From NCBI RefSeq assembly GCF_034366625.1, contig NZ_JAXMIH010000011.1:1-64000 (forward strand): DNA of 64,000 nt. Direction: 5' to 3'. This document shows positions 1 through 64,000 of the stretch, in pieces (position 1 is the first letter of the stretch; each line of letters starts with the position of its first letter). Source of the stretch: Prosthecobacter sp. GTDB lineage: Bacteria > Verrucomicrobiota > Verrucomicrobiia > Verrucomicrobiales > Verrucomicrobiaceae. The position numbers and the translations under genes were made by a program. The notes beneath the pieces are model-generated. The model was given only the letters and a program-made list of their open reading frames with translations. It did not search any database and had not been told where the DNA came from.

Positions 1-104
1 TGCTCTTCGACTACATCGAGACCTTCTACAACCCCGTGCGGCTCCACAGCGCCCTGGGCTTCCAATCCCCTGTGGCCTTCGAACACTCCATCCAAAACAA
101 CTAA
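1..104 (+). CDS. IS3-family transposase (OrfB/InsF), C-terminal end, partial
   Basis: Reading from base 3 to the TAA at 102-104 gives a 33-residue C-terminus containing FYNPVRLHSALGF..SPVAFE. This is the hallmark tail of the IS3-family DDE integrase (catalytic core end plus rve_3 region), which cuts and joins the ends of the element. The rest of the gene lies left of the window, so it cannot be said whether the element is intact. The DDE catalytic residues are not visible except for the neighbourhood of the last Glu-containing helix. Family call is firm; subgroup is not determinable from this fragment. Confidence 0.88.
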   Translation, partial: LFDYIETFYNPVRLHSALGFQSPVAFEHSIQNN

Positions 105-117
105 CCCAACTTTCCAC

Positions 118-141
118 GTCCACGTTTTCGAAGAAAGATCA
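118..141 (+). mobile_element. Probable right terminal inverted repeat of the IS3-family element
   Basis: Fourteen bases after the transposase stop there is GTCCACGTTTTCGAAGAAAG followed by ATCA. IS3-family right ends commonly read GTCCAC.TTTTCG...GA..TCA and finish in CA. The left end is outside the window, so the match to a partner repeat and any target duplication cannot be tested. The assigned boundary at 141 is inference. Confidence 0.5.
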
Positions 142-208
142 AGAATGGCGGCAGTAGAATTCACTTCATTCTACTGCCGCCATTCTACTGCCCCCATTCT
201 ACTGCCTG
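142..208. repeat. Perfect 19-bp hairpin overlapping a 14-nt tandem repeat
   Basis: Bases 142-160 and 168-186 are perfect reverse complements (19 bp) with a 7-nt loop TCACTTC. The right arm also belongs to a tandem 14-nt repeat: CATTCTACTGCCGC (167-180), CATTCTACTGCCCC (181-194), CATTCTACTGCCTG (195-208). No U-tract follows the hairpin, so a simple intrinsic terminator is not indicated. The same 14-nt unit recurs in degenerate form at 11448-11475. Confidence 0.85.
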
Positions 209-256
209 TTGATCCTGCCCATTTTCACAAAACGATTTAGACTCCTCTGACACCCC

Positions 257-1027
257 ATGGCTCCCCCTCTTCCCAAATCTAATCTCCAACTCGGCACCTG
301 GTTGCAGACAGGCTCCCCCATCGTCGCCGAACTTGCCGATGCGAGCGGCTTCGACTGGTTGCTCATTGATCTCGAGCACGGCTGCGGCACTGAGGCGATG
401 GTGCTGCCGCAGATTCAGGTCATTCGCCATGCCGCCGCCATCGTGCGTGTCGGTGCGCCGCATCCCGACCTCATCGCTCGCTCGCTGGACTGGGGCGCTG
501 CCGGCATCATGGTGCCGATGGTTTCCTCGGCGGAAAAAGCCGAAGCCTGCGTGCGTGCCATGCGCTATCCGCCGCGTGGAGATCGTGGTCTGGCCGGGAT
601 GGTGCGCGCCTTTCAATACGGACTGCATCGCGACATGCCGACTCCTGTTTTTTACGCCCAGATCGAGACCATCGAAGGCGTGGAAAACGCGCGCGCCATC
701 GCCGCCGTTGATGGGGTCGATGTGCTCTTCATCGGCCCGATGGACTTGAAACTTCACCTTCAATCCCACCCTGAACGCACCCAGATGGATTACGCTGCCT
801 GCCTGCGAGAAGTCGCGGCGGCGGCCAGGGCGGCGGGCAAGGCTTGTGGTCTGCTTTGTCGTCAGACCGACGATTTTGCCGAACTACAAGCGCTCGGCTT
901 CACCCATCTGGCCATCGAGACCGACATCACGCTCCTGCGCGAGAGCTACCGCAAAGTCATTCAACCTCTCCGCGCAGACCCAGCGGTCGTCGGACTACGG
1001 GACAATCCATCCATGCCTTCGAAATAA
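257..1027 (+). CDS. HpcH/HpaI-family aldolase (2-keto-3-deoxy sugar-acid / 4-hydroxy-2-oxo-acid aldolase)
   Basis: A 256-residue cytoplasmic protein of normal length for the HpcH/HpaI class II aldolases, which split 2-oxo-4-hydroxy acids to pyruvate and an aldehyde using a divalent metal. Visible family signatures are the early WL.IDLEHG segment, the Arg in YPPRGDRG, and the metal-ligand region QIETIEGVENA followed by VDGVDVLFIGPMDL. The TAA ends one base before the ATG of the large secreted cytochrome gene, so the two are probably co-transcribed. That context suggests sugar-acid breakdown, for example deoxy-sugar catabolism; the substrate cannot be read from sequence. Confidence 0.85.
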   Translation: MAPPLPKSNLQLGTWLQTGSPIVAELADASGFDWLLIDLEHGCGTEAMVLPQIQVIRHAAAIVRVGAPHPDLIARSLDWGAAGIMVPMVSSAEKAEACVRAMRYPPRGDRGLAGMVRAFQYGLHRDMPTPVFYAQIETIEGVENARAIAAVDGVDVLFIGPMDLKLHLQSHPERTQMDYAACLREVAAAARAAGKACGLLCRQTDDFAELQALGFTHLAIETDITLLRESYRKVIQPLRADPAVVGLRDNPSMPSK

Positions 1028-1028
1028 C

Positions 1029-4000
1029 ATGACATTGAGAACCACACTCGCGCTGTCTGCCATCTTCCATGGCCTGGGTTTTGGACTTCATGCGGATGAT
1101 TCCAAGCCGGTGCTGCAACTGGATTTTGGTCAGGAAGAATCGGCACCTTTGATTGCTGTTGGCAACGTGGTGCGTGATCAGGCCGGGCCGCGTCCGCCGG
1201 AGTTTCCGGATTTTGAAGCGAACAACACGGCCATTCAGTTGAAGGGGAAGGGTGCCCGTTATGAAATCAAAGATCCGGGGCCGCAGAGCCCTTTTGATTT
1301 CACGAATGGCGATGCCATCACCTTGGAGTCGTGGGTGAAGGTGGACAAACTGAGCCCCGGCCAGCCGATGTATATCGTGGGCAAGGGGCGCACCAATTCC
1401 CCGCATTTTGCCCGCAACAATCAGAACTGGTCTTTGCGGGTCATCGGTGGCAGCGCGGGTCTGGCGCATCTCAGCTTTCTCTTTGCCAGCGCTCCAGAGC
1501 CCGGCGGCGGGAACACCTGGCACATCTGGAACTCGGAGGCGTCTTTCGAGATCGCGACGGGCTGGCATCACGTGGCTTTGTCGTATGAGTTCGGCAAACC
1601 CGACACCATGCGTGGATGGATTGACGGTGTGGCCACAGCGGGGGTGTGGGGAGTGGATGGTGCCACCACGAAGGCACCCGCAGTTGATGACGACGATGTT
1701 TGGATCGGCTCGTCTCAGGGCGGCAACGCGGGCAACAGTTTTCAGGGTTTTCTTGACGGGTTGGCCATCCATCGCCGCGCGTTGACCGATGCAGACATCG
1801 CGAAACATTGTCGGAGAAAAGAGGGTCCGCAGGTGGTGTTGCCCGCTGTCGCGAAAATGCCGGATCTCGGAAAGATCGACGAAGGAAAAGTGCTCATTCA
1901 GATCAACGAAGGGCACGCCGACTCCAACCGCCGGCCCAATTCTCTGGAGACACCGCAGGAAGCGGCCCGCTGGTGGGGAGACGCCTTCCTGCTGCCGCGT
2001 GTGCCGGTGCGATACGATGACTGGGGCATCCGGTCGAGCTGGGCAGCGCCGCTTTTGCTGCGCATGGCCGCAGACGTGAAACTGCCGGAAGGATCACACC
2101 GCATTCTGCTGCGAACCCGCGGCCTGTCCCGCCTCTGGATTGATGGCGAGTTGATCGCTGAAACCAAACCGGCGGTCGGCAATGGTGAAAATGGTTTCGA
2201 CCCCGTGACGCCACTGGCGCAGCCGCCTCATCCCGGAGTTCGGGTCAAAGGCTACCATCAGCAGGAAGTTTTCGGAACGGCGAAGATGTCGCCCATAAAA
2301 ACGACTTCCCGCGTGGTGTTGGAGTTGATCGTCGGAGGGAAAAATATGCGCACCGATACCGGGGAGGTCTGTGTCGCCCTTGAATCGGCGGGTGGTGATG
2401 CGTTCTCCATTCTTCGTGCGACGGGCAGGCCGGATCTTCCTTTGACGGATGCCCAGGTCGAGCCGGTCCTCGCCGAAATCGAAAGCTCGCTGGCCCGTTT
2501 TGACGACGCCAATCGACGTGAGGCCTCCAAATCCCGCGATGCGTTTTGGCAGAAGCGCCATGACATCGCCAAGGCATGGGTGAAGAAAAATCCAGCGCCC
2601 AAACCTCCCCGCGCAGGCCATCCCGTGGATGCCTTCATCGATGCGAAAATCGAAACCGCCCTCGCGGCGAGTGCCGCCACTTCAGACGCGGCGAGGCTTT
2701 TCCATGGCGAGGTGCTGCCGGTCCTGCGGGAGGAGTGTTTCCGCTGTCACGGCGAGAAAGACAAGGGCGGGCTGAAGCTGAACACGCGTGAGGCTGCCTT
2801 GCGCGGTGGTGATTCGGAGGTGCCCGCGATCATTCCGGGTGATCCGGCGGCCAGTGAGTTGATTGAGCGCGTTCGCACTGACGACGAAGATTTGGTCATG
2901 CCGCCCACCGGCGAGCGCCTCAGCAAAGAGCAAATCGCCCGGCTGGAATCGTGGATTCGCGACGGTGCCAAATGGCCGTCTCCACCGGTTGATCCTGGCA
3001 AGCTCGTCAAAACATCCATCACCTCGGATGCCGCTTTTCTCCGCCGCATTTATCTCGACACCATCGGTCTGCCGCCGGCTGCGAACGAGGTGAAGGCCTT
3101 CCTCGCGGACTCCGATCCTGACAAGCGCACCAAGCTTATCGACCGGCTGCTCGCCGATGAACGCTGCGCGGATCATGCGATGAGCGAGTGGCTGGATGCT
3201 CTCGCGGAGAACCCCACTTTGATCAATGCTTCGCTCAACAGCACCGGGCCATTTCGCTGGTTTCTCCACGATGCCTTGCGCGACAACAAAGCGCTCGACC
3301 GCATGGTCACGGAGCTGCTCATGATGCGGGGAGATGCCGCTCACGGAGGCAGTGCCGGCTTTGCCCAGGCGGCGGAAAACGATGCGCCCTTCGCGGCCAA
3401 AGGCCACATCGTTGCCTCCACGTTTCTCGGCATCGAGTTGCAGTGCGCGCGCTGTCATGATTCGCCCTATCACTCCACCACGCAGCGCGATCTCTTTTCT
3501 CTGGCCGCGATGCTGGAGCGCAAGGCTGTGACGGTGCCGAAAACCAGCCGCGTCCCTGCGGCGTTTTTTGAAAAGAAAGCCCGCGAGTCATTGATCCGGG
3601 TGACGCTGAAACCTGACGAATCCGTGACGCCAGTCTGGCCGTTTGCGGCTGTGACTGGTGTGGCGGAGAATGCCGACATTGACCGGCTCATCGAAAACCC
3701 GAAGGACACTCGGGAACGGCTCGCGGCCCTGCTCACCTCGCCGGAGAATCGTCGCTTCCCCCGCGTGATGGTGAACCGGATTTGGAAACGTCTCATGGGT
3801 GCGGGTTTTGTGGAACCGGTCCAAGATTGGGAAGGGCATGATGCAAGCCACCCAGAGCTGCTGGACTGGCTCGCGGCCGAACTGCTCACCGCAGACTACG
3901 ATGTCCGGCACATCATCCGGCTCATTGTCACTTCGGCGGCTTATCAGCGTGAGGCAGGCTTGGAAAATCTGGCCGTCGCCGGTGCTGTTGAGCGCTTTTT

Positions 4001-4739
4001 CAATGCGCCAGCGCGGCGGCGTCTCACCGCTGAGCAGGTCGTGGACTCGCTCCACGCCGCAGCCGGGGCAGCCATCGATTCCGAACCCATGACCTTCATT
4101 CACGATGGATCCAAAACCTTGCAGACGCGGCAGGATCTCGGGTTTCCGCGTCGTGCCTGGATGTTCGCCAGCCTCAACAACGAACGGGACCGGCCCAGCC
4201 TGGCGCTGCCGCGAGCACAGGCTGCTGTGAATGTGTTGGAGGCCTTTGGATGGAACGGCTCCCGTCAGAAGCCAATTTTCGCGCGTGACACCGAACCGAA
4301 CATGCTCCAGCCCGGCATCCTCGAAAACGGCATCCTCACCCAGTCCTTGTCGCGAGCGTCTTGGAAATCCGAACTGGCGAATCTGGCGGTGGAAGCGAAA
4401 TCACCGGAAGCCTTGCTGGAGAGTTTGTTTCTCCGGTTTCTCAGCCGCATGCCGCTGCGCTCAGAACGGGATTCATTTCTCCCTGAGTTGAAGTCCGGCT
4501 TTGAAAAACGACTCATGCCCCCGGATCAAATCACGGAACCGGCCCCGCTGGAACCGCTTCGTCTGGTGACCTGGCTCAACCATGTGACACCGGACGCCAA
4601 TACCATCCAGCAGGAGAACGAAAATCGGGTCCAGCGAGGCCCCAGCCCCGATCCGCGTCTGCGACCAGAATGGCGAGAAATTTACGAGGACATCATCTGG
4701 AGCCTGATCAACGACCGCGGTTTCGTCTGGATGCCCTGA
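1029..4739 (+). CDS. Secreted planctomycete-type cytochrome: LamG + PSCyt1 + PSCyt2 (DUF1549) + PSD1 (DUF1553)
   Basis: The ATG at 1029 begins a signal peptide ([15 protein letters not shown]...HA) and gives 1236 residues; an upstream in-frame extension would overlap the aldolase and is rejected. Order of parts: a LamG/concanavalin-like fold (about residues 30-260, with LESWVKV and [10 protein letters not shown]), a middle region, PSCyt1 with a haem-type CFRCH motif at 570-574 and [13 protein letters not shown]1549 with a second motif CARCHDSPY at 806, and DUF1553 around VMVNRIWKR near 915. These exported proteins are abundant in Planctomycetota/Verrucomicrobiota and go with polysaccharide breakdown, but their reaction is unknown. 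The DUF1501 gene follows after 32 bp, the usual partner. Confidence 0.9.
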
Positions 4740-4771
4740 CCAACCAACAATCTGCCAACACTCACCATCCC

Positions 4772-6049
4772 ATGAAGCGAAGACATTTTCTCAGAACCGG
4801 CGCCACCCTGGGGAGCAGCCTTGCCTTGCCGCACTCGCTCATGGCTGAGCCGACTTCCAAGCTCATTCGCGGAAACGCGGAGCACGTCATTTCGATCTGG
4901 CTGGGAGGCGGCATGGCGCAAACGGATACCTTCGACCCCAAACGAGTGGGCGACCCGAAAGCAAACAAACCTGGCTCCTACTATCCGTCCATCGAAACGG
5001 CGGTCCCTGGCGTGCGGGTGTGTGAGCATCTGTCCAAGGTGGCACCCCTCATGGACCGTGTGACTGCGGTGCGGACCATTCACCACGACGTCATTGATGA
5101 GCACGCGGCTGCCACCAATCGCATGCATACCGGGCGTCCCATCAGCGGCACGATCAGCTATCCCTCCATCGGCTCCATCATCGCCCACGAGCGCGGAGCC
5201 GTGGCCGACGATGCCCCGCCCTACGTCCTGATCGGCTATCCGAATGTCACGCGCGGGCCTGGATTTCTGGGAGCCCAATCCAGCTACCTCTACCTGACGG
5301 ACACCAGTCGCGGTCCGGCAGGATTATCACTGCCTCCGGGGATGACACCGAATCGTCAGGCGCGTCGCGAACGCTATCTCACCGCCCTCCAGGCGAGCGC
5401 CGGAGCGACCGAAGACCGGCAGTTGAAAAGTTACGACGCCGCCATCGCGCAAAGTCTGAAACTCAGCGGCCCGGAGTTCAATCGCGCGTTCCAACTCGAC
5501 TCCGAACCGGCTGGCCTGCGCAATGAATACGGCGGTGAGTTTGGGCAGCGATGTTTGCTCAGCCGGCGGCTGGTTGAACGCGGCGTGCGCTTCATCGAAG
5601 TCTCCCACAACCTGAACTTCATCAATGGAGCGGGCTGGGATACGCATAAAGAAAGCATTCTCCAGCAGCATGGGTTGATCAGAGAACTCGACATCGCCAT
5701 GGCCGCATTGATCCGTGATTTGTCCGCGAAAAAGCTGCTCGATAAAACACTCATCATGGTCACCACGGAGTTCGGCCGGCCCCCAGAGTTCGACAGTGGG
5801 GGCGGGCGCGGGCATCAGGGCAGCGCCTTCACCTGCGTGCTGGCCGGAGGAGGTCTAAAACACAGCGGTGCCTGGGGTCAAACGGGTGACCTCTCGAAAG
5901 AGATTGTCGCCAATCCCGTCAGTGTTCCCGATTTCTTCGCCACCGTCTGCGCCGCCCTGGGCGTTGATTACCACAAGAACCTTTACGACGGAGATCGTCC
6001 CGTGCCGATCACGGATCAAGGAAACCCCATCGCATCTCTCTTTGCATAG
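4772..6049 (+). CDS. DUF1501 secreted protein (alkaline phosphatase/sulfatase-like fold), Tat signal
   Basis: The ATG at 4772 opens with [20 protein letters not shown], a twin-arginine-type signal, so the 425-residue product is likely exported folded. Family landmarks are [17 protein letters not shown] near the N-terminus, GWDTHKES in the middle, and [15 protein letters not shown] followed by GRGHQG near the C-terminus. DUF1501 proteins belong to the alkaline-phosphatase-like superfamily; their enzymatic activity is not settled. It is almost always found next to a DUF1549/1553 protein, as here, so the two probably form one exported catabolic unit together with the upstream aldolase. Confidence 0.88.
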
Positions 6050-6120
6050 TCAGAACCGATACCTCCATCGACTGCGCGGGCTTCAATCTGGAGTGGGTAG
6101 CCGCGCCATGAGTTGTGATT

Positions 6121-6203
6121 TCCCGCAGATTCAGGGAGGCCCGCAGATTTTTTTGAAGCTTTTGATCCAATTCCAATCTGTGGGCCTCCTTGAATCTGCG
6201 GGA
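6121..6203. repeat. Long imperfect inverted repeat (about 29-bp arms, 25-nt loop)
   Basis: Arm 6121-6149 and arm 6175-6203 are reverse complements except at two positions, where G in one arm faces T in the other so both could still pair as G:U in RNA. The arms begin CCCGCAGATTCA and end TGAATCTGCGGG. It lies between the DUF1501 stop and the next secreted cytochrome gene; a transcription-terminating or mRNA-stabilising role is possible. A second G/C-rich hairpin-like stretch (CCCCCTAG...CGGGGGG) follows at about 6242-6259. Confidence 0.8.
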
Positions 6204-6310
6204 GACAAATCTGAATTCACCAAAGATGATGACGTGATGCACCCCCTAGTTTTCGGGGGGAGCGCACTGCTAAGTATGCCGCCCCCAGGGCGTATGCATC
6301 TCACCCCACC

Positions 6311-8764
6311 ATGACTTTTTGTTTTCGCTTTCGATCCTCATTCGCCGCCGCGCTCACCGTCTGCCTTGCCCTCGCTGGTGTCGTTTGTGCTGCTGAACCG
6401 TATGACACTTTCCTGGAGAAACACTGCATCAGTTGTCATGGCCCCGAGAAGGAGAAGGGGGATTTGCGCATCGACCAGCTCTCGCGCGATTTCAAGGTGG
6501 GTGCGGACACGCATCATTGGGCGGAGGTGATAGAGCAGGTCAATTCGGGCGAGATGCCGCCGAAGAAGGAGAAGAAGCCGACTCAGGAGGAAATCGCGGC
6601 GTTTGTGACGAGTCTTGATTCGCGCATCAAAGAGGGCCGGGCAGCGCGGATGGCGGCGCGGCCGGCGGTGTCGCATTACCGGCTGAGCCGGAAGGAGTAT
6701 CAAAACACGGTCTATGACCTGCTCGGCGTGCGCTATGATCCGGCCAAGCCGGGGGAGCTGAATGAGGACACGCGCTGGCATGGGTTTGAACGTATCGGGT
6801 CGGAGCTTTCGCTCTCGCCGTCGCATGTGGATCGCTATTACCGCGCGGCGGAGCTGGTGCTGGATCGTGCGTTTCCTGCTGCGGCGTCGGCGGAGACTCG
6901 CAAGGTCCGCAAGACGGCGGCGGAGATTCGTTACGGCGGCGGGAAGGACCAGCAGGCGGCGCTGGATCGTTTCGGCATCAAGCGGCCGCTGCGTTATCTC
7001 CTTTTCCCCGGCACTGTCCAAAACGCGCTCTCGCCGAACTCGCTCGGCAAGACCGGCCCGGAGCATAGCGGGCTCTACAAACTGCGCATCCAGGCCAGCG
7101 GTATCCGACCGCTCGGCGGCCAGACGGCGCACTTGAGCATCGGCAAGCGCACGGGTGAGGAGACGGTGGATGGGCTCATCGAGTTTGACATCACGGCGCC
7201 GGAGGACAAACCGCAGGTCTATGAGTTCGAGGTGTTCCTGGAGATGCCCGCGACGCTGGACTTCTGCGTGGTGGCCACGGATGTGGTGGATCGCCGAGCT
7301 GGTGCGGCCTTCCGCAATGCGATCGGCAGCAGGAGCGGCTACATTTTCACGCACAGCAGCGAGACCTTGCTCTTAAATCCGAACGCGCCACAGATGTTCG
7401 ATGACAAGGGCAATGGCCTCTTCTCCACGGTGCTGCTCGATTGGATCGAGTGGGAAGGGCCGCTGGTGTCGGAGGCTGAAAAAGCACGGCGCAATGATGT
7501 GGTGCCACCCGATGACGCGACGCCCGAGGTGGTGGCCGAGCATCTGCAACGCTTTGCCGAACGCGCCTGGCGTCGTGCGGTGAAAAAGGAGGAGTTGGAG
7601 CAGTATTTGCAATCCTATCGCACCGAGCGCGACGCGGGCGAGAAGCTGGCAGACGCGTATCGTGTCGCGTTGCAGGGCGTGCTGACCTCCCGGCATTTCA
7701 TCTACCTCGTCGAGGGCGACACGGTGGCCCGCGAACGGCTCACGGACACGGAACTCGCCTCGCGGCTCTCGTATTTCCTCTGGAGTTCGATGCCGGATGA
7801 CGCGCTCTTCACTGCGGCAAAAAGCAGCACGCTGAATGGCGAGGGCTTGAAGAAGGAAGTTGATCGCATGCTCGCCGACAGCAAAGCCAGCCGCTTCATC
7901 GACGACTTTGCACGCCAATGGCTGCAACTGCACCGCGTGGGCATGTTCCCGCCGGACAAGAAGCTCTACCCAGCCTACGACGCGTGGCTGGAGGAAAGCA
8001 TGCGCTCGGAGCCGGTGGAGTTCTTCCGCGAGATGTTCGGCAAGAACCTGCCCATCGACGGCTTCATCCATTCTGACTGGACCGTGGCAAACGCGCGGCT
8101 CTGCGATTTCTACGGACTGGCAGAGCCGAAGAATGGCGGCTTCCAGCGAGTCTCGCTGAAGCCCGAGGATCGTCGCGGCGGTCTGCTCACGATGGGCGCT
8201 GTGCTCGGCCTGACCTCGGACGGCACACGGCAACGCCCGGTGCATCGCGGTGTGTGGCTCAGCGAGGTGGTGCTCGGCAAGACACCGCCACCACCGCCCG
8301 CCAACGTCCCCGCCATCGAGCCTCCAACGCCGCAAAGCCCCAAAGCAACGCTGCGCCAAAAGATCGAAGCCCACCGCAACGACGCAAACTGCGCCGCCTG
8401 CCACGCGAAGCTCGACCCACTCGGCCTCGCCTGGGACAACTACGACGCCATCGGCCAGTGGCGCACTCACGAGAAAGTCGCGGCTGGAGTCGGTGCGGAC
8501 CCGTTGGTGAATCCCGCCGGTGAAATGCCCGACGGTCGTGCCTTCAAGGATGCCAACGAGTTCAAGCAGCGCCTCCTTGAAGACCGCGACGAACTCGCCC
8601 GCGCCTTCATCGACCACCTTTGCACTTACGGCCTCCGCCGCGCCCTCAGCTTTGACGATCAAGACGACCTCAAAGCCATCCATGCCGAAGCGAAGAAGAG
8701 CGAATACCGTATCAAGGACATCGTTCGCGCCGTTGCTCTCTCCGACCTGATGAGGAAACGCTAA
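6311..8764 (+). CDS. Secreted DUF1592-family cytochrome (PSCyt/DUF1587/DUF1595/DUF1592/DUF1588/DUF1585)
   Basis: An 817-residue exported protein with an N-terminal signal peptide ending near CAAEPYD. A haem-type CISCH at residues 39-43 starts the planctomycete cytochrome region. It is followed by [18 protein letters not shown] (DUF1587), the DUF1595 region, [13 protein letters not shown] (DUF1592), [22 protein letters not shown] (DUF1588, shown in part), a second CAACH at 694-698, and YGLRRALSF near the end (DUF1585). The family is widespread in PVC bacteria and pairs with DUF1552, which is the next gene 36 bp downstream. The reaction is unknown; redox activity is inferred from the two CxxCH motifs. 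Confidence 0.9.
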
Positions 8765-8800
8765 CAGCACCATCACTCCAAAACTCCAACACTCCATTTT

Positions 8801-10177
8801 ATGAGCAACTATCTCTCCCAATCCTGGCTACTCAATCGCCGCCACGCGCTCAAGGCACTCGGCAGTTTCATCTCGCTGCCCATGCTTGAGTGCATGGTCC
8901 CGCTCCGCGCGGCGGAGAAAGTCACTGCCACGCCGAAGCGCAGCGCGTTCATCTACCTCGCGAACGGCGTCCACTCGCTGAACTACCAGATCACCACGGA
9001 GGGCAAGGGCTACCAGTTCTCCCGGTCGCTGAAGCCTTTGGAGAAGCATCGCGATGTGATCACGCCGATCAGCGGCCTGCATCATCCGGGAAGCCTCAGT
9101 CATCACCACAACTGCATCTCCGTCTGGCTCACCGGTGGGAAGCTCGGCCCATCGGATCGCAACACCATCTCCGTGGACCAAAAGATGGCGGAAATCACCG
9201 CGCTCCAAACTCGAGTCGCTTCGATGGAGGTTGCCCTCACGCAGGAATCCCTCGCTTGGACGGCGGATGGCGTGCGGCTGCCTGCGATGCGTCGTTGCAG
9301 CGAGATTTTCGCATCGCTCTTCGAAGAACCGAAAGGCGGCAAAACAGTCCAACGGCGGGCCTTGCGCCGCAAAGGCAGTGTGCTTGACGCCAACCTCGCG
9401 GAAGTGCGTCAGCTCGAGAAGAAGATGGGCTCGGAGGACAAAGGACGCATGCAGCAATACCTCACCTCCGTCCGTGAGGCAGAGATCCGCACGCGGCGGG
9501 CCGACACATGGCTCGATACGCCATTGCCCGCCGTCTCCGACGCCGACCGCAAGCGCACCAACCGTGACATCGCCGCCACCATGGCGGGCGATTATTTCCG
9601 CACCGTTTATGACCTCATGGTGCTCGCCTTTCAGACGGATGTGACCCGCGTGGCCACCTTCAGCATGGGCGGCGAAGGGGATGCTTTTTCCATTCCTGAA
9701 ATCGGTATCACCGAGTCGCGCCACCAGCTCAGCCACCACGGCGGCGATGCCGGTTACATGGAGAAGCTCACCAACTACGACACCTTCGCCATCGAGCAGT
9801 TCAGCTACTTCCTCACCCGCCTCGCGGAGACCAAGGACCTCAGCGGCAAGCCGCTCCTCGGCTCCACGATGGCGCTCTTTGGCAGCGGCATGTCCTACGG
9901 TCACAGCCATGGCAACGCCAACCTCCCGCTCGTGTTCGCCGGCGGCTCCGACCTCGGCCTGAAGCATGGCAGCCACCTCGACTTCAACAAGACGGCCGCA
10001 GGATTCCAAGGCTACGCTCTCGGCGCGGACGGAGCGCTCACCACCGCGCATTACCAGCTCTGCAGCCGCCCCGCGAACACCGACGCCCACATGAGCAACC
10101 TGCTCCTCCTCATGGCCCAGCGCATGGGCGTGGAGACCGACCAGTTCGGCGACAGCAACAAGGTCGTCGCGCTGTGA
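8801..10177 (+). CDS. DUF1552 secreted protein, partner of DUF1592 cytochrome
   Basis: A 458-residue protein with an [12 protein letters not shown] twin-arginine-like leader, so probably exported. The segment [13 protein letters not shown] near residue 48 and the His-rich [13 protein letters not shown] near residue 100 are typical of DUF1552, an alkaline-phosphatase-like family related to DUF1501. Near the C-terminus [20 protein letters not shown] gives a second conserved His cluster. Its stop codon overlaps the start of the next gene (GTGATG), so translation is probably coupled. The catalytic role is not known. Confidence 0.87.
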
Positions 10178-11430
10178 TGTTCTTTGTTCGTCGTTCTTTG
10201 TTCTTTGTTCTTGGTTTGTGCATGGCACACGCCGAGGAGGACGTGTTCCGCCCCGAAGCGGGAAAGTTCCCGCCTTTGGAAGAAGCGCACGCGTATCGCG
10301 GCGAACTCGTCTTTGTCGACCACGCGAACCGTCGCGGCAGCCTACGGGTGACATCGCCGGGCATCTTTCGCACCACAGCGCCCCATCCGTTCGCGTTGCT
10401 GCCTTATGCCGTCGTGCGTTATCACGGCGCACCGGCCGACCTGCGGGACATTCCACTGGGCACCATGCTGCATGTCCGCGCGTTCCTGCCGCCCGATCCG
10501 AAAACCTCCGCCGTGCCGGTCTTGCCGGTGAACAGTCGCGAAAAAACCAAAGCTGGAAATCTCGGCACCGCGCCCGCTGAAAACCACGTCCTGCTGCTCG
10601 AAGACGAGCCCAGCCACTGCCAGCGCGAAGGGCTCGTCTGGAAACTGAAGGAGCTGGAAATCAAAAACCGCGAAGGAACGATCCTCGCCGGCCGCGAAGC
10701 CCCCAAAGACGCCCACACGAAGCCCAGCGACGAAACGCTGACCTTCGATGCCGCCACGCGCGTCTGGCGCGGGCGCGAATGCCTCCGCATCGAGCACCTC
10801 ATCTCTGAGGGCACTTGGCCCGCGGAAGAAAAAAAAGCTCTCGGTAGCCAAGCGGTGCAACTCGGCATCACCTGGCGGCCCACGCCCGGCGGTGTGTTCG
10901 GGCGTTTTCATCTCTCCGACATCTGGCTCGACGACGACGCGATGCAAAACGCCGCGCAGCTTCAAACCGAACTGCACAAGGCCTTCATCCGCAGCCGTTG
11001 GATGCCCGCGTGGGTCGATGCGGTCGAGTATGGGAAGTTCGGCCGCGCCACCGTGACCGCGACCTTGTTCGGCGGCATGGACGCCACGCTCTATGCCGAC
11101 TTCAAACCAGGCATCACTGCTCTCATGAATGGCGTCGAAAACACGCTGAAGCACACCGAAGGCGGCACTGCTGGTCCCACGCAGATGGCTGCACGCGGGA
11201 AGCTCATGGAAGTCATCCAACTGCCCGGAAACGCGCCGCTCGGCAGTAGCGGCATTCAGATTCGATTCGAGACTGATCTCATCACCGAAGGAATGCGCCC
11301 CACGCGCATCGTCAAAGTCCGCCCGAATAGCTGGCCGGATGTCCACCTGCCACGCGAAGAATATCTCGGCAACGGAGCCTCCAACATCGACGAGCGCTTC
11401 CCGACACCGGCCATCTTTCCGAACTACTGA
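10174..11430 (+). CDS. Secreted protein of unknown function, paralogue A
   Basis: A 418-residue product starting at GTG 10174 or ATG 10177, both overlapping the DUF1552 stop. The leader [19 protein letters not shown] is a signal peptide. I do not recognise the domain. Visible features are [18 protein letters not shown], a [27 protein letters not shown] segment (shown shortened in the finding), and a C-terminal half with [17 protein letters not shown] and [18 protein letters not shown]. Nearly every block recurs in the next gene, so the two are a tandem duplication. Coupling to the DUF1592/DUF1552 pair suggests a shared extracellular or periplasmic function. Confidence 0.75.
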
Positions 11431-11433
11431 TCC

Positions 11434-11475
11434 CATCACTGTCCCTTCATTCTTTTGTCCCCATTCTGCTGTCGA
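11434..11475. repeat. Degenerate 14-nt tandem repeat, same family as 167-208
   Basis: Two clear copies, CATTCTTTTGTCCC (11448-11461) and CATTCTGCTGTCGA (11462-11475), preceded by a weaker CATCACTGTCCCTT (11434-11447). They share phase and core with the units next to the IS element at the left edge. The function is unknown. Confidence 0.6.
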
Positions 11476-11540
11476 AAATGATCACTCCAACACTCCACTC
11501 ATGCCCAGCGCCCGCCACTGAAGCTGGTAAAATATTCCGG

Positions 11541-12824
11541 GTGAAAAATGAAGACAGCTTCCTGAATCTTTTACCCCAAATCTTTTACCAACTGTGCCTC
11601 GGCCTCTCGCTGCTCACGACTGCCGCCACCGCCGCTGACGAACCCTTCCGCCCCGAAGCAGGTAAGTTCCCTCCTCTCGAAAAAGCGCACGCCTACCGTG
11701 GCGAACTCGTCTTCGTGGATCATGCGAACCGCCGCGGCAGCATCCGCGTGCAGGGGTCCGGCATGTTTTTCCGCAACGACCCGCACCCCTTCGCCTTGCT
11801 CCCTTACGCCATCGTGCGTTATCACGGCGCACCGGCGGATCTGCGGGACATCCCGCTCGGCACGGTGATGCACGTCCGCGCCTTTCTCCCGCCTGACCCG
11901 AAGACCTCCTCCGTGCCGGTATTGCCCGTCGATAACAAGAAGATCGACGCGAACCACAACCGTGGCACCGGCATCGCACCCGCTGAGAACCACGTCCTCC
12001 TGCTCGAAGACGAGCCCAGTCACTGCCAGCGCGAGGGCATGGTGTGGAAGCTCAAAGAAGTGGACCTCAAAAACAACGAAGGCATGATCATCGCCACTCT
12101 CGAACCGAAGCAAGGCGGCGACGGCAAGGCCAGCGAAGAAAAGCTGACCTTCGATGCCGCCACCCGCATCTGGCGCGGACGCGAAAGCCTCAGCATCGAG
12201 GAACTCATCGCCGAAGGCGCATGGCCTGCGGCGGGGAAGAAATCCCTCGGCAACCAACCCGTCCTGCTCGGCATCACCTGGAAACCCACACCCGATGGCA
12301 TCTTCACCCGCTTTCACATCTCCGACATCTGGCTCGATGACATCTCCATGCAACGTGCCGCCAAGAACCAGACCGAAACGCACAAGGCCTTCATCCGCAG
12401 CCGCTGGATGGCCGCGTGGATCGACAACGTCGAGTATGGCAAGTTCGGCCGCGCCACCGTGACCGCGACCTTGTTCGGCGGCATGGACGACTCGCTCTAC
12501 GCCGATTTCAAAAAAGATGTCCCCGCCCTGATGAATGCCGTCGAGAACACCTTGAAGCACACCCACGGGGCCTACGGACCTGCGCACATGGCCTCCAAGG
12601 GGCCCATCGTAGATGTCACCAAAGCACCCGGCGCGACACCCCTCGGCAGCAGCGGCATCCAGATCCGTTTTGACACCGACCTCATCATCGAAGGCATTCG
12701 CCCCGGCAGAGTCGTCCGTGTCCGTCCCACGAGCTGGCCCCAAGTCCAAGTGCCACGCGAGGAATACCTCAACGACAACCTCGAAGAGCGCTTCCCGACC
12801 CCAGCCATTTTTCCGAAATACTGA
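11541..12824 (+). CDS. Secreted protein of unknown function, paralogue B
   Basis: About 427 residues from the GTG at 11541, which yields a leader LLPQIFYQLCLGLSLLTTAATA and cleavage before the mature start [19 protein letters not shown] that matches paralogue A. An ATG at 11478 is in frame but would translate intergenic repeat sequence (CACTCCAACACTCCA, also seen before 8801), so I prefer the later start. Identical blocks with paralogue A include [34 protein letters not shown] and [18 protein letters not shown]. No enzymatic motif is recognised. Start-site confidence is low; the gene itself is secure. Confidence 0.75.
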   Translation: MKNEDSFLNLLPQIFYQLCLGLSLLTTAATAADEPFRPEAGKFPPLEKAHAYRGELVFVDHANRRGSIRVQGSGMFFRNDPHPFALLPYAIVRYHGAPADLRDIPLGTVMHVRAFLPPDPKTSSVPVLPVDNKKIDANHNRGTGIAPAENHVLLLEDEPSHCQREGMVWKLKEVDLKNNEGMIIATLEPKQGGDGKASEEKLTFDAATRIWRGRESLSIEELIAEGAWPAAGKKSLGNQPVLLGITWKPTPDGIFTRFHISDIWLDDISMQRAAKNQTETHKAFIRSRWMAAWIDNVEYGKFGRATVTATLFGGMDDSLYADFKKDVPALMNAVENTLKHTHGAYGPAHMASKGPIVDVTKAPGATPLGSSGIQIRFDTDLIIEGIRPGRVVRVRPTSWPQVQVPREEYLNDNLEERFPTPAIFPKY

Positions 12825-12871
12825 CGCTTCGCTGTTCTGTTTCTTTGTTCGTCTAACCACGCAGCGCCCAT

Positions 12872-13342
12872 ATGACGAGAGCGAAATTCGAGCAAGCACT
12901 TCGTGGAGCATCCGAAGCATCGAGGCAGTTCGCTTTGACCGTGGTTACGAACGATTTGCCGACGGATTACCGATATGTGGTTTACTTGAACCAGTCCTTT
13001 GATGAGAGCCCACTGGAAGCAGACGTGACTGTTTATCCAGATGATCCATTGGGAGTCGGCGACCTCGGTTCGCCCCTTTCTACCGTTGAGGTCGTTCAGT
13101 TGCTGTGCCGAGATGATGCGGTGCCGGAGTGGGTCGACATTTCTGCTTACAGAGTCACTGACCGCTTCACGGTCTTCTCGTTGCATTGTTGCGGACGCTT
13201 TACATCGAACATCGAGCGGCTGTATTATGGCGACAGCGATCTCTGTCCGTTCGGCATCAAGAGTCCCGTGTTTCCGCCCAGATGGAAGGAAGCGCAGGGA
13301 CGCTTCGACCTGAACACCACAAGAAGCCATGAGCCTCAGTAA
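12872..13342 (+). CDS. Small cytoplasmic protein of unknown function
   Basis: A 156-residue ORF without signal peptide or membrane segment, 47 bp after paralogue B and 21 bp before the hydrolase gene. Composition is ordinary for a soluble protein, and it holds the segment FTVFSLHCCGRFTSNIERLY with a Cys pair. I do not recognise the family. Its codon use is somewhat less G/C-rich than its neighbours, which could mean recent arrival. It could belong to one of the many small accessory families, but nothing here proves a role. Confidence 0.6.
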   Translation: MTRAKFEQALRGASEASRQFALTVVTNDLPTDYRYVVYLNQSFDESPLEADVTVYPDDPLGVGDLGSPLSTVEVVQLLCRDDAVPEWVDISAYRVTDRFTVFSLHCCGRFTSNIERLYYGDSDLCPFGIKSPVFPPRWKEAQGRFDLNTTRSHEPQ

Positions 13343-13363
13343 CACCAAAGGCGAACCAAGAAC

Positions 13364-14542
13364 ATGAAACACATCCTCCTGCTCCTCCTCGCCACCGTCT
13401 CCCTCTGCAACGCCGCTGACGGCCTGCTGCTCGATCTCATCGTGCCGCCGCGTGATGGCGACCGCTTTCTGCACGCGGAGTATTCCTGCTGGATCGCGGA
13501 TGCCTCGAAGCCGGTGAAAGCGGTCATCATTCACCAGCATGGCTGCACCAATGCCTCGCCGGACAAGCATCCGCCGATCACCGGCGACTGGCACTGGCGG
13601 GCCTTGGCGTGGAAGCACGACGCCGCGTTGCTGGTGCCGATGTATCAGGTGGCCAAGGGCTGCGATGAGTGGAACGACCCCGACAGCGGCTCCGAACACG
13701 CCTTGCTCACCGCGCTGGAAGACTTCGCGCAGCGCTCGAAGCGGCCTGAGCTTAAAGACGCGCCGTGGGTGTTGTGGGGTCACTCCGGCGGCTCAAGCTG
13801 GTCCGCGCAGATGATCACGCGGCATCCGAAGCGCGTGCTCGCGGCCTCGTTTCGCGGCGGATGTCATAAGCAATTCGGCGTGCCGGAGTTTCGCGCGAAA
13901 TTCGGCCCCATCGCCCGCGATCTGCCGCTGCTGTTCGTCTGGGGCAAGCGCGAGTCCGTGCCCACCTCCAGCCATTTCGTTTCGTGGGAGCCGATGAACA
14001 CGATGTATCGCGAATTGCGCGAGCAAGGCGGCAAAGTCTGCCGCGTCATTGATCCACGCTCCGAGCATGGTTGTGACGATTCGCGGCTGATGAGCATCAA
14101 CTTCTTCGATGCCTTGCTTTCAGGCCAAGCCAGCGCCCCGCCTTCCACGGATGCATCCACGCCCTGGCAACCCAACGACACCTTCGCCGCGCTGTGGCGC
14201 GAGTTTTCCGAGCATGGCACCCTGAAGCCCAAGGCTCCGCCACTCCACGCCCCCTCGCTCACGGCCAAACGCGAAGTTAATGGCATTCATCTTTCCTGGC
14301 GCATCGTTCCAAACCTGGAAGGGGGCCTGCGTGCCATCCGCCTTCATCGCGATGGCAAGTTGTGGAAAGAGATCGGCATCGACGAAGACGCCTTCCTCGC
14401 CACCGGCCGCGATTCGACACCCGAGGAACTGCGTGCTCACAGCCTCGTGGATGAAACCAAAGACTCTCACAGCTACACCATGATCTTCCTCGACATCGGC
14501 GGCAACGAATCGCCCCCCAGCGAGGCCGTGCGCGTGCCGTAG
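13364..14542 (+). CDS. Secreted alpha/beta-hydrolase-like protein
   Basis: A 392-residue protein with signal peptide MKHILLLLLATVSLCNA. The nucleophile elbow is visible as GHSGG at 139-143 (Ser141 the likely nucleophile), preceded by strand WVLW and followed by a helix, as in the alpha/beta hydrolases. A HQHGC segment near residue 58 may form the oxyanion region, and SEHGC further on could supply the catalytic His. The last 90 residues look like a fibronectin-like or beta-sandwich appendix (GIHLSWRIVPNLEGGLRAI). A secreted esterase or acyl hydrolase acting with the upstream catabolic genes is plausible; the substrate is unknown. Confidence 0.75.
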   Translation: MKHILLLLLATVSLCNAADGLLLDLIVPPRDGDRFLHAEYSCWIADASKPVKAVIIHQHGCTNASPDKHPPITGDWHWRALAWKHDAALLVPMYQVAKGCDEWNDPDSGSEHALLTALEDFAQRSKRPELKDAPWVLWGHSGGSSWSAQMITRHPKRVLAASFRGGCHKQFGVPEFRAKFGPIARDLPLLFVWGKRESVPTSSHFVSWEPMNTMYRELREQGGKVCRVIDPRSEHGCDDSRLMSINFFDALLSGQASAPPSTDASTPWQPNDTFAALWREFSEHGTLKPKAPPLHAPSLTAKREVNGIHLSWRIVPNLEGGLRAIRLHRDGKLWKEIGIDEDAFLATGRDSTPEELRAHSLVDETKDSHSYTMIFLDIGGNESPPSEAVRVP

Positions 14543-14600
14543 CTCCGATTGGCAATCGAAGCCGAACGTTCCTCGGGATTCGACGGCCAGTCGAATCTAC
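14541..14600. repeat. Double palindromic intergenic repeat (REP-like)
   Basis: Two adjacent palindromes follow the hydrolase stop: CGATTG-G-CAATCG (14546-14558) and GATTCGAC-GGCCA-GTCGAATC (14577-14597), joined by a spacer containing AACGTT. No T-tract follows. The gap lies between convergent genes, so a shared terminator role is possible. Confidence 0.65.
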
Positions 14601-14647
14601 GAATCACGAAATAGCTCCTCACCTTCCTCGTCCTCGTCTCTGCCTCA

Positions 14648-15883
14648 TCAGTCTTTGGCGCGGGAGCTGCGGGTTAGCGTCTTGATCTCCGCGCGGTCGC
14701 GCTCCAGGAAGGCTTTCAGTTGCTCCGCGCTCGGCAGCGCCTTGAGGTAGCGGGAGACGAAGAGCTTGTTGTCCATCCCTGCGGTGGCGAACTCCACCTC
14801 CGCGCCGTCGCGATCGCTGCACAGCAGGATGCCCACGGGCGGGTTGTCGCCGGGTTTGGTCATGTTCGCCTTGAACCAGTTCACATAGAAATTCATTTGT
14901 CCCGCGTCCTCTGGCTTGAAGTGCCGGATCTTCAAATCAATGAGCACATGGCAGCGCAGGATGCGGTGGTAAAACACCAGGTCCACCCGGTGATGCCGCC
15001 GTCCTTCCGTCATGCGGAACTGCCGCGCCTCGAAGCAGAAGCCCTGGCCCAGCTCCAGCAGAAACCTCTGCAAATGATCCAGCAGCGCCGCCTCCAGTTC
15101 GTCCTCCGAGTAACTGGGCATCTCCGCCAGCCCAGTGAACTCCAGGACGTAGGGATCGCGCAGCATGTCCGCGATGGTCTCGCGTGGCTCCTGCCGACGG
15201 GCGCGTTCGATGACGGCCTTCTTGTCCGTGGACAGGCCCGTGCGCTCGTAAAGCAGGCTGCCGATCTGGCGCTGGAGCTGACGTTGGGACCAGTGCCCCT
15301 TGAGCAACTCGTTCTCGTAAAAGGCTCGCTGCCACGGGTCATCAATGCGCATGAACTCAAGGAAGTGCGCCCAGGAAATGCGGGCCAGTTGCTCGGGCTT
15401 CAGCGGCGAGGGCAATTCGGCAGACACTGTCCCTGAAATTTTGCGCCTACTGGATGTGAAATTCGCCTCGACCTCCACGAGCGCCAATGGGTCAACCACG
15501 GGTTGACTTGTTTGGAGGACCGGAAGTTTGACTCCAGATTGGTCAAGCACTGCTTGACCAATTGCCGGGTAGGTCTGGAAAAACAGACGGCACATCTTGA
15601 GAGTGGTGAATCCCAGGCCCTTGATTCCTTTGGCTGTCAAATCTGCCGCCAGTGTCTCCAGCAGCCTTGCACCATACTTCGCCCGGTCCGCGCCGTTCTG
15701 TTCGAACTCGACAATGTAGGCACCCACCAGCCAGTTCCGCAGCACGAGCGCCTGATTCACAGCGGCGGCGGTGCGGGTGACCATCTCGGTGTTCACTGCA
15801 GAGATGGCCTTTACGAGGGCGGGGTATCCCGCACCGCGCTTGGTGGGCGGTGAGACGGACTTGGTTGGGCGTTTCTTGGCCAT
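14648..15883 (-). CDS. YhcG/DUF1016-family PD-(D/E)XK nuclease
   Basis: A start at 15883 (MAKKRPTKS...) gives 411 residues, the usual length of the YhcG family; the longer frame up to 15955 begins in poor sequence. The N-terminal half is the helical DUF1016 region (TAAAVNQALVLRNWLVGAYIVEFEQ). The C-terminal half is the nuclease fold with the catalytic set D301 (RVDLVFYH) and D316-L-K318 (VLIDLK). YhcG proteins are restriction-like endonucleases often seen as lone genes or near restriction-modification loci. No methyltransferase or specificity subunit is adjacent here, so this copy looks orphan. Confidence 0.85.
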   Translation of the reverse strand: MAKKRPTKSVSPPTKRGAGYPALVKAISAVNTEMVTRTAAAVNQALVLRNWLVGAYIVEFEQNGADRAKYGARLLETLAADLTAKGIKGLGFTTLKMCRLFFQTYPAIGQAVLDQSGVKLPVLQTSQPVVDPLALVEVEANFTSSRRKISGTVSAELPSPLKPEQLARISWAHFLEFMRIDDPWQRAFYENELLKGHWSQRQLQRQIGSLLYERTGLSTDKKAVIERARRQEPRETIADMLRDPYVLEFTGLAEMPSYSEDELEAALLDHLQRFLLELGQGFCFEARQFRMTEGRRHHRVDLVFYHRILRCHVLIDLKIRHFKPEDAGQMNFYVNWFKANMTKPGDNPPVGILLCSDRDGAEVEFATAGMDNKLFVSRYLKALPSAEQLKAFLERDRAEIKTLTRSSRAKD

Positions 15884-15955
15884 AAAGAAATACACTCTAC
15901 CTCTGGTCAATCCAACAAACCACACAGAAACCGGCTGCGATCTCGTTCTCATCAA

Positions 15956-18900
15956 ATGACCCGCCAGTCCATGACACGTCTTGTTTCACTGTTCGTCACC
16001 GTTTGCGCCAGCCTGCATCTTCATGCGCAGCCCGCAGCGTCGAAGCCCGACCTCTGCATCTACGGCGGCACGCCGGGCGGCATCGCGATGGCGGTGCGGG
16101 CGGCGAGGGAGGGCTTGAGTGTCGTGCTGGTGAATCACCATGGGCATCTCGGTGGCATTCTCTCGAACGGACTCGGCGTGTGGGACACGCTGTGGGAGGG
16201 GAAGCGTTGCCCCATTTATGATGAGGCGCGGCAGGCCATCTTTGATCACTACCGCACGACGTATGGCGAGGACTCGCGGCAGTATCGCGATGCGTTGCCG
16301 GGCAAGAGCGGGCACACGAATGGGAAGTTTGAGCCGAAGGTGGCGGAGGCGGTGCTGACGAGTTTGGTAACGCGAGAGAAGAATATCACGGTCGTGCGTG
16401 GATTTTATCCGGCGGCGGTGGAGCGTGAGGGGGCGCTGCTGAAGGCTGTGACGTTTCGTAGAACGGGTTTTCAACCCGTTCAGCCCGGAGAACGAGTTGA
16501 AAACTCGTTTTACGTTCAAGCCAAGGTCTTCGCGGATTGCAGCTATGAGGGTGATCTCGCGGCGATGGCGAAGGTGCCGTATCGAGTTGGGCGTGAGAGT
16601 CGCGATGAGTTCAAAGAACCTCATGCGGGTGTGATCTTCATGTCGCCGGTGAAGGCGGCGGCGATGCCGGAGATGGCGCGGACGGCGGAGCTGCATCACA
16701 AGCTGAAGCTTCGAAAGTTCAGCGGCTTTCAGCGCATCAAGCAGCCGGAGAGCACGGGCGAGGCGGATGGGAATGTTCAGGCGTTTAACTACCGCACGAT
16801 GCTCAGTTCTGATCCGGCGAACCGGCTGCCGGTGGAGAAACCGGCGAACTACGATCCTGAGAAGCTCAAACTGCTGGAGCACGGCTCCATTGTGTCGCCG
16901 ATCCCGAATGCGAAGCGTGGTTGGAATCGTCCGCAGATTGTGGGCATGCAGACGGACTATGTAGAGGCGGATTGGACGGGGCGGCAGAAGATCATGAACG
17001 CGTTTTGGGACACGACCTTGGCGCTGCTCTACTTTTTGCAGAACGATCCGTCGGTGGAGCCGAAGCGGCAGAAGTCGTGGCGTGAGTTCGGCCTGGCGAA
17101 GGATGAGTTCACCGACAATGGGCATCGTCCGCATGAGTTTTATGTGCGCGAGGCGCGACGCATCACGGGGCGCTATGTTTTCACCCAGCATGACGCGATG
17201 CTCGCCAATGGCCTGGAGCGTGCGCCAGTGCATGAGGACAGCATCGGCGTGACGGAGTGGTATCTCGACACGCACGCCTGCACGCAGCGCCACATCGAAG
17301 GCGCGCTGGAGGAAGGCAAGATGATGCTCGATGTGGAGACCTTTCCCGGACAGGTGCCGTATCGGGCGATCTTGCCTCAAGGCGTGGACAATCTTCTCGT
17401 GCCGGTGTGCCTGAGCAGCACGCACGTCGCCTGGGGCACGATCCGATTGGAGCCGACGTGGATGAACCTCTGCGAATCCGCCGGACATGCGGCGGCGCTC
17501 GCGATTCAAAACAAAGTCACGCCCGCGCAGCTCGATCCTGAACTGCTGTTGCGCAGGCTGGCCAGCAGTCATGTGATGCTGAGCTTCTTCAACGATGTGG
17601 ATGTCGCGTCGGATGATCCACGAGTCGCTGCCGCACAGTATTTTGCCACGAAGGGCTTCTTTGCCGACTACAACGCCCGCCTCGACGAACCGCTCACCGA
17701 AAGCGTCCGCGCCGCCTGGGGCAAGGGACTCACCGCGATACGCGAAGGCACGCTGAAGCCGATGGAACTCGTGAAACAAGTGCATGAGGCCGAAGCAACG
17801 GCCTCAAAGCCGATGGAGCGAACACGCGGCGAGGCGCTGCTGGGCATGTGGAAGACTCTTTCGACGGCGAAGGCTGCTCCGAAGCCACGCACGAAGCTCA
17901 CGGTGCGACCGGTGCGACCGGTGCGACCGGTGCGTTCCAGCACGGCGGCGGAGGTGAACGGCAAGACGTATGATCTCGTGGTCATCGGCGGCACGCCGGG
18001 CGGCATCGCGTGTTCGGTGCGTGCAGCGCGGGAAGGGCTGAGCGTGCTACTCGTGCAGCACAACAAGCACCTCGGCGGCATGTTGACGAACGGGCTGATG
18101 CAGTGGGACGCGCTCTACGGCGGGCCGAGGTCGCCGGTGTTCAACGAATACGCGAAGATGATCGAGGACTACTACCGAGAGACGTTTGGTGAGGATTCGA
18201 GGCAATACAGCGCGGCAAGCTACACGCAGACGCATTACCCGATGAGCCGGTTTGAGCCGTCGGTGGCGGAGCATCTGTTTAACAAGCTTGTTTCGGCGGA
18301 GAAGAACATCACGACGCTGCTCTCGCATTATCCCTCGGCGATCCAACGAGAAGGCGAGATGCTGAAAGCGCTGACGCTGCGTGAATATGGAACGACGAAG
18401 GACATCACCGTGACCGGAAGCACCTATGTCGATGCCACTTATGAAGGTGATCTCGCCGCGCTGGCAAAGGTGCCGTATTGCGTGGGTCGTGAGAGCCGCG
18501 ATGAGTTTGGCGAGCCTCATGCGGGCAAAGTTTTCACCAACATCAGCGGAGAGAAGGGGCCGAAGGACGTGCTGGAGGGAAAACTCAACCTGCACACTTA
18601 CGGACACGTTCAGGGCAGCATTGATCCGACAAGTCCCTTCACCGCCGATGGAGCGATTCAGGCATTCAATCACCGCTTCTGCCTCAGCAACGAACCGGGC
18701 AACATCCGCCTGCCAGAGAAACCACCGGGCTACAACCGCGACGAGTATGTGAACTACAATCGCAAGGGCATGAACGCAGGAGATCTTAATGGCAAGAGCA
18801 CCTTCAACAGCGCCATCTTGCCCGGCGAGAACCACGCGTATCCCGACGCGACATGGCCGGAGCGCGAGAAGATCATCACTCGGCACACGAACTTCGCGCT

Positions 18901-19642
18901 CGGCCTGATGTGGTTCCTGCAAAACGACGAATCCGTGCCGCCCGCGAAGCGCGAAGCCTGCCGCCGCATCGGCCTGCCGCTCGATGAGTTCACGGACAAC
19001 CACAACCTGCCGTATGAACTCTATGTTCGTGAGGCACGCCGCATCGTGGGCCGCCACGTCTTCACCGAGCACGACAACAGCCCAGCCAAAGATCAGACAC
19101 GCACCCCGATCCACGCCGACAGCATCGCCTTCACCGATTGGTCGATGGATTCTCACGACTGCACCACCGACCGCCGTCCAGGATACGCATACGACGGCAA
19201 ACTCATCCTCACTGAGGAATCACGCCCCGCGCAGATCCCGTGGCGTTGCCTGCTGCCGCAGGGAGTTGATAATTTGCTCGTTCCCGTCTGCCTTTCCGCG
19301 ACACACGTCGCCTGGGGCGCTGTTCGATTGGAGCCCGTGTGGATGCAAACCGGCGAAGCCGCCGGTTTTGCGGCCGCATTGTCGAAGCAACATCAAACCA
19401 CACCTGGAAAATTCGACCCCGATCTGCTGGTGCGCACGCTCGTGACGAACAAGCACTTCGTCACCTTCTTCAACGAACTGCAAACGCACGCTGATCATTC
19501 TGCGATGCCTGCGGCGCAGTATTTCGGCACGAAGGGGGATTTTCCCGGCTACGACGCGAACCTTGATGAACAGGTGAAAGACGGCGTGAATCAGGTGACA
19601 CGCGGCGAGAGCCTGCGGAGACGCTTTGAACTTTTGCGCTGA
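15956..19642 (+). CDS. Giant secreted FAD-dependent oxidoreductase, tandem duplication of two FAD_oxidored modules
   Basis: 1228 residues with a signal peptide (start at 15956, or ATG 15971). Two complete copies of the same flavoprotein module are joined: copy one has YGGTPGGIAMAVRAAREG at about 36-53, copy two VVIGGTPGGIACSVRAAREG at 675. Both carry HLGG, F(E/G)EDSRQY, and a C-terminal ILPQGVDNLLVPVCLS-type segment. The linker at about 649-661 is Val-Arg-Pro repeats coded by a 9-nt tandem repeat. An in-frame palindromic element encodes about residues 168-186 of the first copy. The PF12831-type family includes exported dehydrogenases of PVC bacteria; the substrate is unknown. Confidence 0.85.
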   Translation: MTRQSMTRLVSLFVTVCASLHLHAQPAASKPDLCIYGGTPGGIAMAVRAAREGLSVVLVNHHGHLGGILSNGLGVWDTLWEGKRCPIYDEARQAIFDHYRTTYGEDSRQYRDALPGKSGHTNGKFEPKVAEAVLTSLVTREKNITVVRGFYPAAVEREGALLKAVTFRRTGFQPVQPGERVENSFYVQAKVFADCSYEGDLAAMAKVPYRVGRESRDEFKEPHAGVIFMSPVKAAAMPEMARTAELHHKLKLRKFSGFQRIKQPESTGEADGNVQAFNYRTMLSSDPANRLPVEKPANYDPEKLKLLEHGSIVSPIPNAKRGWNRPQIVGMQTDYVEADWTGRQKIMNAFWDTTLALLYFLQNDPSVEPKRQKSWREFGLAKDEFTDNGHRPHEFYVREARRITGRYVFTQHDAMLANGLERAPVHEDSIGVTEWYLDTHACTQRHIEGALEEGKMMLDVETFPGQVPYRAILPQGVDNLLVPVCLSSTHVAWGTIRLEPTWMNLCESAGHAAALAIQNKVTPAQLDPELLLRRLASSHVMLSFFNDVDVASDDPRVAAAQYFATKGFFADYNARLDEPLTESVRAAWGKGLTAIREGTLKPMELVKQVHEAEATASKPMERTRGEALLGMWKTLSTAKAAPKPRTKLTVRPVRPVRPVRSSTAAEVNGKTYDLVVIGGTPGGIACSVRAAREGLSVLLVQHNKHLGGMLTNGLMQWDALYGGPRSPVFNEYAKMIEDYYRETFGEDSRQYSAASYTQTHYPMSRFEPSVAEHLFNKLVSAEKNITTLLSHYPSAIQREGEMLKALTLREYGTTKDITVTGSTYVDATYEGDLAALAKVPYCVGRESRDEFGEPHAGKVFTNISGEKGPKDVLEGKLNLHTYGHVQGSIDPTSPFTADGAIQAFNHRFCLSNEPGNIRLPEKPPGYNRDEYVNYNRKGMNAGDLNGKSTFNSAILPGENHAYPDATWPEREKIITRHTNFALGLMWFLQNDESVPPAKREACRRIGLPLDEFTDNHNLPYELYVREARRIVGRHVFTEHDNSPAKDQTRTPIHADSIAFTDWSMDSHDCTTDRRPGYAYDGKLILTEESRPAQIPWRCLLPQGVDNLLVPVCLSATHVAWGAVRLEPVWMQTGEAAGFAAALSKQHQTTPGKFDPDLLVRTLVTNKHFVTFFNELQTHADHSAMPAAQYFGTKGDFPGYDANLDEQVKDGVNQVTRGESLRRRFELLR
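16457..16514. repeat. Nested palindromic repeat inserted in frame inside a CDS
   Basis: Arms 16457-16481 and 16490-16514 (25 nt each, 8-nt loop) are reverse complements with three mismatches. Each arm is itself a palindrome: AACGGGTT-TTC-AACCCGTT and AACGAGTT-GAA-AACTCGTT. The translated insert reads RRTGFQPVQPGERVENS. The second flavoprotein module in the same gene lacks it, having a shorter turn between LKALTLREYG and the following strand. Confidence 0.8.
17902..17937. repeat. 9-nt tandem repeat coding an interdomain linker
   Basis: GGTGCGACC is present three times in a row (17902-17928) and followed by the variant GGTGCGTTC. It encodes a Pro-Val-Arg linker between the two flavoprotein modules; its length may vary between strains. 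Confidence 0.85.
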
Positions 19643-19646
19643 GGCG

Positions 19647-19720
19647 TGGAGCGGGTGATCAGAATCGAACTGACGTATGATGCTTGGGAAGCACCTGCTC
19701 TACCATTGAGCTACACCCGC
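19647..19720 (-). tRNA. tRNA-Gly (anticodon CCC)
   Basis: On the minus strand the sequence folds into a full cloverleaf: acceptor GCGGGTG/CACCCGC, D stem GCTC/GAGC with loop AATGGTA, anticodon stem GGTGC/GCATC with loop TTCCCAA (anticodon CCC), and T arm GTCAG-TTCGATT-CTGAT. The discriminator is U, as usual for bacterial tRNA-Gly, and CCA is encoded (19647-19649 on the plus strand read TGG). It stands alone between the flavoprotein and kinase genes, opposite in direction to both. Confidence 0.95.
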
Positions 19721-19861
19721 AGAAGCGTGACGGAGGTTGAACGATGGACCGGGAATGTCAAATGGGGCTATGGTAGGCAAAAAATTCTCGCCTCTGGCAT
19801 GCAACGGGCGCTAAGATCGTTCTGAATAAGCACACAGCCATTTCCTGCCTTCGATTTAGCC

Positions 19862-20413
19862 ATGTCTGAAGTGAATCCCTCCTCCCGCCCTGGTTCTGGT
19901 TCCAAGCCGTCCGGTATGTGGCAGCCGCCGACGCTGGAGGAAATGCAGGCGATGCTGCCGCAATATCGGTTTGAGTCGTTGCTGGGACGCGGTGGCATGG
20001 GGGCGGTTTACAAGGCGGTGCAGGTCTCGCTGGACCGTGCGGTGGCGGTCAAGGTGCTGCCCGGTGATCTGATCGACGACACGGATGCGCAGTTCGCCGA
20101 GCGCTTCAAGAACGAGGCGCGCACGATGGCGAAGATGAATCATCCGAGCATCGTCAACGTGTACGATTTTGGTGAGACGCAGACGGGACTGCTCTACATC
20201 GTGATGGAGTTCATTGACGGGACAGACGTGTCCAAAATGATCGTTTCCCAGGGCAAGCTGCCGGAAGATTACGCGCTCTCCATCACGGCGCATGTGTGTG
20301 ACGCGCTGAACTACGCGCACCGCAATGGTGTGATCCACCGCGACATCAAACCGGCCAATATTTTGATCAATATGGACGGTGCGGTGAAGGTGGCGGCCGT
20401 CGGCTTGGCGTAG
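19862..20413 (+). pseudogene. Ser/Thr protein kinase, N-terminal part of a broken gene
   Basis: 183 residues covering the front of a Hanks-type kinase: pre-kinase motif PTLEEMQAMLPQY, glycine loop GRGGMGAVY, the ATP Lys in AVKV at 64, and HRD at 159-161. The expected DFG at 179-181 reads AVG, and two TAG codons follow at 20411-20416. The reading frame continues open after them into the 20453-23707 part, and the intact paralogue at 23786 has ADFGLAKQ at the same place. The gene is thus cut by stops in the catalytic Mg-binding loop. An assembly or base-calling error is an alternative that read data would settle. Confidence 0.8.
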
Positions 20414-20452
20414 TAGAATGACTCGGCGCTGGGCGGCCTGACGAAGACAAAC

Positions 20453-23400
20453 ATGGCGATGGGCACGCCGGATTTTGTTGCTCCTGAAGCGCTCATCCCT
20501 GGCATTCCGCTGGATGGCCGAGCGGACTTGTATGCCATCGGCGTGATGCTCTACCAGATGCTCACGGGCGAAATTCCACGCGGGATGTGGACGATGCCGG
20601 GCATGAAGCTGGGCACTGATCCGCGTTTTGATGCGATCATCGGCAAGGCGATGCAGACGGATCGTGAGGTGCGCTATCAGAGCGCGGCAGAGCTGCGGCG
20701 TGATCTGGACACGATCCTGACCACGCCGCGTGCGATGACGCAGCCGCAACCTGCTGCGGCACCTGTGCAGCAAACAGCACAAAAACCGCCGTCGCATGGC
20801 CCCAAACCGCCGCAAGGCCAGAAAGCGGCGGACAAGCCGCCATCTGCGCCACCGCCGCCGAAACGAGCGAACTTCGGCATGATCATCGGCCTCGGCGCGA
20901 CGGCGGTGTTGTTGATTGGTGGCTACGTTTTTCTCAAACCGCCCGCGCCGTCGAAGAAAACGACGGCGGCGACCCCTGCTCCTGTTGCACCGCCCAAGCC
21001 GACCCCGCAGCCGCCTGCGACACCTAAACCGGCTACCAAAGCCCCGTCGCCCGCAGTCTCACCCGCCAAGCTGAACAGCACACCCGCGCCTGTCACTGTT
21101 TCCTCTCCTCTGCTCACGCGCCCGGTCATCCAGACGCTCGACCTGCTCGCGCTGACCGATCCGGTGCTCGACCGCGTGTCGGTGCCGAACTTGATTGGCA
21201 AGAACGAATGGAAGCGCGAGGGCGGCGAACTGGTGTACCAACCGGATGGCAAGGCTGGAAAACTGGCAGTGCCGGTGGCTTTCGACTGCCAGGATTACGA
21301 GATCGAATTCAAAGCGAAGAAGCACAGCGGCAACGACCGCATCCATGTGGATGTGCCGCTGAAGAACGGACGCATCCTGCCGCTCATCCTCAACGGCCAG
21401 GGGCGCAAGGTGCTCAATGAAAAGGCCGGCCAGTCCTGGGGGCCGGCCAGTGGTGAAGTGCATGTGAGCATCCGCGTGATCGACGGCCCCGGCGCGTCGG
21501 ATCGCATCTTGATTCAGCGTCAGAACGTGAAGGGCAACCCGCTGGCGGACTGGACGGGTGACCTCGACACCCTGGGCAGGACCGGCGAGGATCATCCCGG
21601 TTTTCCGAAGCAGCCGGTGACCTCGATCTATGTCGTGCGGGACAAGTATGCGGTGCAGGCATGGAAGCTGCGCGTGTTCGAGGGCGCGGCGAAGGTGCTG
21701 CGGGAAACGGTGGCGAAAACCGCCGCCGCCGCACCTGCATCCGCATTGGCGACGGCACCCGCGCCTAAACCCGTGATGCCAGCGCCCGCACCCGCGCCCG
21801 CCGTTCCAGTCACGCCGCCGCCAGCAGCGGACCCTGTTTCGCTCAAGCTGGCCGATTTGGAGACGAAATTTCAAGCCGCCTTTGATCGCGACGCGGGTGC
21901 AGCTTATAAGGCACAGATCGCCAAGCTGAACACGGGCTATGCCACCGCACTTGATCGTGCGCTGGCTGAGGCGGCGAAAGCGGGCAAGCTCGATGACGCG
22001 GTTGCGCTGCGTGAGGAGAAGGAGCGCATGACCGGCGGCAAAGGCTTGCCACCGGAGGATTTGGACACGCTGCCGGAAGCGCTGAAAAAACTGCGGTCCA
22101 CCTGGCGCGGTGCGGAGTCAGGTTACGCGAAGCAGCGGAACGCGCTGGCCGCGCCGTTGTTCGATGCCTACGACAAGGCGCTGGATGCCTTCCAGACCGA
22201 ACTCACGCAGCAGAACAAGATCGACGACGCGCTGCGGGTGAAGACAGCACGAGATGAACTGACGCAACGCCGCGCCAGCATCGCTCCAGCGGCAGTTGAA
22301 GCCCCTGCGCCAACAAAGGCCACGATGCCCGCGCCTGCCGCATCGACCGCCGTCGAGGCGAGCAGCTCATGGCGCAAAGCGGCGGAGTGGATTCTGGGTG
22401 TTGGCGGTGAAATCCGCATCCGTCGCAATGGCGGAGGTGAAGCCACGCTCAAAGATGCCAAAGACCTGCCTGGGGGTCGGTTTGACATTCTCAGCATCAC
22501 CATCGACCCGCGAAACGGCAAGAACGCGGAGATCACGGATGACGATTTCACCCGGTTCAACGGTCTGCGCGACATCGAGACAGTGCGCATGGCCCATCTC
22601 CCGTCCGTCACCGGCAGCGGCTTCGCCGCATTCGTCGCCAGCGCTGACTCGATGAAAAACTTTGCGGTCTATAATGCGCCCTTGCAGCCGCAGCACCTGG
22701 GATTCATCACGCAGTTCAAAAACCTGCGCACTCTGGAATTGAACCGCATTCCGTCACTGCCCGCCGAGTCGCTGACCACGATTCAGGTGTTCAAGGAGCT
22801 GACCCAGTTGCGGCTGCTGGGCCAGATGAAACTGGATGACAAGGCGCTGCTGGCGCTCGCCGGATTGACGAAGCTGACGGATCTGACCATTCCCGGCACT
22901 CTAATCACGGATGAGGGTCTGGTGGCGCTCAAAGGCATGAAAGGGCTGACCTCGCTGGAACTCGCCGACGTCAAAGGCATCACGGGGTCGGGTTTCGTGC
23001 ATCTGGCAGGGGCCAAGGAACTGTTGCGTCTGCTGCTTTCCCACACCGCCGTGGATGACGCGGCCCTCGCTCACCTCTCCGGCCTCACCAAGCTGCGGGA
23101 TCTCGCGCTGCATCAAACCGCCGTCACGGATGCCGGGATCAGGCATCTCGCGCTGCTCAAAGATCTGCGCGTGCTCGAAATCGCTACCAAGGGCGTCACC
23201 GGGGCCACGTTGAACGAGTTGTCCGGCTGCAAGGAACTCACCCGACTGTTCTTGTATGACCGCACGAATGCGAATCACAGCGCGGTCAACGATGCCGGCC
23301 TGCAAGCCGTCGCCGCTGCGGGTTTCCCGAAGCTGGAGGATTTCGCGTATGTCCAGCGTCAGGTCACCGATGCAGGGCTGGCGCACCTCAGCGCCTTGAA

Positions 23401-23707
23401 GCTGAGAAAGCTGACAACGAATACCTCTCCTGGGATCGAAGGGCTGCGGCATCTCGCCGAGATCAGCACGCTGGAATCCTTGGAGTTGGGTCGCAGCAAT
23501 TTGACGGACGAGGGACTGTTGATTCTCTCCAAGCTCAAATCCTTACAGCAACTCACCAGCTTCGATGCTCGAATCACCGATGAGGGATTGAAGCACCTGC
23601 AAACCATGACCGCGCTGAAAGGAGTCACCTTGACCGAGACGAAATTCACTCAGACGGGCCTGGATGCCCTGCTCAAAGCCCGTCCTGGCTTGAAGGTGAC
23701 CAAGTGA
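20453..23707 (+). CDS. C-terminal part of the broken kinase: end of kinase domain, TM helix, jellyroll-like region, helical module, LRRs
   Basis: Same frame as the preceding fragment; the first ATG after the stops is 20453. If translated alone it gives 1084 residues beginning at MAMGTPDFVAPEALIPG (activation loop/APE region), so it cannot be a kinase by itself. It then has a Pro/Ala-rich stretch, one membrane helix (MIIGLGATAVLLIGGYVF), an extracellular beta-rich region, a helical module (LETKFQAAFDRDAGAAYKAQ...), and about ten leucine-rich repeats with the phase LT.L.L..T.ITD.GL..L. The open frame over 3.2 kb suggests recent inactivation, or continued use as a membrane-anchored sensor. Confidence 0.75.
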   Translation: MAMGTPDFVAPEALIPGIPLDGRADLYAIGVMLYQMLTGEIPRGMWTMPGMKLGTDPRFDAIIGKAMQTDREVRYQSAAELRRDLDTILTTPRAMTQPQPAAAPVQQTAQKPPSHGPKPPQGQKAADKPPSAPPPPKRANFGMIIGLGATAVLLIGGYVFLKPPAPSKKTTAATPAPVAPPKPTPQPPATPKPATKAPSPAVSPAKLNSTPAPVTVSSPLLTRPVIQTLDLLALTDPVLDRVSVPNLIGKNEWKREGGELVYQPDGKAGKLAVPVAFDCQDYEIEFKAKKHSGNDRIHVDVPLKNGRILPLILNGQGRKVLNEKAGQSWGPASGEVHVSIRVIDGPGASDRILIQRQNVKGNPLADWTGDLDTLGRTGEDHPGFPKQPVTSIYVVRDKYAVQAWKLRVFEGAAKVLRETVAKTAAAAPASALATAPAPKPVMPAPAPAPAVPVTPPPAADPVSLKLADLETKFQAAFDRDAGAAYKAQIAKLNTGYATALDRALAEAAKAGKLDDAVALREEKERMTGGKGLPPEDLDTLPEALKKLRSTWRGAESGYAKQRNALAAPLFDAYDKALDAFQTELTQQNKIDDALRVKTARDELTQRRASIAPAAVEAPAPTKATMPAPAASTAVEASSSWRKAAEWILGVGGEIRIRRNGGGEATLKDAKDLPGGRFDILSITIDPRNGKNAEITDDDFTRFNGLRDIETVRMAHLPSVTGSGFAAFVASADSMKNFAVYNAPLQPQHLGFITQFKNLRTLELNRIPSLPAESLTTIQVFKELTQLRLLGQMKLDDKALLALAGLTKLTDLTIPGTLITDEGLVALKGMKGLTSLELADVKGITGSGFVHLAGAKELLRLLLSHTAVDDAALAHLSGLTKLRDLALHQTAVTDAGIRHLALLKDLRVLEIATKGVTGATLNELSGCKELTRLFLYDRTNANHSAVNDAGLQAVAAAGFPKLEDFAYVQRQVTDAGLAHLSALKLRKLTTNTSPGIEGLRHLAEISTLESLELGRSNLTDEGLLILSKLKSLQQLTSFDARITDEGLKHLQTMTALKGVTLTETKFTQTGLDALLKARPGLKVTK

Positions 23708-23785
23708 CCCTGGCGGCGGCTTAAAAAGTTATCGCCAAGGGCGCTGGAGTTGCGCTAGCCTTTGCCCGTTTAGCAGCATCCGCGC

Positions 23786-26700
23786 ATGAGCACTGATTCC
23801 CGCCCCGCCTCCTCCCATGCCGGCTCCAAGCCCTCCGGCATGTGGCAGCCGCCGACGTTGGAGGAGATGCAGGCGATGCTGCCACAGTATCAGTTTGTCT
23901 CACTGCTCGGGCGTGGTGGCATGGGGGCGGTTTATAAAGCGATGCAAGTGTCGCTGGACCGCGCGGTGGCGATCAAGGTGCTGCCGGGGGATTTGATTGA
24001 TGACACGGATGCGCAGTTCGCCGAGCGCTTCAAGAACGAGGCGCGCACGATGGCGAAGATGAACCATCCGGCGATTGTGAACGTGTATGACTTCGGCGAG
24101 ACGCAGACCGGACTGCTGTTCATCGTCATGGAGTTCATTGATGGCACGGATGTGTCCAAAATGATCATGTCGCAGGGCAAGCTGCCGCCGGATTACGCGC
24201 TGGCGATCACGGCGCATGTGTGTGACGCGCTGAACTACGCGCACAGCCACAGCATCGTCCACCGCGACATCAAACCGGCGAACATCCTCATCAACATGGA
24301 AGGTGCGGTCAAAGTGGCCGATTTCGGCTTGGCCAAGCAGAGCGATGCCGGAGCCGGTGGCCTGACAAAAACGAACATGGCGATGGGCACGCCCGATTTC
24401 GTGGCCCCGGAGGCGCTGATTCCCGGTGTGCCGCTGGATGGCCGCGCCGACTTGTATGCCATCGGTGTGATGCTCTACCAAATGCTCACCGGGGAAATCC
24501 CGCGCGGCATGTGGACGATGCCAAGCGCGAAGCTGGGCACCGATCCGCGCTTTGACGCGATCATCGGCAAAGCGATGCAGACCGATCGCGAGGCGCGCTA
24601 TCAGACGGCGGCGTCGATCCGCCGCGATCTGGATGTGATCATGACCACGCCGCCTGCCGCTGTGAAAAAACCAGCGGGGCAGGGGCCGCAAGCACCGCAG
24701 CAGCGGAGCGCGGATGCCCCCATCCGCAATCAAGCCGCAGCGAAGCCTGCGGACCGCGCTCTGGCGAGCGCAGCTACAAAGAAATCCAGCACCGGATTCT
24801 ACCTTGGCGTGGCAGCAACGATCATCGTGCTCGGTGCGTTGGTGTTTCTGTTTTCAGGCGGGAAGGAGCCAGTTTCAGCACCGGAACCCGCAGGAAAAAC
24901 CAAGGTGGTGGCGGAAACGCCCGCGCCCAAGCCGAAGACACCGAAGCCAGCGCCGTCTGTTCCCACTCCACGCGTGCCACTCACCGCGCCAGTGCCCACC
25001 TTGACCGCGAAGGCGGTGGATGTGCTGCCCGCTATCGTCCTGGAGCAGGATGTCGTGTACGGCGATTGGAAAATGCAGCCCGACGGTCTGAGGTATGGCG
25101 GACGCAAAGGCAAAGTGAACTCAATCATCGAACTGCCGTTCATATGCAGCGGGAGTTACGTCATCGAAGCCGAGGTCTCCACAGTGCCGACGCCCGGTGA
25201 CATGGTGTTTCATCTGCCCTTCGCCAAAGAAAGCGGCACCGGACAGGACGACATTTCCTTCATGGTGGATCACGCCAAGGGACAGCGCGCAGGCTTCGCC
25301 TACTTCGAGGGAGAAAGCCTTGGCGGCAAAAGAAACCCCGCTTGGGTCGATATGGCCGTGCCGTTGGGGCAGAAAAGCCGCCTGACCGTGAAGGTTGAAT
25401 TGAAGAAACCGGGCCGCATCGCTTTCAGTGCCTGGCGGGACGGCATGCCGCTCGTCGGCTGGGAGGGAGACCGCCGCCTGACCACGGGAGCCGCGCACGT
25501 GTGGCGGCCCAAGAACCAGCCGTGTTTCGCCATCGGTACCACGCTGGACGGCACCGTGTTCCACCGCATCCGCGTGGAGGCGCTCGATGGCGAAATCCAA
25601 TGGCTGCGCGCTCCGGCCACCGTCGCCAAAGCCGCGTCTGCGCCGATGCCGGTCACGACTCCCGCACCCGTCGCACCCGACACTGTGGACACCGCGCCTT
25701 GGACCGGTGCGCTCCCATTGCTGCCGTTGGTGGATGTGCAGAAAGACACGGTGAAGGCAGGATGGACGCGTGAGGGTGGCGATCTGGTCTCTGGCAGCAA
25801 GCACCAGCCTGCCCTGGTGGAACTGCCGGTGATTCCGCCGGAGGAGTATGACCTGCGTCTCCGCTTCACGAGGAAGGAACTGCAAGAGAATATCTTCGTG
25901 GTGCTTTCGCGTGGAGAACATTCCGTTCTCTGGTCTGGTGGAGTTGGGCAAAACACAATTTTCGGCTTCGGCCACTATCGGGGCGGAGCGAGTCTAAAGA
26001 GTCTGATGACCGCTAATCCCAGCTTGAAAACGGTGAGATCCTGCTTCGAGGCAGACCGTGCATACACCGTGCAAATCGCTGTTCGGAAGACAGGAGTCGC
26101 CGCCTACCTCGACGGAGCAAAGGTTTCGGCCCTGCCCGCCGATCTGGCGGAAATGCAGACGCCAGATGCTTTCAAGGTGCGTACGGCGGGTGCTCTTGGC
26201 CTCGGTTCCTTCAAGACATCCTATGCCGTTCATGCCATCGAGCTGCGCGAGGTCACAGGGAAGGTGAAGTATCTGCGGGAACAGCCTGCCGCCGATCTCG
26301 TGGCCCAGCGGCTCGCGCAACTGGAGCAGCAGTTCCTCGTCGCCTACGAAAAGCAGGCGGGAGCCGCGCATAAGGTAGCGGTGGCTGATTTGAATACGAA
26401 ATTCAGCGCCGCGCTGGATCGCAGCATCGCCACGGTATCGCAAGCCGGGAAGCTGGATGAGGCGCTGGCGCTGCGGAACGAGAAGACGCTCATCCAGACC
26501 AGCGGCACCGTGCCTGCGGAGGATGCGGCGGACACAGCGGCTACTTTGCAGACGCTGCGCAAGACCTACCGCGCCACGATGACCACGCTGCGCGCCACTC
26601 GTGACAAAAACACCGCGCCGCTGCACGCTGCGTATGATCGGGCGCTGGCCGTGTATCAGGAGGAACTCACCAAGGCGCAGAAACTTGATGAAGCGCTGCG

Positions 26701-28252
26701 CGTGAAGGCGGTGCGAGATCATGTGGGCACGCAACGTGATCCAGGAGCGGGGGCTGCCAGCCTCCAGCCTGGAAAAGCCGATCCAGGGGCCAAGATGGCC
26801 CCTCTCCTGGGGCAAGGTGCGAACGCCGCCGTTCCCACTGCTCCGATCGCCCCGCCATTGTCTGCGGACAAAGTTTTGCCACTGCCGCCCAAAGCCACGC
26901 CGGAGGAGGTGCGCGCGCTCGTGGAATGGGCGATCGGGGTGAAGAAGGGTCGCGTGTTGGTGATGGACGGCGGGGTGCCTCGGCGCTTCGATAGCCTCGA
27001 TAAACTACCGAAGGGCAGGCTCACGCTGTTGGAATTCTTCATTTACGAGCTGCCGATGGATGATGAGGGGAAGAAATGGCTCGCCGTCCTTGGCCGGGTG
27101 CCAGAGTTGGAATACGTCGGCTTCAACAAGAACCCTGGCACCTTCCCGGTGGAGTTGTTGCGTGGTCTGACGAAGCTCAAGAAGTTGTGGATCACGCCCA
27201 CCGCAGTGGATGATGCGGCTTTCGCACATCTCAGCGGCTTGAAAAAGCTGGAGACGCTGCACATCAATTACATGTGCAGACAATTCACCGGCATGGGCCT
27301 CGGCTACATCAACGAGAACCTGCTCGAACTGCATACAAACAGCCCGACCCTCAGCGCTGAGGGCATGGCGTATCTGCCGCGCTTCAAGAAGTTGCAACGT
27401 TTGTACCTGCCGGGTGACAGCCTTGCCGGACGCGGCGGTTCCCTCACGGACGCCATGCTCGCCGGACTCGCAGCACTGCCGGACCTGGAGGAACTGGATG
27501 TTTCGGAGAGAAATCTGGACGGCTCCTTTCTCGCGTATCTCCCCGCGAACTCGAAGCTGAAGCGGCTCAATCTTCAAGAGATCACGACGTTCAAGCCCCA
27601 GCACCTGACACACCTAGCCAGGCTCAAAAGTCTGGAAGTGCTCACGCTGCCGCCGCTGGATCCCGGTCCCACCGGCATGGCGGCCATCGCCAGCCTGGGC
27701 CTGCTGCGTGAACTCCATGTGATCGGCAACACCACATTTACTGGCGAATCCGTCAAGGGACTGAAGGGGTTCGGCAGTCTCACAAATCTGAGTCTGAACG
27801 TCTGCCCGCTCACGGATGCGGGTCTTGAAGCGATTGCGGGTGCCATGCCGGGACTGCAGCATTTGTCCATGGACATGGGCATGAACGCCAAAAACAAAGC
27901 CACGATCACGCCGGAGGGCCTTTCAAGTCATCTCGGGCGCCTGCGGGGCATGACCTCTCTTCTCCTCAATGGGGATGGCTTCTCGGATGATTGGACGCCC
28001 CACGTCGCGCAACTCAAGGGGGTGAGTTATCTCATGCTGACAGGTGCCCGGGTCACCGACCAAGGCGTTGCGCACCTGATGAAACTGCCGCTTGGCTACT
28101 TCCGCCTGGAGGGCACCCAGGTCACCGATGCGGTCATTCCCATCCTGAAAACTTGTCCCACTCTGAACAGCGTGCCGGTTGGTGGCACCCAGATGACCGA
28201 CGCCGGCAAAGCGGAGCTAAAGCGCCTCCTGGATGCGAACAAGGGGAAGTGA
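23786..28252 (+). CDS. Membrane Ser/Thr protein kinase with two jellyroll-like regions, helical module and leucine-rich repeats
   Basis: 1488 residues, intact paralogue of the gene just upstream (78-bp gap). Kinase core: GRGGMGAVY (about 42-50), Lys64, HRD 159-161, DFG 179-181, APE in FVAPEA. A Pro/Ala linker precedes the single TM helix (FYLGVAATIIVLGALVFLF, about residue 340). Outside lie two LamG/DUF1080-like beta regions, a helical module (DLNTKFSAALDRSIATVSQ...), and C-terminal LRRs ending at residue 1488. Such kinases phosphorylate Ser/Thr in response to signals sensed outside; the ligand is unknown. Two palindromic repeats sit in frame in its linkers. Confidence 0.88.
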   Translation: MSTDSRPASSHAGSKPSGMWQPPTLEEMQAMLPQYQFVSLLGRGGMGAVYKAMQVSLDRAVAIKVLPGDLIDDTDAQFAERFKNEARTMAKMNHPAIVNVYDFGETQTGLLFIVMEFIDGTDVSKMIMSQGKLPPDYALAITAHVCDALNYAHSHSIVHRDIKPANILINMEGAVKVADFGLAKQSDAGAGGLTKTNMAMGTPDFVAPEALIPGVPLDGRADLYAIGVMLYQMLTGEIPRGMWTMPSAKLGTDPRFDAIIGKAMQTDREARYQTAASIRRDLDVIMTTPPAAVKKPAGQGPQAPQQRSADAPIRNQAAAKPADRALASAATKKSSTGFYLGVAATIIVLGALVFLFSGGKEPVSAPEPAGKTKVVAETPAPKPKTPKPAPSVPTPRVPLTAPVPTLTAKAVDVLPAIVLEQDVVYGDWKMQPDGLRYGGRKGKVNSIIELPFICSGSYVIEAEVSTVPTPGDMVFHLPFAKESGTGQDDISFMVDHAKGQRAGFAYFEGESLGGKRNPAWVDMAVPLGQKSRLTVKVELKKPGRIAFSAWRDGMPLVGWEGDRRLTTGAAHVWRPKNQPCFAIGTTLDGTVFHRIRVEALDGEIQWLRAPATVAKAASAPMPVTTPAPVAPDTVDTAPWTGALPLLPLVDVQKDTVKAGWTREGGDLVSGSKHQPALVELPVIPPEEYDLRLRFTRKELQENIFVVLSRGEHSVLWSGGVGQNTIFGFGHYRGGASLKSLMTANPSLKTVRSCFEADRAYTVQIAVRKTGVAAYLDGAKVSALPADLAEMQTPDAFKVRTAGALGLGSFKTSYAVHAIELREVTGKVKYLREQPAADLVAQRLAQLEQQFLVAYEKQAGAAHKVAVADLNTKFSAALDRSIATVSQAGKLDEALALRNEKTLIQTSGTVPAEDAADTAATLQTLRKTYRATMTTLRATRDKNTAPLHAAYDRALAVYQEELTKAQKLDEALRVKAVRDHVGTQRDPGAGAASLQPGKADPGAKMAPLLGQGANAAVPTAPIAPPLSADKVLPLPPKATPEEVRALVEWAIGVKKGRVLVMDGGVPRRFDSLDKLPKGRLTLLEFFIYELPMDDEGKKWLAVLGRVPELEYVGFNKNPGTFPVELLRGLTKLKKLWITPTAVDDAAFAHLSGLKKLETLHINYMCRQFTGMGLGYINENLLELHTNSPTLSAEGMAYLPRFKKLQRLYLPGDSLAGRGGSLTDAMLAGLAALPDLEELDVSERNLDGSFLAYLPANSKLKRLNLQEITTFKPQHLTHLARLKSLEVLTLPPLDPGPTGMAAIASLGLLRELHVIGNTTFTGESVKGLKGFGSLTNLSLNVCPLTDAGLEAIAGAMPGLQHLSMDMGMNAKNKATITPEGLSSHLGRLRGMTSLLLNGDGFSDDWTPHVAQLKGVSYLMLTGARVTDQGVAHLMKLPLGYFRLEGTQVTDAVIPILKTCPTLNSVPVGGTQMTDAGKAELKRLLDANKGK
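24748..24776. repeat. REP-like palindrome inside kinase linker
   Basis: GCGCTC-TGGC-GAGCGC (24756-24771) flanked by TGCGGACC and AGCTAC. It encodes ADRALASAAT in the Pro/Ala linker before the TM helix. The wording resembles dispersed intergenic repeats of verrucomicrobial genomes, from general knowledge. Confidence 0.6.
26786..26802. repeat. REP-like palindrome inside the second kinase linker
   Basis: GGGGCCA-AGA-TGGCCCC lies in the linker between the helical module and the LRR region of the same kinase, coding PGAKMAP. The flanks (CTCCAGCCTGG and CTCCTGGGG) suggest a longer inserted unit of about 26740-26815. Confidence 0.55.
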
Positions 28253-28356
28253 GAGAGTCACGTCTGCGCTGTCCCCCCCTGGCAGCCTCCTGCAATTTTA
28301 CAGTCCTTCTGAATTTTGATGGTTGAGAGACCTCCTGCCGGACGTAATTTGCCGTC

Positions 28357-29490
28357 ATGAAAAACGCGCGCCACCCGCTCATCGCTTTCAGCCTCCTCGC
28401 GGTCATCCTTGTTTCATCGCCACTCCTGCTCGCGCAGCAGACCCAGCGTGTGGATGAGAAAGAACTGCGTACATGGGCAGATCGTGGTGATGCGGACGCA
28501 CAGTTTGAGCTCGGTCTGCGGATGATCACCGGCGAAGGGGTGAAGAAGAATCTCGAGGAAGGTGTGAAATCTGTCGAGAAGGCGGCGAAGCAGAAGCACC
28601 TGCGCGCGCAGCATATCATGGGCACCCTTTATGAAGACGGGGTCGGTGTGAAGAAGGATCTGACCAAGGCGGCGGAGTGGTATCGCATCTCGGCCGATCT
28701 TGGCTTTGCACTCTCGCAGCACAGCCTGGCCGTCTTGTATGAGGAAGGCAAAGGGGTGAAAAAAGATACAGCCAAGGCCGCCGAATGGTTCAAAAAAGCC
28801 GCAGAGCAGGGGAATCCGCCTTCGCAGACCGCGTATGCATCGAAGCTTGAGCGTGGAGATGGCGTGTCCAAAAGCACCGCCAGGGCCGCCCTGTGGTATC
28901 TCAAGGCCGCGCAGCAGGACTTTGTGCCTGCGATGACGCGTCTCGCCAATCTGTACTACACTGGGCAGGGTGTGCCGGTGGATTATCGTCGTGCCGGAGC
29001 CTGGTATCATCGTGCGGCACGCTCCGAAGATCCGTGGGCCTCCAACAATCTTGCATGGTTCCTTGCCACCTGCCCTGAGGACAATCTTCACAACGGAGAA
29101 AATGCCGTTCTGCTCGCACGCCGGGCGCTCAAACTCGTCGCCGAGGTCGTGCAAAGTGATGAGCAGCCCTATGAAATGATCGATACCATGGCCGCCGCCC
29201 TTGCCCGCAACGGCGAGTTCAGGGAGGCTGAGCTTTGGCAGAAGCGTTGCATCACCATGCTTAACGAGGACAAGAACTTGCCTGAAGAAGACCGCAAGAA
29301 GCTTCAGGACGAATTCTCCACCCGCCTGAATCTCTACCAAAAGGCCACCCCCTTTGCCGAGCCTGATCCCAAGGGGGAGGATGGCGCCGAGCCCTTGCCG
29401 CAGGACACGATTCTTCAAGATGAGGGGCTTCCCGAGGGCAAACCGAGGCAAAAAACCACTCCCAAAGGTGGTCGTGGCACGGTGGTTTGA
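28357..29490 (+). CDS. Exported Sel1-repeat (TPR-like) protein
   Basis: 377 residues with a signal peptide MKNARHPLIAFSLLAVILVSSPLLLA. Five Sel1-like repeats are visible between about residues 40 and 230, each with the pattern A...LG.(L/M)Y..G.GV.KD...A..W...AA. A TPR-like helical tail follows (NNLAWFLATCPEDNLHNGENA). The C-terminus is charged and Pro/Gly-rich, likely disordered. Such proteins act as scaffolds in envelope or signalling complexes; the partner is not known. It follows the kinase gene in the same direction and could share its regulon, though a 104-bp gap separates them. Confidence 0.85.
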   Translation: MKNARHPLIAFSLLAVILVSSPLLLAQQTQRVDEKELRTWADRGDADAQFELGLRMITGEGVKKNLEEGVKSVEKAAKQKHLRAQHIMGTLYEDGVGVKKDLTKAAEWYRISADLGFALSQHSLAVLYEEGKGVKKDTAKAAEWFKKAAEQGNPPSQTAYASKLERGDGVSKSTARAALWYLKAAQQDFVPAMTRLANLYYTGQGVPVDYRRAGAWYHRAARSEDPWASNNLAWFLATCPEDNLHNGENAVLLARRALKLVAEVVQSDEQPYEMIDTMAAALARNGEFREAELWQKRCITMLNEDKNLPEEDRKKLQDEFSTRLNLYQKATPFAEPDPKGEDGAEPLPQDTILQDEGLPEGKPRQKTTPKGGRGTVV

Positions 29491-29663
29491 GATCTGGTTC
29501 CGCCACTGTTTCTAACACCGCCTGCTCCCGGCACGTTCCAAGTGACGGCGCAAGATTCGCACACTGAACCGCAATATCTGCAAGACACCCCCCCGCCACC
29601 ACGGTTAAAGCGCAGATCATCCGTCGTTCGTCATTCCACCTTCGCCACTCGTCCTTTTCCCGC

Positions 29664-31433
29664 ATGTCCACCGTCGCCGTCCGTTCTGCCGCTCTGCCGC
29701 CGCCCATTCCCGGCCTGAACCGCCGCATCCGCCAGCCGAAGAAGAATATCCCGCAGACCAAGCCGGAACGTGATCAAGTCCTCGGCTGGGTGCGCGCGTA
29801 TGCGGAGGAGCAGAAACTCGTCCCGCCGGTGCCTCTGGCAGAGCTTCAGGAGCACACGGATAAAATCATGGCCATCTACGCCATCGACAAAATTCACCGC
29901 GATTACGTCGGCGTCCTGCTTGCCAATGAAACCTGGCGCGAGTCCCTCGCCACGGTGCCGTATGAAAAACGTTTGCTGCTGATGCCGAAGTGCCTCCGCG
30001 TCGAAAGCAAATGCCCCGCGCCTTTCGATGAATTTGGACTGCTCTGCAAACAGTGCGGCCTGTGCTCCATCCAGGACTTCCAAAACGAGGCCGAGAAGCT
30101 CGGTTACGCCGTTCTCGTCGCTGAAGGCAGCGCCATCGTCATGTCGCTCATCCAGACCGGCAAGATCGAGGCGATCGTTGGCATTTCGTGCCTGCCCGTG
30201 CTGGAGCGCACCTTTCCCTACATCGAAGCCGCCGCCATTCCCGCCGTCGCTGTGCCGCTGCTGCAAGACGACTGCATCGACACCCTTGTCGATATCGACT
30301 GGGTCTGGGATTACATCCATCTCACCAGCGATGACAAAACTCGCCGCCTAAACCTCAACGCGCTTCACGACGAAGTGAAGACTTGGTTCAGCCGCGAATC
30401 TCTTGATGCACTCATGGGACCGTCTCGTGGCCACAGCGACGACATCGCTCGCGACTGGCTCGCCCGTGCCGGCAAACGCTGGCGTCCCTTCCTCACCGTC
30501 GCCGCCTATCAGGCTCTGCGTGAAGACGCTGAAGGTCCGATCTCCGACACGGTTAAAAAAGCCGCCATCGCCGTTGAAATCTTCCACAAAGCCTCGCTCG
30601 TCCACGATGACATCGAAGATGGTGATGCCGAACGCTACGGCGAGACTACGCTGCACACCGAGCACGGCATCCCCGTCGCCTTGAACATCGGCGATCTGCT
30701 CATTGGCGAAGGCTATCGCCTTCTCGCCGACAACGACGCTGCCGCGCACATCCGCAGCGCCGCCATTCTCGTTGCCGCCGAAGGGCAGCGTGAGCTGTGC
30801 ATCGGCCAGGGGGCCGAATTGCTCTGGACGCGTCATCCCGTGGCTCTTAGCAGCACCCAGGTGCTCGAAATCTTCCGCAGTAAGACCGCGCCTGCCTTTG
30901 AAGTTGCTTTGAAAGTCGGTGCCGCCCTCGCAGGTCAGCTTGATGAGTGCGCCGACGTTCTCCACGCCTACAGCGAGAACCTCGGCATCGCTTATCAGAT
31001 CCGCGACGATCTCGACGATCTCGGTGAAGACTCCGCCGCTGGCAACGAATGGAACATGCGTCCCAGCATCGTCCTCTCCCTTCTGCGCGAGAAAGGCAAA
31101 GGCGAGGTCAAAGACCAGATGGAAGCCCTCTGGAACGGTGTCGCCGCCACCAAGCCCGACAACGCCACCATCCGCCAATGGGCGCTCGACAGCGGTGCGC
31201 ATGAAAAGGCGATGACCCTCCTCGAAAGCTACAAGGAAGCCGCCATCCGTTCCCTGCAGGAAGTCGAACTCCCCAACTTGAAAGGCCTTCTGCGACGCGT
31301 CATCGGCAAAATCTTCAACGAACTCGAAATCAAAGGCTGGTGCCGCGAATTCGAGCAGAAGAACCTCAATCCCGAACTCCGTGCCGAAGCCGCCAAAGCC
31401 GCCGAGCACCTCGTGCCGAACGTCGCGGCTTAA
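29664..31433 (+). CDS. DUF116 domain fused to a polyprenyl diphosphate synthase
   Basis: 589 residues. The N-terminal part has a Cys cluster (C110, C117, C128, C131, C134) and the segment AIVGISCLPVLERTFPY typical of DUF116. The C-terminal part is an isoprenyl diphosphate synthase with both Asp-rich motifs, DDIED at 315-319 and DDLDD at 448-452, plus the GKRWRPFL substrate motif near residue 270. These enzymes build geranylgeranyl or longer prenyl chains from IPP and an allylic primer. The Cys pattern suggests a metal or Fe-S site, role unknown. Product chain length cannot be judged securely. Confidence 0.85.
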   Translation: MSTVAVRSAALPPPIPGLNRRIRQPKKNIPQTKPERDQVLGWVRAYAEEQKLVPPVPLAELQEHTDKIMAIYAIDKIHRDYVGVLLANETWRESLATVPYEKRLLLMPKCLRVESKCPAPFDEFGLLCKQCGLCSIQDFQNEAEKLGYAVLVAEGSAIVMSLIQTGKIEAIVGISCLPVLERTFPYIEAAAIPAVAVPLLQDDCIDTLVDIDWVWDYIHLTSDDKTRRLNLNALHDEVKTWFSRESLDALMGPSRGHSDDIARDWLARAGKRWRPFLTVAAYQALREDAEGPISDTVKKAAIAVEIFHKASLVHDDIEDGDAERYGETTLHTEHGIPVALNIGDLLIGEGYRLLADNDAAAHIRSAAILVAAEGQRELCIGQGAELLWTRHPVALSSTQVLEIFRSKTAPAFEVALKVGAALAGQLDECADVLHAYSENLGIAYQIRDDLDDLGEDSAAGNEWNMRPSIVLSLLREKGKGEVKDQMEALWNGVAATKPDNATIRQWALDSGAHEKAMTLLESYKEAAIRSLQEVELPNLKGLLRRVIGKIFNELEIKGWCREFEQKNLNPELRAEAAKAAEHLVPNVAA

Positions 31434-31460
31434 AGTACGATGGGCACTCCTGCCCGTCTG
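31433..31460. repeat. Half-copy of the AAGTACGA palindromic repeat
   Basis: AAGTACGATGGGCACTCCTG followed by CCCGTCTG starts on the last base of the preceding stop codon. It matches the left arm of the complete element at 54094-54174 at most positions and forms its own hairpin (GGGCA-CTCC-TGCCC). A dispersed repeat used as a gene-end structure is likely. Confidence 0.65.
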
Positions 31461-31504
31461 CATCGGTGCTATTTCATCACGCTAGGCTTCGTTTGAAGCC
31501 AGCC

Positions 31505-32983
31505 ATGAAGTTGTTCTCATTCTGCACCGCATTCCTTTTTGTATACGCGTCGATTCACGCTGCCGACTCGCGTCCGAACATCTTGTTCATCGCCATTGAC
31601 GATCAAAACGACTGGATCGGCTGCATGGGCGGTCATCCACAGGTGAAAACGCCGTCGATTGATGCGCTGGCAAAGCGCGGCACGCTCTTCGCCAACGCCC
31701 ACTGCCAGGCCCCGCTCTGCAATCCCTCGCGCAGTTCATTGCTGACCGGTCTGCGTCCATCGACGACGGGCATTTGCGGGCTTTCGCCGGGAATTCGGGA
31801 GGTGGAGCAGACGAAGAGTCACATCACACTGCCACAGACCTTCACCAGCGCGGGTTACTTCACCTCCAGCAGCGGCAAAATCTACCACGACGGCTCGATG
31901 CGCGGCGGTGATCAGAAGGCCGAGTTCAACGAATACGGCAATCGCGGACCGATGCCGAAGCCGAAAAAGCCTATCGCCAATCTTCCGGGCTCAGATCGTC
32001 ATCCCGCGATGGATTGGGGCGTGTTCCCCGAAAAGGACGAGGACAACGCCGACTGGAAGATCGCCGACTCCGCTATCGACGCCCTGAAACGTGCGCCTGC
32101 CGACAAACCCTTCTTCATCGCCGCCGGATTCCGCCTGCCGCATGTGCCGTGCTTTGCTTCGCAGAAGTGGTTCGATCTTTATCCCGATGCCGATCTGAAA
32201 ATGCCGCCCGTCAAAGAAGACGACCGTGCAGACCTGCCGAAGTTCGCCGATTTCCTCCACTGGAAGCTGCCGGAGCCGCGTCTGAGCACGTTACGTGCGA
32301 TGGGAGAGTGGCGGCCACTTGTGCGTGCCTATTTGGCCTGCGTGAGTTTCATGGACAGCCAAGTGGGCCGCTTGATCGCTCAACTCGAAGCCAGCGGTCG
32401 TGCGGAAAACACCATCATCGTCCTCTGGGGTGATCACGGCTGGCATCTCGGCGAAAAACTCATGACGGGAAAAAACACGCTCTGGGACCGCAGCACCAGA
32501 GTGCCGCTCATCTTTGCTGGACCTGGTGTGAAGGCGGGTCAAGTCTGCAATCGCCCTGCTGAGCTTCTCGACATCTTCCCCACGCTCCTCGCACTCACGA
32601 AAATGCCTGCACGGAGCGATCTCGAAGGCCACAGCCTTGTCCCGCAACTTCAAGATGCCAGCGCACCGCGCGAATGGCCTGCCATTACCACGCACAACAA
32701 AGGCAACCACGGCATCCGCACCGAGGACTGGCGCTACATTCACTACGCCGACGGCAGCGAGGAGCTTTACGACATGAAAAACGATCCCAACGAGTGGACC
32801 AACCTCGCCAGCGATCCGAAACACGCGGCGAAGAAGACCGAACTCGCGAAATGGCTGCCCAAGATCGACAAAGACCCCGTTCCCGGCAGCAAGAGCCGTG
32901 TGCTGACCTACGATCCCGTCACGAAGGAGGCCGTGTGGGAAGACAAACCGATTGATAAGACCGCTCCGCTGCCTGAGCCGTAA
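31505..32983 (+). CDS. Secreted sulfatase (iduronate-2-sulfatase-like)
   Basis: The ATG at 31505 gives a signal peptide (MKLFSFCTAFLFVYASIHA) and 492 residues; a longer upstream frame overlaps the preceding gene and is rejected. The sulfatase signature C-x-P-S-R is at 72-76 (LCNPSRSSLLTG), where Cys72 is converted to formylglycine by an anaerobic or FGE-type maturase not seen in this window. Metal ligands D32 and D33 (IAIDDQND) and the later WGDHGWHLGEK segment are present. The C-terminus has the YDPVTKE tail of iduronate-type enzymes. Likely removes sulfate from algal or host polysaccharides, in line with the organism's type. Confidence 0.9.
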   Translation: MKLFSFCTAFLFVYASIHAADSRPNILFIAIDDQNDWIGCMGGHPQVKTPSIDALAKRGTLFANAHCQAPLCNPSRSSLLTGLRPSTTGICGLSPGIREVEQTKSHITLPQTFTSAGYFTSSSGKIYHDGSMRGGDQKAEFNEYGNRGPMPKPKKPIANLPGSDRHPAMDWGVFPEKDEDNADWKIADSAIDALKRAPADKPFFIAAGFRLPHVPCFASQKWFDLYPDADLKMPPVKEDDRADLPKFADFLHWKLPEPRLSTLRAMGEWRPLVRAYLACVSFMDSQVGRLIAQLEASGRAENTIIVLWGDHGWHLGEKLMTGKNTLWDRSTRVPLIFAGPGVKAGQVCNRPAELLDIFPTLLALTKMPARSDLEGHSLVPQLQDASAPREWPAITTHNKGNHGIRTEDWRYIHYADGSEELYDMKNDPNEWTNLASDPKHAAKKTELAKWLPKIDKDPVPGSKSRVLTYDPVTKEAVWEDKPIDKTAPLPEP

Positions 32984-32995
32984 GGCGTGTCTTCC

Positions 32996-34078
32996 ATGAT
33001 CAAATCCTGGCGCTTCGGCCTCGGCTTCCTCGCGTTTGTCGTCGCGGGATCGTTGCTGCTGCTCGCTTGGTTGCGGCAGCGGGAACGTGAGGAGTCAAAT
33101 CGCCTGTTTCACGCGCTGGTGCAGGCGGATGCCGAGTTTGTGCGGCGGATGAATCTGCCGCGAAGTGAAAAGCTCGCCGGTGATTTGGAGCAATTGTTGG
33201 GCATGCGGATCAAGTTCAGTGATATGGGCAAAGGCGTGACGAAGGACGATGACACACTCGTTGTGCGCCTCGATGACAAGAACGATATGATTTTCACGCG
33301 CAAGCCCGTCGCTTCACAGCTTTCTCTGCGCGATCCCGCCACGCGGAATGCCTTCATCGCCTTCTGGCTCGTTTCCGGCATTGTGGGATGGCTGCTCGCA
33401 CGTGAACGGCTCAAGCGCGCGCAGTCGGAGCGCCTGGCGATGCTGGGTCGTGTGGCGACGAGTCTGGCGCATGACATCAAGAATCCGCTCGCCTCGATCC
33501 AACTGCATGCGCAGTTGATGACGCCAAGCGATGGAGAGGACGCGAAGGCGCTGAAGATGATCGAATCCGAGTCGGAAGTGATCGCCGGGTTGGTGAATCA
33601 GTGGTTGCATCTTGCCAATCCGCTGCCACCGAAGCTGGTGAAGCTTGATGTGGCAGAGTGCATTGTTGCCGTGACTCGAAATCTGCAAGCGCAAGCGCAG
33701 CATGCCGCTGTGGACATTGAAAACGGTCTCACCAGCCCGATTTGGGTCATGGGTGATGCGCAGCGGCTTTCACAGGCGTTTCGAAACTTCCTCGTGAATG
33801 GCATTCAGGCGATGCCGCGAGGTGGAAAACTGCGAATCAGCGCCGAAAGGCATGAAAACATGATTTCCCTACGCTTTGCCGACTCCGGCCCCGGTTTCTC
33901 CGAATCGGCGCTCGCACGCGGCACCGAGTTGTTCTTCACGGAAAAGGAAGGCGGCATGGGGGTGGGCCTGAACATCGTCGCCAGCATCGTGGAGGCGCAT
34001 GGTGGACGGCTTGAATTGCAGAATGACCCCAAGGGTGGCGCGGTTATCATCGTGTCGCTTCCTTCACTCGCCGCATGA
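32996..34078 (+). CDS. Sensor histidine kinase
   Basis: Starting at ATG 32996 with AGG about ten bases upstream, the product is 360 residues (a GTG at 32987 is possible). Two membrane helices (about 7-24 and 120-140) bracket a periplasmic sensor part of about 95 residues with no recognised fold. HisKA follows with H-box SLAHDIKNPLAS, then the N box FRNFLVNGIQAM, G1 FADSGPGFS and G2 GGMGVGLNIV of the HATPase domain. It would autophosphorylate on the H-box His and pass phosphate to the regulator encoded by the overlapping next gene (ATGA overlap at 34075). Confidence 0.9.
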   Translation: MIKSWRFGLGFLAFVVAGSLLLLAWLRQREREESNRLFHALVQADAEFVRRMNLPRSEKLAGDLEQLLGMRIKFSDMGKGVTKDDDTLVVRLDDKNDMIFTRKPVASQLSLRDPATRNAFIAFWLVSGIVGWLLARERLKRAQSERLAMLGRVATSLAHDIKNPLASIQLHAQLMTPSDGEDAKALKMIESESEVIAGLVNQWLHLANPLPPKLVKLDVAECIVAVTRNLQAQAQHAAVDIENGLTSPIWVMGDAQRLSQAFRNFLVNGIQAMPRGGKLRISAERHENMISLRFADSGPGFSESALARGTELFFTEKEGGMGVGLNIVASIVEAHGGRLELQNDPKGGAVIIVSLPSLAA

Positions 34079-35313
34079 ACGCCAGCATCCTTATCATCGA
34101 AGACGAATACGCTCTGGCCGCCGCTCTTTCGACCGTGGTGCGGCGTCTCGATGCCACACCAGTCGTCGCGGCCAGTGGACAGGGTGGAATCGACAAACTA
34201 GGCACGCAAAACTTCGCGCTCATCATTCTCGATGTCGGATTGCCGGACATGAGCGGGCTGAAGGTATTGGAGAAGATCCAAACGCTGCCGAAACCGCCGC
34301 CCGTGCTCGTTGTCACCGCGCATGGCACGCTCGACACCGCGCTGGAGGCACAGCGGCTCGGCGCACGCGAGTATTTCCTCAAACCACTGAATCTCGTCGA
34401 TCTTCAGCGCACCATTCGCGAGATCTTTACACCTGCGAAGATGGAAGCGCCCGTGCAGACGATCATGATCGGCAGCAGCGAGCCGATGCAGCGTGCGTTT
34501 GCCATCATTGCGCAGGCGTGCGGCAATGACGCGCCGGTTTTGCTTCTGGGACCGCCCGGCAGCGGCAAAAGCATCGCCGCCGAGGTGATTCACCGGCACA
34601 GCGCGCGCGCGGGTGAGCCGCTGGTCGTGTTTCGCGCCGATGAATGGCCAGCAGATCGCGTGGAGGCTGCTTTGGATGACGCCATCGCGAAAGCGGGCAA
34701 CGGAGTGTTGTTTTTGGACGAGATAAGCGTGTGGTCAAAGCCACTTCAGGCCGCGCTGATGCATCGTGTTGGTGATTTGAAGGCACGGCTTTTCAGTGCA
34801 TCGAGCCGCGAGATGTCCGCCGTGCGCGAAGATTTGTTTTACGCGCTGGCGGTACTGCAAGTGACACTGCCACCGCTGACGGAGCGCACAGGCGACATTC
34901 CAGCGCTGGCGGCATCCTTCCTCGGTGAGCGCTTGCTTTCTGCCGAAGCGCTGGCCGCGCTCAAGGCCTACGCATGGCCGGGCAATGTGCGTGAATTGAA
35001 GGCTGCCATGACCCACGCCGCCGCCGTGTGTGGTGGCAGCACCATTTTGCCGCATCATCTGCCTGCGAATCTGGTGAAGGCAGAGGACGCGAATCATCTC
35101 GAAGACACGATGAAGCGCAGCCTTGCCGCATGGCTCGACCAGCGCACCACCGGCCCGGATGAAACGATGCCCGCGTATGATGACCTGCTCGAAACGGTGG
35201 AGACGTCGATGCTGGAGACGCTCATGAAGCGTTTCGATGGCAAACCGACGCGACTGGCCGCTGCATTGAAGATGAACCGAGCGACGCTGAGGCGGAAGCT
35301 GCGCGAGGAATGA
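34075..35313 (+). CDS. NtrC-like response regulator lacking the GAFTGA motif
   Basis: 412 residues: receiver domain with acidic pair E9/D10 and phosphoacceptor D53 (LIILDVGLPDMSG), AAA+ domain with Walker A GPPGSGKS and Walker B GVLFLDEI, then a Fis-type helix-turn-helix at the C-terminus (TRLAAALKMNRATLRRKLRE). The loop between the Walker motifs is short: after RAGEPLVVFRADEW there is no GAFTGA-type segment, which is what contacts sigma-54. It may therefore act without sigma-54, as some NtrC relatives do. Translation is coupled to the sensor kinase upstream, so the two form a pair. Targets are unknown. Confidence 0.88.
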   Translation: MNASILIIEDEYALAAALSTVVRRLDATPVVAASGQGGIDKLGTQNFALIILDVGLPDMSGLKVLEKIQTLPKPPPVLVVTAHGTLDTALEAQRLGAREYFLKPLNLVDLQRTIREIFTPAKMEAPVQTIMIGSSEPMQRAFAIIAQACGNDAPVLLLGPPGSGKSIAAEVIHRHSARAGEPLVVFRADEWPADRVEAALDDAIAKAGNGVLFLDEISVWSKPLQAALMHRVGDLKARLFSASSREMSAVREDLFYALAVLQVTLPPLTERTGDIPALAASFLGERLLSAEALAALKAYAWPGNVRELKAAMTHAAAVCGGSTILPHHLPANLVKAEDANHLEDTMKRSLAAWLDQRTTGPDETMPAYDDLLETVETSMLETLMKRFDGKPTRLAAALKMNRATLRRKLREE

Positions 35314-35337
35314 TCCTGGAAGGATCAAAGATGGTAG

Positions 35338-35358
35338 CCAGGGGTCAAAGACCCCTGG
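35338..35358. terminator. Hairpin (9-bp arms) between convergent genes
   Basis: CCAGGGGTC-AAA-GACCCCTGG 25 bp after the response regulator stop. It is not followed by a clear T-run on the plus strand. More palindromic-looking sequence follows (GGCGCTCGCTGCGCGAGC at about 35494-35511) up to the end of the converging ggt gene, so the gap holds repeats rather than a coding gene. Confidence 0.45.
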
Positions 35359-35547
35359 TATGGGTTTTGAACGCCACATTCACCGAAGATGCATGCCGAA
35401 GGTATGCGAGAAGGGATCGAAGGTATGACGTGCGCTTCTTGCATCCCTCTGGGATGCGGCCTTGAGATAGCTGAGGCTTGTTCGAAATCCAGGAGTGGCG
35501 CTCGCTGCGCGAGCTTACCCCTGGCTAATTTCTTTGATCCCTCGGGA

Positions 35548-37209
35548 TCATTTGCCGTCGGCCTTGCCGGGCACACGCGGATCATGCGCAGGGAAGAAGA
35601 GCTTCTTCTCCTGATCGAAGAAGATGGCCTGGCAGGCGCCGAAGGTGGTTGTCTCGGCGAGTTTGTGGCCGAGGGCCTTCACACGGCTAAGCGTGCCCTC
35701 GCCAAAGGCTTTTTCTATTTTGAGTTCGTCCGGGTTCCACTGGTGGTGGAAGCGGGGTTCGGCAAGGGCGGCGGCAGGGAGCATGTCGTCGTCGATGATG
35801 TTGCTGATCAACAGGAGCGCTTGGGTGATGATGGTGGGACCGCCGGCAGCGCCGGTGACGATGAAGGGTTTGCCGTTTTTGAGCACAATCGTGGGACTCA
35901 TGCTGGAAAGCGGACGCTTGCCGGGAGCGACGGCGTTGGCTTCGGCACCGACGAGTTTGAAGGCGTTGGGGATGCCGGGTTGCACGGCAAAGTCATCCAT
36001 TTCATTGTTGAGCAGGACACCGGTGCCGGGGATGACAACCTTGCTGCCGAAACCGGTGTTGATGGTTTGATTGAGAGCCACCCAATTGCCCTCAGCATCG
36101 GCGGTGCAGAGGAAGGTGGTGTGCTTGCCGAAGACATCGCCTTCCCAATGCGGTGGCATGTTGTGCGAAGGCACGGCGGAGGCGTGATCGAGGTCGATTT
36201 TCTTGGCGAGTTCGGCGGCGTAGTCAGGCGAGACCAGGCCTCGCGGGACTTTGGCGAAATCGGGATCGCCGAGCCAGTGAGCGCGATCGGCGAAGGCGAG
36301 TTTCATGGCCTCGGTGATGACGTGAATGCGGCTGCTGGCGCGGAAATGGCGGATGGGGAAGTGTTCGAGGACGTTCAGGATCTGCGCGACATGGACGCCA
36401 CCGGAACTGGGCGGCGGCATGGTGATGAGGTCGTAACCACGATACTTCGAGCGGATCGCCTCGCGCTCGGGTGCTTTGTAGTTCGCGTAATCGACGGCGG
36501 TGGTGATCCCGCCGTTCGCCTTCATCCATTCCTCGGTTTTTGTTGCGAATTCGCCTTCATAAAACCAAGCGATACCTTTTTCAGCCACGGCACGGTAAGT
36601 GGCGGCGAGGTCGGTTTGGACGAGCGTCTGGCCTTTTTCGAGCGGTTTGCCGTCTTTGAGGAAAATGGCCGCAGAAGCGGGGAATTTCGCGAGTTTGGCA
36701 GCCGTGGCGGCGAGCTTGCGGGCATAGACTTCGTCGAGGGGGAAGCCTTTTTCGGCGATGTCGGCGGCGGGAAGCAGGACATCGGCGAGTTTGAGCTTGC
36801 CGTGCTTCGTTTGGGCAGCGGCACAGGCTTTGAGGTAGCCAGGCACCCCGGAGGCGAGCGCACCGGTCTTGCTGGCCTCGTCGTCGAGCTTGCCGTTGAT
36901 GACATACATGTCGCGAGAAGCCTTGGCGGGGGCCATTTCTCGGCCGTCGATGCAGGTGACGGTGCCGTCAGCGGCATGGATGACGAAGAAACAACCGCCG
37001 CCGATGCCGGAGTTGTGTCCATCGACGACTCCGAGCGTCAAACCGGCTGCGATAGCCGCGTCGATGGCGTTGCCGCCTTTTTCAAAGGCCTGCATGCCTG
37101 CCTGCGTGGCGAGCGGATGTACAGTGGCGATGGCGTGCTTCGGAAATGAGGCGTCTGCGGCGTGCAGGAGACCGGTGGCGAGGACGAGCAGTGCGGAGAA
37201 CGCTTTCAT
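35548..37209 (-). CDS. ggt: Gamma-glutamyltransferase, exported
   Basis: 553 residues with signal peptide MKAFSALLVLATGLLHA. The chain follows the GGT plan: ATVHPLATQAGMQAFEKGGNAIDAAIAAGL at the front, IDGREMAPAKA, and the autoprocessing site around KHTTFLCTADAEGNWVALNQT, where the Thr before FLC becomes the new N-terminus of the small subunit. GTGVLLNNEMDDF and PLSSMSPTIVLKNGKP follow. The enzyme moves or hydrolyses gamma-glutamyl groups of glutathione and related compounds in the periplasm. Monocistronic on the minus strand. Confidence 0.92.
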   Translation of the reverse strand: MKAFSALLVLATGLLHAADASFPKHAIATVHPLATQAGMQAFEKGGNAIDAAIAAGLTLGVVDGHNSGIGGGCFFVIHAADGTVTCIDGREMAPAKASRDMYVINGKLDDEASKTGALASGVPGYLKACAAAQTKHGKLKLADVLLPAADIAEKGFPLDEVYARKLAATAAKLAKFPASAAIFLKDGKPLEKGQTLVQTDLAATYRAVAEKGIAWFYEGEFATKTEEWMKANGGITTAVDYANYKAPEREAIRSKYRGYDLITMPPPSSGGVHVAQILNVLEHFPIRHFRASSRIHVITEAMKLAFADRAHWLGDPDFAKVPRGLVSPDYAAELAKKIDLDHASAVPSHNMPPHWEGDVFGKHTTFLCTADAEGNWVALNQTINTGFGSKVVIPGTGVLLNNEMDDFAVQPGIPNAFKLVGAEANAVAPGKRPLSSMSPTIVLKNGKPFIVTGAAGGPTIITQALLLISNIIDDDMLPAAALAEPRFHHQWNPDELKIEKAFGEGTLSRVKALGHKLAETTTFGACQAIFFDQEKKLFFPAHDPRVPGKADGK

Positions 37210-37283
37210 GCCACGAGGCTAGCGATGGGCCTCAATGCCGTCGATGAAAAAAGCCTCGCCAAAATCAGCGAGCCGCACCAAAA

Positions 37284-37517
37284 CTACTCGGATCGCTTCC
37301 AACTCAGCCAAGCCCGGCGGTAGGTGAAGGCCATCGCCATGATCCCGGCAAACAAGAGCAGGGCGCGGCTGGGTTCTGGCACCGTTTGAACCAAGCTGGA
37401 AGCGTTTTCAGGCAGGGTGAATGACAACGTTGCAGCCATGTCCGGCTCGGCGGCACCGACCGCAATAACGGCGGTGATGCTGCAAACGAGCCAGTAGGTG
37501 ATGGAGCGCAAAGTCAC
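37284..37517 (-). CDS. Miniprotein with signal peptide and PEP-CTERM-like tail
   Basis: From a GTG at 37517 this encodes 77 residues: a hydrophobic N-terminus (YWLVCSITAVIAVGAAEP), about 25 residues of Ala/Ser-rich body, then VPEPSRALLLFAGIMAMAFTYRRAW. That end has the VPEP motif, membrane helix and basic tail of the PEP-CTERM sorting signal recognised by exosortase. The same frame stays open upstream to 37988, but that part overlaps homoserine dehydrogenase and is rejected. The start is uncertain. Very short for this class, so it might be a fragment of a longer protein. Confidence 0.5.
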   Translation of the reverse strand: MTLRSITYWLVCSITAVIAVGAAEPDMAATLSFTLPENASSLVQTVPEPSRALLLFAGIMAMAFTYRRAWLSWKRSE

Positions 37518-37722
37518 TGAATTAAATATATCTTTAGCCGATGAGGCCGGGGCAGGACAAGACTTTTTTGGCAACGAGATTGACGCAAGCTGTTCATTTT
37601 CAGAGCCTCGCCCGGATGAGCTTAGGAGATTGACCGGGGTGTTGGACGGCTGCCTTCCTGCTTGCGAGATCACCGCGCCTCCGCCATGACTACGGCCCCT
37701 CAACCCCGGCAACTCATCCATC

Positions 37723-39045
37723 ATGTCCATCGTCAGTTCTGCGCGTGTCATCAACATAGGCTTGGCCGGTTTAGGCAACGTCGGGGCGGGAGTGTTCAAG
37801 AATCTCCTGGCCAATCGCTCCCTCATCAGCCAGCGCACCGGTGCTGACCTGCATATCACGCGGGTGGCGGTGCGTGACCTGACACGCGCTCGCGATGTGG
37901 CGGTGCCTGCGGAACTGCTGACGACGGACTGGCGCGAACTGGTCAATGACCCGGCCATTCCGGTGATCGTCGAGCTGATCGGCGGCACGACGACGGCCTA
38001 TGAAATGGTCGCCGCAGCGCTCCGGGCCAAAAAAATCGTCGTCACCGGCAACAAGGCGCTGTTGGCGGAGCGTGGGAAGGAATTGTTCGCCCTCGCCGAG
38101 GAATGCGGCGTGCCGATCTATTTCGAGGCGGCGGTGGCGGGCGGAATTCCGATCATCCAGGTGCTGCAGGAGGGCTTGGTGGGCAACCACATCCGCTCCA
38201 TACACGGGATCATCAACGGTACCTGCAATTACATCCTCACCCGCATGTCACAGGCCGGTTTGAGCTATGCGGATGCCTTGCGAGAGGCCCAGGAAAAAGG
38301 CTACGCGGAGGCCGACCCGACGCTCGACGTCAGCGGCTGGGACGCGGCGCACAAGGCGATCATTCTGGCGTCTCTGAGCTACGGCTTCTGGATTCCGCAG
38401 GACAAGGTGCATGTGGAAGGTGTGGATCGTGTGAACATCACCGACTTCAAGTTTGCGGCCCGACTCGGCTACACGATCAAGCTGCTTTCTGTGATCCGTG
38501 CGGATGAAAACGGCCTCGTCGAAGTGCGCACGCAACCGACGCTGGTGCCGCTGTCGCATGTGCTGGCGAGCGTGAGCGGTGCGTTCAATGCGGTGCTGGT
38601 GAATGGAGACATCGTGGGAGAAACGCTGTTCTACGGGCGTGGTGCCGGCCAGGATCCGACGAGCAGCAGCGTGATCAGCGACCTATGTGAGGCTGCCGCA
38701 GTGCTGATGCACGGGGCGCGTCACAGCGGTTTTGTACCGCATGGCCTCTACGGCAAATCAAAGCCCATTGATGATACGGTGTCGCGCTACTATCTGCGGC
38801 TGACCGTGGATGACGTTCCAGGCGTGCTCGCCCAAGTCGCCACCGTGCTTGGTGAGCGTGGCATTGGCATTTCCTCGATGATCCAGCCGGAAGATCTCGA
38901 AGACACCAGCGGCGAGACCTCGCTGGTGCTGATGATCCACGACGCACGCCTCGGCGACATGAAGACTGCACTGGCCGCCATCCAGCAACTGCCCTGCGTC
39001 CGAGGCGAGCCGGGCTGGATGCGCGTGGAGACGTTGCAAGGCTAG
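37723..39045 (+). CDS. hom: Homoserine dehydrogenase with C-terminal ACT domain
   Basis: 440 residues. The NAD(P)-binding fold is at the front (INIGLAGLGNVGAGVFKNLL), followed by AVAGGIPIIQVLQEGL and the signature GIINGTCNYILTRM and ADPTLDVSGWDAAHK. The C-terminal quarter is an ACT regulatory domain (YYLRLTVDDVPGVLAQVATV). It reduces aspartate semialdehyde to homoserine for threonine and methionine synthesis, and the ACT domain usually brings feedback by threonine. The start 37723 follows a 205-bp gap with no coding potential. Nearest same-strand gene is lpxD, an unrelated pathway. Confidence 0.93.
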   Translation: MSIVSSARVINIGLAGLGNVGAGVFKNLLANRSLISQRTGADLHITRVAVRDLTRARDVAVPAELLTTDWRELVNDPAIPVIVELIGGTTTAYEMVAAALRAKKIVVTGNKALLAERGKELFALAEECGVPIYFEAAVAGGIPIIQVLQEGLVGNHIRSIHGIINGTCNYILTRMSQAGLSYADALREAQEKGYAEADPTLDVSGWDAAHKAIILASLSYGFWIPQDKVHVEGVDRVNITDFKFAARLGYTIKLLSVIRADENGLVEVRTQPTLVPLSHVLASVSGAFNAVLVNGDIVGETLFYGRGAGQDPTSSSVISDLCEAAAVLMHGARHSGFVPHGLYGKSKPIDDTVSRYYLRLTVDDVPGVLAQVATVLGERGIGISSMIQPEDLEDTSGETSLVLMIHDARLGDMKTALAAIQQLPCVRGEPGWMRVETLQG

Positions 39046-39120
39046 CCACCCTTTGTGGCAAACATTACTTCGAGCAAAAATGAAATGGCAGGCATCTCGA
39101 AAGATGAGATCATGCGAGCC

Positions 39121-40158
39121 ATGAAAATTGCTGTTGCCGATCTCGCCACCCTAGTCGGGGGAACCCTTCTGTGTGGAGATCCAGCGGAACAAATCACCGG
39201 TTTTGCCTCGCTCAAAGAAGCCATCAGCGGCGACCTCAGTTTTTTCCATGACACACGCTACAACGAGCGGCTGGCAAACACGAAGGCCACGGCGGTGCTT
39301 GTGCCGTTGGGGTTTACGGAACTGCCCGCGCATGCGTCGTGCGTTGCGGTGGCGGATCCCTCGCGTTCATTCGAGCTGATCGTGGAAACCTACGGCTTCC
39401 AGCCAGACCCTTTCACGGCTGGCGTGCATGCCTCGGCGGTCGTTGCCGCCTCGGTTCAGTTTGATCCGGCGTGTGTTTGCATCGGTGCGAATGCCGTGAT
39501 CGAAGCCGGCGTTGAACTGGGAGGAGAAGTCGAGATTGGAGCCGGGTGTTACGTCGGGCGCAATGCCCGCATTGGCAAGGGGTCGCGCTTGTTTGCCAAC
39601 GCCACCGTTCATGCCGAGTGCATTCTGGGAGAGGGTGTTTTTCTGCACTCGGGTGTCGTGATTGGCGCAGATGGTTTTGGCTATGAATTCAGCCAGGGAC
39701 GTCACCGCAAGGTGCGGCAGGCTGGCATCGTGCAGATCGACAACGATGTGGAAATCGGCGCGGGAACGACCGTGGACCGTGCTCGATTTGGCCGCACTTG
39801 GATCGGCGAGGGCACCAAGATCGATAATCTCGTGCAAATCGGCCATAACGTGGTGATTGGGAAGCACTGCGTCATCGTCGCCTGCACGGCCATCGCTGGC
39901 AGTGCCATGATTGGTGATTACGTTGTTGTCGCAGCGCAGGTGGGCATCGCCGGACACGTTACCATCGGCTCACAGGCGACTCTGGCTGCACGCTGCGGCG
40001 TCACGCGCGATCTGCCTGCCGGGCAGACTTATCTTGGGTTTCCAGCGATTCCAGCATCCGAGGAAAAGCGCCGGCTTGCCAGTATCAACCGGTTGCCGCA
40101 ACTGCTGGCCCGTGTGAAGGAACTGGAGACAAAGGTCGGCGGTGGCGGCGCAGTCTGA
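39121..40158 (+). CDS. lpxD: UDP-3-O-acylglucosamine N-acyltransferase
   Basis: The start at 39121 (MKIAVADLATLVGGTLLCGDP) matches the usual LpxD N-terminus; GTG 39055 would add 22 residues of poor quality. 345 residues. The N-terminal uridine-binding part is followed by many left-handed beta-helix hexapeptides (IGANAVIEAGVELGGEVEIG...). The catalytic base fits H242 in IGHNVVIG. It adds a 3-hydroxyacyl chain to UDP-acyl-GlcN in lipid A synthesis, so the organism has a lipid-A type outer membrane. Only 75 bp after hom, probably same transcript. Confidence 0.93.
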   Translation: MKIAVADLATLVGGTLLCGDPAEQITGFASLKEAISGDLSFFHDTRYNERLANTKATAVLVPLGFTELPAHASCVAVADPSRSFELIVETYGFQPDPFTAGVHASAVVAASVQFDPACVCIGANAVIEAGVELGGEVEIGAGCYVGRNARIGKGSRLFANATVHAECILGEGVFLHSGVVIGADGFGYEFSQGRHRKVRQAGIVQIDNDVEIGAGTTVDRARFGRTWIGEGTKIDNLVQIGHNVVIGKHCVIVACTAIAGSAMIGDYVVVAAQVGIAGHVTIGSQATLAARCGVTRDLPAGQTYLGFPAIPASEEKRRLASINRLPQLLARVKELETKVGGGGAV

Positions 40159-40905
40159 TCACCAGAAGCCCCACTGCTGCGTTTTCATGACGTAGAGACC
40201 GAGGGCCAGATTGCCGACGGCATGCATGAACACGCACGCGCCCAGGCTTTTGGTGCGCACGGCCAGGTAGTACATCAGCGATCCCCACACGAAGGCACCG
40301 GCATAGTCTTCCGTGTTATGAATCAACATCACGCCGAGTGTCACAATCCAGAAAACTTTCCAACCATGTGTACCGAACGCGATGCGCTCAAACTGTCCAT
40401 CCTCCGTGAGCAGAAAACGCATCAAAAAGCCGCGCCAGAAGAGCTCCTCGACGAGTGGCACCACCAGCACCATGCGCGCAAAGCGCAGCCCCACGACGAC
40501 GCTGAACCACAGTGGTGAATCCTGCGCGATCATCGGATCAAAGCCTTCATTGCGCTCCGCGAGTCCGAGCCAGTCCCACCAAGGCGCTGGCTGCATGCCA
40601 CGCTCGACCAAGTGCTCCCGCAGCATTGACGGCGTGATCCAGCAGACGATTCCAATGATTCCGAGCACGAAAGCGAGGTGCAGCCCGCGCCAGGGAGCCA
40701 GCGTGTAATGTTTGCGAAACAGCACGAGCACCACAGCGCAAACAACGGTCTGCAACGGATAAACCCAGTGCTCCGGTGCGCGCACATGCCAGGGCAGCTC
40801 AGAGTTTTCGACGCGGAAGAGCCCGGGAATTGAGTTTAGAAGTGTGAAGAGCACCAACGGCAGCACATAAGCGGCGGTTGGGGATGAAAGCAGTCGCACA
40901 AGCAT
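40159..40905 (-). CDS. CPBP intramembrane protease (CAAX-like), PEP-CTERM-associated type
   Basis: 248 residues, strongly hydrophobic with about six membrane helices. The CPBP motif EELFWRGFLMR is at 153-163 (Glu153, Glu154, Arg158), the metal-site set of Abi/CPBP proteases; a His in HNTED and another in FMHAVGN could complete it. The N-terminal YVLPLVLFTLLN and YPLQTVVCAVVL segments resemble the CAAX-protease-related family that accompanies exosortase systems. It is the last gene of the minus-strand run and starts 12 bp from the halogenase-like gene. Substrate unknown. Confidence 0.8.
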   Translation of the reverse strand: MLVRLLSSPTAAYVLPLVLFTLLNSIPGLFRVENSELPWHVRAPEHWVYPLQTVVCAVVLVLFRKHYTLAPWRGLHLAFVLGIIGIVCWITPSMLREHLVERGMQPAPWWDWLGLAERNEGFDPMIAQDSPLWFSVVVGLRFARMVLVVPLVEELFWRGFLMRFLLTEDGQFERIAFGTHGWKVFWIVTLGVMLIHNTEDYAGAFVWGSLMYYLAVRTKSLGACVFMHAVGNLALGLYVMKTQQWGFW

Positions 40906-40917
40906 TGTTCGTGGCGG

Positions 40918-42207
40918 TTACGGCAGCGCCAGTTCCTTCGCGCGTTCGCGATTCAGCAGCCATTTCGAGCAGCTCCGCAGATAGCCACGGTTCCAGGCGG
41001 ACAGCGTCGAGGCTCCGGTCGCCATCAGGGCAAGAGTGCGGTTGGAAACAGATTCCATCGTGTTGCTGAACCAGCCGGGGTAGTCCGCCTTCAACTGCAT
41101 GCCGCGCTCATAGAACGCCACGATGCGCCCGTCGTAGAAATACGCGATCAACTCATGCCAAGCCTCGTGCCAGGCACGCTGGCGCTTCTCATAGCGGCCA
41201 AGTTCCTTCATCAAACGTTCGGGCGAATCGAGAAGTTTTTCACCATGCTTGGCAAACATTGCGTTCAGCGTTTCCGCCGCATCCAGTGCAAGAAACACAC
41301 CTGGCGAGAGCATCGGATCGACAAACCCAAACGCATCTCCGGCGGAGACCCAGCCCGGGCCATGCGCTCGATCCGAGATGAGCTGATAGTTCGTGTAGGT
41401 GTAAACTTCGCTGATGCGCTGGCGGTTTTGCGTGAGCGGTGAAAGCACACTGTCCGTTGCCAGTACCTTGTCGAGACGTTCTTCTCCGTTGGCTCCGAAG
41501 TCCGGCAGCGATTTGGGATTCATCACGATGCCGAAAGACAAGCGGCCTGGCAGCGGAATGCGCCAGCTCCAGCCCCAGGGGTGATAGGTGATCGCGATCT
41601 GTCCCGGCTCATACGGATGTTCGATGCCGGTGAAATGCGCGAAGTGCGCGGTGTCCTTGCGCACGCCTGTCTCGGCCTTGATGCCGAGCAGTTTGGCGGA
41701 GGAGCGTGAGCGACCGCTGCAATCGACGATAAGGTCTGGTTTTTCACCGTTGCGCCAGCCGCCTGCTTCGAGAGACGCCGCATCCAGCTCCAGTTCCGGC
41801 CTGCCTCCCGGATGCGCTACGAGTCCGGCGCGATGCTTCACAAACCGCACGCCCAGCTCTTTGGCGTAATCCTTGATCACATCGTCAAAGGCAGGACGTG
41901 GCACGTTGTAGGCATACGGCGGCAGGCGGCCTGCCACCGATTTGAAATTGAAGTGCATCTGCGTGCCACGGTGATGGATGAAACTGGCGCCGGGCTTGAA
42001 CTGAGAGATGGCTGCCACGCGGTCCTCGATGCCCATGCGCTGCAAAATCGCGACAATGGCGGGGATCAGCGACTCGCCCACAAGCAGTTGCGGACGCTTT
42101 TCATCATCAAAGACGAGTGGCTGGATGCCCTGACGCGCGAGCAGTGCGGCGAGTGCGCTGCCCGCCGGGCCGGCGCCGAGGATGGCGATGCGTGGAGGAC
42201 GGTTCAT
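40918..42207 (-). CDS. Flavin-dependent halogenase-like / FAD oxidoreductase
   Basis: 429 residues with the dinucleotide motif GAGPAGSALA at 11-20, a GES segment at 44-46 as in halogenases (LLVGESLIP), and the W-x-W-x-I-P motif at 213-218 (WSWRIP), which marks flavin-dependent halogenases and keeps the enzyme from acting as a monooxygenase. K71 in FKPGASF is a candidate for the catalytic Lys, but alignment is needed. FAD-binding GDAFGFVDPMLSPG lies later. Four bp from the AMP-ligase gene; see the finding on the operon. It may instead be a flavin monooxygenase. Confidence 0.8.
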   Translation of the reverse strand: MNRPPRIAILGAGPAGSALAALLARQGIQPLVFDDEKRPQLLVGESLIPAIVAILQRMGIEDRVAAISQFKPGASFIHHRGTQMHFNFKSVAGRLPPYAYNVPRPAFDDVIKDYAKELGVRFVKHRAGLVAHPGGRPELELDAASLEAGGWRNGEKPDLIVDCSGRSRSSAKLLGIKAETGVRKDTAHFAHFTGIEHPYEPGQIAITYHPWGWSWRIPLPGRLSFGIVMNPKSLPDFGANGEERLDKVLATDSVLSPLTQNRQRISEVYTYTNYQLISDRAHGPGWVSAGDAFGFVDPMLSPGVFLALDAAETLNAMFAKHGEKLLDSPERLMKELGRYEKRQRAWHEAWHELIAYFYDGRIVAFYERGMQLKADYPGWFSNTMESVSNRTLALMATGASTLSAWNRGYLRSCSKWLLNRERAKELALP

Positions 42208-42211
42208 GTTT

Positions 42212-43582
42212 TTAATAGCGGCGGAGTTTGCCGCTGGCGGTCAGGGGCAGCTCGGAGACGAATGTGTAGAACAGCGGCACTTTGTAGGCGGAGAGACGCT
42301 CCTGGCAAAGCTTTCTCAATTCAATCACCGGCGGCGGCGCTTCGGCATCCACGGCAATGATCTCCGCCACTGGCATGGCTCCGAGTGCCGGATGTGCCCG
42401 TGCGGTGATACGCACGGCTTTCACGCCAGGATGACCGCGCAAAACTGCCTCCACCTCTTCGGGGAAGCATTTCAACCCGCCGACATTGATCACGCTGCGC
42501 ACCCGGCCGCGCAGATAAAGACAACCGTCTTCATCCACCTCCGCGATGTCACCCGTGGCGAACCAGCCATCACGCAAGATGGCCTCACGCGGCTGCCACG
42601 GCGCCAGATAAGCATCGAAAACGCCCGGACCGCGCAACAGCAGCTCGCCGTCGTCCAGTTTGATTTCAAAGGCGGGCAGCGGCTTGCCGATCGAGGTCGG
42701 TTTGTCCTTCGCATGTTCCAGATTCAAGATTGGAAGTCCGGCTTCGATGATGCCCATGCCCTGTGTCAGATGCAGGCCTGTCTTGCTGGCGAAAAGATCG
42801 GCCACTTCGTTCGTCAACGCGAAGGCCGTGGAAACCGCGAGGCGAAGCGAGCCGAGCACTGCCGCGTCCGGCTGGCCGGAGAGCATCGTGTAATGGTAGG
42901 GCGAGCCGTACATCACGGTCGCTTCATGCTCACGCATCATCGCGAGCATCACCTTCGGGTCGCTCGCCGGGGCGAGGATCGTGGTGGCGCCGTGGTAGAG
43001 GTAAAGAATGATCGAGACGGCGAAGTGATGCGCCATCGGCAGCACCCACAGCACGCGATCTTGCGGCCCGATGCGTAAACCCTCGTTCGCTGCGGTAATT
43101 CGGCCAAGCAGCGTCTCGTGCGAGATCACAATGCCCTTCGATGTGCCCGTCGTGCCGCTGCTGAAGCGGATGAAGGCCGGATTCAGTGCTTCTAGGGCTG
43201 ACTCATCGAATGCAGGAGGCGAATCATGTGTCACCGCCTCGATGCGCCAGTCTTCCGCGTTCTTGGCAAATACGATGACATCCAGCGCTGTCGATTTTGC
43301 GAGCTGCGCTCGCTCACTGGCCGTCAGCTCAGCCGGAATCGGCACAAAGCATGCGTTCTGCTTCAGGATCGCCAGTGCCAGCACGATGTAATCGGCTCCG
43401 TTCGGCGCACCGAGGCCAATGCGCGGGCGAATTTTCCCCGGCCAGGCCGGATCGGCGTTCATGCGCTGCGCACAGGCGTTCATGCGGCTCTGCAACTCGC
43501 CAAACGTGAGCTGCAGCTCCGGGCTGACGACGGCGGGATGCGCGGCGGTGCTGCGTTCAAAGATGAGATCGACGATGTTCAC
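42212..43582 (-). CDS. AMP-forming acyl/aryl ligase (ANL superfamily)
   Basis: 456 residues, short for the family. The adenylate-binding signature is FSSGTTGTSKG at 140-150; the later GDIAEVDEDGCLYLRGR segment is the A7/A8 region and ends in LTASGKLRR with the catalytic Lys of the mobile C-terminal domain. It activates a carboxylic acid with ATP and hands it to a thiol, here likely the carrier protein of the same operon. The start overlaps the FAD gene by 4 bp. The acid substrate is unknown. Confidence 0.88.
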   Translation of the reverse strand: MNIVDLIFERSTAAHPAVVSPELQLTFGELQSRMNACAQRMNADPAWPGKIRPRIGLGAPNGADYIVLALAILKQNACFVPIPAELTASERAQLAKSTALDVIVFAKNAEDWRIEAVTHDSPPAFDESALEALNPAFIRFSSGTTGTSKGIVISHETLLGRITAANEGLRIGPQDRVLWVLPMAHHFAVSIILYLYHGATTILAPASDPKVMLAMMREHEATVMYGSPYHYTMLSGQPDAAVLGSLRLAVSTAFALTNEVADLFASKTGLHLTQGMGIIEAGLPILNLEHAKDKPTSIGKPLPAFEIKLDDGELLLRGPGVFDAYLAPWQPREAILRDGWFATGDIAEVDEDGCLYLRGRVRSVINVGGLKCFPEEVEAVLRGHPGVKAVRITARAHPALGAMPVAEIIAVDAEAPPPVIELRKLCQERLSAYKVPLFYTFVSELPLTASGKLRRY

Positions 43583-44856
43583 TGTGCTGGCTCCAGTTTG
43601 CGCAAAACCGCGCGCACCTGCTGTGCGAGGGTTGCGGTATCTTGTTCATCCGATGCGGCGGCGATGCCCGCCGCCTGTCCCGTCGCTAAAGCCGTGCCCA
43701 TGACACGAATGCTGGCTTGCGCCCGATGTGTGGCGGAAAGGCAGCGTCCGGCGACGAATACGTTTTGCAAATCGCGGGCGCGCAAGGCCCCCAGCGGAAT
43801 GCCACAGGCTTTCGGTTCATGCGGATATAGCAGCCGCGGCCCGCGGGCCGTTTCACGCAGTTCCAACGGCCAGGTGGCGTTTGCGACTGCCTGATCACCG
43901 CTGCGGCTTGCAAGGATGTCTTCCTCAGTCAAAACGGCTTCAGCGATCCAGCGCCGGCTTTCGCGAATGCCCGCGCGCACCGGCAATGTGGTGACGCGCG
44001 CCTTGGCAAAGCCTTCCAGCGATGAACGCAGATGATCGACGATGGCAAAGGTCACTTCGCGGCCCTGCATCTCGATCCACGTCAGACTGCGCGGATCAGT
44101 GGCATCAAACGGGCATTCTGGCGAATCGCCCGGCAGGTCGAGTGTGAGGAAAACTTCGTTCAAAGCGCCGCTGGCGCGAAAATGCGCGCCTGCGGCCTCA
44201 GAAGGCAGTTTTTTCTCCTGAATTGCCTTCGCGAGGCATCCGGCGATTTTCAACGGACCATCGCCTGTGAGTGCGGCAGCATCGACCTCGCCAAGACCGA
44301 CGATGTAGGCGGGACGTTGCAGTTCCTGCGCCGGAGTCTTGTCCCACGGATGATTTGCGAGTGTCGCCAGCACTGCATCGCCGCTGGCATCGACGATGGT
44401 GCGCGGACGCAGCTTCCAGGATGTACCACGGCAGTGCAGAGTCACTTCGCTGATGCGATTGCCTTCAACAGCGGCGTGAATGACCTCGGTGTGCAGCAGC
44501 ATCTTCAAGTTCGACTGCTTGGCGCACCATTGATCGTAAAACAGGGCGAGTTGCTGCGGCTGATGCATCAGCACATCGACCTTGCCCATGCGCAGCGGCC
44601 CGTGCGCGATGCCTTGGGCGAGCAATGCGCGTTCAAGCTCGGCAGGGATGCCAGGATTCGCGACTTTCGGTGCGGTATCTGGCGTTGGCGGCAGGTCATA
44701 CAGGCCGCAAAACGAATGCACGAGCGAAGCGGTACCCGCACCACCGAAGAAGCCGTGTCGCTCGACAAGCAGCGTGTTCGCGCCCTGACGTGCGGCCGCC
44801 AGAGCTGCCGCCACGCCTGCGCTGCCACCGCCGATGATGAGAACGTCGGGATTCAT
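43579..44856 (-). CDS. FAD-dependent oxidoreductase (FAD_oxidored family)
   Basis: The start at 44856 (MNPDVLIIGGGSAGVAAAL) leaves a 7-bp gap to the upstream gene; an earlier Met would overlap it. 425 residues with GGGSAGVAA, ERHGFFGGAGT and the C-terminal FVAGRCLSATHRAQASIRV segment of PF12831 flavoproteins. Unlike the large flavoprotein at 15956 it has no signal peptide, so it works in the cytoplasm, in keeping with a carrier-bound substrate. A dehydrogenase or desaturase step on the growing product is plausible, but not shown. Confidence 0.85.
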   Translation of the reverse strand: MNPDVLIIGGGSAGVAAALAAARQGANTLLVERHGFFGGAGTASLVHSFCGLYDLPPTPDTAPKVANPGIPAELERALLAQGIAHGPLRMGKVDVLMHQPQQLALFYDQWCAKQSNLKMLLHTEVIHAAVEGNRISEVTLHCRGTSWKLRPRTIVDASGDAVLATLANHPWDKTPAQELQRPAYIVGLGEVDAAALTGDGPLKIAGCLAKAIQEKKLPSEAAGAHFRASGALNEVFLTLDLPGDSPECPFDATDPRSLTWIEMQGREVTFAIVDHLRSSLEGFAKARVTTLPVRAGIRESRRWIAEAVLTEEDILASRSGDQAVANATWPLELRETARGPRLLYPHEPKACGIPLGALRARDLQNVFVAGRCLSATHRAQASIRVMGTALATGQAAGIAAASDEQDTATLAQQVRAVLRKLEPAQ

Positions 44857-44863
44857 GGCGGCA

Positions 44864-46198
44864 TCATTCCCCAAGAAGATCGGAACGCCAGCGTTCACGC
44901 ATCATCTCGGTTTCTGTTTCGCTGAGGCAGGTGTCGAGATAGCTCACTGTGACGGTGAGCTGGTCCTGGCATTCGGACACAAACAAGCCGCTGCCGGGCG
45001 GCGCGTTCACCGTGGGCATGTGGATGGCGTTCACGATCTCACCACCGCAGAACGCGGTCATGCCTTCACCGAAACTGCCGGTGTAGGCATGGTAGAACGA
45101 GGCGATCTCCCCCCGCTGTGCGAGACGCACCATGTTGAGCATCGTTTTGCCCGGCATGCGCCGCATGAGAAGCTGCAAGGAGTTGAAGGACAGGTGCCGC
45201 TTCAGTTTGAGATGCTCCAGGTGCTGCTTCATGAGCACCTTGCTCGCCATGGCGAGGTCCGTGAGGTCGGCGTCCTTCAAAATGAAGAAGAACATCGACA
45301 TGTGGTTCTGGAAGATCGCCATGCGGCCGGTGTTGTCCTTTGGCCGCTGTTGCACGGGCATGGTCACGGCATACGAGAGGTCTGCATGGCCGCGTGATTG
45401 AAACACGGCCTGATGGCAACGCGCGGCCAGTCCAGCGTAGAAAAACGTGCGCATCATGTCGCCGCCGATTTTGCCGAGCGTGAGTTTGATCTTCGCCGTT
45501 TCTTCCTTGGAAAACGTCTCCCACAGGCAGCATCGACGTCCGCTGACGACCTTGCCCTGGCTCACGGACACAAACGGCTCCGCGCCCAGGCTCATGAGGT
45601 GCTTGCCACACGTCTCGCTTTCCTGAAACAGCTTCCACCAAGGCTTGTCATTCCGCACCACTGGCTGCTGCGGTGAAGCGGTCTGTGGATCGTGCCACAG
45701 CTCGTTCATGTGCTTGAACAGCAACTCCACGCCCGTGCCGTCGAGCAGCAGGTGTGACCAGTTCATCAGGATGGACCACGTTTGATCGCTCGTGCGCACC
45801 ACATCAAAACGGATGTGCGGTGGGCCGAGCGATGAGCGCTCTCGGCCTTGCATACGCAGTCGGCGCAACGTCGAGACAGACTCAATCACGGAGGTTTCCG
45901 GCCCGGTCACGCTGCTGACGCGATGAAACTCGATAGGAACCGCCACAGCATCCCCCGAGCATTCCCAATACGGCACGCCAAACCAACCGTCTTTGCGCAG
46001 CGTGGCATGCAGCAGCGGCATGCGCTTCGGCAGTTCCGCCGCCAGCCAGCGCAGGCGGGTTTCATCCGGCTGTCCGCTGACTTGAATCTCACTCAAGGCA
46101 TCCAATCCACGACCGTCGGTAGATCGTGCGAGATAATCGAGCGCGACGACGAATCCATCCGTGCCGGTGATCGGGAATTGCAGAACGGCAGTGCTCAT
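44864..46198 (-). CDS. Condensation-like acyltransferase
   Basis: 444 residues of the chloramphenicol-acetyltransferase-like fold. The active-site motif H-x-x-x-D-G is at 149-154 (SHLLLDGTG); the usual second His before it is a Ser here, as in some members. A SFGEGMTAFCGG segment near the C-terminus fits the DFGWG-like position. Condensation domains join a carrier-bound acyl group to an amine or alcohol. It overlaps the ACP gene by 4 bp, so carrier and condensing enzyme are made together. The acceptor is unknown; wax-ester-type acyltransfer is an alternative. Confidence 0.82.
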   Translation of the reverse strand: MSTAVLQFPITGTDGFVVALDYLARSTDGRGLDALSEIQVSGQPDETRLRWLAAELPKRMPLLHATLRKDGWFGVPYWECSGDAVAVPIEFHRVSSVTGPETSVIESVSTLRRLRMQGRERSSLGPPHIRFDVVRTSDQTWSILMNWSHLLLDGTGVELLFKHMNELWHDPQTASPQQPVVRNDKPWWKLFQESETCGKHLMSLGAEPFVSVSQGKVVSGRRCCLWETFSKEETAKIKLTLGKIGGDMMRTFFYAGLAARCHQAVFQSRGHADLSYAVTMPVQQRPKDNTGRMAIFQNHMSMFFFILKDADLTDLAMASKVLMKQHLEHLKLKRHLSFNSLQLLMRRMPGKTMLNMVRLAQRGEIASFYHAYTGSFGEGMTAFCGGEIVNAIHMPTVNAPPGSGLFVSECQDQLTVTVSYLDTCLSETETEMMRERWRSDLLGE

Positions 46199-46449
46199 GC
46201 GGCTTGTCCATTCACCAGGGCGGCTAGCGCGTTTCCGCTGCGGAAATTGGCCCTGCTCAGTTCAGCCGGTTCCACTTTCTTGCTGAAACGCTCTTCCAAA
46301 TACATGACCAGTTGCATCACTCCCATCGAGTCGAGTCCGGCTTCAAAAAAATCGGCCTCGGCGCTGAACTCAGCGGGCAGATCAGTCAGGACGGTTTCGC
46401 GCACGAGTTCGATCATCGTGTTAGGCGTGTGTTCGAGAGCGGCGGGCAT
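46195..46449 (-). CDS. Acyl/peptidyl carrier protein
   Basis: 84 residues with the phosphopantetheine site GLDSMGVMQL (Ser41), acidic helix surface, and typical length. It heads the coupled minus-strand set, overlapping the condensation gene by 4 bp. Not the fatty-acid ACP by context, since no fab genes are nearby. It probably carries the acyl or aryl group activated by the ligase two genes on. Confidence 0.9.
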   Translation of the reverse strand: MPAALEHTPNTMIELVRETVLTDLPAEFSAEADFFEAGLDSMGVMQLVMYLEERFSKKVEPAELSRANFRSGNALAALVNGQAA

Positions 46450-46493
46450 GCACTTTGTTTAGGCAAGGAGCGCTGGAGATGCAAATGCAACGC

Positions 46494-48632
46494 TCAGGGA
46501 TACTCGTGGCCTAGATTGTCATCAGTGATGATCTTGGCGTCGTCCCAGGCGTTTTGCATGGCCTCACGGCGGCACCAACGGGACATGTGGCCGGGGACGG
46601 GCAGGGCTTCATGGTTGAGGAAATCGAGGATGCCGTCGATTTGATCGGCGAGGATGACGGGCTGGCCGTCGATGTGGTAATCGGCGAGGGTTTTCTGCCA
46701 GCGGTCGCGGTTTGGTTCCAGGGGCGCGTTGCTGGCGAGGCAGTGGTTCATAACCATCATCGTGTGCGGAAAGACCTCCATGCCGGTGCGGGCGGCGCGT
46801 GGCGACTCGGTGCAGTTCCAGAAGGCGATGCCGTCGGGTGTGAGGTGGGCTTTGACCTCGGTCAAAAATTCGCGGGAGAGCAAGGCGGAAGCGAACTCGC
46901 GCCAGTGATGAGTCGTGTTCATCACGATGGCGTCGAAGCGTGCGTCGGGATGCTGGCGCAGCCAGCGGCGGCCGTCGTCGATGACGAGCGTGAATTTGGG
47001 ATTGGTGAGCAGGCTGGCAACTTCGGGACGCGCGCGGATGAGATCGAGGTAGCCGTGGCTGAGTTCGATGGCGGTGACGTGCTTCACCTGCGGATGATTG
47101 ACGAGGATCTGCGTCCACGAACCACCGGCGACGCCGATGACGAGCACGTTTTCGATGCGGTCCCGCACAGCGGAGAGGAAGTAAGGCCGTACGAGCCAGG
47201 ATTTTGACTCCAGCTTCGTGCCGATCATGCCGTCATAGGCACCGTTGCCATAAACCGCGTTGCTGGTGTCTACCGTGACGACGCCATGGCGCGATTCGAT
47301 GATCTGCGCGAAGCGCATGCCGGGTTTGAACTCGTGCTTGTATTGCAGGCGCTCGTAGAAGCTTTGAAACGGACTGAGCGTGATGAGGATCATGAACAGC
47401 GGCTGAAAGCGCAGTTTGGCGGGCAGTTGAAAACGGGCGATGCCTTCGACCCAGAGCCAGGAAATGGCGAGCAGCAGCCAGCTCAGAACCTGAAGGCTCA
47501 TCCATTCCATGAACACAAAACCGGTGAGCAGACTGCCTGTGCCAGAGCCAATGATATTGGCAAGGTAGAGCCGCGAAAGCTGGCTGCCGGTGTCTTTGCC
47601 GGGTGGAATGGCCGCATGGCAGAGCAGTGGGAAGGTGATACCGAGCAATGTGCCGGCGGCGATGACAAACAGGTAACCGCATTCCCAGAAAGCATACACA
47701 GCGACGATGCCAGTGAAGGGCGCGACGAGAAAGCCAGCGACGCTCGATAGCAGCACCCAGCGAGCGAGCTTATGGCGAAGATCGTAGCCGGTTTGCTTCA
47801 ACAAACGTGGACTGAGGAGTGATCCGAGCGCGAGTCCGAGCAGGTAGCTGCCGAGCAGGTAGCCGAATACGGGCGCTCGGGAGGCGCTGGCGAAGTTGAA
47901 GACGCGTGACCAGACGATTTCCCAGGAGAGGGCGAGAAAACCGGAGAGCGCAGACCACAACAATGCGGTGCGGAAGGGGATTTGAAATTGGAGATTTGAA
48001 ATTTCAGATGCGGAGCTTTCGGCCTCGTCGGGGGCTTTGCGTGAGGTGAGCAGCACGATGAAAGCCGCCAGCGCATTCAAACTGGCCGCGATGCGCGTGG
48101 TGCCGCTCATGCCGAAGCTGCCGAGCAGCCAGTGTGCGGCGATGAAGGCTCCAAGCGCGGCGCCGAGCGTGTTGACGAAGTAGAGTCGGCTCACGCTCTG
48201 GCCGACGTGCGCCGTGTCGCGCACCTGATGCGCGACGAGCATCGGCAGCGTGGCTCCCATGAGCAGTGTTGGAAGAAACACGAGCAGGAAGACCAACGCG
48301 CCGGTGGTGAGGCCGTGGGCTTGCGCGGAAGTGATGGTACCGACGGCGTCGAACAATTTCAGCGAGATGAGGCCGTAGGCACCGACACCGAGTTCGGCGA
48401 GGCCGAACAGCAGCACGAGCGGCGCACGCGTTGATTTGGAAATCCAGCCACCTGCGAGACTGCCGATGCCTAGACCGGCTAGAAACGCCGCCACGACCAT
48501 CGCCACGGATTCGACGTTGCTGCCGTAGATCGTGAGCAGCGCACGCTGCCACACGAGCTGGTAGATCAGCGCCGAGATGCCGGAGAGGATGAAAACGCCA
48601 TGCAGGATGATGGCGTGGAGGCGGCGTGACAT
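46494..48632 (-). CDS. Fused MFS-like transporter / spermidine synthase-like protein
   Basis: 712 residues: about 11-12 membrane helices in the first 440 residues, then a soluble SAM-binding domain with VLVIGVAGGSWTQIL and IELSHGYLDLI (spermidine-synthase-like Rossmann core), followed by DDGRRWLRQHPDARFDAIVMN. Such fused membrane aminopropyltransferase-like proteins are common in PVC bacteria and have no firmly known substrate. Stop is 44 bp from the ACP start and its own start is 4 bp from the isomerase-like gene, so it belongs to the same minus-strand run and might export or modify the operon's product. Confidence 0.82.
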   Translation of the reverse strand: MSRRLHAIILHGVFILSGISALIYQLVWQRALLTIYGSNVESVAMVVAAFLAGLGIGSLAGGWISKSTRAPLVLLFGLAELGVGAYGLISLKLFDAVGTITSAQAHGLTTGALVFLLVFLPTLLMGATLPMLVAHQVRDTAHVGQSVSRLYFVNTLGAALGAFIAAHWLLGSFGMSGTTRIAASLNALAAFIVLLTSRKAPDEAESSASEISNLQFQIPFRTALLWSALSGFLALSWEIVWSRVFNFASASRAPVFGYLLGSYLLGLALGSLLSPRLLKQTGYDLRHKLARWVLLSSVAGFLVAPFTGIVAVYAFWECGYLFVIAAGTLLGITFPLLCHAAIPPGKDTGSQLSRLYLANIIGSGTGSLLTGFVFMEWMSLQVLSWLLLAISWLWVEGIARFQLPAKLRFQPLFMILITLSPFQSFYERLQYKHEFKPGMRFAQIIESRHGVVTVDTSNAVYGNGAYDGMIGTKLESKSWLVRPYFLSAVRDRIENVLVIGVAGGSWTQILVNHPQVKHVTAIELSHGYLDLIRARPEVASLLTNPKFTLVIDDGRRWLRQHPDARFDAIVMNTTHHWREFASALLSREFLTEVKAHLTPDGIAFWNCTESPRAARTGMEVFPHTMMVMNHCLASNAPLEPNRDRWQKTLADYHIDGQPVILADQIDGILDFLNHEALPVPGHMSRWCRREAMQNAWDDAKIITDDNLGHEYP

Positions 48633-48636
48633 GGGA

Positions 48637-49479
48637 TCACTCGAAGCCGTTCGCGCGCAGGAATTTCAGGCTCGCAGGGATCTGATCCATGGAGGTGGGG
48701 GATTCGTCCTCGATGAAGTAGTGCTGGATGCCGTTCTTGCGGGCGGCGGCGAAAATGGAGACCCAGTCCATCTGGCCGGAGCCGAGGACGACATCGTTGG
48801 CGACGTCGGTTTTGCCGGTGAGGGACCCGGTGGCGACGCCTTTTTTCAAATCCTTGAGGTGCATGAGCTTCCAGCGGCCGCTGTATTTCTCCAGCAGCTT
48901 TGCCGGGTCCTGGCCGGGGAAGACGATCCACAGCACGTCCATCTGCACAGAGACAAACTCGGGCTTGGTCTCCTGCATGAAGAGATCAAAGAGCGTGCCA
49001 TCACCGTGCGGCTCAAACTCGAAGCCATGGGCGTGGTAGAACATGGTGATGCCTTCTTTGGCGAGCGCCTCGCCTGCTTTGTTGAAGACGGCGGCGGCTT
49101 CGCGGCACTCGGCCTCGTCGAAGCTGTCCTTGTGGTTGATCCAGGCGCAGCCGGCGAACTTGATGCCGAGCGTCTTGGAGTCCTTCACCACGTTGTCGAG
49201 GTCGTTCTTGTAGCGGTCATACGGGAAGTGGCTGCTGATGGCCTTGAGGCCGCGTTGTTCGAGTTCGGCTTTGAACTGCTCGGCGCTGAGGTTGTAGGTG
49301 CCGGCGAGTTCGACCTCTTTGATGCCGAACTCCTTCACGCGGTCGAGAGTCCACGGCACGCCACGCAGCGTGAACTGGCTACGCAGGCTGTAGAGCTGCA
49401 ATCCGGCGGCGTTCGGCGCGTCAGCGGCCTGGATTTGGAAGGCGAGACCGATGGCGAGGAGAAGTGACGTGAGTTTCAT
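48637..49479 (-). CDS. Exported sugar-phosphate isomerase/epimerase-like TIM barrel
   Basis: Start at 49479 (MKLTSLLLAIGLAFQIQAADA, signal peptide) gives 280 residues; the frame further up is the rsmB coding region read in another frame. Xylose-isomerase-like (AP_endonuc_2) signs: AAGLQLYSLR, KEVELAGTYNLSAEQ, metal ligands in HAHGFEF, QMDVLW, HLKDL and YFIEDES. Exported members are common in Verrucomicrobiota, probably acting on sugars released by the secreted catabolic modules. Reaction not determinable. Confidence 0.85.
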   Translation of the reverse strand: MKLTSLLLAIGLAFQIQAADAPNAAGLQLYSLRSQFTLRGVPWTLDRVKEFGIKEVELAGTYNLSAEQFKAELEQRGLKAISSHFPYDRYKNDLDNVVKDSKTLGIKFAGCAWINHKDSFDEAECREAAAVFNKAGEALAKEGITMFYHAHGFEFEPHGDGTLFDLFMQETKPEFVSVQMDVLWIVFPGQDPAKLLEKYSGRWKLMHLKDLKKGVATGSLTGKTDVANDVVLGSGQMDWVSIFAAARKNGIQHYFIEDESPTSMDQIPASLKFLRANGFE

Positions 49480-49532
49480 GGTGGAAGGAACGGATTGTTG
49501 AAGAATGCGGCGTGGAATGTCACGCCCGAAGT

Positions 49533-50810
49533 TTAATGACGTCGGATCGCGGCGGCGAAAGCGCCGTCCATTTGATCGTCGGGCGGGAAGCTGTGGCGGA
49601 GTTTGACGGGCTCGTAGCCGGGCGTGGATTCGAGGACGCTGGCGACGAGTTGCTCGTTTTCGGCGGGTTCGATGCTGCAGGTGCTGTAAACGAGGATGCC
49701 TCCGGGTTTGAGGACGCGGAGGCAGTTGCGCAGGAGCTGTGTTTGGGTTTGCGTCTGTGCCGTGATGTCTTCGGCGGTGAGCCTCCAGCGCACATCGACA
49801 CGGCGGCGCATGACGCCGGTGTTCGAGCAAGGAACGTCGAGCAGGATGCGGTCGAAGCCGGGCTTGGCGAAGGCGGGGATTTGCGGGTCTGACCAGTCGT
49901 GCTCCTCGATGTGGGCGTTGGTGACGTGGAGGCGGTTTAGATTGCCGTCGAGACGACGCAGACGACCGGGGGAGACATCGCAGGCAATGATTTCGCCCTG
50001 GTTTTCCATGAGCTGGGCGAGCAGGGCGGTTTTGCCGCCGGGCGCGGCGCACGCATCGAGAACTCGGTGGCCCGGCTGGGGAGCAAGCAGGCGCGGGGCG
50101 ATGGCGGTGCTGGGGTCCTGCATGTACACTTTGCCCACGCTCAATTCTTCACGCGGGAGGTGGTCGCAGACGATGAAATCTTCCTGCGGCGCATCCAGGT
50201 GCGGGTAGAGGCGATTGATGCGAGCGCAGATCGGGGCGGGGACTTGATTCCACTCGCAGAGAGCAGTGGTTTTGGCTTCGCCAAAGAGGCCGAGCCAGTG
50301 CTCGATGAGCCACTTGGGGTGCGAGGTGCGGGTTTCGAGCGGCAGGCCGTCAACCATGGCCAAAAGCTCGGTGGATTCGCGGCAGGCACGACGCAGGACG
50401 GCATTGATCAGGCTGCGGGCGCGACCGGTGGCGGCCACGGTTTCGTTCACGGCGGCGTATTCGGAGACTTTGAGGATCAAAACCTGGCACAGGCCGATGC
50501 GCAGGCCCCAGCGGCTGCGGTGGTCGAGGTGCTTGTCCTCGGTGATCACGGCGATCCAATGGTCGAGCAGGGAGAGATTCCGCAGGGTGGTGAGGACGAT
50601 GTCGCGCAGGAAGGCGGCGTCAGGCAGGCTGAGGCCGTTGTCGCGCTGGATGTGATCCATGAGGTCGGCGGCGAAGCGCTCCCCGCCGGACCACTCGCCG
50701 AGGACATCCAGCGCCATGCCGCGGATGGGAACGGTCGGCTGGCGGGGACGGGAAGAGGGCGGCTGGCGGTCGGGAATCATGTCCTGCATGACTAAGTCGG
50801 GGTGGCGCAT
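49533..50810 (-). CDS. rsmB: 16S rRNA (cytosine-967-C5)-methyltransferase
   Basis: 425 residues from the ATG at 50810. The front is the NusB-like helical domain (AALDVLGEW..., VNETVAATGRARSLINAVLRR). The back is the methyltransferase with DACAAPGGKTALLAQLM for SAM and the two catalytic Cys in LDVPCSNTGVMRR and VYSTCSIEPAENEQ. It methylates C967 of 16S rRNA. First gene of the minus-strand run and divergent from the aminotransferase. In-frame alternatives upstream to 50897 are less likely because they overlap the divergent promoter. Confidence 0.92.
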   Translation of the reverse strand: MRHPDLVMQDMIPDRQPPSSRPRQPTVPIRGMALDVLGEWSGGERFAADLMDHIQRDNGLSLPDAAFLRDIVLTTLRNLSLLDHWIAVITEDKHLDHRSRWGLRIGLCQVLILKVSEYAAVNETVAATGRARSLINAVLRRACRESTELLAMVDGLPLETRTSHPKWLIEHWLGLFGEAKTTALCEWNQVPAPICARINRLYPHLDAPQEDFIVCDHLPREELSVGKVYMQDPSTAIAPRLLAPQPGHRVLDACAAPGGKTALLAQLMENQGEIIACDVSPGRLRRLDGNLNRLHVTNAHIEEHDWSDPQIPAFAKPGFDRILLDVPCSNTGVMRRRVDVRWRLTAEDITAQTQTQTQLLRNCLRVLKPGGILVYSTCSIEPAENEQLVASVLESTPGYEPVKLRHSFPPDDQMDGAFAAAIRRH

Positions 50811-50847
50811 GGCACAAGCCACGCTTCGTCTGTGGCGGGAGGATTGA

Positions 50848-50878
50848 TTGACAAACTTCCCGCGCCCTCCTTTATAGG
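50848..50878 (+). promoter_or_regulatory. Predicted sigma-70-type promoter of the aminotransferase gene
   Basis: TTGACA at 50848-50853 is a perfect -35 box; TTTATA (50871-50876, 17-bp spacer) or TATAGG (50873-50878, 19-bp spacer) is a candidate -10. The ATG follows 41-43 bp downstream. No other site in the gap to rsmB looks as good. Confidence 0.5.
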
Positions 50879-50918
50879 CGGCCCCCTGTTTTTTCACCCG
50901 CCCAACCTTCCCCAGACC

Positions 50919-52085
50919 ATGGATTTTATCGCCAAAAACATCGCCGAAGTCGCACCTTCAATGACCCTGTCCATCACCAGCCAGGCGAAGGCGCTCAAGA
51001 AGCAGGGTGTGGACGTGCTGAGCTTTGGAGCCGGTGAGCCTGATTTCGACACGCCCGCCCCGATCATCGCCGCTGCCATTGAAGCCCTGAATTCCGGCAA
51101 AACCCGCTATACCGAAAGCGCCGGCATCCTCGAACTGCGCGAGGCCATCGCCGCGAAGCTCATGGTGGATAACAACGTGCAGTATGAGGCTTCGCAGATC
51201 AGCGTGAACTGCGGCGCCAAGCACTCCTGCTACAACGCCATCCTCGCCTGCGTGAATCCGGGTGACGAAGTGATCATCCCGGCCCCTTACTGGACCAGCT
51301 ACCCGGAAATGGTGCGCCTGGTCGGCGGCATCCCGGTCATCGTTGAAACGAAGCGTGAAAACGGCTGGAAGCTCACCCCGGATGAGTTCGAGGACGCCAT
51401 GTCCCCGATGACCAAAATGATCATCCTGAACACCCCCGGCAACCCGACCGGCTCCGTGTACACCAAGGCGGAACTCACTGCGCTGGCCGAAATCGCCGTG
51501 GGCGAGGGCATCGTGATCCTGTCCGACGAAATCTACGAAAAGCTCGTCTATGCCGGCCATGAGCACGTCAGCATCGCCTCCTTGAGCAAGGAAATCTACG
51601 ACCACACCATCACCATCAACGGCTTCTCGAAGGCCTATGCGATGACCGGCTGGCGTCTCGGCTACACCGCCGCGCCGAAGAAGATCGCTGACGCCATCGA
51701 CACCATCCAGAGCCACACCACCAGCAATCCGACTACCTTTGCCCAATACGGCGCTCTGGCCGCCTTGCAGATGGATCAGCAGATCGTCAGCGACATGCGC
51801 GATGAATTCGATGTGCGCCGCCAGTACATGCTCGGTCGCCTCGGCAACATCAAGAACGTCCGCGTCGTCGAGCCGATGGGCGCCTTCTACTTCCTCGTTG
51901 ATATCGAGCCGATGCAGATCAAGAGCGTGAACTTCTGTGAGAAGCTGCTCAGCAAGCAGAAGGTCTCCGTCGTTCCGGGCCTGGCCTTCGGTGCCGAGAA
52001 CACCATCCGTTTCAGCTACGCCACCGGCCTCGATGTCATCAACGCCGGCATGGACCGCTTCGAAGAGTTCTGCTCCCAGCATTGA
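50919..52085 (+). CDS. aspC: PLP-dependent aspartate/aromatic aminotransferase (class I)
   Basis: 388 residues. Substrate/PLP segments: FGAGEPDFDTP near the front, NTPGNPTGSVY (residues 168-178 region), and the PLP Lys238 in NGFSKAYAMTGWRLGY. Start 50919 fits the family; the frame stays open upstream. It moves the amino group from aspartate (or an aromatic acid) to 2-oxoglutarate. It is followed 60 bp on by cysK, so amino-acid metabolism genes are clustered. Confidence 0.88.
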   Translation: MDFIAKNIAEVAPSMTLSITSQAKALKKQGVDVLSFGAGEPDFDTPAPIIAAAIEALNSGKTRYTESAGILELREAIAAKLMVDNNVQYEASQISVNCGAKHSCYNAILACVNPGDEVIIPAPYWTSYPEMVRLVGGIPVIVETKRENGWKLTPDEFEDAMSPMTKMIILNTPGNPTGSVYTKAELTALAEIAVGEGIVILSDEIYEKLVYAGHEHVSIASLSKEIYDHTITINGFSKAYAMTGWRLGYTAAPKKIADAIDTIQSHTTSNPTTFAQYGALAALQMDQQIVSDMRDEFDVRRQYMLGRLGNIKNVRVVEPMGAFYFLVDIEPMQIKSVNFCEKLLSKQKVSVVPGLAFGAENTIRFSYATGLDVINAGMDRFEEFCSQH

Positions 52086-52145
52086 TTTCGGAACCACCGT
52101 CAACAACGGCAAGCCATCGTCATCAACCGTCAACCGCACAAGAAC

Positions 52146-53126
52146 ATGGGCATCTACAACAACATCGTCGAAACCGTCGGCAAAACACCGCTGGTCAAAC
52201 TCAACAAAGTCACCGCCGGTCTCAACGCCACGATTGCTCTGAAGTGTGAGTTCTTCAATCCGCTCGGCAGCGTGAAGGATCGTATCGGCATGGCCATGAT
52301 CGAGGACGCTGAGAAGCGTGGCATCTTGAAGGCTGACACCGTCATCATCGAACCCACCAGCGGCAACACCGGTATCGCCCTCGCGTTTGTCGCCGCCGCC
52401 AAGGGCTACAAGCTCATCCTGACGATGCCTGAAACAATGTCGATGGAGCGCCGCACGCTGCTCGCACTGCTCGGCGCTGAACTCGTTCTCACTCCTGGTG
52501 CGCAGGGCATGAAAGGTGCCATTGCGAAGGCCACCGAACTCGTCGCCAGCACGCCAAACGCCTGGATGCCGCAGCAGTTTGAAAATCCCGCGAATCCTGC
52601 CATTCACGCCAAGACCACCGCTGAAGAACTCTGGTCCGACACCGACGGCAAGATCGACATCCTTGTCGCCGCCGTCGGCACGGGAGGCACGATCACCGGC
52701 TGCGTCGAAGTCATCAAGCCGCGCAAACCGTCCTTCACTGCCATCGCCGTCGAGCCAGAAGCCTCCCCGGTCATCAATCAGACCCTCGCCGGCCAGCCCG
52801 TGCAGCCCGGTCCGCACAAAATCCAGGGCACTGGCGCTGGTTTCGTCCCCGCCAACCTGCATTTGAAGGATAACGCCGGACATCCGCAGATCACCGAGTG
52901 CATCAAGGTCAGCAATGACGATGCCTTCGCCATGGCACGTCGTCTTGCCAAGGAGGAGGGCATCCTCGTCGGCATCAGCACCGGCGCGAACGTCTGCGCC
53001 GCCATCGAGGTCGCCAAGCGTCCCGAAAACAAGGGCAAACTCATCGTCACCATCGCCTGTTCCACCGGCGAGCGTTACCTCTCCACCGCTCTGGCCGACG
53101 AAGCTCGCGCCAAAGTGGGCGCTTAA
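52146..53126 (+). CDS. cysK: Cysteine synthase A (O-acetylserine sulfhydrylase)
   Basis: 326 residues with PLP Lys44 in [11 protein letters not shown], phosphate/substrate loop [11 protein letters not shown], glycine loop [10 protein letters not shown] and the C-terminal STGERYLS segment. It makes cysteine from O-acetylserine and sulfide. Full length and standard start. Next gene follows by 42 bp. Confidence 0.94.
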
Positions 53127-53168
53127 ACTGTCCCGCACTCTTCTTCACGTTTCAAAGCTCCCCACCGC

Positions 53169-54092
53169 ATGTCAGCACACGATTCGCTCTCGCAGGAAGT
53201 CCCGGCCACCGGCATGGAAAAGTTCTTGGAGGACAACTTCCGCAAGCTCGTCTGGCTCTTCATCATCGCGGTGGTCGCGATCATTGCCTACGGCCTCATC
53301 CACCATCAGAGCACCCTCAAGGCCGCTGAGGCCGCCGAGGCGTTCACCGGTGCCAAAACTGTGGAGGACTGCGACCTCGTCATCTCGCGTTATGCCAGCA
53401 CGAACGCCGCCGCCAACGCGCTGCTGCTGAAGTCGGACTTGCTCTGGGAGCAGAACAAAAAAACCTCCGCCGTCGAGGTGTTGAAGGAATTCACCAGCAA
53501 GCACAGCTCGCATCCTTTGTTCGTTCACACGCTTCTCGGGCTCGGCACCAAGCTCGACTCCATGGGCGACCGCAAGGAGGCGCAGGCCATCTTTGAGCGC
53601 ATCGTGAACGAATTCGCCTCCAGCGAGACCGCTCCGCTCGCCCAAGTCCGCCTTGGCGATCTCCTCTGGGCCGACGGCAAGGCTGACGAAGCCAAAAAGG
53701 CTTACGAAGACCTCGCCGTGAAGTTTCCGGACCTCCCTGAGTTCCAGACCATCAGCCAGAATCGTCTTGGCTGGATCGCCGCCTCACTACCGACCAAGGA
53801 AGTCGATCCGCCACCGGCTCCGAAAGTGGAGGTCAAGCCTGTCCCCCCTGTTGGTGCCGCCATTCCGAAGCTCAACCTGAATGCTGCTCCTGGCGGCCTT
53901 ACTCCCACTATCACGCCTCCCGGCGCTCCTGCTGTCACAACACCTGCGGTACCTGTCGTTCCTGCGCCTCAGCCTGCAACACCGGCCCCGCGCGCTCCAA
54001 CTGCGCCAGCGCCAAGCGCTCCTCCAGCCGCAGCGATTCCTGCAGCACCTGCGCCAGCGCCGGCTGCTCCTGCAGCTCCGTCGAAGCCGTGA
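53169..54092 (+). CDS. Membrane-anchored TPR protein with Pro/Ala-rich tail
   Basis: 307 residues: cytoplasmic N-terminus (about 25), one membrane helix (VWLFIIAVVAIIAYGLI), TPR-like helices of about 160 residues (NAAANALLLKSDLLWEQNKKTSAVEVL...), then about 85 residues of Pro/Ala-rich low complexity ending before the stop. Architecture resembles YfgM/tetratricopeptide envelope proteins that hold chaperones or secretion partners, but the tail is not part of that family. Role unknown; close to cysK by 42 bp, so probably co-transcribed. Confidence 0.72.
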   Translation: MSAHDSLSQEVPATGMEKFLEDNFRKLVWLFIIAVVAIIAYGLIHHQSTLKAAEAAEAFTGAKTVEDCDLVISRYASTNAAANALLLKSDLLWEQNKKTSAVEVLKEFTSKHSSHPLFVHTLLGLGTKLDSMGDRKEAQAIFERIVNEFASSETAPLAQVRLGDLLWADGKADEAKKAYEDLAVKFPDLPEFQTISQNRLGWIAASLPTKEVDPPPAPKVEVKPVPPVGAAIPKLNLNAAPGGLTPTITPPGAPAVTTPAVPVVPAPQPATPAPRAPTAPAPSAPPAAAIPAAPAPAPAAPAAPSKP

Positions 54093-54093
54093 T

Positions 54094-54174
54094 AAGTACG
54101 ACGGACACTCTTGTCCGTCGGTTTGGGAGCGGGCGAACGCCATACATCGACGGACAAGAGTGCCCGTCGCACTT
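54094..54174. repeat. Nested palindromic repeat filling the gap between two convergent genes
   Basis: Arms 54094-54120 and 54148-54174 (27 nt, two mismatches) face each other across a 27-nt middle. Each arm also folds alone (CGACGGACA-CTCT-TGTCCGTCG). The element begins two bases after the TPR gene's stop and ends one base before the stop of the DegT gene on the other strand, so it could serve as a two-way terminator. Its half-copy is at 31433-31460. Confidence 0.82.
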
Positions 54175-55359
54175 TTAGGCCAGCCACTCCGCAATCGCCG
54201 CGATCACTTCCTGCCGCTGAGCTTCGTTCAGCTCACCATAAATCGGAATGCTCAGCACCTCGCCCGCAACACGGTGCGAGACCTCGCAGCCGCTGAGTGA
54301 GCTTGCGGGCAGGTTCGCAAAGCACTTCTGCTGATCGAGCGTGACAGGGTAGTAGATGTCACAGCCGATCTTCTTCGTCACGAGGTGATCACGCAGCGAG
54401 TCGCGTTTGCCGTCGAGCACGCGCAGCGTGAACTGGTTCCAGATGTGTGAATTGTGCGCGTAGGCGACGGGCAGCACGATCTTCGCGTTCTGCGCGGCCA
54501 GCCACGTTTCCTGGGTACTCACGCACTTGCAATGCGCCGGATCGGCCTGCACCACGCCGGGCAGTTTGGAAAGTTCGGTGATGTAGTGCGCTGCGTTGCG
54601 TTGCCGGTCGGCCGTGTATTGCGCGTAGCGCTTCACTTTCACGCTCAGCAGGGCGCATTGCAGCGTGTCCATGCGGAAATTCGCGCCGACGTAGTGATGG
54701 TAGTACTTCGGCTTGCCGCCATGCACGCGCAGCACGCGGGCGTACTCGGCCAGCGCGTCGTCATTCGTCACCAGCATGCCGCCGTCGCCGAATCCGCCGA
54801 GGTTCTTGCTCGGGAAGAAGCTGTAGGTGCCGAAGTCGCCCATGGTGCCGCTGTCACGGCCTTTGTACTTCGCGCCGATCGACTGCGCCGCGTCCTCGAC
54901 CACCTTGAGGCCGTGTTCCTTCGCCAAGGCGAGGATCGGGTCCATGTCCGCGCACTGGCCGAACAGATGCACCGGGATGATCGCCTTCGTTTTGGCGGTG
55001 ATCTTCTTCCGCGCGTCATTCACGTCCAGGTTGAAGCAGATCGGGCAGATGTCGGTGAAGACCGGCACAGCTCCCAGGCGCGAAACCGCGCCCGCCGTGG
55101 CGAAAAAGGTGAACGCGGGGCACAGCACCTCATCGCCCGGCTTGATGTCCAGCGCCATGAGCGCTAGCAGCAGCGCGTCCGTGCCGGAGGAAACCGACAG
55201 CGCATGCTTCACACCGACCATCGCCGCGATCTCCGCCTCAAACGTCTCCAGCTCCGGCCCCATGATGAACCGGCCATGCTTCAGCACCTGCGTGAAGGCG
55301 GCCTGGAGTTCGGATTCGAGCGGGTGGTTCTGGGCGTTGACGTCGAGGAGAGGGACCAT
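54175..55359 (-). CDS. DegT/DnrJ/EryC1/StrS sugar aminotransferase
   Basis: 394 residues from ATG 55359 (an upstream Met adds 16 odd residues). PLP Lys185 in FFPSKNLGGFGDGG, with VEDAAQSIGAKY before it and FNMR-like NFRMDTLQCALL after. These enzymes aminate keto-sugar nucleotides for cell-surface glycans. No sugar-nucleotide gene is adjacent, so the pathway is not visible here. Confidence 0.9.
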   Translation of the reverse strand: MVPLLDVNAQNHPLESELQAAFTQVLKHGRFIMGPELETFEAEIAAMVGVKHALSVSSGTDALLLALMALDIKPGDEVLCPAFTFFATAGAVSRLGAVPVFTDICPICFNLDVNDARKKITAKTKAIIPVHLFGQCADMDPILALAKEHGLKVVEDAAQSIGAKYKGRDSGTMGDFGTYSFFPSKNLGGFGDGGMLVTNDDALAEYARVLRVHGGKPKYYHHYVGANFRMDTLQCALLSVKVKRYAQYTADRQRNAAHYITELSKLPGVVQADPAHCKCVSTQETWLAAQNAKIVLPVAYAHNSHIWNQFTLRVLDGKRDSLRDHLVTKKIGCDIYYPVTLDQQKCFANLPASSLSGCEVSHRVAGEVLSIPIYGELNEAQRQEVIAAIAEWLA

Positions 55360-55436
55360 GGGGAATGACGAATGAATGAATGACGAATGCCGAATGTGCC
55401 AGCGCAAGCTGTGGAAACTTCTCGCGTCAGGTGATG

Positions 55437-55517
55437 GTCAAGGCTGCGCCGTCAAGGAAGGTCAAGATCGTCAAGGCGTGCGCTCCTGGACCGCTTGACC
55501 ATGCTTGAAGCCTTGAC
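55437..55517. repeat. Cluster of GTCAAG words in the argS-degT gap
   Basis: GTCAAG occurs four times forward and its complement CTTGAC twice within about 80 bp between the two minus-strand genes. Spacing is irregular, so it is not a simple tandem repeat. Upstream at 55363-55397 the words GAATGA and GAATG also recur. No function can be assigned. Confidence 0.5.
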
Positions 55518-55520
55518 GGA

Positions 55521-57230
55521 CTACATCCGCTCCGTCGTCTGGATGCCCAGCAAGCCGAGTCCTGTCTTCAACACGCGGCTGGTGGCTTCGCAGAGCGTGA
55601 GACGCGTGTTGCGCACGGCTCCTTCGGCACGCAGCACGTTGCAGGCCTCGTAGAAGCTGTGGTAGGTGTCCGCCAGCTCGTAAAGGTAGCTGGCAAGAAG
55701 GTTCGGGCGGAAGTCGAGCAGCACGTCGTGCGTGATTTCGGCGAGCTGGGCCAGTTTGAGGGCCAGGGCGCGCTCGGCAGGCTCCGTGATCGTTAATTCA
55801 GGCGTGAGGGCGATCTCACCATCCAGCTTGCGGAAGATGCTCTTGGTGCGGACGTAGGCGTTGATGAGATAGGGCGCGGTGTTGCCTTGCAGCGCGAGCA
55901 TTTTGTCCCAACTGAATTTGTAGTCGGTCATGCGATGCTGGCTCAGCTCAGCGTATTTCACGGCTCCAGTGCCGATGACTTCGGCGATCTGGATTTTCTC
56001 CAAATCGGTAAGCCCCTCGCGTTCGGCGACAACGGCGGCGGCGCGTTCGATGGCCTCGTCGAGCACTTCGAGCAGGCCCACGCTTTCGCCTGACCGGGTT
56101 TTGAACATCTTGCCGTCCTGGCCGAGGATGCTGCCAAAGGCGACGTGCTGCATGCGCGTGGTCTGGCCACGTTTTTTGGCGACCTGGAAAAGCTGGCGGA
56201 AGTGCAACTCCTGCGGCGCACCGACGACATACCAGATTTCATCGGCCTTCCACTCGTCGATGCGGTGATCAATCGTCGCGAGGTCGGTGGTGGCATACAA
56301 GAAGCCGCCGTCGCTCTTGCGGATGAGGCAGGGCTTGTCGGCGAGTTCTGGTACGTCGCGGAAGAACACGCAGGTGGCACCATCGCTGATCTCGGCGATG
56401 CCGCTGGTGAGCAGATGCTCGACAAGCGGCGCGAGCTTGTCGTTGTAGGCGCTCTCACCGAGGTAGTGGTCGAAGTGAATGTCGAGCTTGCCGTAAATCT
56501 GGCGCAACTGCTCCAGCGACAGCGCCACGCAGCGCGTCCAGATCTCCATGTTGTCGGGATCGCCCTGCTGGAGTTTTACCAACTCGGTGCGGCAAGTGGT
56601 CAGCACGGCCTCGTCGGCTTTCGTCTGCGCATTCACGTTCTTATAAACCCGCACGAGTTCTTGGATCGGGTCTTTGTCGAGCGCCTCATGATTGAGGATG
56701 GTCTTCCAGCCATGCAGGATCATGCCAAACTGCGTGCCCCAGTCACCGATATGGTTGTCGGTGATAACGTGGTGGCCGATGAAGCGGGCAATGCGTGCCA
56801 GCGAGTCGCCGATGAAGGTGCTGCGAATGTGGCCGACATGCATCGGCTTGGCGATGTTCGGCGCGGAGAAGTCCACGACGATAGTCTTCGATTTTTCGAC
56901 CTGCGGCACGCCGACATTGTCATCCTTGACGATCACGGCAAGCCGTTGCGCCAGCGCCGCTGCGCTGAGCGTGAAATTGAGGAAACCGGGGCCGTCCACG
57001 GTGATTTTCTCACACAGATCATCCACCTGAAGCGCCGCTTTGATCTGCTCGGCGAGAGCACGGGGATTGGTTTTGAGCTGCTTGGCCAGCGTCATCGCCG
57101 CATTGCTCTGGTAGTCGCCGTAGCGGGTATCAGAAGCAATAACGACAGAGACGGCAAAACCTTCCGGAAGCTGGATGCCAGCGGCGGTGAAGGCGGCTTG
57201 GAGACGGGACGTGAGCAGGGCGCGGAACAT
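55521..57230 (-). CDS. argS: Arginyl-tRNA synthetase
   Basis: 569 residues, normal length for class I ArgRS. HIGH-type motif HVGHIRST at 131-138, KMSKS-like GKMFKTRSGE, and the C-terminal DALR anticodon-binding domain (ALKLAQLAEITHDVLLDFRPNLLASYLYELADTYHSFYEAC, start and end given in part). Charges tRNA-Arg. Standard single copy, monocistronic on the minus strand. Confidence 0.95.
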   Translation of the reverse strand: MFRALLTSRLQAAFTAAGIQLPEGFAVSVVIASDTRYGDYQSNAAMTLAKQLKTNPRALAEQIKAALQVDDLCEKITVDGPGFLNFTLSAAALAQRLAVIVKDDNVGVPQVEKSKTIVVDFSAPNIAKPMHVGHIRSTFIGDSLARIARFIGHHVITDNHIGDWGTQFGMILHGWKTILNHEALDKDPIQELVRVYKNVNAQTKADEAVLTTCRTELVKLQQGDPDNMEIWTRCVALSLEQLRQIYGKLDIHFDHYLGESAYNDKLAPLVEHLLTSGIAEISDGATCVFFRDVPELADKPCLIRKSDGGFLYATTDLATIDHRIDEWKADEIWYVVGAPQELHFRQLFQVAKKRGQTTRMQHVAFGSILGQDGKMFKTRSGESVGLLEVLDEAIERAAAVVAEREGLTDLEKIQIAEVIGTGAVKYAELSQHRMTDYKFSWDKMLALQGNTAPYLINAYVRTKSIFRKLDGEIALTPELTITEPAERALALKLAQLAEITHDVLLDFRPNLLASYLYELADTYHSFYEACNVLRAEGAVRNTRLTLCEATSRVLKTGLGLLGIQTTERM

Positions 57231-57298
57231 GGAGAAACGCGCCCATAGTATGAAGTGGTGATCAGTTCAATGACGAACACCACATCGTGCTGTCAGGC

Positions 57299-60200
57299 TC
57301 AGAAGCGCAATTCAGGCTCAGCCACAGGCTTGAGTTTCTTGTCGTAGCATTGTTCGGCTTTCAGGCCCTGAACCTGCTCCGGCATCTTTTCCAAGGTTGG
57401 CGAGGTGGACTTGGTATGGACGATCTGTCCATTGAGGTCGGTGATTTGAATCACCCAGCCATCATACTTGAAGCCGAATTTGGCTCCAGTTGTGTCGTAT
57501 TGAGTGGTGACGCTTGGAGGTTTGTTTTCGATAAACTGACGGATGGGAATGGAGACTGGAAACTCCTCACGCTGCAGCACCTTCATGACTTTGATGTCAA
57601 CCGCGCTTTCTCCGATCAGGAGAAAGGTGGCCTTGAAACCGTCATAAGACTGGGTGGTCGAAGTGTTGGTCAGTTTGATCTTCGGCTCCATCACCTGCAT
57701 CTTGTCATCAAAATCGCCTCCTTTGATCTTGGAAGGGCGGCCAATCGCGACTTCGATTTTGACTCCGTTGGCGAAGGGAACTTTTGTCGCTGACGCGCTG
57801 ACAGGCACTGTGGCAGCGGGTGGAAGTGCGAGAGGGGCAGTGGCGGGAGCTGTCGATGGAGTGGCCGACGCGAGGACTGGCGCTGCAGGTGGCGCTGAAG
57901 TGGCAGAGGAGACGAATGCGGATGCCACGATGGCATTGAATGGCTTGAGATCACCCAGGCTGGCGAGGAGTGCACCACAGCGTGCAGTTCCGAGACGATC
58001 ATTGGCTTGTTGGCGTTTGGCGGCGAGTGTTTGGACACTGGCATCGATGCTCTGGCGAAGCGCGCTGGCAGACACTTGCCGACGCGTTTCGAGCTCGGCG
58101 AGTTGCTGGCGGTAGATGCCACGAAAGCGCTTGTGATCACCAGAGGTGGCGGCGTCTGTGGCGGGATCTGGCACAGGAGTGCCTTTGGCGATGGCATCAG
58201 CCTCGGCGTTCATGGAGATCTGATCTTTGGGAGAGGCGGTGACGGCGGAGCGCTTCAAGGCGGCTCCGTATTTGTTGGTGAGATCGCGGACTTGGGCACG
58301 AAGTTGGTCATCGTTGGTGACGGCGTCGGGCGGGGAAGCCTGGGAACGCAGAGCGGCGAGTTCAGGATCGAAACTTTCGAGCCTTGAAACCTGGCGTGTG
58401 GCGAGGGCGAGGAAACCATTGTCAGAGCCGAGCTTGTTCAGGTCTGGAAGACGGATGACGAGGGCGTCATAGTCTTCGGCTTTTGGTTTTTTGATGTCGA
58501 TAGGGAAGCCGGAAACAAGCATCCAGCCTTCGTCTTGTGAGATGCTGACCGCGTTGGTGCGCAAGCCGATGTCGAGACTGGCGAGTTCCGCTCCTGTCTC
58601 AGCCTCGCGGATGAGGAGGCTGCCATTGGCGTAGCCGCAGACGATGAGCCGTCCCGAACCTGCCCAGGTGGTGCTCGAACAACTGACGTTTGACGGCGCA
58701 TCCATGCTGAACCGTGTGGTGAGCGCGGGGACATCAAGAAGGTAAACGGTACCGAGGCCGCCGACGATCGTGCTGCCATCCGGCGAGAGGGAAAGACGAT
58801 TGCGGATGTTGGTGTAATCCGGCAGATGGCGGATGAGGCGGTGGTCGGGCACGGAAAAAAGCGATGCCCAGGCTTTGTCGCTGATGAGGTTTTGTGTCGA
58901 GTCGGGGCCTTGATTGGGGTTTGGCTTCATGGTGGTGCCGATCACGAGCACCTGGGGTGTGTCCTCCGGCTTGGTTGCAGGCAGCGGGAAGATATGATAG
59001 GCCGCACGTGTCCAATCGGAGAACTGCTGGAGCACGGCACCCTTGGAAGGATCCCAGTAGTAAACTCCGCCATTGGCGTCATTGCAGAGCAGATAGACGC
59101 TTTTTTGGTCGGCGGCCCAGGCTGCGAGAGACAGCCGGTTTGTTGGGGCTTTGATGCTGGAGATCGTCCTGCCCTGCTCGATGTCGAAGATGGCGACTTG
59201 ATCGCTGCGAAACGACCATAGCAGGATGCTTTTGCCATCAGAGGCGGCCTGTATGCCGTGAATGTCACCGACGGGAGAGGGGAAGCTCTTCAGCTCCGAA
59301 CCCGTGGTGATGTCCCAGAGCTTGAGCGTGTCATCGTGGCCGCCGGAGACAGCACGGCGTTGGTCGGAGAGGATGGCGTTGGCGTAAACGAGTTCATTGT
59401 GGCCTTTGAGGCGCTTGAGGATGGCAAAATCACCAGGATCGGGTTTGAAGGGACCGGACGGAGCATTACTGATGACGGTGGCTGCTGGAACCGTGGCATT
59501 CGCCTTTTGAGGTGTGGCTTCTGTCCCGGCTTTTGAAGCAGTTGGAGATGCCTGATCGGTCGTGGCGGCAATTTTTTTCGCCTGGGCGTTTTGTTTGGAT
59601 TGGGAGCCTGTGTCCGGATTGCGTTGATGTTGGATGAACCAGCCACTGATCATCAGCAAAAAGATGCACGCGGCGGCCCAGAGCCACTTGCCAGGTCCTT
59701 CAGACTCCTGCGGTCTGGCGATGATCTTCTGACCCTGGCGTACTTTGGCCTGCAAATGAGGAGGGGGCGGGCGGTGCGCGGGGGGGGCGGTGGCTGCGGC
59801 GCTCGGGATGGTTGCGGCGCTGAGGAAGCTTTTGATTTCACTGCATTTTTGGAAGCGGCGCGCAGGGTCCACCATCATGCAGCGGCTGACGATGCTGGCG
59901 AATTCAGCAGGCAAGTCCTTGCCCGCAGCGGCCCCGGCGGCTTGCGGCGTGAGCTTGGTGAACATCTCGTGGATGACGATGCCGAGGGAGTAGATGTCGG
60001 CCCGGTGATCCACTGGGGCGCCTGCCTGGAGACGTTCTGGTGCGACGTAGTCCGGCGTGCCGTACTCGGTTTCACCGGAGGAATCAGCGTTCTTGTCGCG
60101 GGCGAGGCCGAAATCGACGATCTTCGCCTGCCAATTCTCGGTGATGAGGATGTTGGCGGGCTTGATGTCGCGGTGAATGACGCCGTGATCGTGGGCGTAT

Positions 60201-60637
60201 TGTAGCGCATCACAAAGCTGCAGGACGAGGCTGCGGATGTGGGCGTGCGTAAGTTCGCCGCGATGAATGAGGCGGTGCAGATCCAGACCGTTGACGTGCT
60301 CCATCACGAGATAAAGATGGCCCTGGCCAGTCTGGCCGAAGTCATGCACGGCGGCGATGTGAGCATGCGTGAGCCTGGCCATGGAGCGCGCCTCGGCGAT
60401 GAAGCGGCTGGCGTCGTCCTCATTAAGAGAAGCGGACGCTGGCAGCAGCTTGATGGCCACCCAGCGGTCCAGCGCAGCCTGTCTGGCGAGGTACACCGCA
60501 CCCATGCCACCGACACCCAGTATGTCGTGGAACTCGTACTGCGGCAGCAGTGCCGCCATCTCCTCCAAGGTGGGGAAGGTGGAGCCTTCCGTGGCTTCTT
60601 CCGTAGGATAGACCGGGGGTTCGAGTTCGTCGCTCAT
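57299..60637 (-). CDS. Ser/Thr protein kinase with TM helix, WD40-like propeller and helical module
   Basis: 1112 residues. Kinase: pre-kinase motif FPTLEEMAALLPQY, GVGGMGAVY, Lys63, HRD 155-157, DFG 175-177. Pro-rich linker, then membrane helix WLWAAACIFLLMISGWFI near 320. Outside are WD40-like repeats (LKGHNELVYANAIL..., GGHDDTLKLWDITTG), then a helical segment (VRDLTNKYGAALKRS) like that of the other two kinases, and a C-terminal part of no known fold. It senses by the propeller rather than LRRs. Ligand and targets unknown. Confidence 0.88.
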   Translation of the reverse strand: MSDELEPPVYPTEEATEGSTFPTLEEMAALLPQYEFHDILGVGGMGAVYLARQAALDRWVAIKLLPASASLNEDDASRFIAEARSMARLTHAHIAAVHDFGQTGQGHLYLVMEHVNGLDLHRLIHRGELTHAHIRSLVLQLCDALQYAHDHGVIHRDIKPANILITENWQAKIVDFGLARDKNADSSGETEYGTPDYVAPERLQAGAPVDHRADIYSLGIVIHEMFTKLTPQAAGAAAGKDLPAEFASIVSRCMMVDPARRFQKCSEIKSFLSAATIPSAAATAPPAHRPPPPHLQAKVRQGQKIIARPQESEGPGKWLWAAACIFLLMISGWFIQHQRNPDTGSQSKQNAQAKKIAATTDQASPTASKAGTEATPQKANATVPAATVISNAPSGPFKPDPGDFAILKRLKGHNELVYANAILSDQRRAVSGGHDDTLKLWDITTGSELKSFPSPVGDIHGIQAASDGKSILLWSFRSDQVAIFDIEQGRTISSIKAPTNRLSLAAWAADQKSVYLLCNDANGGVYYWDPSKGAVLQQFSDWTRAAYHIFPLPATKPEDTPQVLVIGTTMKPNPNQGPDSTQNLISDKAWASLFSVPDHRLIRHLPDYTNIRNRLSLSPDGSTIVGGLGTVYLLDVPALTTRFSMDAPSNVSCSSTTWAGSGRLIVCGYANGSLLIREAETGAELASLDIGLRTNAVSISQDEGWMLVSGFPIDIKKPKAEDYDALVIRLPDLNKLGSDNGFLALATRQVSRLESFDPELAALRSQASPPDAVTNDDQLRAQVRDLTNKYGAALKRSAVTASPKDQISMNAEADAIAKGTPVPDPATDAATSGDHKRFRGIYRQQLAELETRRQVSASALRQSIDASVQTLAAKRQQANDRLGTARCGALLASLGDLKPFNAIVASAFVSSATSAPPAAPVLASATPSTAPATAPLALPPAATVPVSASATKVPFANGVKIEVAIGRPSKIKGGDFDDKMQVMEPKIKLTNTSTTQSYDGFKATFLLIGESAVDIKVMKVLQREEFPVSIPIRQFIENKPPSVTTQYDTTGAKFGFKYDGWVIQITDLNGQIVHTKSTSPTLEKMPEQVQGLKAEQCYDKKLKPVAEPELRF

Positions 60638-60842
60638 GGGGAAATGAGGTGATTTAGGGTTAAGCGAATCTTAAATCGGGCGGGTTGAAATACTCAAGCA
60701 AAGAGTTGAGGTGATGGGAATCCTTGACGGCTTAAAGCGCCTGTGGAGCAGGACATGCGGCCCGCAGTCACATAGAAGTGGGATTTGCTGGCTTGGAAAA
60801 GTGGGGTTTGAACCGCGTTTCGGATGGCAAGTCGCGCTTCAA

Positions 60843-61619
60843 TCACGCTTTCACATCGCGAACCTCGTCGGCGCTGGTCAGGGCATGGGTGCTGCCATCG
60901 GCAAATTCAAGGATGAGGTGGCCTTCTTCATTCAAATCAAGTACGCGGCCAAAAACTTCTCCTTGGGGTGCTTGGGCACGGATTTGACGGCCGAGGAGCC
61001 AGCTTCGCATGCGCACTTCGGCGACGGCGCTGGAGAAATCGTTCTCGAGGCGCTGCAATTCTTCGTGAAGGGCGGCAAGCAGGCGCTGGGCGAGGGAATT
61101 GCGGTCGAGTTCGGGCAGGGCGGGGGAGTTCAGTTCTTTGAGCAGGGAGGTGGCGGCGAGGCCGGGCGCAAATTCACGAGTGTTGACGTTCAAACCGATG
61201 CCGAGGACGAGAAACAGGCCGCCGCGTGTCGAAACGGTCTCAGCGAGCAGGCCACTGACTTTGTGATCGTTCAAATACACATCATTGGGCCACTTGATGC
61301 GCGGCTGCAGCGGCAGTTCGGCCTCGATGGCCTTGCAGATGGCCAGGGCGGCCAGCGTGGTGATGCGGGGCCATTTTTCGAGTGTTGCGGCGGGTTGCAG
61401 CAGCAGCGAAAACATCAAATCCTTGCCACGCGGGGCGATCCAGCGGTTGTCGCGGCGTCCGCGGCCTGCGGTTTGCGATTCGGTGAAGACGACGGTGCCG
61501 ACGGGCAGTTCGGCGGCGCGTTGTTTGAGCCAGTCACTGGTGGAAGCGACTTCCTCCAGCACCGTGACGTGCCACGGCAGCGTGGGATCGTTCAGGGCGG
61601 TGACGTCGAGTGGGATCAT
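60843..61619 (-). CDS. birA: Biotin-[acetyl-CoA-carboxylase] ligase
   Basis: 258 residues with the biotinyl-AMP signature TAGRGRRDNRW and the catalytic Lys region IKWPNDVYLNDHKVSGLL. The family's regulator-type N-terminal DNA-binding domain is absent, so this is the ligase-only form that biotinylates acetyl-CoA carboxylase. The 205-bp gap to the kinase gene start holds no gene. Confidence 0.92.
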   Translation of the reverse strand: MIPLDVTALNDPTLPWHVTVLEEVASTSDWLKQRAAELPVGTVVFTESQTAGRGRRDNRWIAPRGKDLMFSLLLQPAATLEKWPRITTLAALAICKAIEAELPLQPRIKWPNDVYLNDHKVSGLLAETVSTRGGLFLVLGIGLNVNTREFAPGLAATSLLKELNSPALPELDRNSLAQRLLAALHEELQRLENDFSSAVAEVRMRSWLLGRQIRAQAPQGEVFGRVLDLNEEGHLILEFADGSTHALTSADEVRDVKA

Positions 61620-61975
61620 GTGGGCAAGATGAATGGAGGACAGAACAAAGCCACGCCGGTCAATTTTTTTCTGCCAGAAGGGAGCCTGAAACTCCTTGCC
61701 AAAGAACGGGTGAATCAGGTATTTAGCAAAAAAGCCCTCAGAGAAGATTAATTCGATGACGGTGCGCTGGCGGTTTCACCGGCCTGAATACAATTTCATC
61801 ACCGCCAAAATCACTACCCTCACCACCCATCGCAAAGAAATCCAGCTCGCGACCGACCATGCCTGGGGCCTGGCGCAAAGACAACATCGAATCCATCCGC
61901 AAAGCCTTTCTGCTGCCCGTGGACCGGCCTTTGAGTGATTGATCCGCAGCGTAATCTGCCGTATCTGCCTGCATC
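61620..61975. other. Long gap between divergent genes; only weak short ORFs
   Basis: About 356 bp between birA and the TIM-barrel/GAF gene. The best short frame is plus-strand 61629-61751 (40 residues, including NFFLPEGSLKLLAKERVNQV), which looks protein-like but lacks a ribosome site, and another at 61756-61938. A further piece at 61859-61939 reads MPGAWRKDNIESIRKAFLLP and ends in a stop. Gene remnants or regulatory sequence for the downstream gene are possible. I see no repeat or RNA gene. Confidence 0.4.
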
Positions 61976-64000
61976 ATGTCGGAACCAGTTCCAGCACCTC
62001 CGTCAGCCCGCAGATTCAAGGTGGCGTTTGAAACCGTTACTTGGGGCCAGCGGATTGATGACCTGGACTACATGTGCCAAGTCCTCCAGGCCTGCGGCTA
62101 CAAAGGCATCGAAATCGCGCAGAATCCGCAAAACATCTTTATCCGGGAAGATGGGAAATTAAAAGAAATAGGCCCTATCGATACCTTGGTGGAGAGGTGC
62201 GCGCGCTACGATATTGAGGTCATCGGGCTCGTCGGCGGCACCTTGGAAGAGCGCGTAGCGTATCTTGGCAAGCGGCGTGACATTTACCTTTACCTCGATT
62301 CATGGCCAGAGGATGCGTGGAAGTATCTTGTTCAGGAGAAACCCATCACGCTGGTGATTCACCCGCATTGGCTCATGCCCATCCGCAGGCGCAGCCAAGT
62401 GGAGGAACTCTTCGAGAAGGTGCATAAGGAAGTCTGTGAGCACTTCATGCGCATTTCGAAGAAGAAGCAATCTTCAGAGATGGAGGCTATTCAGGACGCT
62501 CTAGAGAAAACCACGGAGGCATGCGAAAATTTGCGTTTGATTGTGGACACGGCTCATGCCGTCATCGCGGAGGACAATCCGGTGGCGTTTGTTAAAGACT
62601 GCTTGTGTGATCAAGCAGAGGTGACCGGCATCAAAAGCCCGCTGTTTGGGAAATTACAAAACGTGCATCTGAAAGGGTGGATACCTGACTACGGACGCTG
62701 GTCACACCGTTACCCCAAAGGGTTTTGTGTGCCGAGTCATGGAATCGTGCCCGTTAAGGAGGTGATGCAGGCATTGGTGGAGAGTTCCTTTGCCGGATGG
62801 ATTGTGCTTGAACAGGATCACTTTGAGAACTCCAGGGAGGAGACAGCTTTGACCTGCGTTGAATGGATCATGGAGAGTCGAGATGAGTGGTCCGTGGAGA
62901 TCGAACTGAACAAAAGCGCCTGGAAATCATTAGCGGAAAATCACCCACCAAATCCATTCGGTGCGCAAGCCAGTACGGTGGGTCTTAAAGAGCTGGTGAT
63001 AGCCTTTGACGCGAGGCCCGCCAACAGTCCGGAGGCATTTTATCGCAGTGCGGTGACGACGCTCAATCGGCTGTTGAAGCCAGAATATGTTAAACTATTC
63101 AGCTACAATCCCAGCACAGAAAAGTTCTACTTGCTTGATGCCATAGGCCGGGACGGTGGTCTCATAGACGGTGATAAAAGCATCAGTCAACACGGCACCT
63201 TGGCAGGCAGGGTCGCGGCAACTTCTAGAGTTCTGTTTCGCGATCTCACGGACGAAAAGGTGCGCGAAAAGTTTTTGAACAAGGGATTTCTATCCCATGT
63301 GATGTCGAGGTGGCTGGTCTGTGTGCCTATTTTCGACACGGCCAATGCGCATCATCTGCGCGGCATGTTTGCCATCTTTACAGATCAAGATTTACGCAAG
63401 GAAAAGCACATGCTTGAATGGCTGGCTCATCTGATCGCGATGTGGGCGGACTATGTTGGTGGTGAATCCTGTGCGGCAGCCGCAGGTGCGACCAATTATA
63501 TCTGTGGAAATGCTAAATCCGGCGTGGTACCGTTTATCGATGATTTGCGCGATCATCTGCTTGAAGCGTTCCACTGTGAGGCAGTGTCCATTTTCTTGCG
63601 TGATGCTTCCCGTACGCGTTTGGAGCCTGTGGGGAAGTGCATCCAAAAGATTGAGTGGAATAAAGAACTGCCGCCTACAGAGCATCACTACAAGCTCGGG
63701 GAGGGGTTGACGGGACGCTGCTGGAAGGAGCGTGAGATGTTGTTTGCCGACCATGCGCCAAGGGCCCCTGGTCACAAGGGCAAGTCGAAAGACCTTCCGC
63801 TGACTGACAGGGAAGAGGTGCTATTTGCCCCCCTTGCCCGACTAGGTGGGGAAGTGTTAGGTGTCATCCGCCTACGCAATAAAGATTTCAAACCTGACTC
63901 GCCTGCCTCAACCATGTTCACGGATGAGGATGCGGGTAAGTTGGATGCCATCATTCAATCGGCACTGCCTTACCTTGAACTTCTCCTGACGCAAAAAGAT
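61976..64000 (+). CDS. Xylose-isomerase-like TIM barrel fused to two GAF-like domains, 3' end outside window
   Basis: Open from ATG 61976 to the last base: 675 residues with no stop. Residues about 15-300 are an AP_endonuc_2/sugar-isomerase-like barrel with likely metal ligands in VIHPHW, LIVDTAHAV, HLKGW and VLEQDHF. Then about 335-500 is a GAF-like domain (ELVIAFDARPANSPEAFYRS, LFSYNPSTEKFYLLDAIGRD) and about 515-675 a second (HCEAVSIFLRDASRTRLEPVG, GLTGRCWKEREMLFADHA). Hand counts of two lines give 30/60 and 26/60 G+C, below the G/C-rich neighbours. What follows the second GAF domain is unknown, so function is open: sensing plus sugar-type binding. Confidence 0.8.
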   Translation, partial: MSEPVPAPPSARRFKVAFETVTWGQRIDDLDYMCQVLQACGYKGIEIAQNPQNIFIREDGKLKEIGPIDTLVERCARYDIEVIGLVGGTLEERVAYLGKRRDIYLYLDSWPEDAWKYLVQEKPITLVIHPHWLMPIRRRSQVEELFEKVHKEVCEHFMRISKKKQSSEMEAIQDALEKTTEACENLRLIVDTAHAVIAEDNPVAFVKDCLCDQAEVTGIKSPLFGKLQNVHLKGWIPDYGRWSHRYPKGFCVPSHGIVPVKEVMQALVESSFAGWIVLEQDHFENSREETALTCVEWIMESRDEWSVEIELNKSAWKSLAENHPPNPFGAQASTVGLKELVIAFDARPANSPEAFYRSAVTTLNRLLKPEYVKLFSYNPSTEKFYLLDAIGRDGGLIDGDKSISQHGTLAGRVAATSRVLFRDLTDEKVREKFLNKGFLSHVMSRWLVCVPIFDTANAHHLRGMFAIFTDQDLRKEKHMLEWLAHLIAMWADYVGGESCAAAAGATNYICGNAKSGVVPFIDDLRDHLLEAFHCEAVSIFLRDASRTRLEPVGKCIQKIEWNKELPPTEHHYKLGEGLTGRCWKEREMLFADHAPRAPGHKGKSKDLPLTDREEVLFAPLARLGGEVLGVIRLRNKDFKPDSPASTMFTDEDAGKLDAIIQSALPYLELLLTQKD

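Follow-up and report, generated by a model that had tools for sequence, protein, structure and literature searches.

Do the six closely packed genes at positions 40159 to 46449 of the window (the whole stretch of 64,000 nucleotides that was analysed) form a pathway of their own, as an earlier note on this DNA had proposed, or do they serve a larger pathway encoded elsewhere in the genome? We consider it reasonably likely that five of them (ACP, COND, FADox, AMPlig and HAL) form a detached accessory module of a verrucomicrobial pathway for yellow pigments of the aryl-polyene/xanthomonadin type, that this module loads, modifies and transfers a small acid while the polyene core lies elsewhere in the genome, and that the sixth, CPBP, is a neighbour. 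This reading draws on protein families and motifs, the predicted fold of COND, gene order, physical linkage with polyene genes elsewhere in the phylum, co-occurrence among genomes and a partial core in the own genome. The operon was borne out as described: all six open reading frames are present on the minus strand, running from 46449 down to 40159 in the order given below. They are listed here with the gene that lies upstream of them.

MFS/spermidine-synthase-like fused protein: 46494..48632, minus strand, MFS_SpdSyn profile
ACP: 46195..46449, minus strand, free-standing acyl/peptidyl carrier protein of 84 residues, PP-binding
COND: 44864..46198, minus strand, free-standing condensation-fold acyltransferase, by predicted fold and HxxxD(G) motif
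FADox: 43579..44898, minus strand, FAD-dependent oxidoreductase, PF12831
AMPlig: 42212..43582, minus strand, acyl/aryl-AMP ligase of the ANL family, AMP-binding and AMP-binding_C
HAL: 40918..42207, minus strand, halogenase-type FAD enzyme, Trp_halogenase and motifs
CPBP: 40159..40905, minus strand, glutamic-type intramembrane protease, TIGR03008

The spacing had been given as 4-bp overlaps or gaps of 4-12 bp, and this applies to all junctions but one: ACP and COND overlap by 4 bp (46195-46198), as do FADox and AMPlig (43579-43582), and gaps of 4 bp and 12 bp follow AMPlig and HAL, respectively, whereas COND and FADox overlap by 35 bp if FADox begins with the GTG at 44898. With the internal ATG at residue 15 as the start of FADox, near which several of its orthologues begin, the two genes would lie about 7 bp apart. 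The six-gene order is also present in four other genomes with 75-89% protein identity, which makes five of the 35 genomes of the genus that were searched, not all of them complete. Thus, the grouping is not a chance one, and the neighbourhood, whose conservation had been left to comparison, is kept within the genus. The MFS/spermidine-synthase-like gene (MFS_SpdSyn, 91 bits; cut-off 40) lies 44 bp upstream of the operon on the same strand and may share its transcript, possibly as the first gene. It is found in 12 of the 80 listed related loci described below, in all of which AMPlig is at least 84% identical to that of the window, and we regard it as a neighbour and not as a member of the module.

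Families, motifs and folds support each participant in the carrier-bound chemistry that had been suggested for the operon, viz., the ligase, the carrier, the flavoenzymes and the condensation enzyme. ACP matches PP-binding (40.3 bits; cut-off 20.8) and its phosphopantetheine site reads GLDSM; the pattern [GD]xDS[LMI], with a hydrophobic middle residue, is present in 26 of the 27 ACP segments of related loci, the exception being LNSM at L213. AMPlig has the N- and C-terminal AMP-binding domains of ANL adenylating enzymes (AMP-binding, 167.2 bits with a cut-off of 29.9; AMP-binding_C, 44.5 with a cut-off of 24.5) together with the A10 Lys, and the residues of its SSGTT...KG loop and Lys452 of T-x-S-G-K are invariant in 20 of 20 aligned rows. 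Its A4 region reads AHHF and not FDxS, which is found in amino-acid adenylation domains; its closest profile matches are peptide synthetases and its closest single matches are feruloyl- and fatty-acyl-CoA ligases. AMPlig is expected to load ACP.

COND has no meaningful match in Pfam or NCBIfam, the sole Pfam hit at E<=10 being B5 (E 0.29). Its AlphaFold2 model (pLDDT 89.7) has the double chloramphenicol-acetyltransferase-like fold of the condensation-domain superfamily, and could be superimposed best on AzeD (8s6l) with a Z of 31.6 and an rmsd of 3.5 over 408 aligned residues, and also on NRPS condensation domains (Z 29.0 over 396 residues). H149 and D153 of HxxxD are invariant in both sets of aligned rows (16/16 and 24/24); H149 is the second His of the (H)HxxxDG motif, of which the first is replaced by Ser in the window. 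Judging from the model, COND would be a relative of the condensation-domain superfamily at the level of fold only, with no curated Pfam condensation/acyltransferase match, and the designation as a condensation enzyme finds its support in this predicted fold and the HxxxD motif.

HAL matches Trp_halogenase (97.5 bits; cut-off 21) and harbors GxGxxG, Lys71, WxWxIP (residues 213-218) and FxxPxxSxG (295-303), a set of motifs named for RadH in the available text of PMC10377541. Lys71, WxWxIP and FxxPxxSxG are invariant in 18/18 and 21/21 aligned rows, and GxGxxG is invariant in the 18 rows, with its last Gly nearly so in the 21-row set. Since HAL keeps the Lys and the halogenase motifs, two doubts raised in the earlier note, that the catalytic Lys might be absent and the W-x-W-x-I-P it had seen a coincidence, fall away; Lys71 is presumed to be this catalytic Lys. 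The nearest solved relatives of HAL are 8zop (FasV), 3nix, CmlS, 5buk, ChlB4, PltA, CndH and Bmp2. FADox matches FAD_oxidored (279.6 bits; cut-off 27), and its model (pLDDT 93.0) is closest to generic flavoproteins, with a best Z of 20.4.

HAL and FADox could also be ordinary hydroxylase/dehydrogenase-type flavoenzymes with nothing being halogenated, a serious contender that we nevertheless lean slightly against. HAL has scores, both under the respective cut-off, against QhpG (111 bits) and the GG-reductase superfamily (77 bits), and 3nix, a flavoprotein/dehydrogenase to which no activity has been assigned, has the same Lys, WxWxIP and FxxPxxSxG in its aligned part, whereas the invariance of the motifs in all aligned relatives and the halogenase name of the best solved match argue for a halogenase.

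None of the six operon genes is a KS (aryl-polyene-type ketosynthase), KR or DH; taken by itself, the operon is a side module and no aryl-polyene cluster. Its five enzyme genes make up a module that recurs across Verrucomicrobiota. Among 80 loci listed out of 397 AMPlig relatives, 52 have at least one of ACP, COND, FADox and HAL on the strand of AMPlig at the same locus, and the order ACP-COND-FADox-AMPlig-HAL is present in 10 (six without and four with CPBP). At least two strict aryl-polyene markers are found at 13 of the 80 listed loci as against none of the 31 control loci (11 of 78 upon leaving out L196 and L239, whose sequence was also used as reference, and 8 of 80 if LolA and the deacetylase are not counted), and Pfam served to check the labels LolA (4 of 4 tested), KR, FabA-type DH, ACP, MMPL and methyltransferase. 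For example, the loci of Chthoniobacter flavus Ellin428 (L209), L205, L230 and L240 combine at least two markers with the full five-gene order. The Ape proteins of E. coli CFT073 recognise verrucomicrobial KS, KR, ACP, MMPL and ApeJ- and ApeD-like genes, but the COND, FADox, AMPlig and HAL of the window are recognised by none of them. In a sample of 387 genomes of the phylum, HAL is found in 13, AMPlig in 21 and KS in 18, and AMPlig and KS are both present in all 13 HAL genomes, a co-occurrence that falls largely within one order and is not independent of descent.

The association is not uniform. No strict aryl-polyene marker was found in 64 of the 80 listed loci, a KS hit is present in only four, nine loci close to that of the window have SPDS-FADox-AMPlig without ACP-COND, and COND is absent from two of the 13 HAL genomes. 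AMPlig occurs without a KS at cut-off in six of the 387 genomes (G361, G058, G234, G312, G345 and G410), and KS-like genes of lower similarity are nearby in G361, G234 and G058.

In the lineage of the window, the module is unlinked to the polyene core. Contig C5 of the own genome carries a KS, a CLF-like KS, an AMP ligase, a methyltransferase, a polysaccharide deacetylase, a lipid A acyltransferase-like gene and a Trp_halogenase-type gene, and similar kinds of genes are listed for arcuflavin clusters in the accessible part of PMC3949708. The KS and the CLF-like KS (G000 contig C5, L158) lie at 10509-11738 and 9487-10512, the second with only 23.3 bits against a cut-off of 20.8. E. coli ApeR and ApeO recognise the KS (E 4e-52 and 1e-45) and ApeC does not recognise the CLF-like gene; at E 1e-3, ApeC, ApeH and ApeL match nothing in this core stretch, where only KS and ApeJ do. 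KR, DH and ACP were not found in the stretch, and MMPL matches at nine places in the genome, none of them assigned.

In the accessory module that we favour, AMPlig would activate a carboxylic acid, probably an aromatic one, and charge ACP with it, HAL would halogenate or hydroxylate the ACP-bound acid, FADox would oxidise it while carrier-bound, and COND would move it from ACP to a nucleophile, either of the polyene itself or of its membrane anchor. The direction of catalysis, the substrate, the choice between halogenation and hydroxylation, the acceptor and the product are what we infer here. The modified lipid or cell-surface group that had been proposed is still a reasonable guess, since the available text of PMC8253772 places aryl polyenes among the pigments of the outer membrane. 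More tentatively, and with less confidence than in the module itself, we suggest an undescribed class of aryl-polyene conjugates, in which a free-standing NRPS-like set (A ligase, carrier and condensation enzyme) might make a halogenated or oxidised aryl group and join it to a polyene or lipid anchor, the genes being clustered or scattered around the chromosome.

It is rather unlikely that the module instead supplies an unusual aryl starter to the aryl-polyene synthase, with AMPlig, ACP, HAL and FADox making a modified aryl-ACP that COND passes on or edits, and without conjugation of the finished polyene. The nearest solved relatives of HAL do include halogenases acting on carrier-bound aromatics, and ACP-FADox adjoins the KS pair in L138 and L139. 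Known aryl-polyene pathways also start by activating 3- or 4-hydroxybenzoate, through an AMP ligase or an acyl-ACP synthetase (PMC3949708 and PMC8253772, in their available parts). However, a second AMP-binding gene (AMP2) is already present beside the KS pair in the own genome and in several clusters, and the supply of a starter needs no condensation enzyme.

It is improbable that the operon is, as originally proposed, a pathway in its own right, leading to a small acylated and perhaps halogenated product that has nothing to do with polyenes. The operon is apart from polyene genes in the genus of the window, 28 of the 80 listed AMPlig loci lack further module genes on that strand (several being short contigs, although 15 or more of the 28 span at least 20 kb), and at L172 (G345) a Condensation/PP-binding/Thioesterase (NRPS) protein and a phosphopantetheinyl transferase-family gene come after FADox-AMPlig-ACP. 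The markers at 13 of 80 listed loci versus none of 31 controls and the joint presence of HAL, AMPlig and KS in 13 of 13 HAL genomes speak against it, and the operon looks like a detached aryl-polyene/xanthomonadin-type module.

CPBP matches an Rce1-like profile (48.3 bits; cut-off 22.4) and TIGR03008 (110.7 bits; cut-off 81.05), and EExxxR is present in the window copy and in 20 of 20 related-locus copies. One match per genome is found in 30 of the 32 genomes tested, including seven of the eight genomes of genus g2, in which none of HAL, AMPlig and COND was found; thus, CPBP is probably a co-oriented housekeeping neighbour outside the pathway and not the functional end of the operon for which it had been taken. 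That it is a functional partner, which attaches the operon-made group to a C-terminal sorting signal or cleaves both together by a PEP-CTERM/myxosortase-like logic, is very improbable. In favour of such a role are the name of its family, pepcterm_CAAX, the retained EExxxR, its presence in 20 of the 80 listed related loci and a short ORF, about 2.6 kb away, that has a PEP-CTERM tail. On the other side, CPBP occurs in the g2 genomes where the search for HAL, AMPlig and COND found none, sits elsewhere in genomes with a dispersed module, has no match in G402, where ACP-FADox-AMPlig-HAL is present, and varies in its spacing between loci.

An antiSMASH-predicted cluster has been described in a yellow strain of Verrucomicrobiota, with no chemistry reported in the available text (PMC9865893). 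The conserved enzyme set named here, whose carriers in culture include Chthoniobacter flavus and Haloferula, offers a handle on pigment decoration in this phylum. Where the pathway is divided among several loci, as in the own genome, our analysis suggests that it would be overlooked by cluster-based prediction.

Among known systems, carrier-protein pyrrole/phenol halogenation (PltA, Bmp2, ChlB4 and CmlS, whose substrates are carrier-bound) resembles the operon in its ligase, free carrier and flavin halogenase-type enzyme with conserved motifs. The likeness to pyrrole-halogenating systems drawn in the earlier note, here taken as PltF/L/E/A, holds for these three and not for the oxidase: PltE is an acyl-CoA dehydrogenase-type enzyme, whereas the operon has none, FADox being PF12831, and its halogenation is putative. 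AzeD and NRPS condensation domains share the fold of COND over its whole length and the HxxxD site, but with 12-14% identity in the fold alignments, and COND-type proteins are free-standing or fused to ACP. Closest to the proposed pathway are those of the aryl polyene, xanthomonadin, arcuflavin and flexirubin type, whose KS and CLF-like KS, AMP ligase, ACP, KR, DH, methyltransferase, polysaccharide deacetylase, acyltransferase, LolA, MMPL exporter and halogenase-like flavoprotein are found next to the module in other Verrucomicrobiota, in combinations that differ between loci; the own genome has the KS, CLF-like KS, AMP ligase, methyltransferase, deacetylase, acyltransferase and halogenase-like genes, whereas the operon lacks KS, KR and DH and is detached from the core. 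Arcuflavin, a xanthomonadin-dialkylresorcinol hybrid, is a precedent for a second carrier-built unit on an aryl polyene with genes at separate loci; according to the available text of PMC3949708, this unit is made by the ketosynthase-type dar genes, whereas the window has an NRPS-like set of ligase, ACP and condensation enzyme.

The earlier note had read the six-gene operon as a stand-alone pathway; the operon is real and conserved, and a side module of a known pigment pathway accounts for it better than a new pathway of its own would. It occupies the following stretch of the window, and its genes are tightly packed:

46449-40159, minus strand: carrier protein (ACP), condensation-fold enzyme (COND), PF12831 flavoprotein (FADox), acyl-AMP ligase (AMPlig), halogenase-type flavoprotein (HAL) and TIGR03008 intramembrane protease (CPBP)

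Two of the junctions are 4-bp overlaps, two others leave 4 and 12 bp between the genes, and COND overlaps FADox by 35 bp unless the latter starts at an internal ATG. A fused MFS/spermidine-synthase-like gene (SPDS) on the same strand ends 44 bp upstream. A promoter scan found a single candidate, which is not above shuffled sequences (mean 2.1), and a terminator scan found 11 against a shuffle mean of 7.8, a weak signal. The labels first given to ACP, FADox, AMPlig, HAL and CPBP are borne out by Pfam and NCBIfam matches; COND has no meaningful family match in either collection. A chance neighbourhood can be rejected, as the gene order is conserved in relatives.

Though conserved, the operon is flexible. 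The full six-gene set is present in 5 of 35 same-genus genomes, and nine further loci near to that of the window carry SPDS-FADox-AMPlig followed by CPBP and lack ACP-COND (an absence confirmed by tblastn after blastp), with HAL in six of the nine. AMPlig relatives on named genome contigs were examined at 80 of 397 related loci; among these best 80 of 397, ten have the order ACP-COND-FADox-AMPlig-HAL and 28 have no other module gene on the strand of AMPlig. Six of the ten ordered loci, Chthoniobacter included, are without CPBP and distant from the window, with identities of 46-52% for AMPlig and 28-30% for COND. A set of 24 genomes selected on HAL or COND had both FADox and HAL in all 24, and AMPlig in 23. 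The four enzymes gave mirror correlations (rho) of 0.69-0.85 over 14 loci, a range that includes shared species history. A contig titled Akkermansia muciniphila (L189) is 81-95% identical to the window proteins over the operon and its flanks, and one from a 'Nitrospirota' bin (L195) carries COND-FADox-AMPlig-HAL at 40-54%; these records seem to be mistitled or to come from mixed bins.

CPBP is probably just a neighbour of the module. A copy was found in 30 of 32 genomes, including seven of the eight from a genus (g2) in which HAL, AMPlig and COND were not found, and this near-universal presence leads us to reject it as a member of the pathway. In genomes with a scattered module it sits at another place, and genome G402, which has four module genes, gave no CPBP match. 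Two further features lie near CPBP in the window:

37284-37538, minus strand: short ORF ending in a PEP-CTERM tail (TIGR02595, 20.7 bits, cut-off 16)
35548-37209: gamma-glutamyltranspeptidase gene adjoining this ORF

The ORF lies about 2.6 kb from CPBP, a protease of a family named after PEP-CTERM. It is also seen at positions 11989-12243 of locus L141, and a similar 84-aa ORF in a related genome scores 19.6 bits.

A model built on the window COND and 23 relatives (pLDDT 89.7) suggests that COND is a condensation-fold enzyme. Foldseek and VIA-align place this predicted model closest to AzeD (8s6l; Z 31.6, rmsd 3.5 over 408 residues), followed by condensation and heterocyclization domains of NRPS (5du9; Z 29.0, rmsd 3.5 over 396 residues). 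Two alignments, of 16 and 24 rows (the window protein with 15 of 29 and 23 of 27 collected relatives), keep both residues of the HxxxD site, His149 and Asp153, in every row. COND-ACP fusions occur in several genomes (for example, at loci L057 and L230), which fits a carrier-bound substrate for COND. At another locus (L052:9331-10710), an ACP-COND fusion gene has a divergent neighbour whose product carries a PEP-CTERM tail (TIGR02595, 20.4 bits). In the COND tree, the operon copies adjoin that of the 'Nitrospirota'-labelled bin with support of 100/100 and stand apart from a second ACP-COND pair carried by the window's own genome (contig C14, L043:6532-8075). This second pair is shared by several same-genus genomes and forms a separate clade; the 16-kb stretch around it has no ligase, FADox or HAL matches.

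HAL passed the sequence test set for it beforehand, in that the catalytic-type Lys and the WxWxIP motif are kept in all aligned rows. Lys71, WxWxIP (213-218) and FxxPxxSxG (295-303) are invariant in 18/18 and 21/21 rows (the window protein with 17 of 27 and 20 of 37 collected relatives), so that loss of the catalytic Lys can be rejected, and Lys71 aligns with the Lys of CmlS that we take to be catalytic. Among solved structures, the nearest in sequence are 8zop (FasV), 3nix, CmlS, 5buk, ChlB4, Bmp2 and PltA. Since 3nix, a structure without an assigned activity, carries the same motifs, halogenation by HAL is possible as judged from sequence. For FADox, a canonical PltE-type oxidase is rejected by the Pfam family assignment, and the fold search returned generic flavoproteins alone, with tied Z values. 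The FADox alignment is made up of the window protein and 23 of 32 collected relatives, that of AMPlig of the window protein and 19 of 31. The substrate of AMPlig is neither settled by PDB searches nor readable from sequence.

The link to pigment synthesis comes from genomes and neighbourhoods. Each phylum search drew 387 genomes, taken as one identical sample given that the handles of the matches coincide, and found HAL in 13, AMPlig in 21 and KS, an aryl-polyene core gene, in 18, at uncalibrated E-value cut-offs of 1e-40, 1e-90 and 1e-90, respectively; at most four candidates were scored per genome and single absences may be misses. All 13 HAL genomes also carry AMPlig and KS, and all six HAL genera are among the nine KS genera of 197 (Fisher's test, 1.5e-20 by genome and 1.1e-9 by genus, shared descent ignored). 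The HAL genomes are all from one order, which counts against independence. COND was found in 11 of these 13 genomes and in none of the eight genus g2 genomes searched. Six genomes have AMPlig without KS at the cut-off, three of them with weaker KS-like genes nearby. The window's own genome holds some of the core away from the operon: contig C5 carries KS, CLF-like KS, an AMP-binding ligase, a methyltransferase, a polysaccharide deacetylase, a lipid A acyltransferase-like gene and a second Trp_halogenase-type gene; KR, DH, ACP, LolA and an exporter were not located at this core stretch. Contigs C26, C9 and C8 encode large synthases that have no connection with the operon, in three open frames of about 2600-2950 aa that combine KS and carrier domains.

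In other genomes, the module adjoins recognisable genes of the aryl-polyene/xanthomonadin type. In G402 (L090, L142, L239), ACP-FADox-AMPlig-HAL adjoins LolA, ACP, KR, two KS-type genes, an AMP ligase, a FabA-type dehydratase and MMPL, and in G361 (L169/L196) one stretch holds KS, CLF-like KS, ACP, FADox, AMPlig, MMPL, LolA and two Trp_halogenase-type genes. The five-gene order stands beside MMPL, LolA and halogenase-like genes in Chthoniobacter flavus Ellin428 (L209) and at L205, L230 and L240. At least two strict aryl-polyene markers were present at 13 of the best 80 of 397 loci as against 0 of 31 control loci, which are from related genomes and shorter than the test loci. This count becomes 11 of 78 once L196 and L239, which also supplied reference sequence, are set aside, and 8 of 80 when LolA and deacetylase are dropped as markers; KS itself was matched at four of the best 80 of 397, and a lone strict marker, MMPL, occurs in one control (L095). 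The strict list leaves out HAL2 and HAL169 because HAL itself matches both (either or both are matched in 16 of 31 controls), and LPGS and KR because they are common.

Most likely, AMPlig would adenylate an acid and load it onto ACP, HAL and FADox would modify the carrier-bound group, and COND would move this group to a nucleophile of either the polyene or the anchor that holds it in the membrane. Close behind is the alternative that the module supplies a modified starter instead. Arcuflavin, where a second unit is joined to an aryl polyene, is a precedent (PMC3949708), and PMC8253772 states that acyltransferases are thought to put the E. coli polyene acid on a lipid. The module enzymes may serve other products too, because in G345, from another family of the phylum, FADox-AMPlig-ACP is followed by an NRPS Condensation/PP-binding/Thioesterase protein and a phosphopantetheinyl transferase-family gene (L172:8058-14278), a possible non-polyene use.

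No description of the module was recognised in the literature searched, a coverage outside which most subscription journals fall. The Ape proteins of E. coli CFT073 match verrucomicrobial KS, KR, ACP, MMPL, ApeJ- and ApeD-like genes, and none of them matches COND, FADox, AMPlig or HAL of the window. Thus, taken with the neighbourhoods, the module is best seen as an addition to the known aryl-polyene pathway. According to PMC3949708, arcuflavin clusters list KS, AMP ligase, ACP, methyltransferase, polysaccharide deacetylase, acyltransferase, LolA, exporter and halogenase, and the loci described here hold the same sort of gene kinds.
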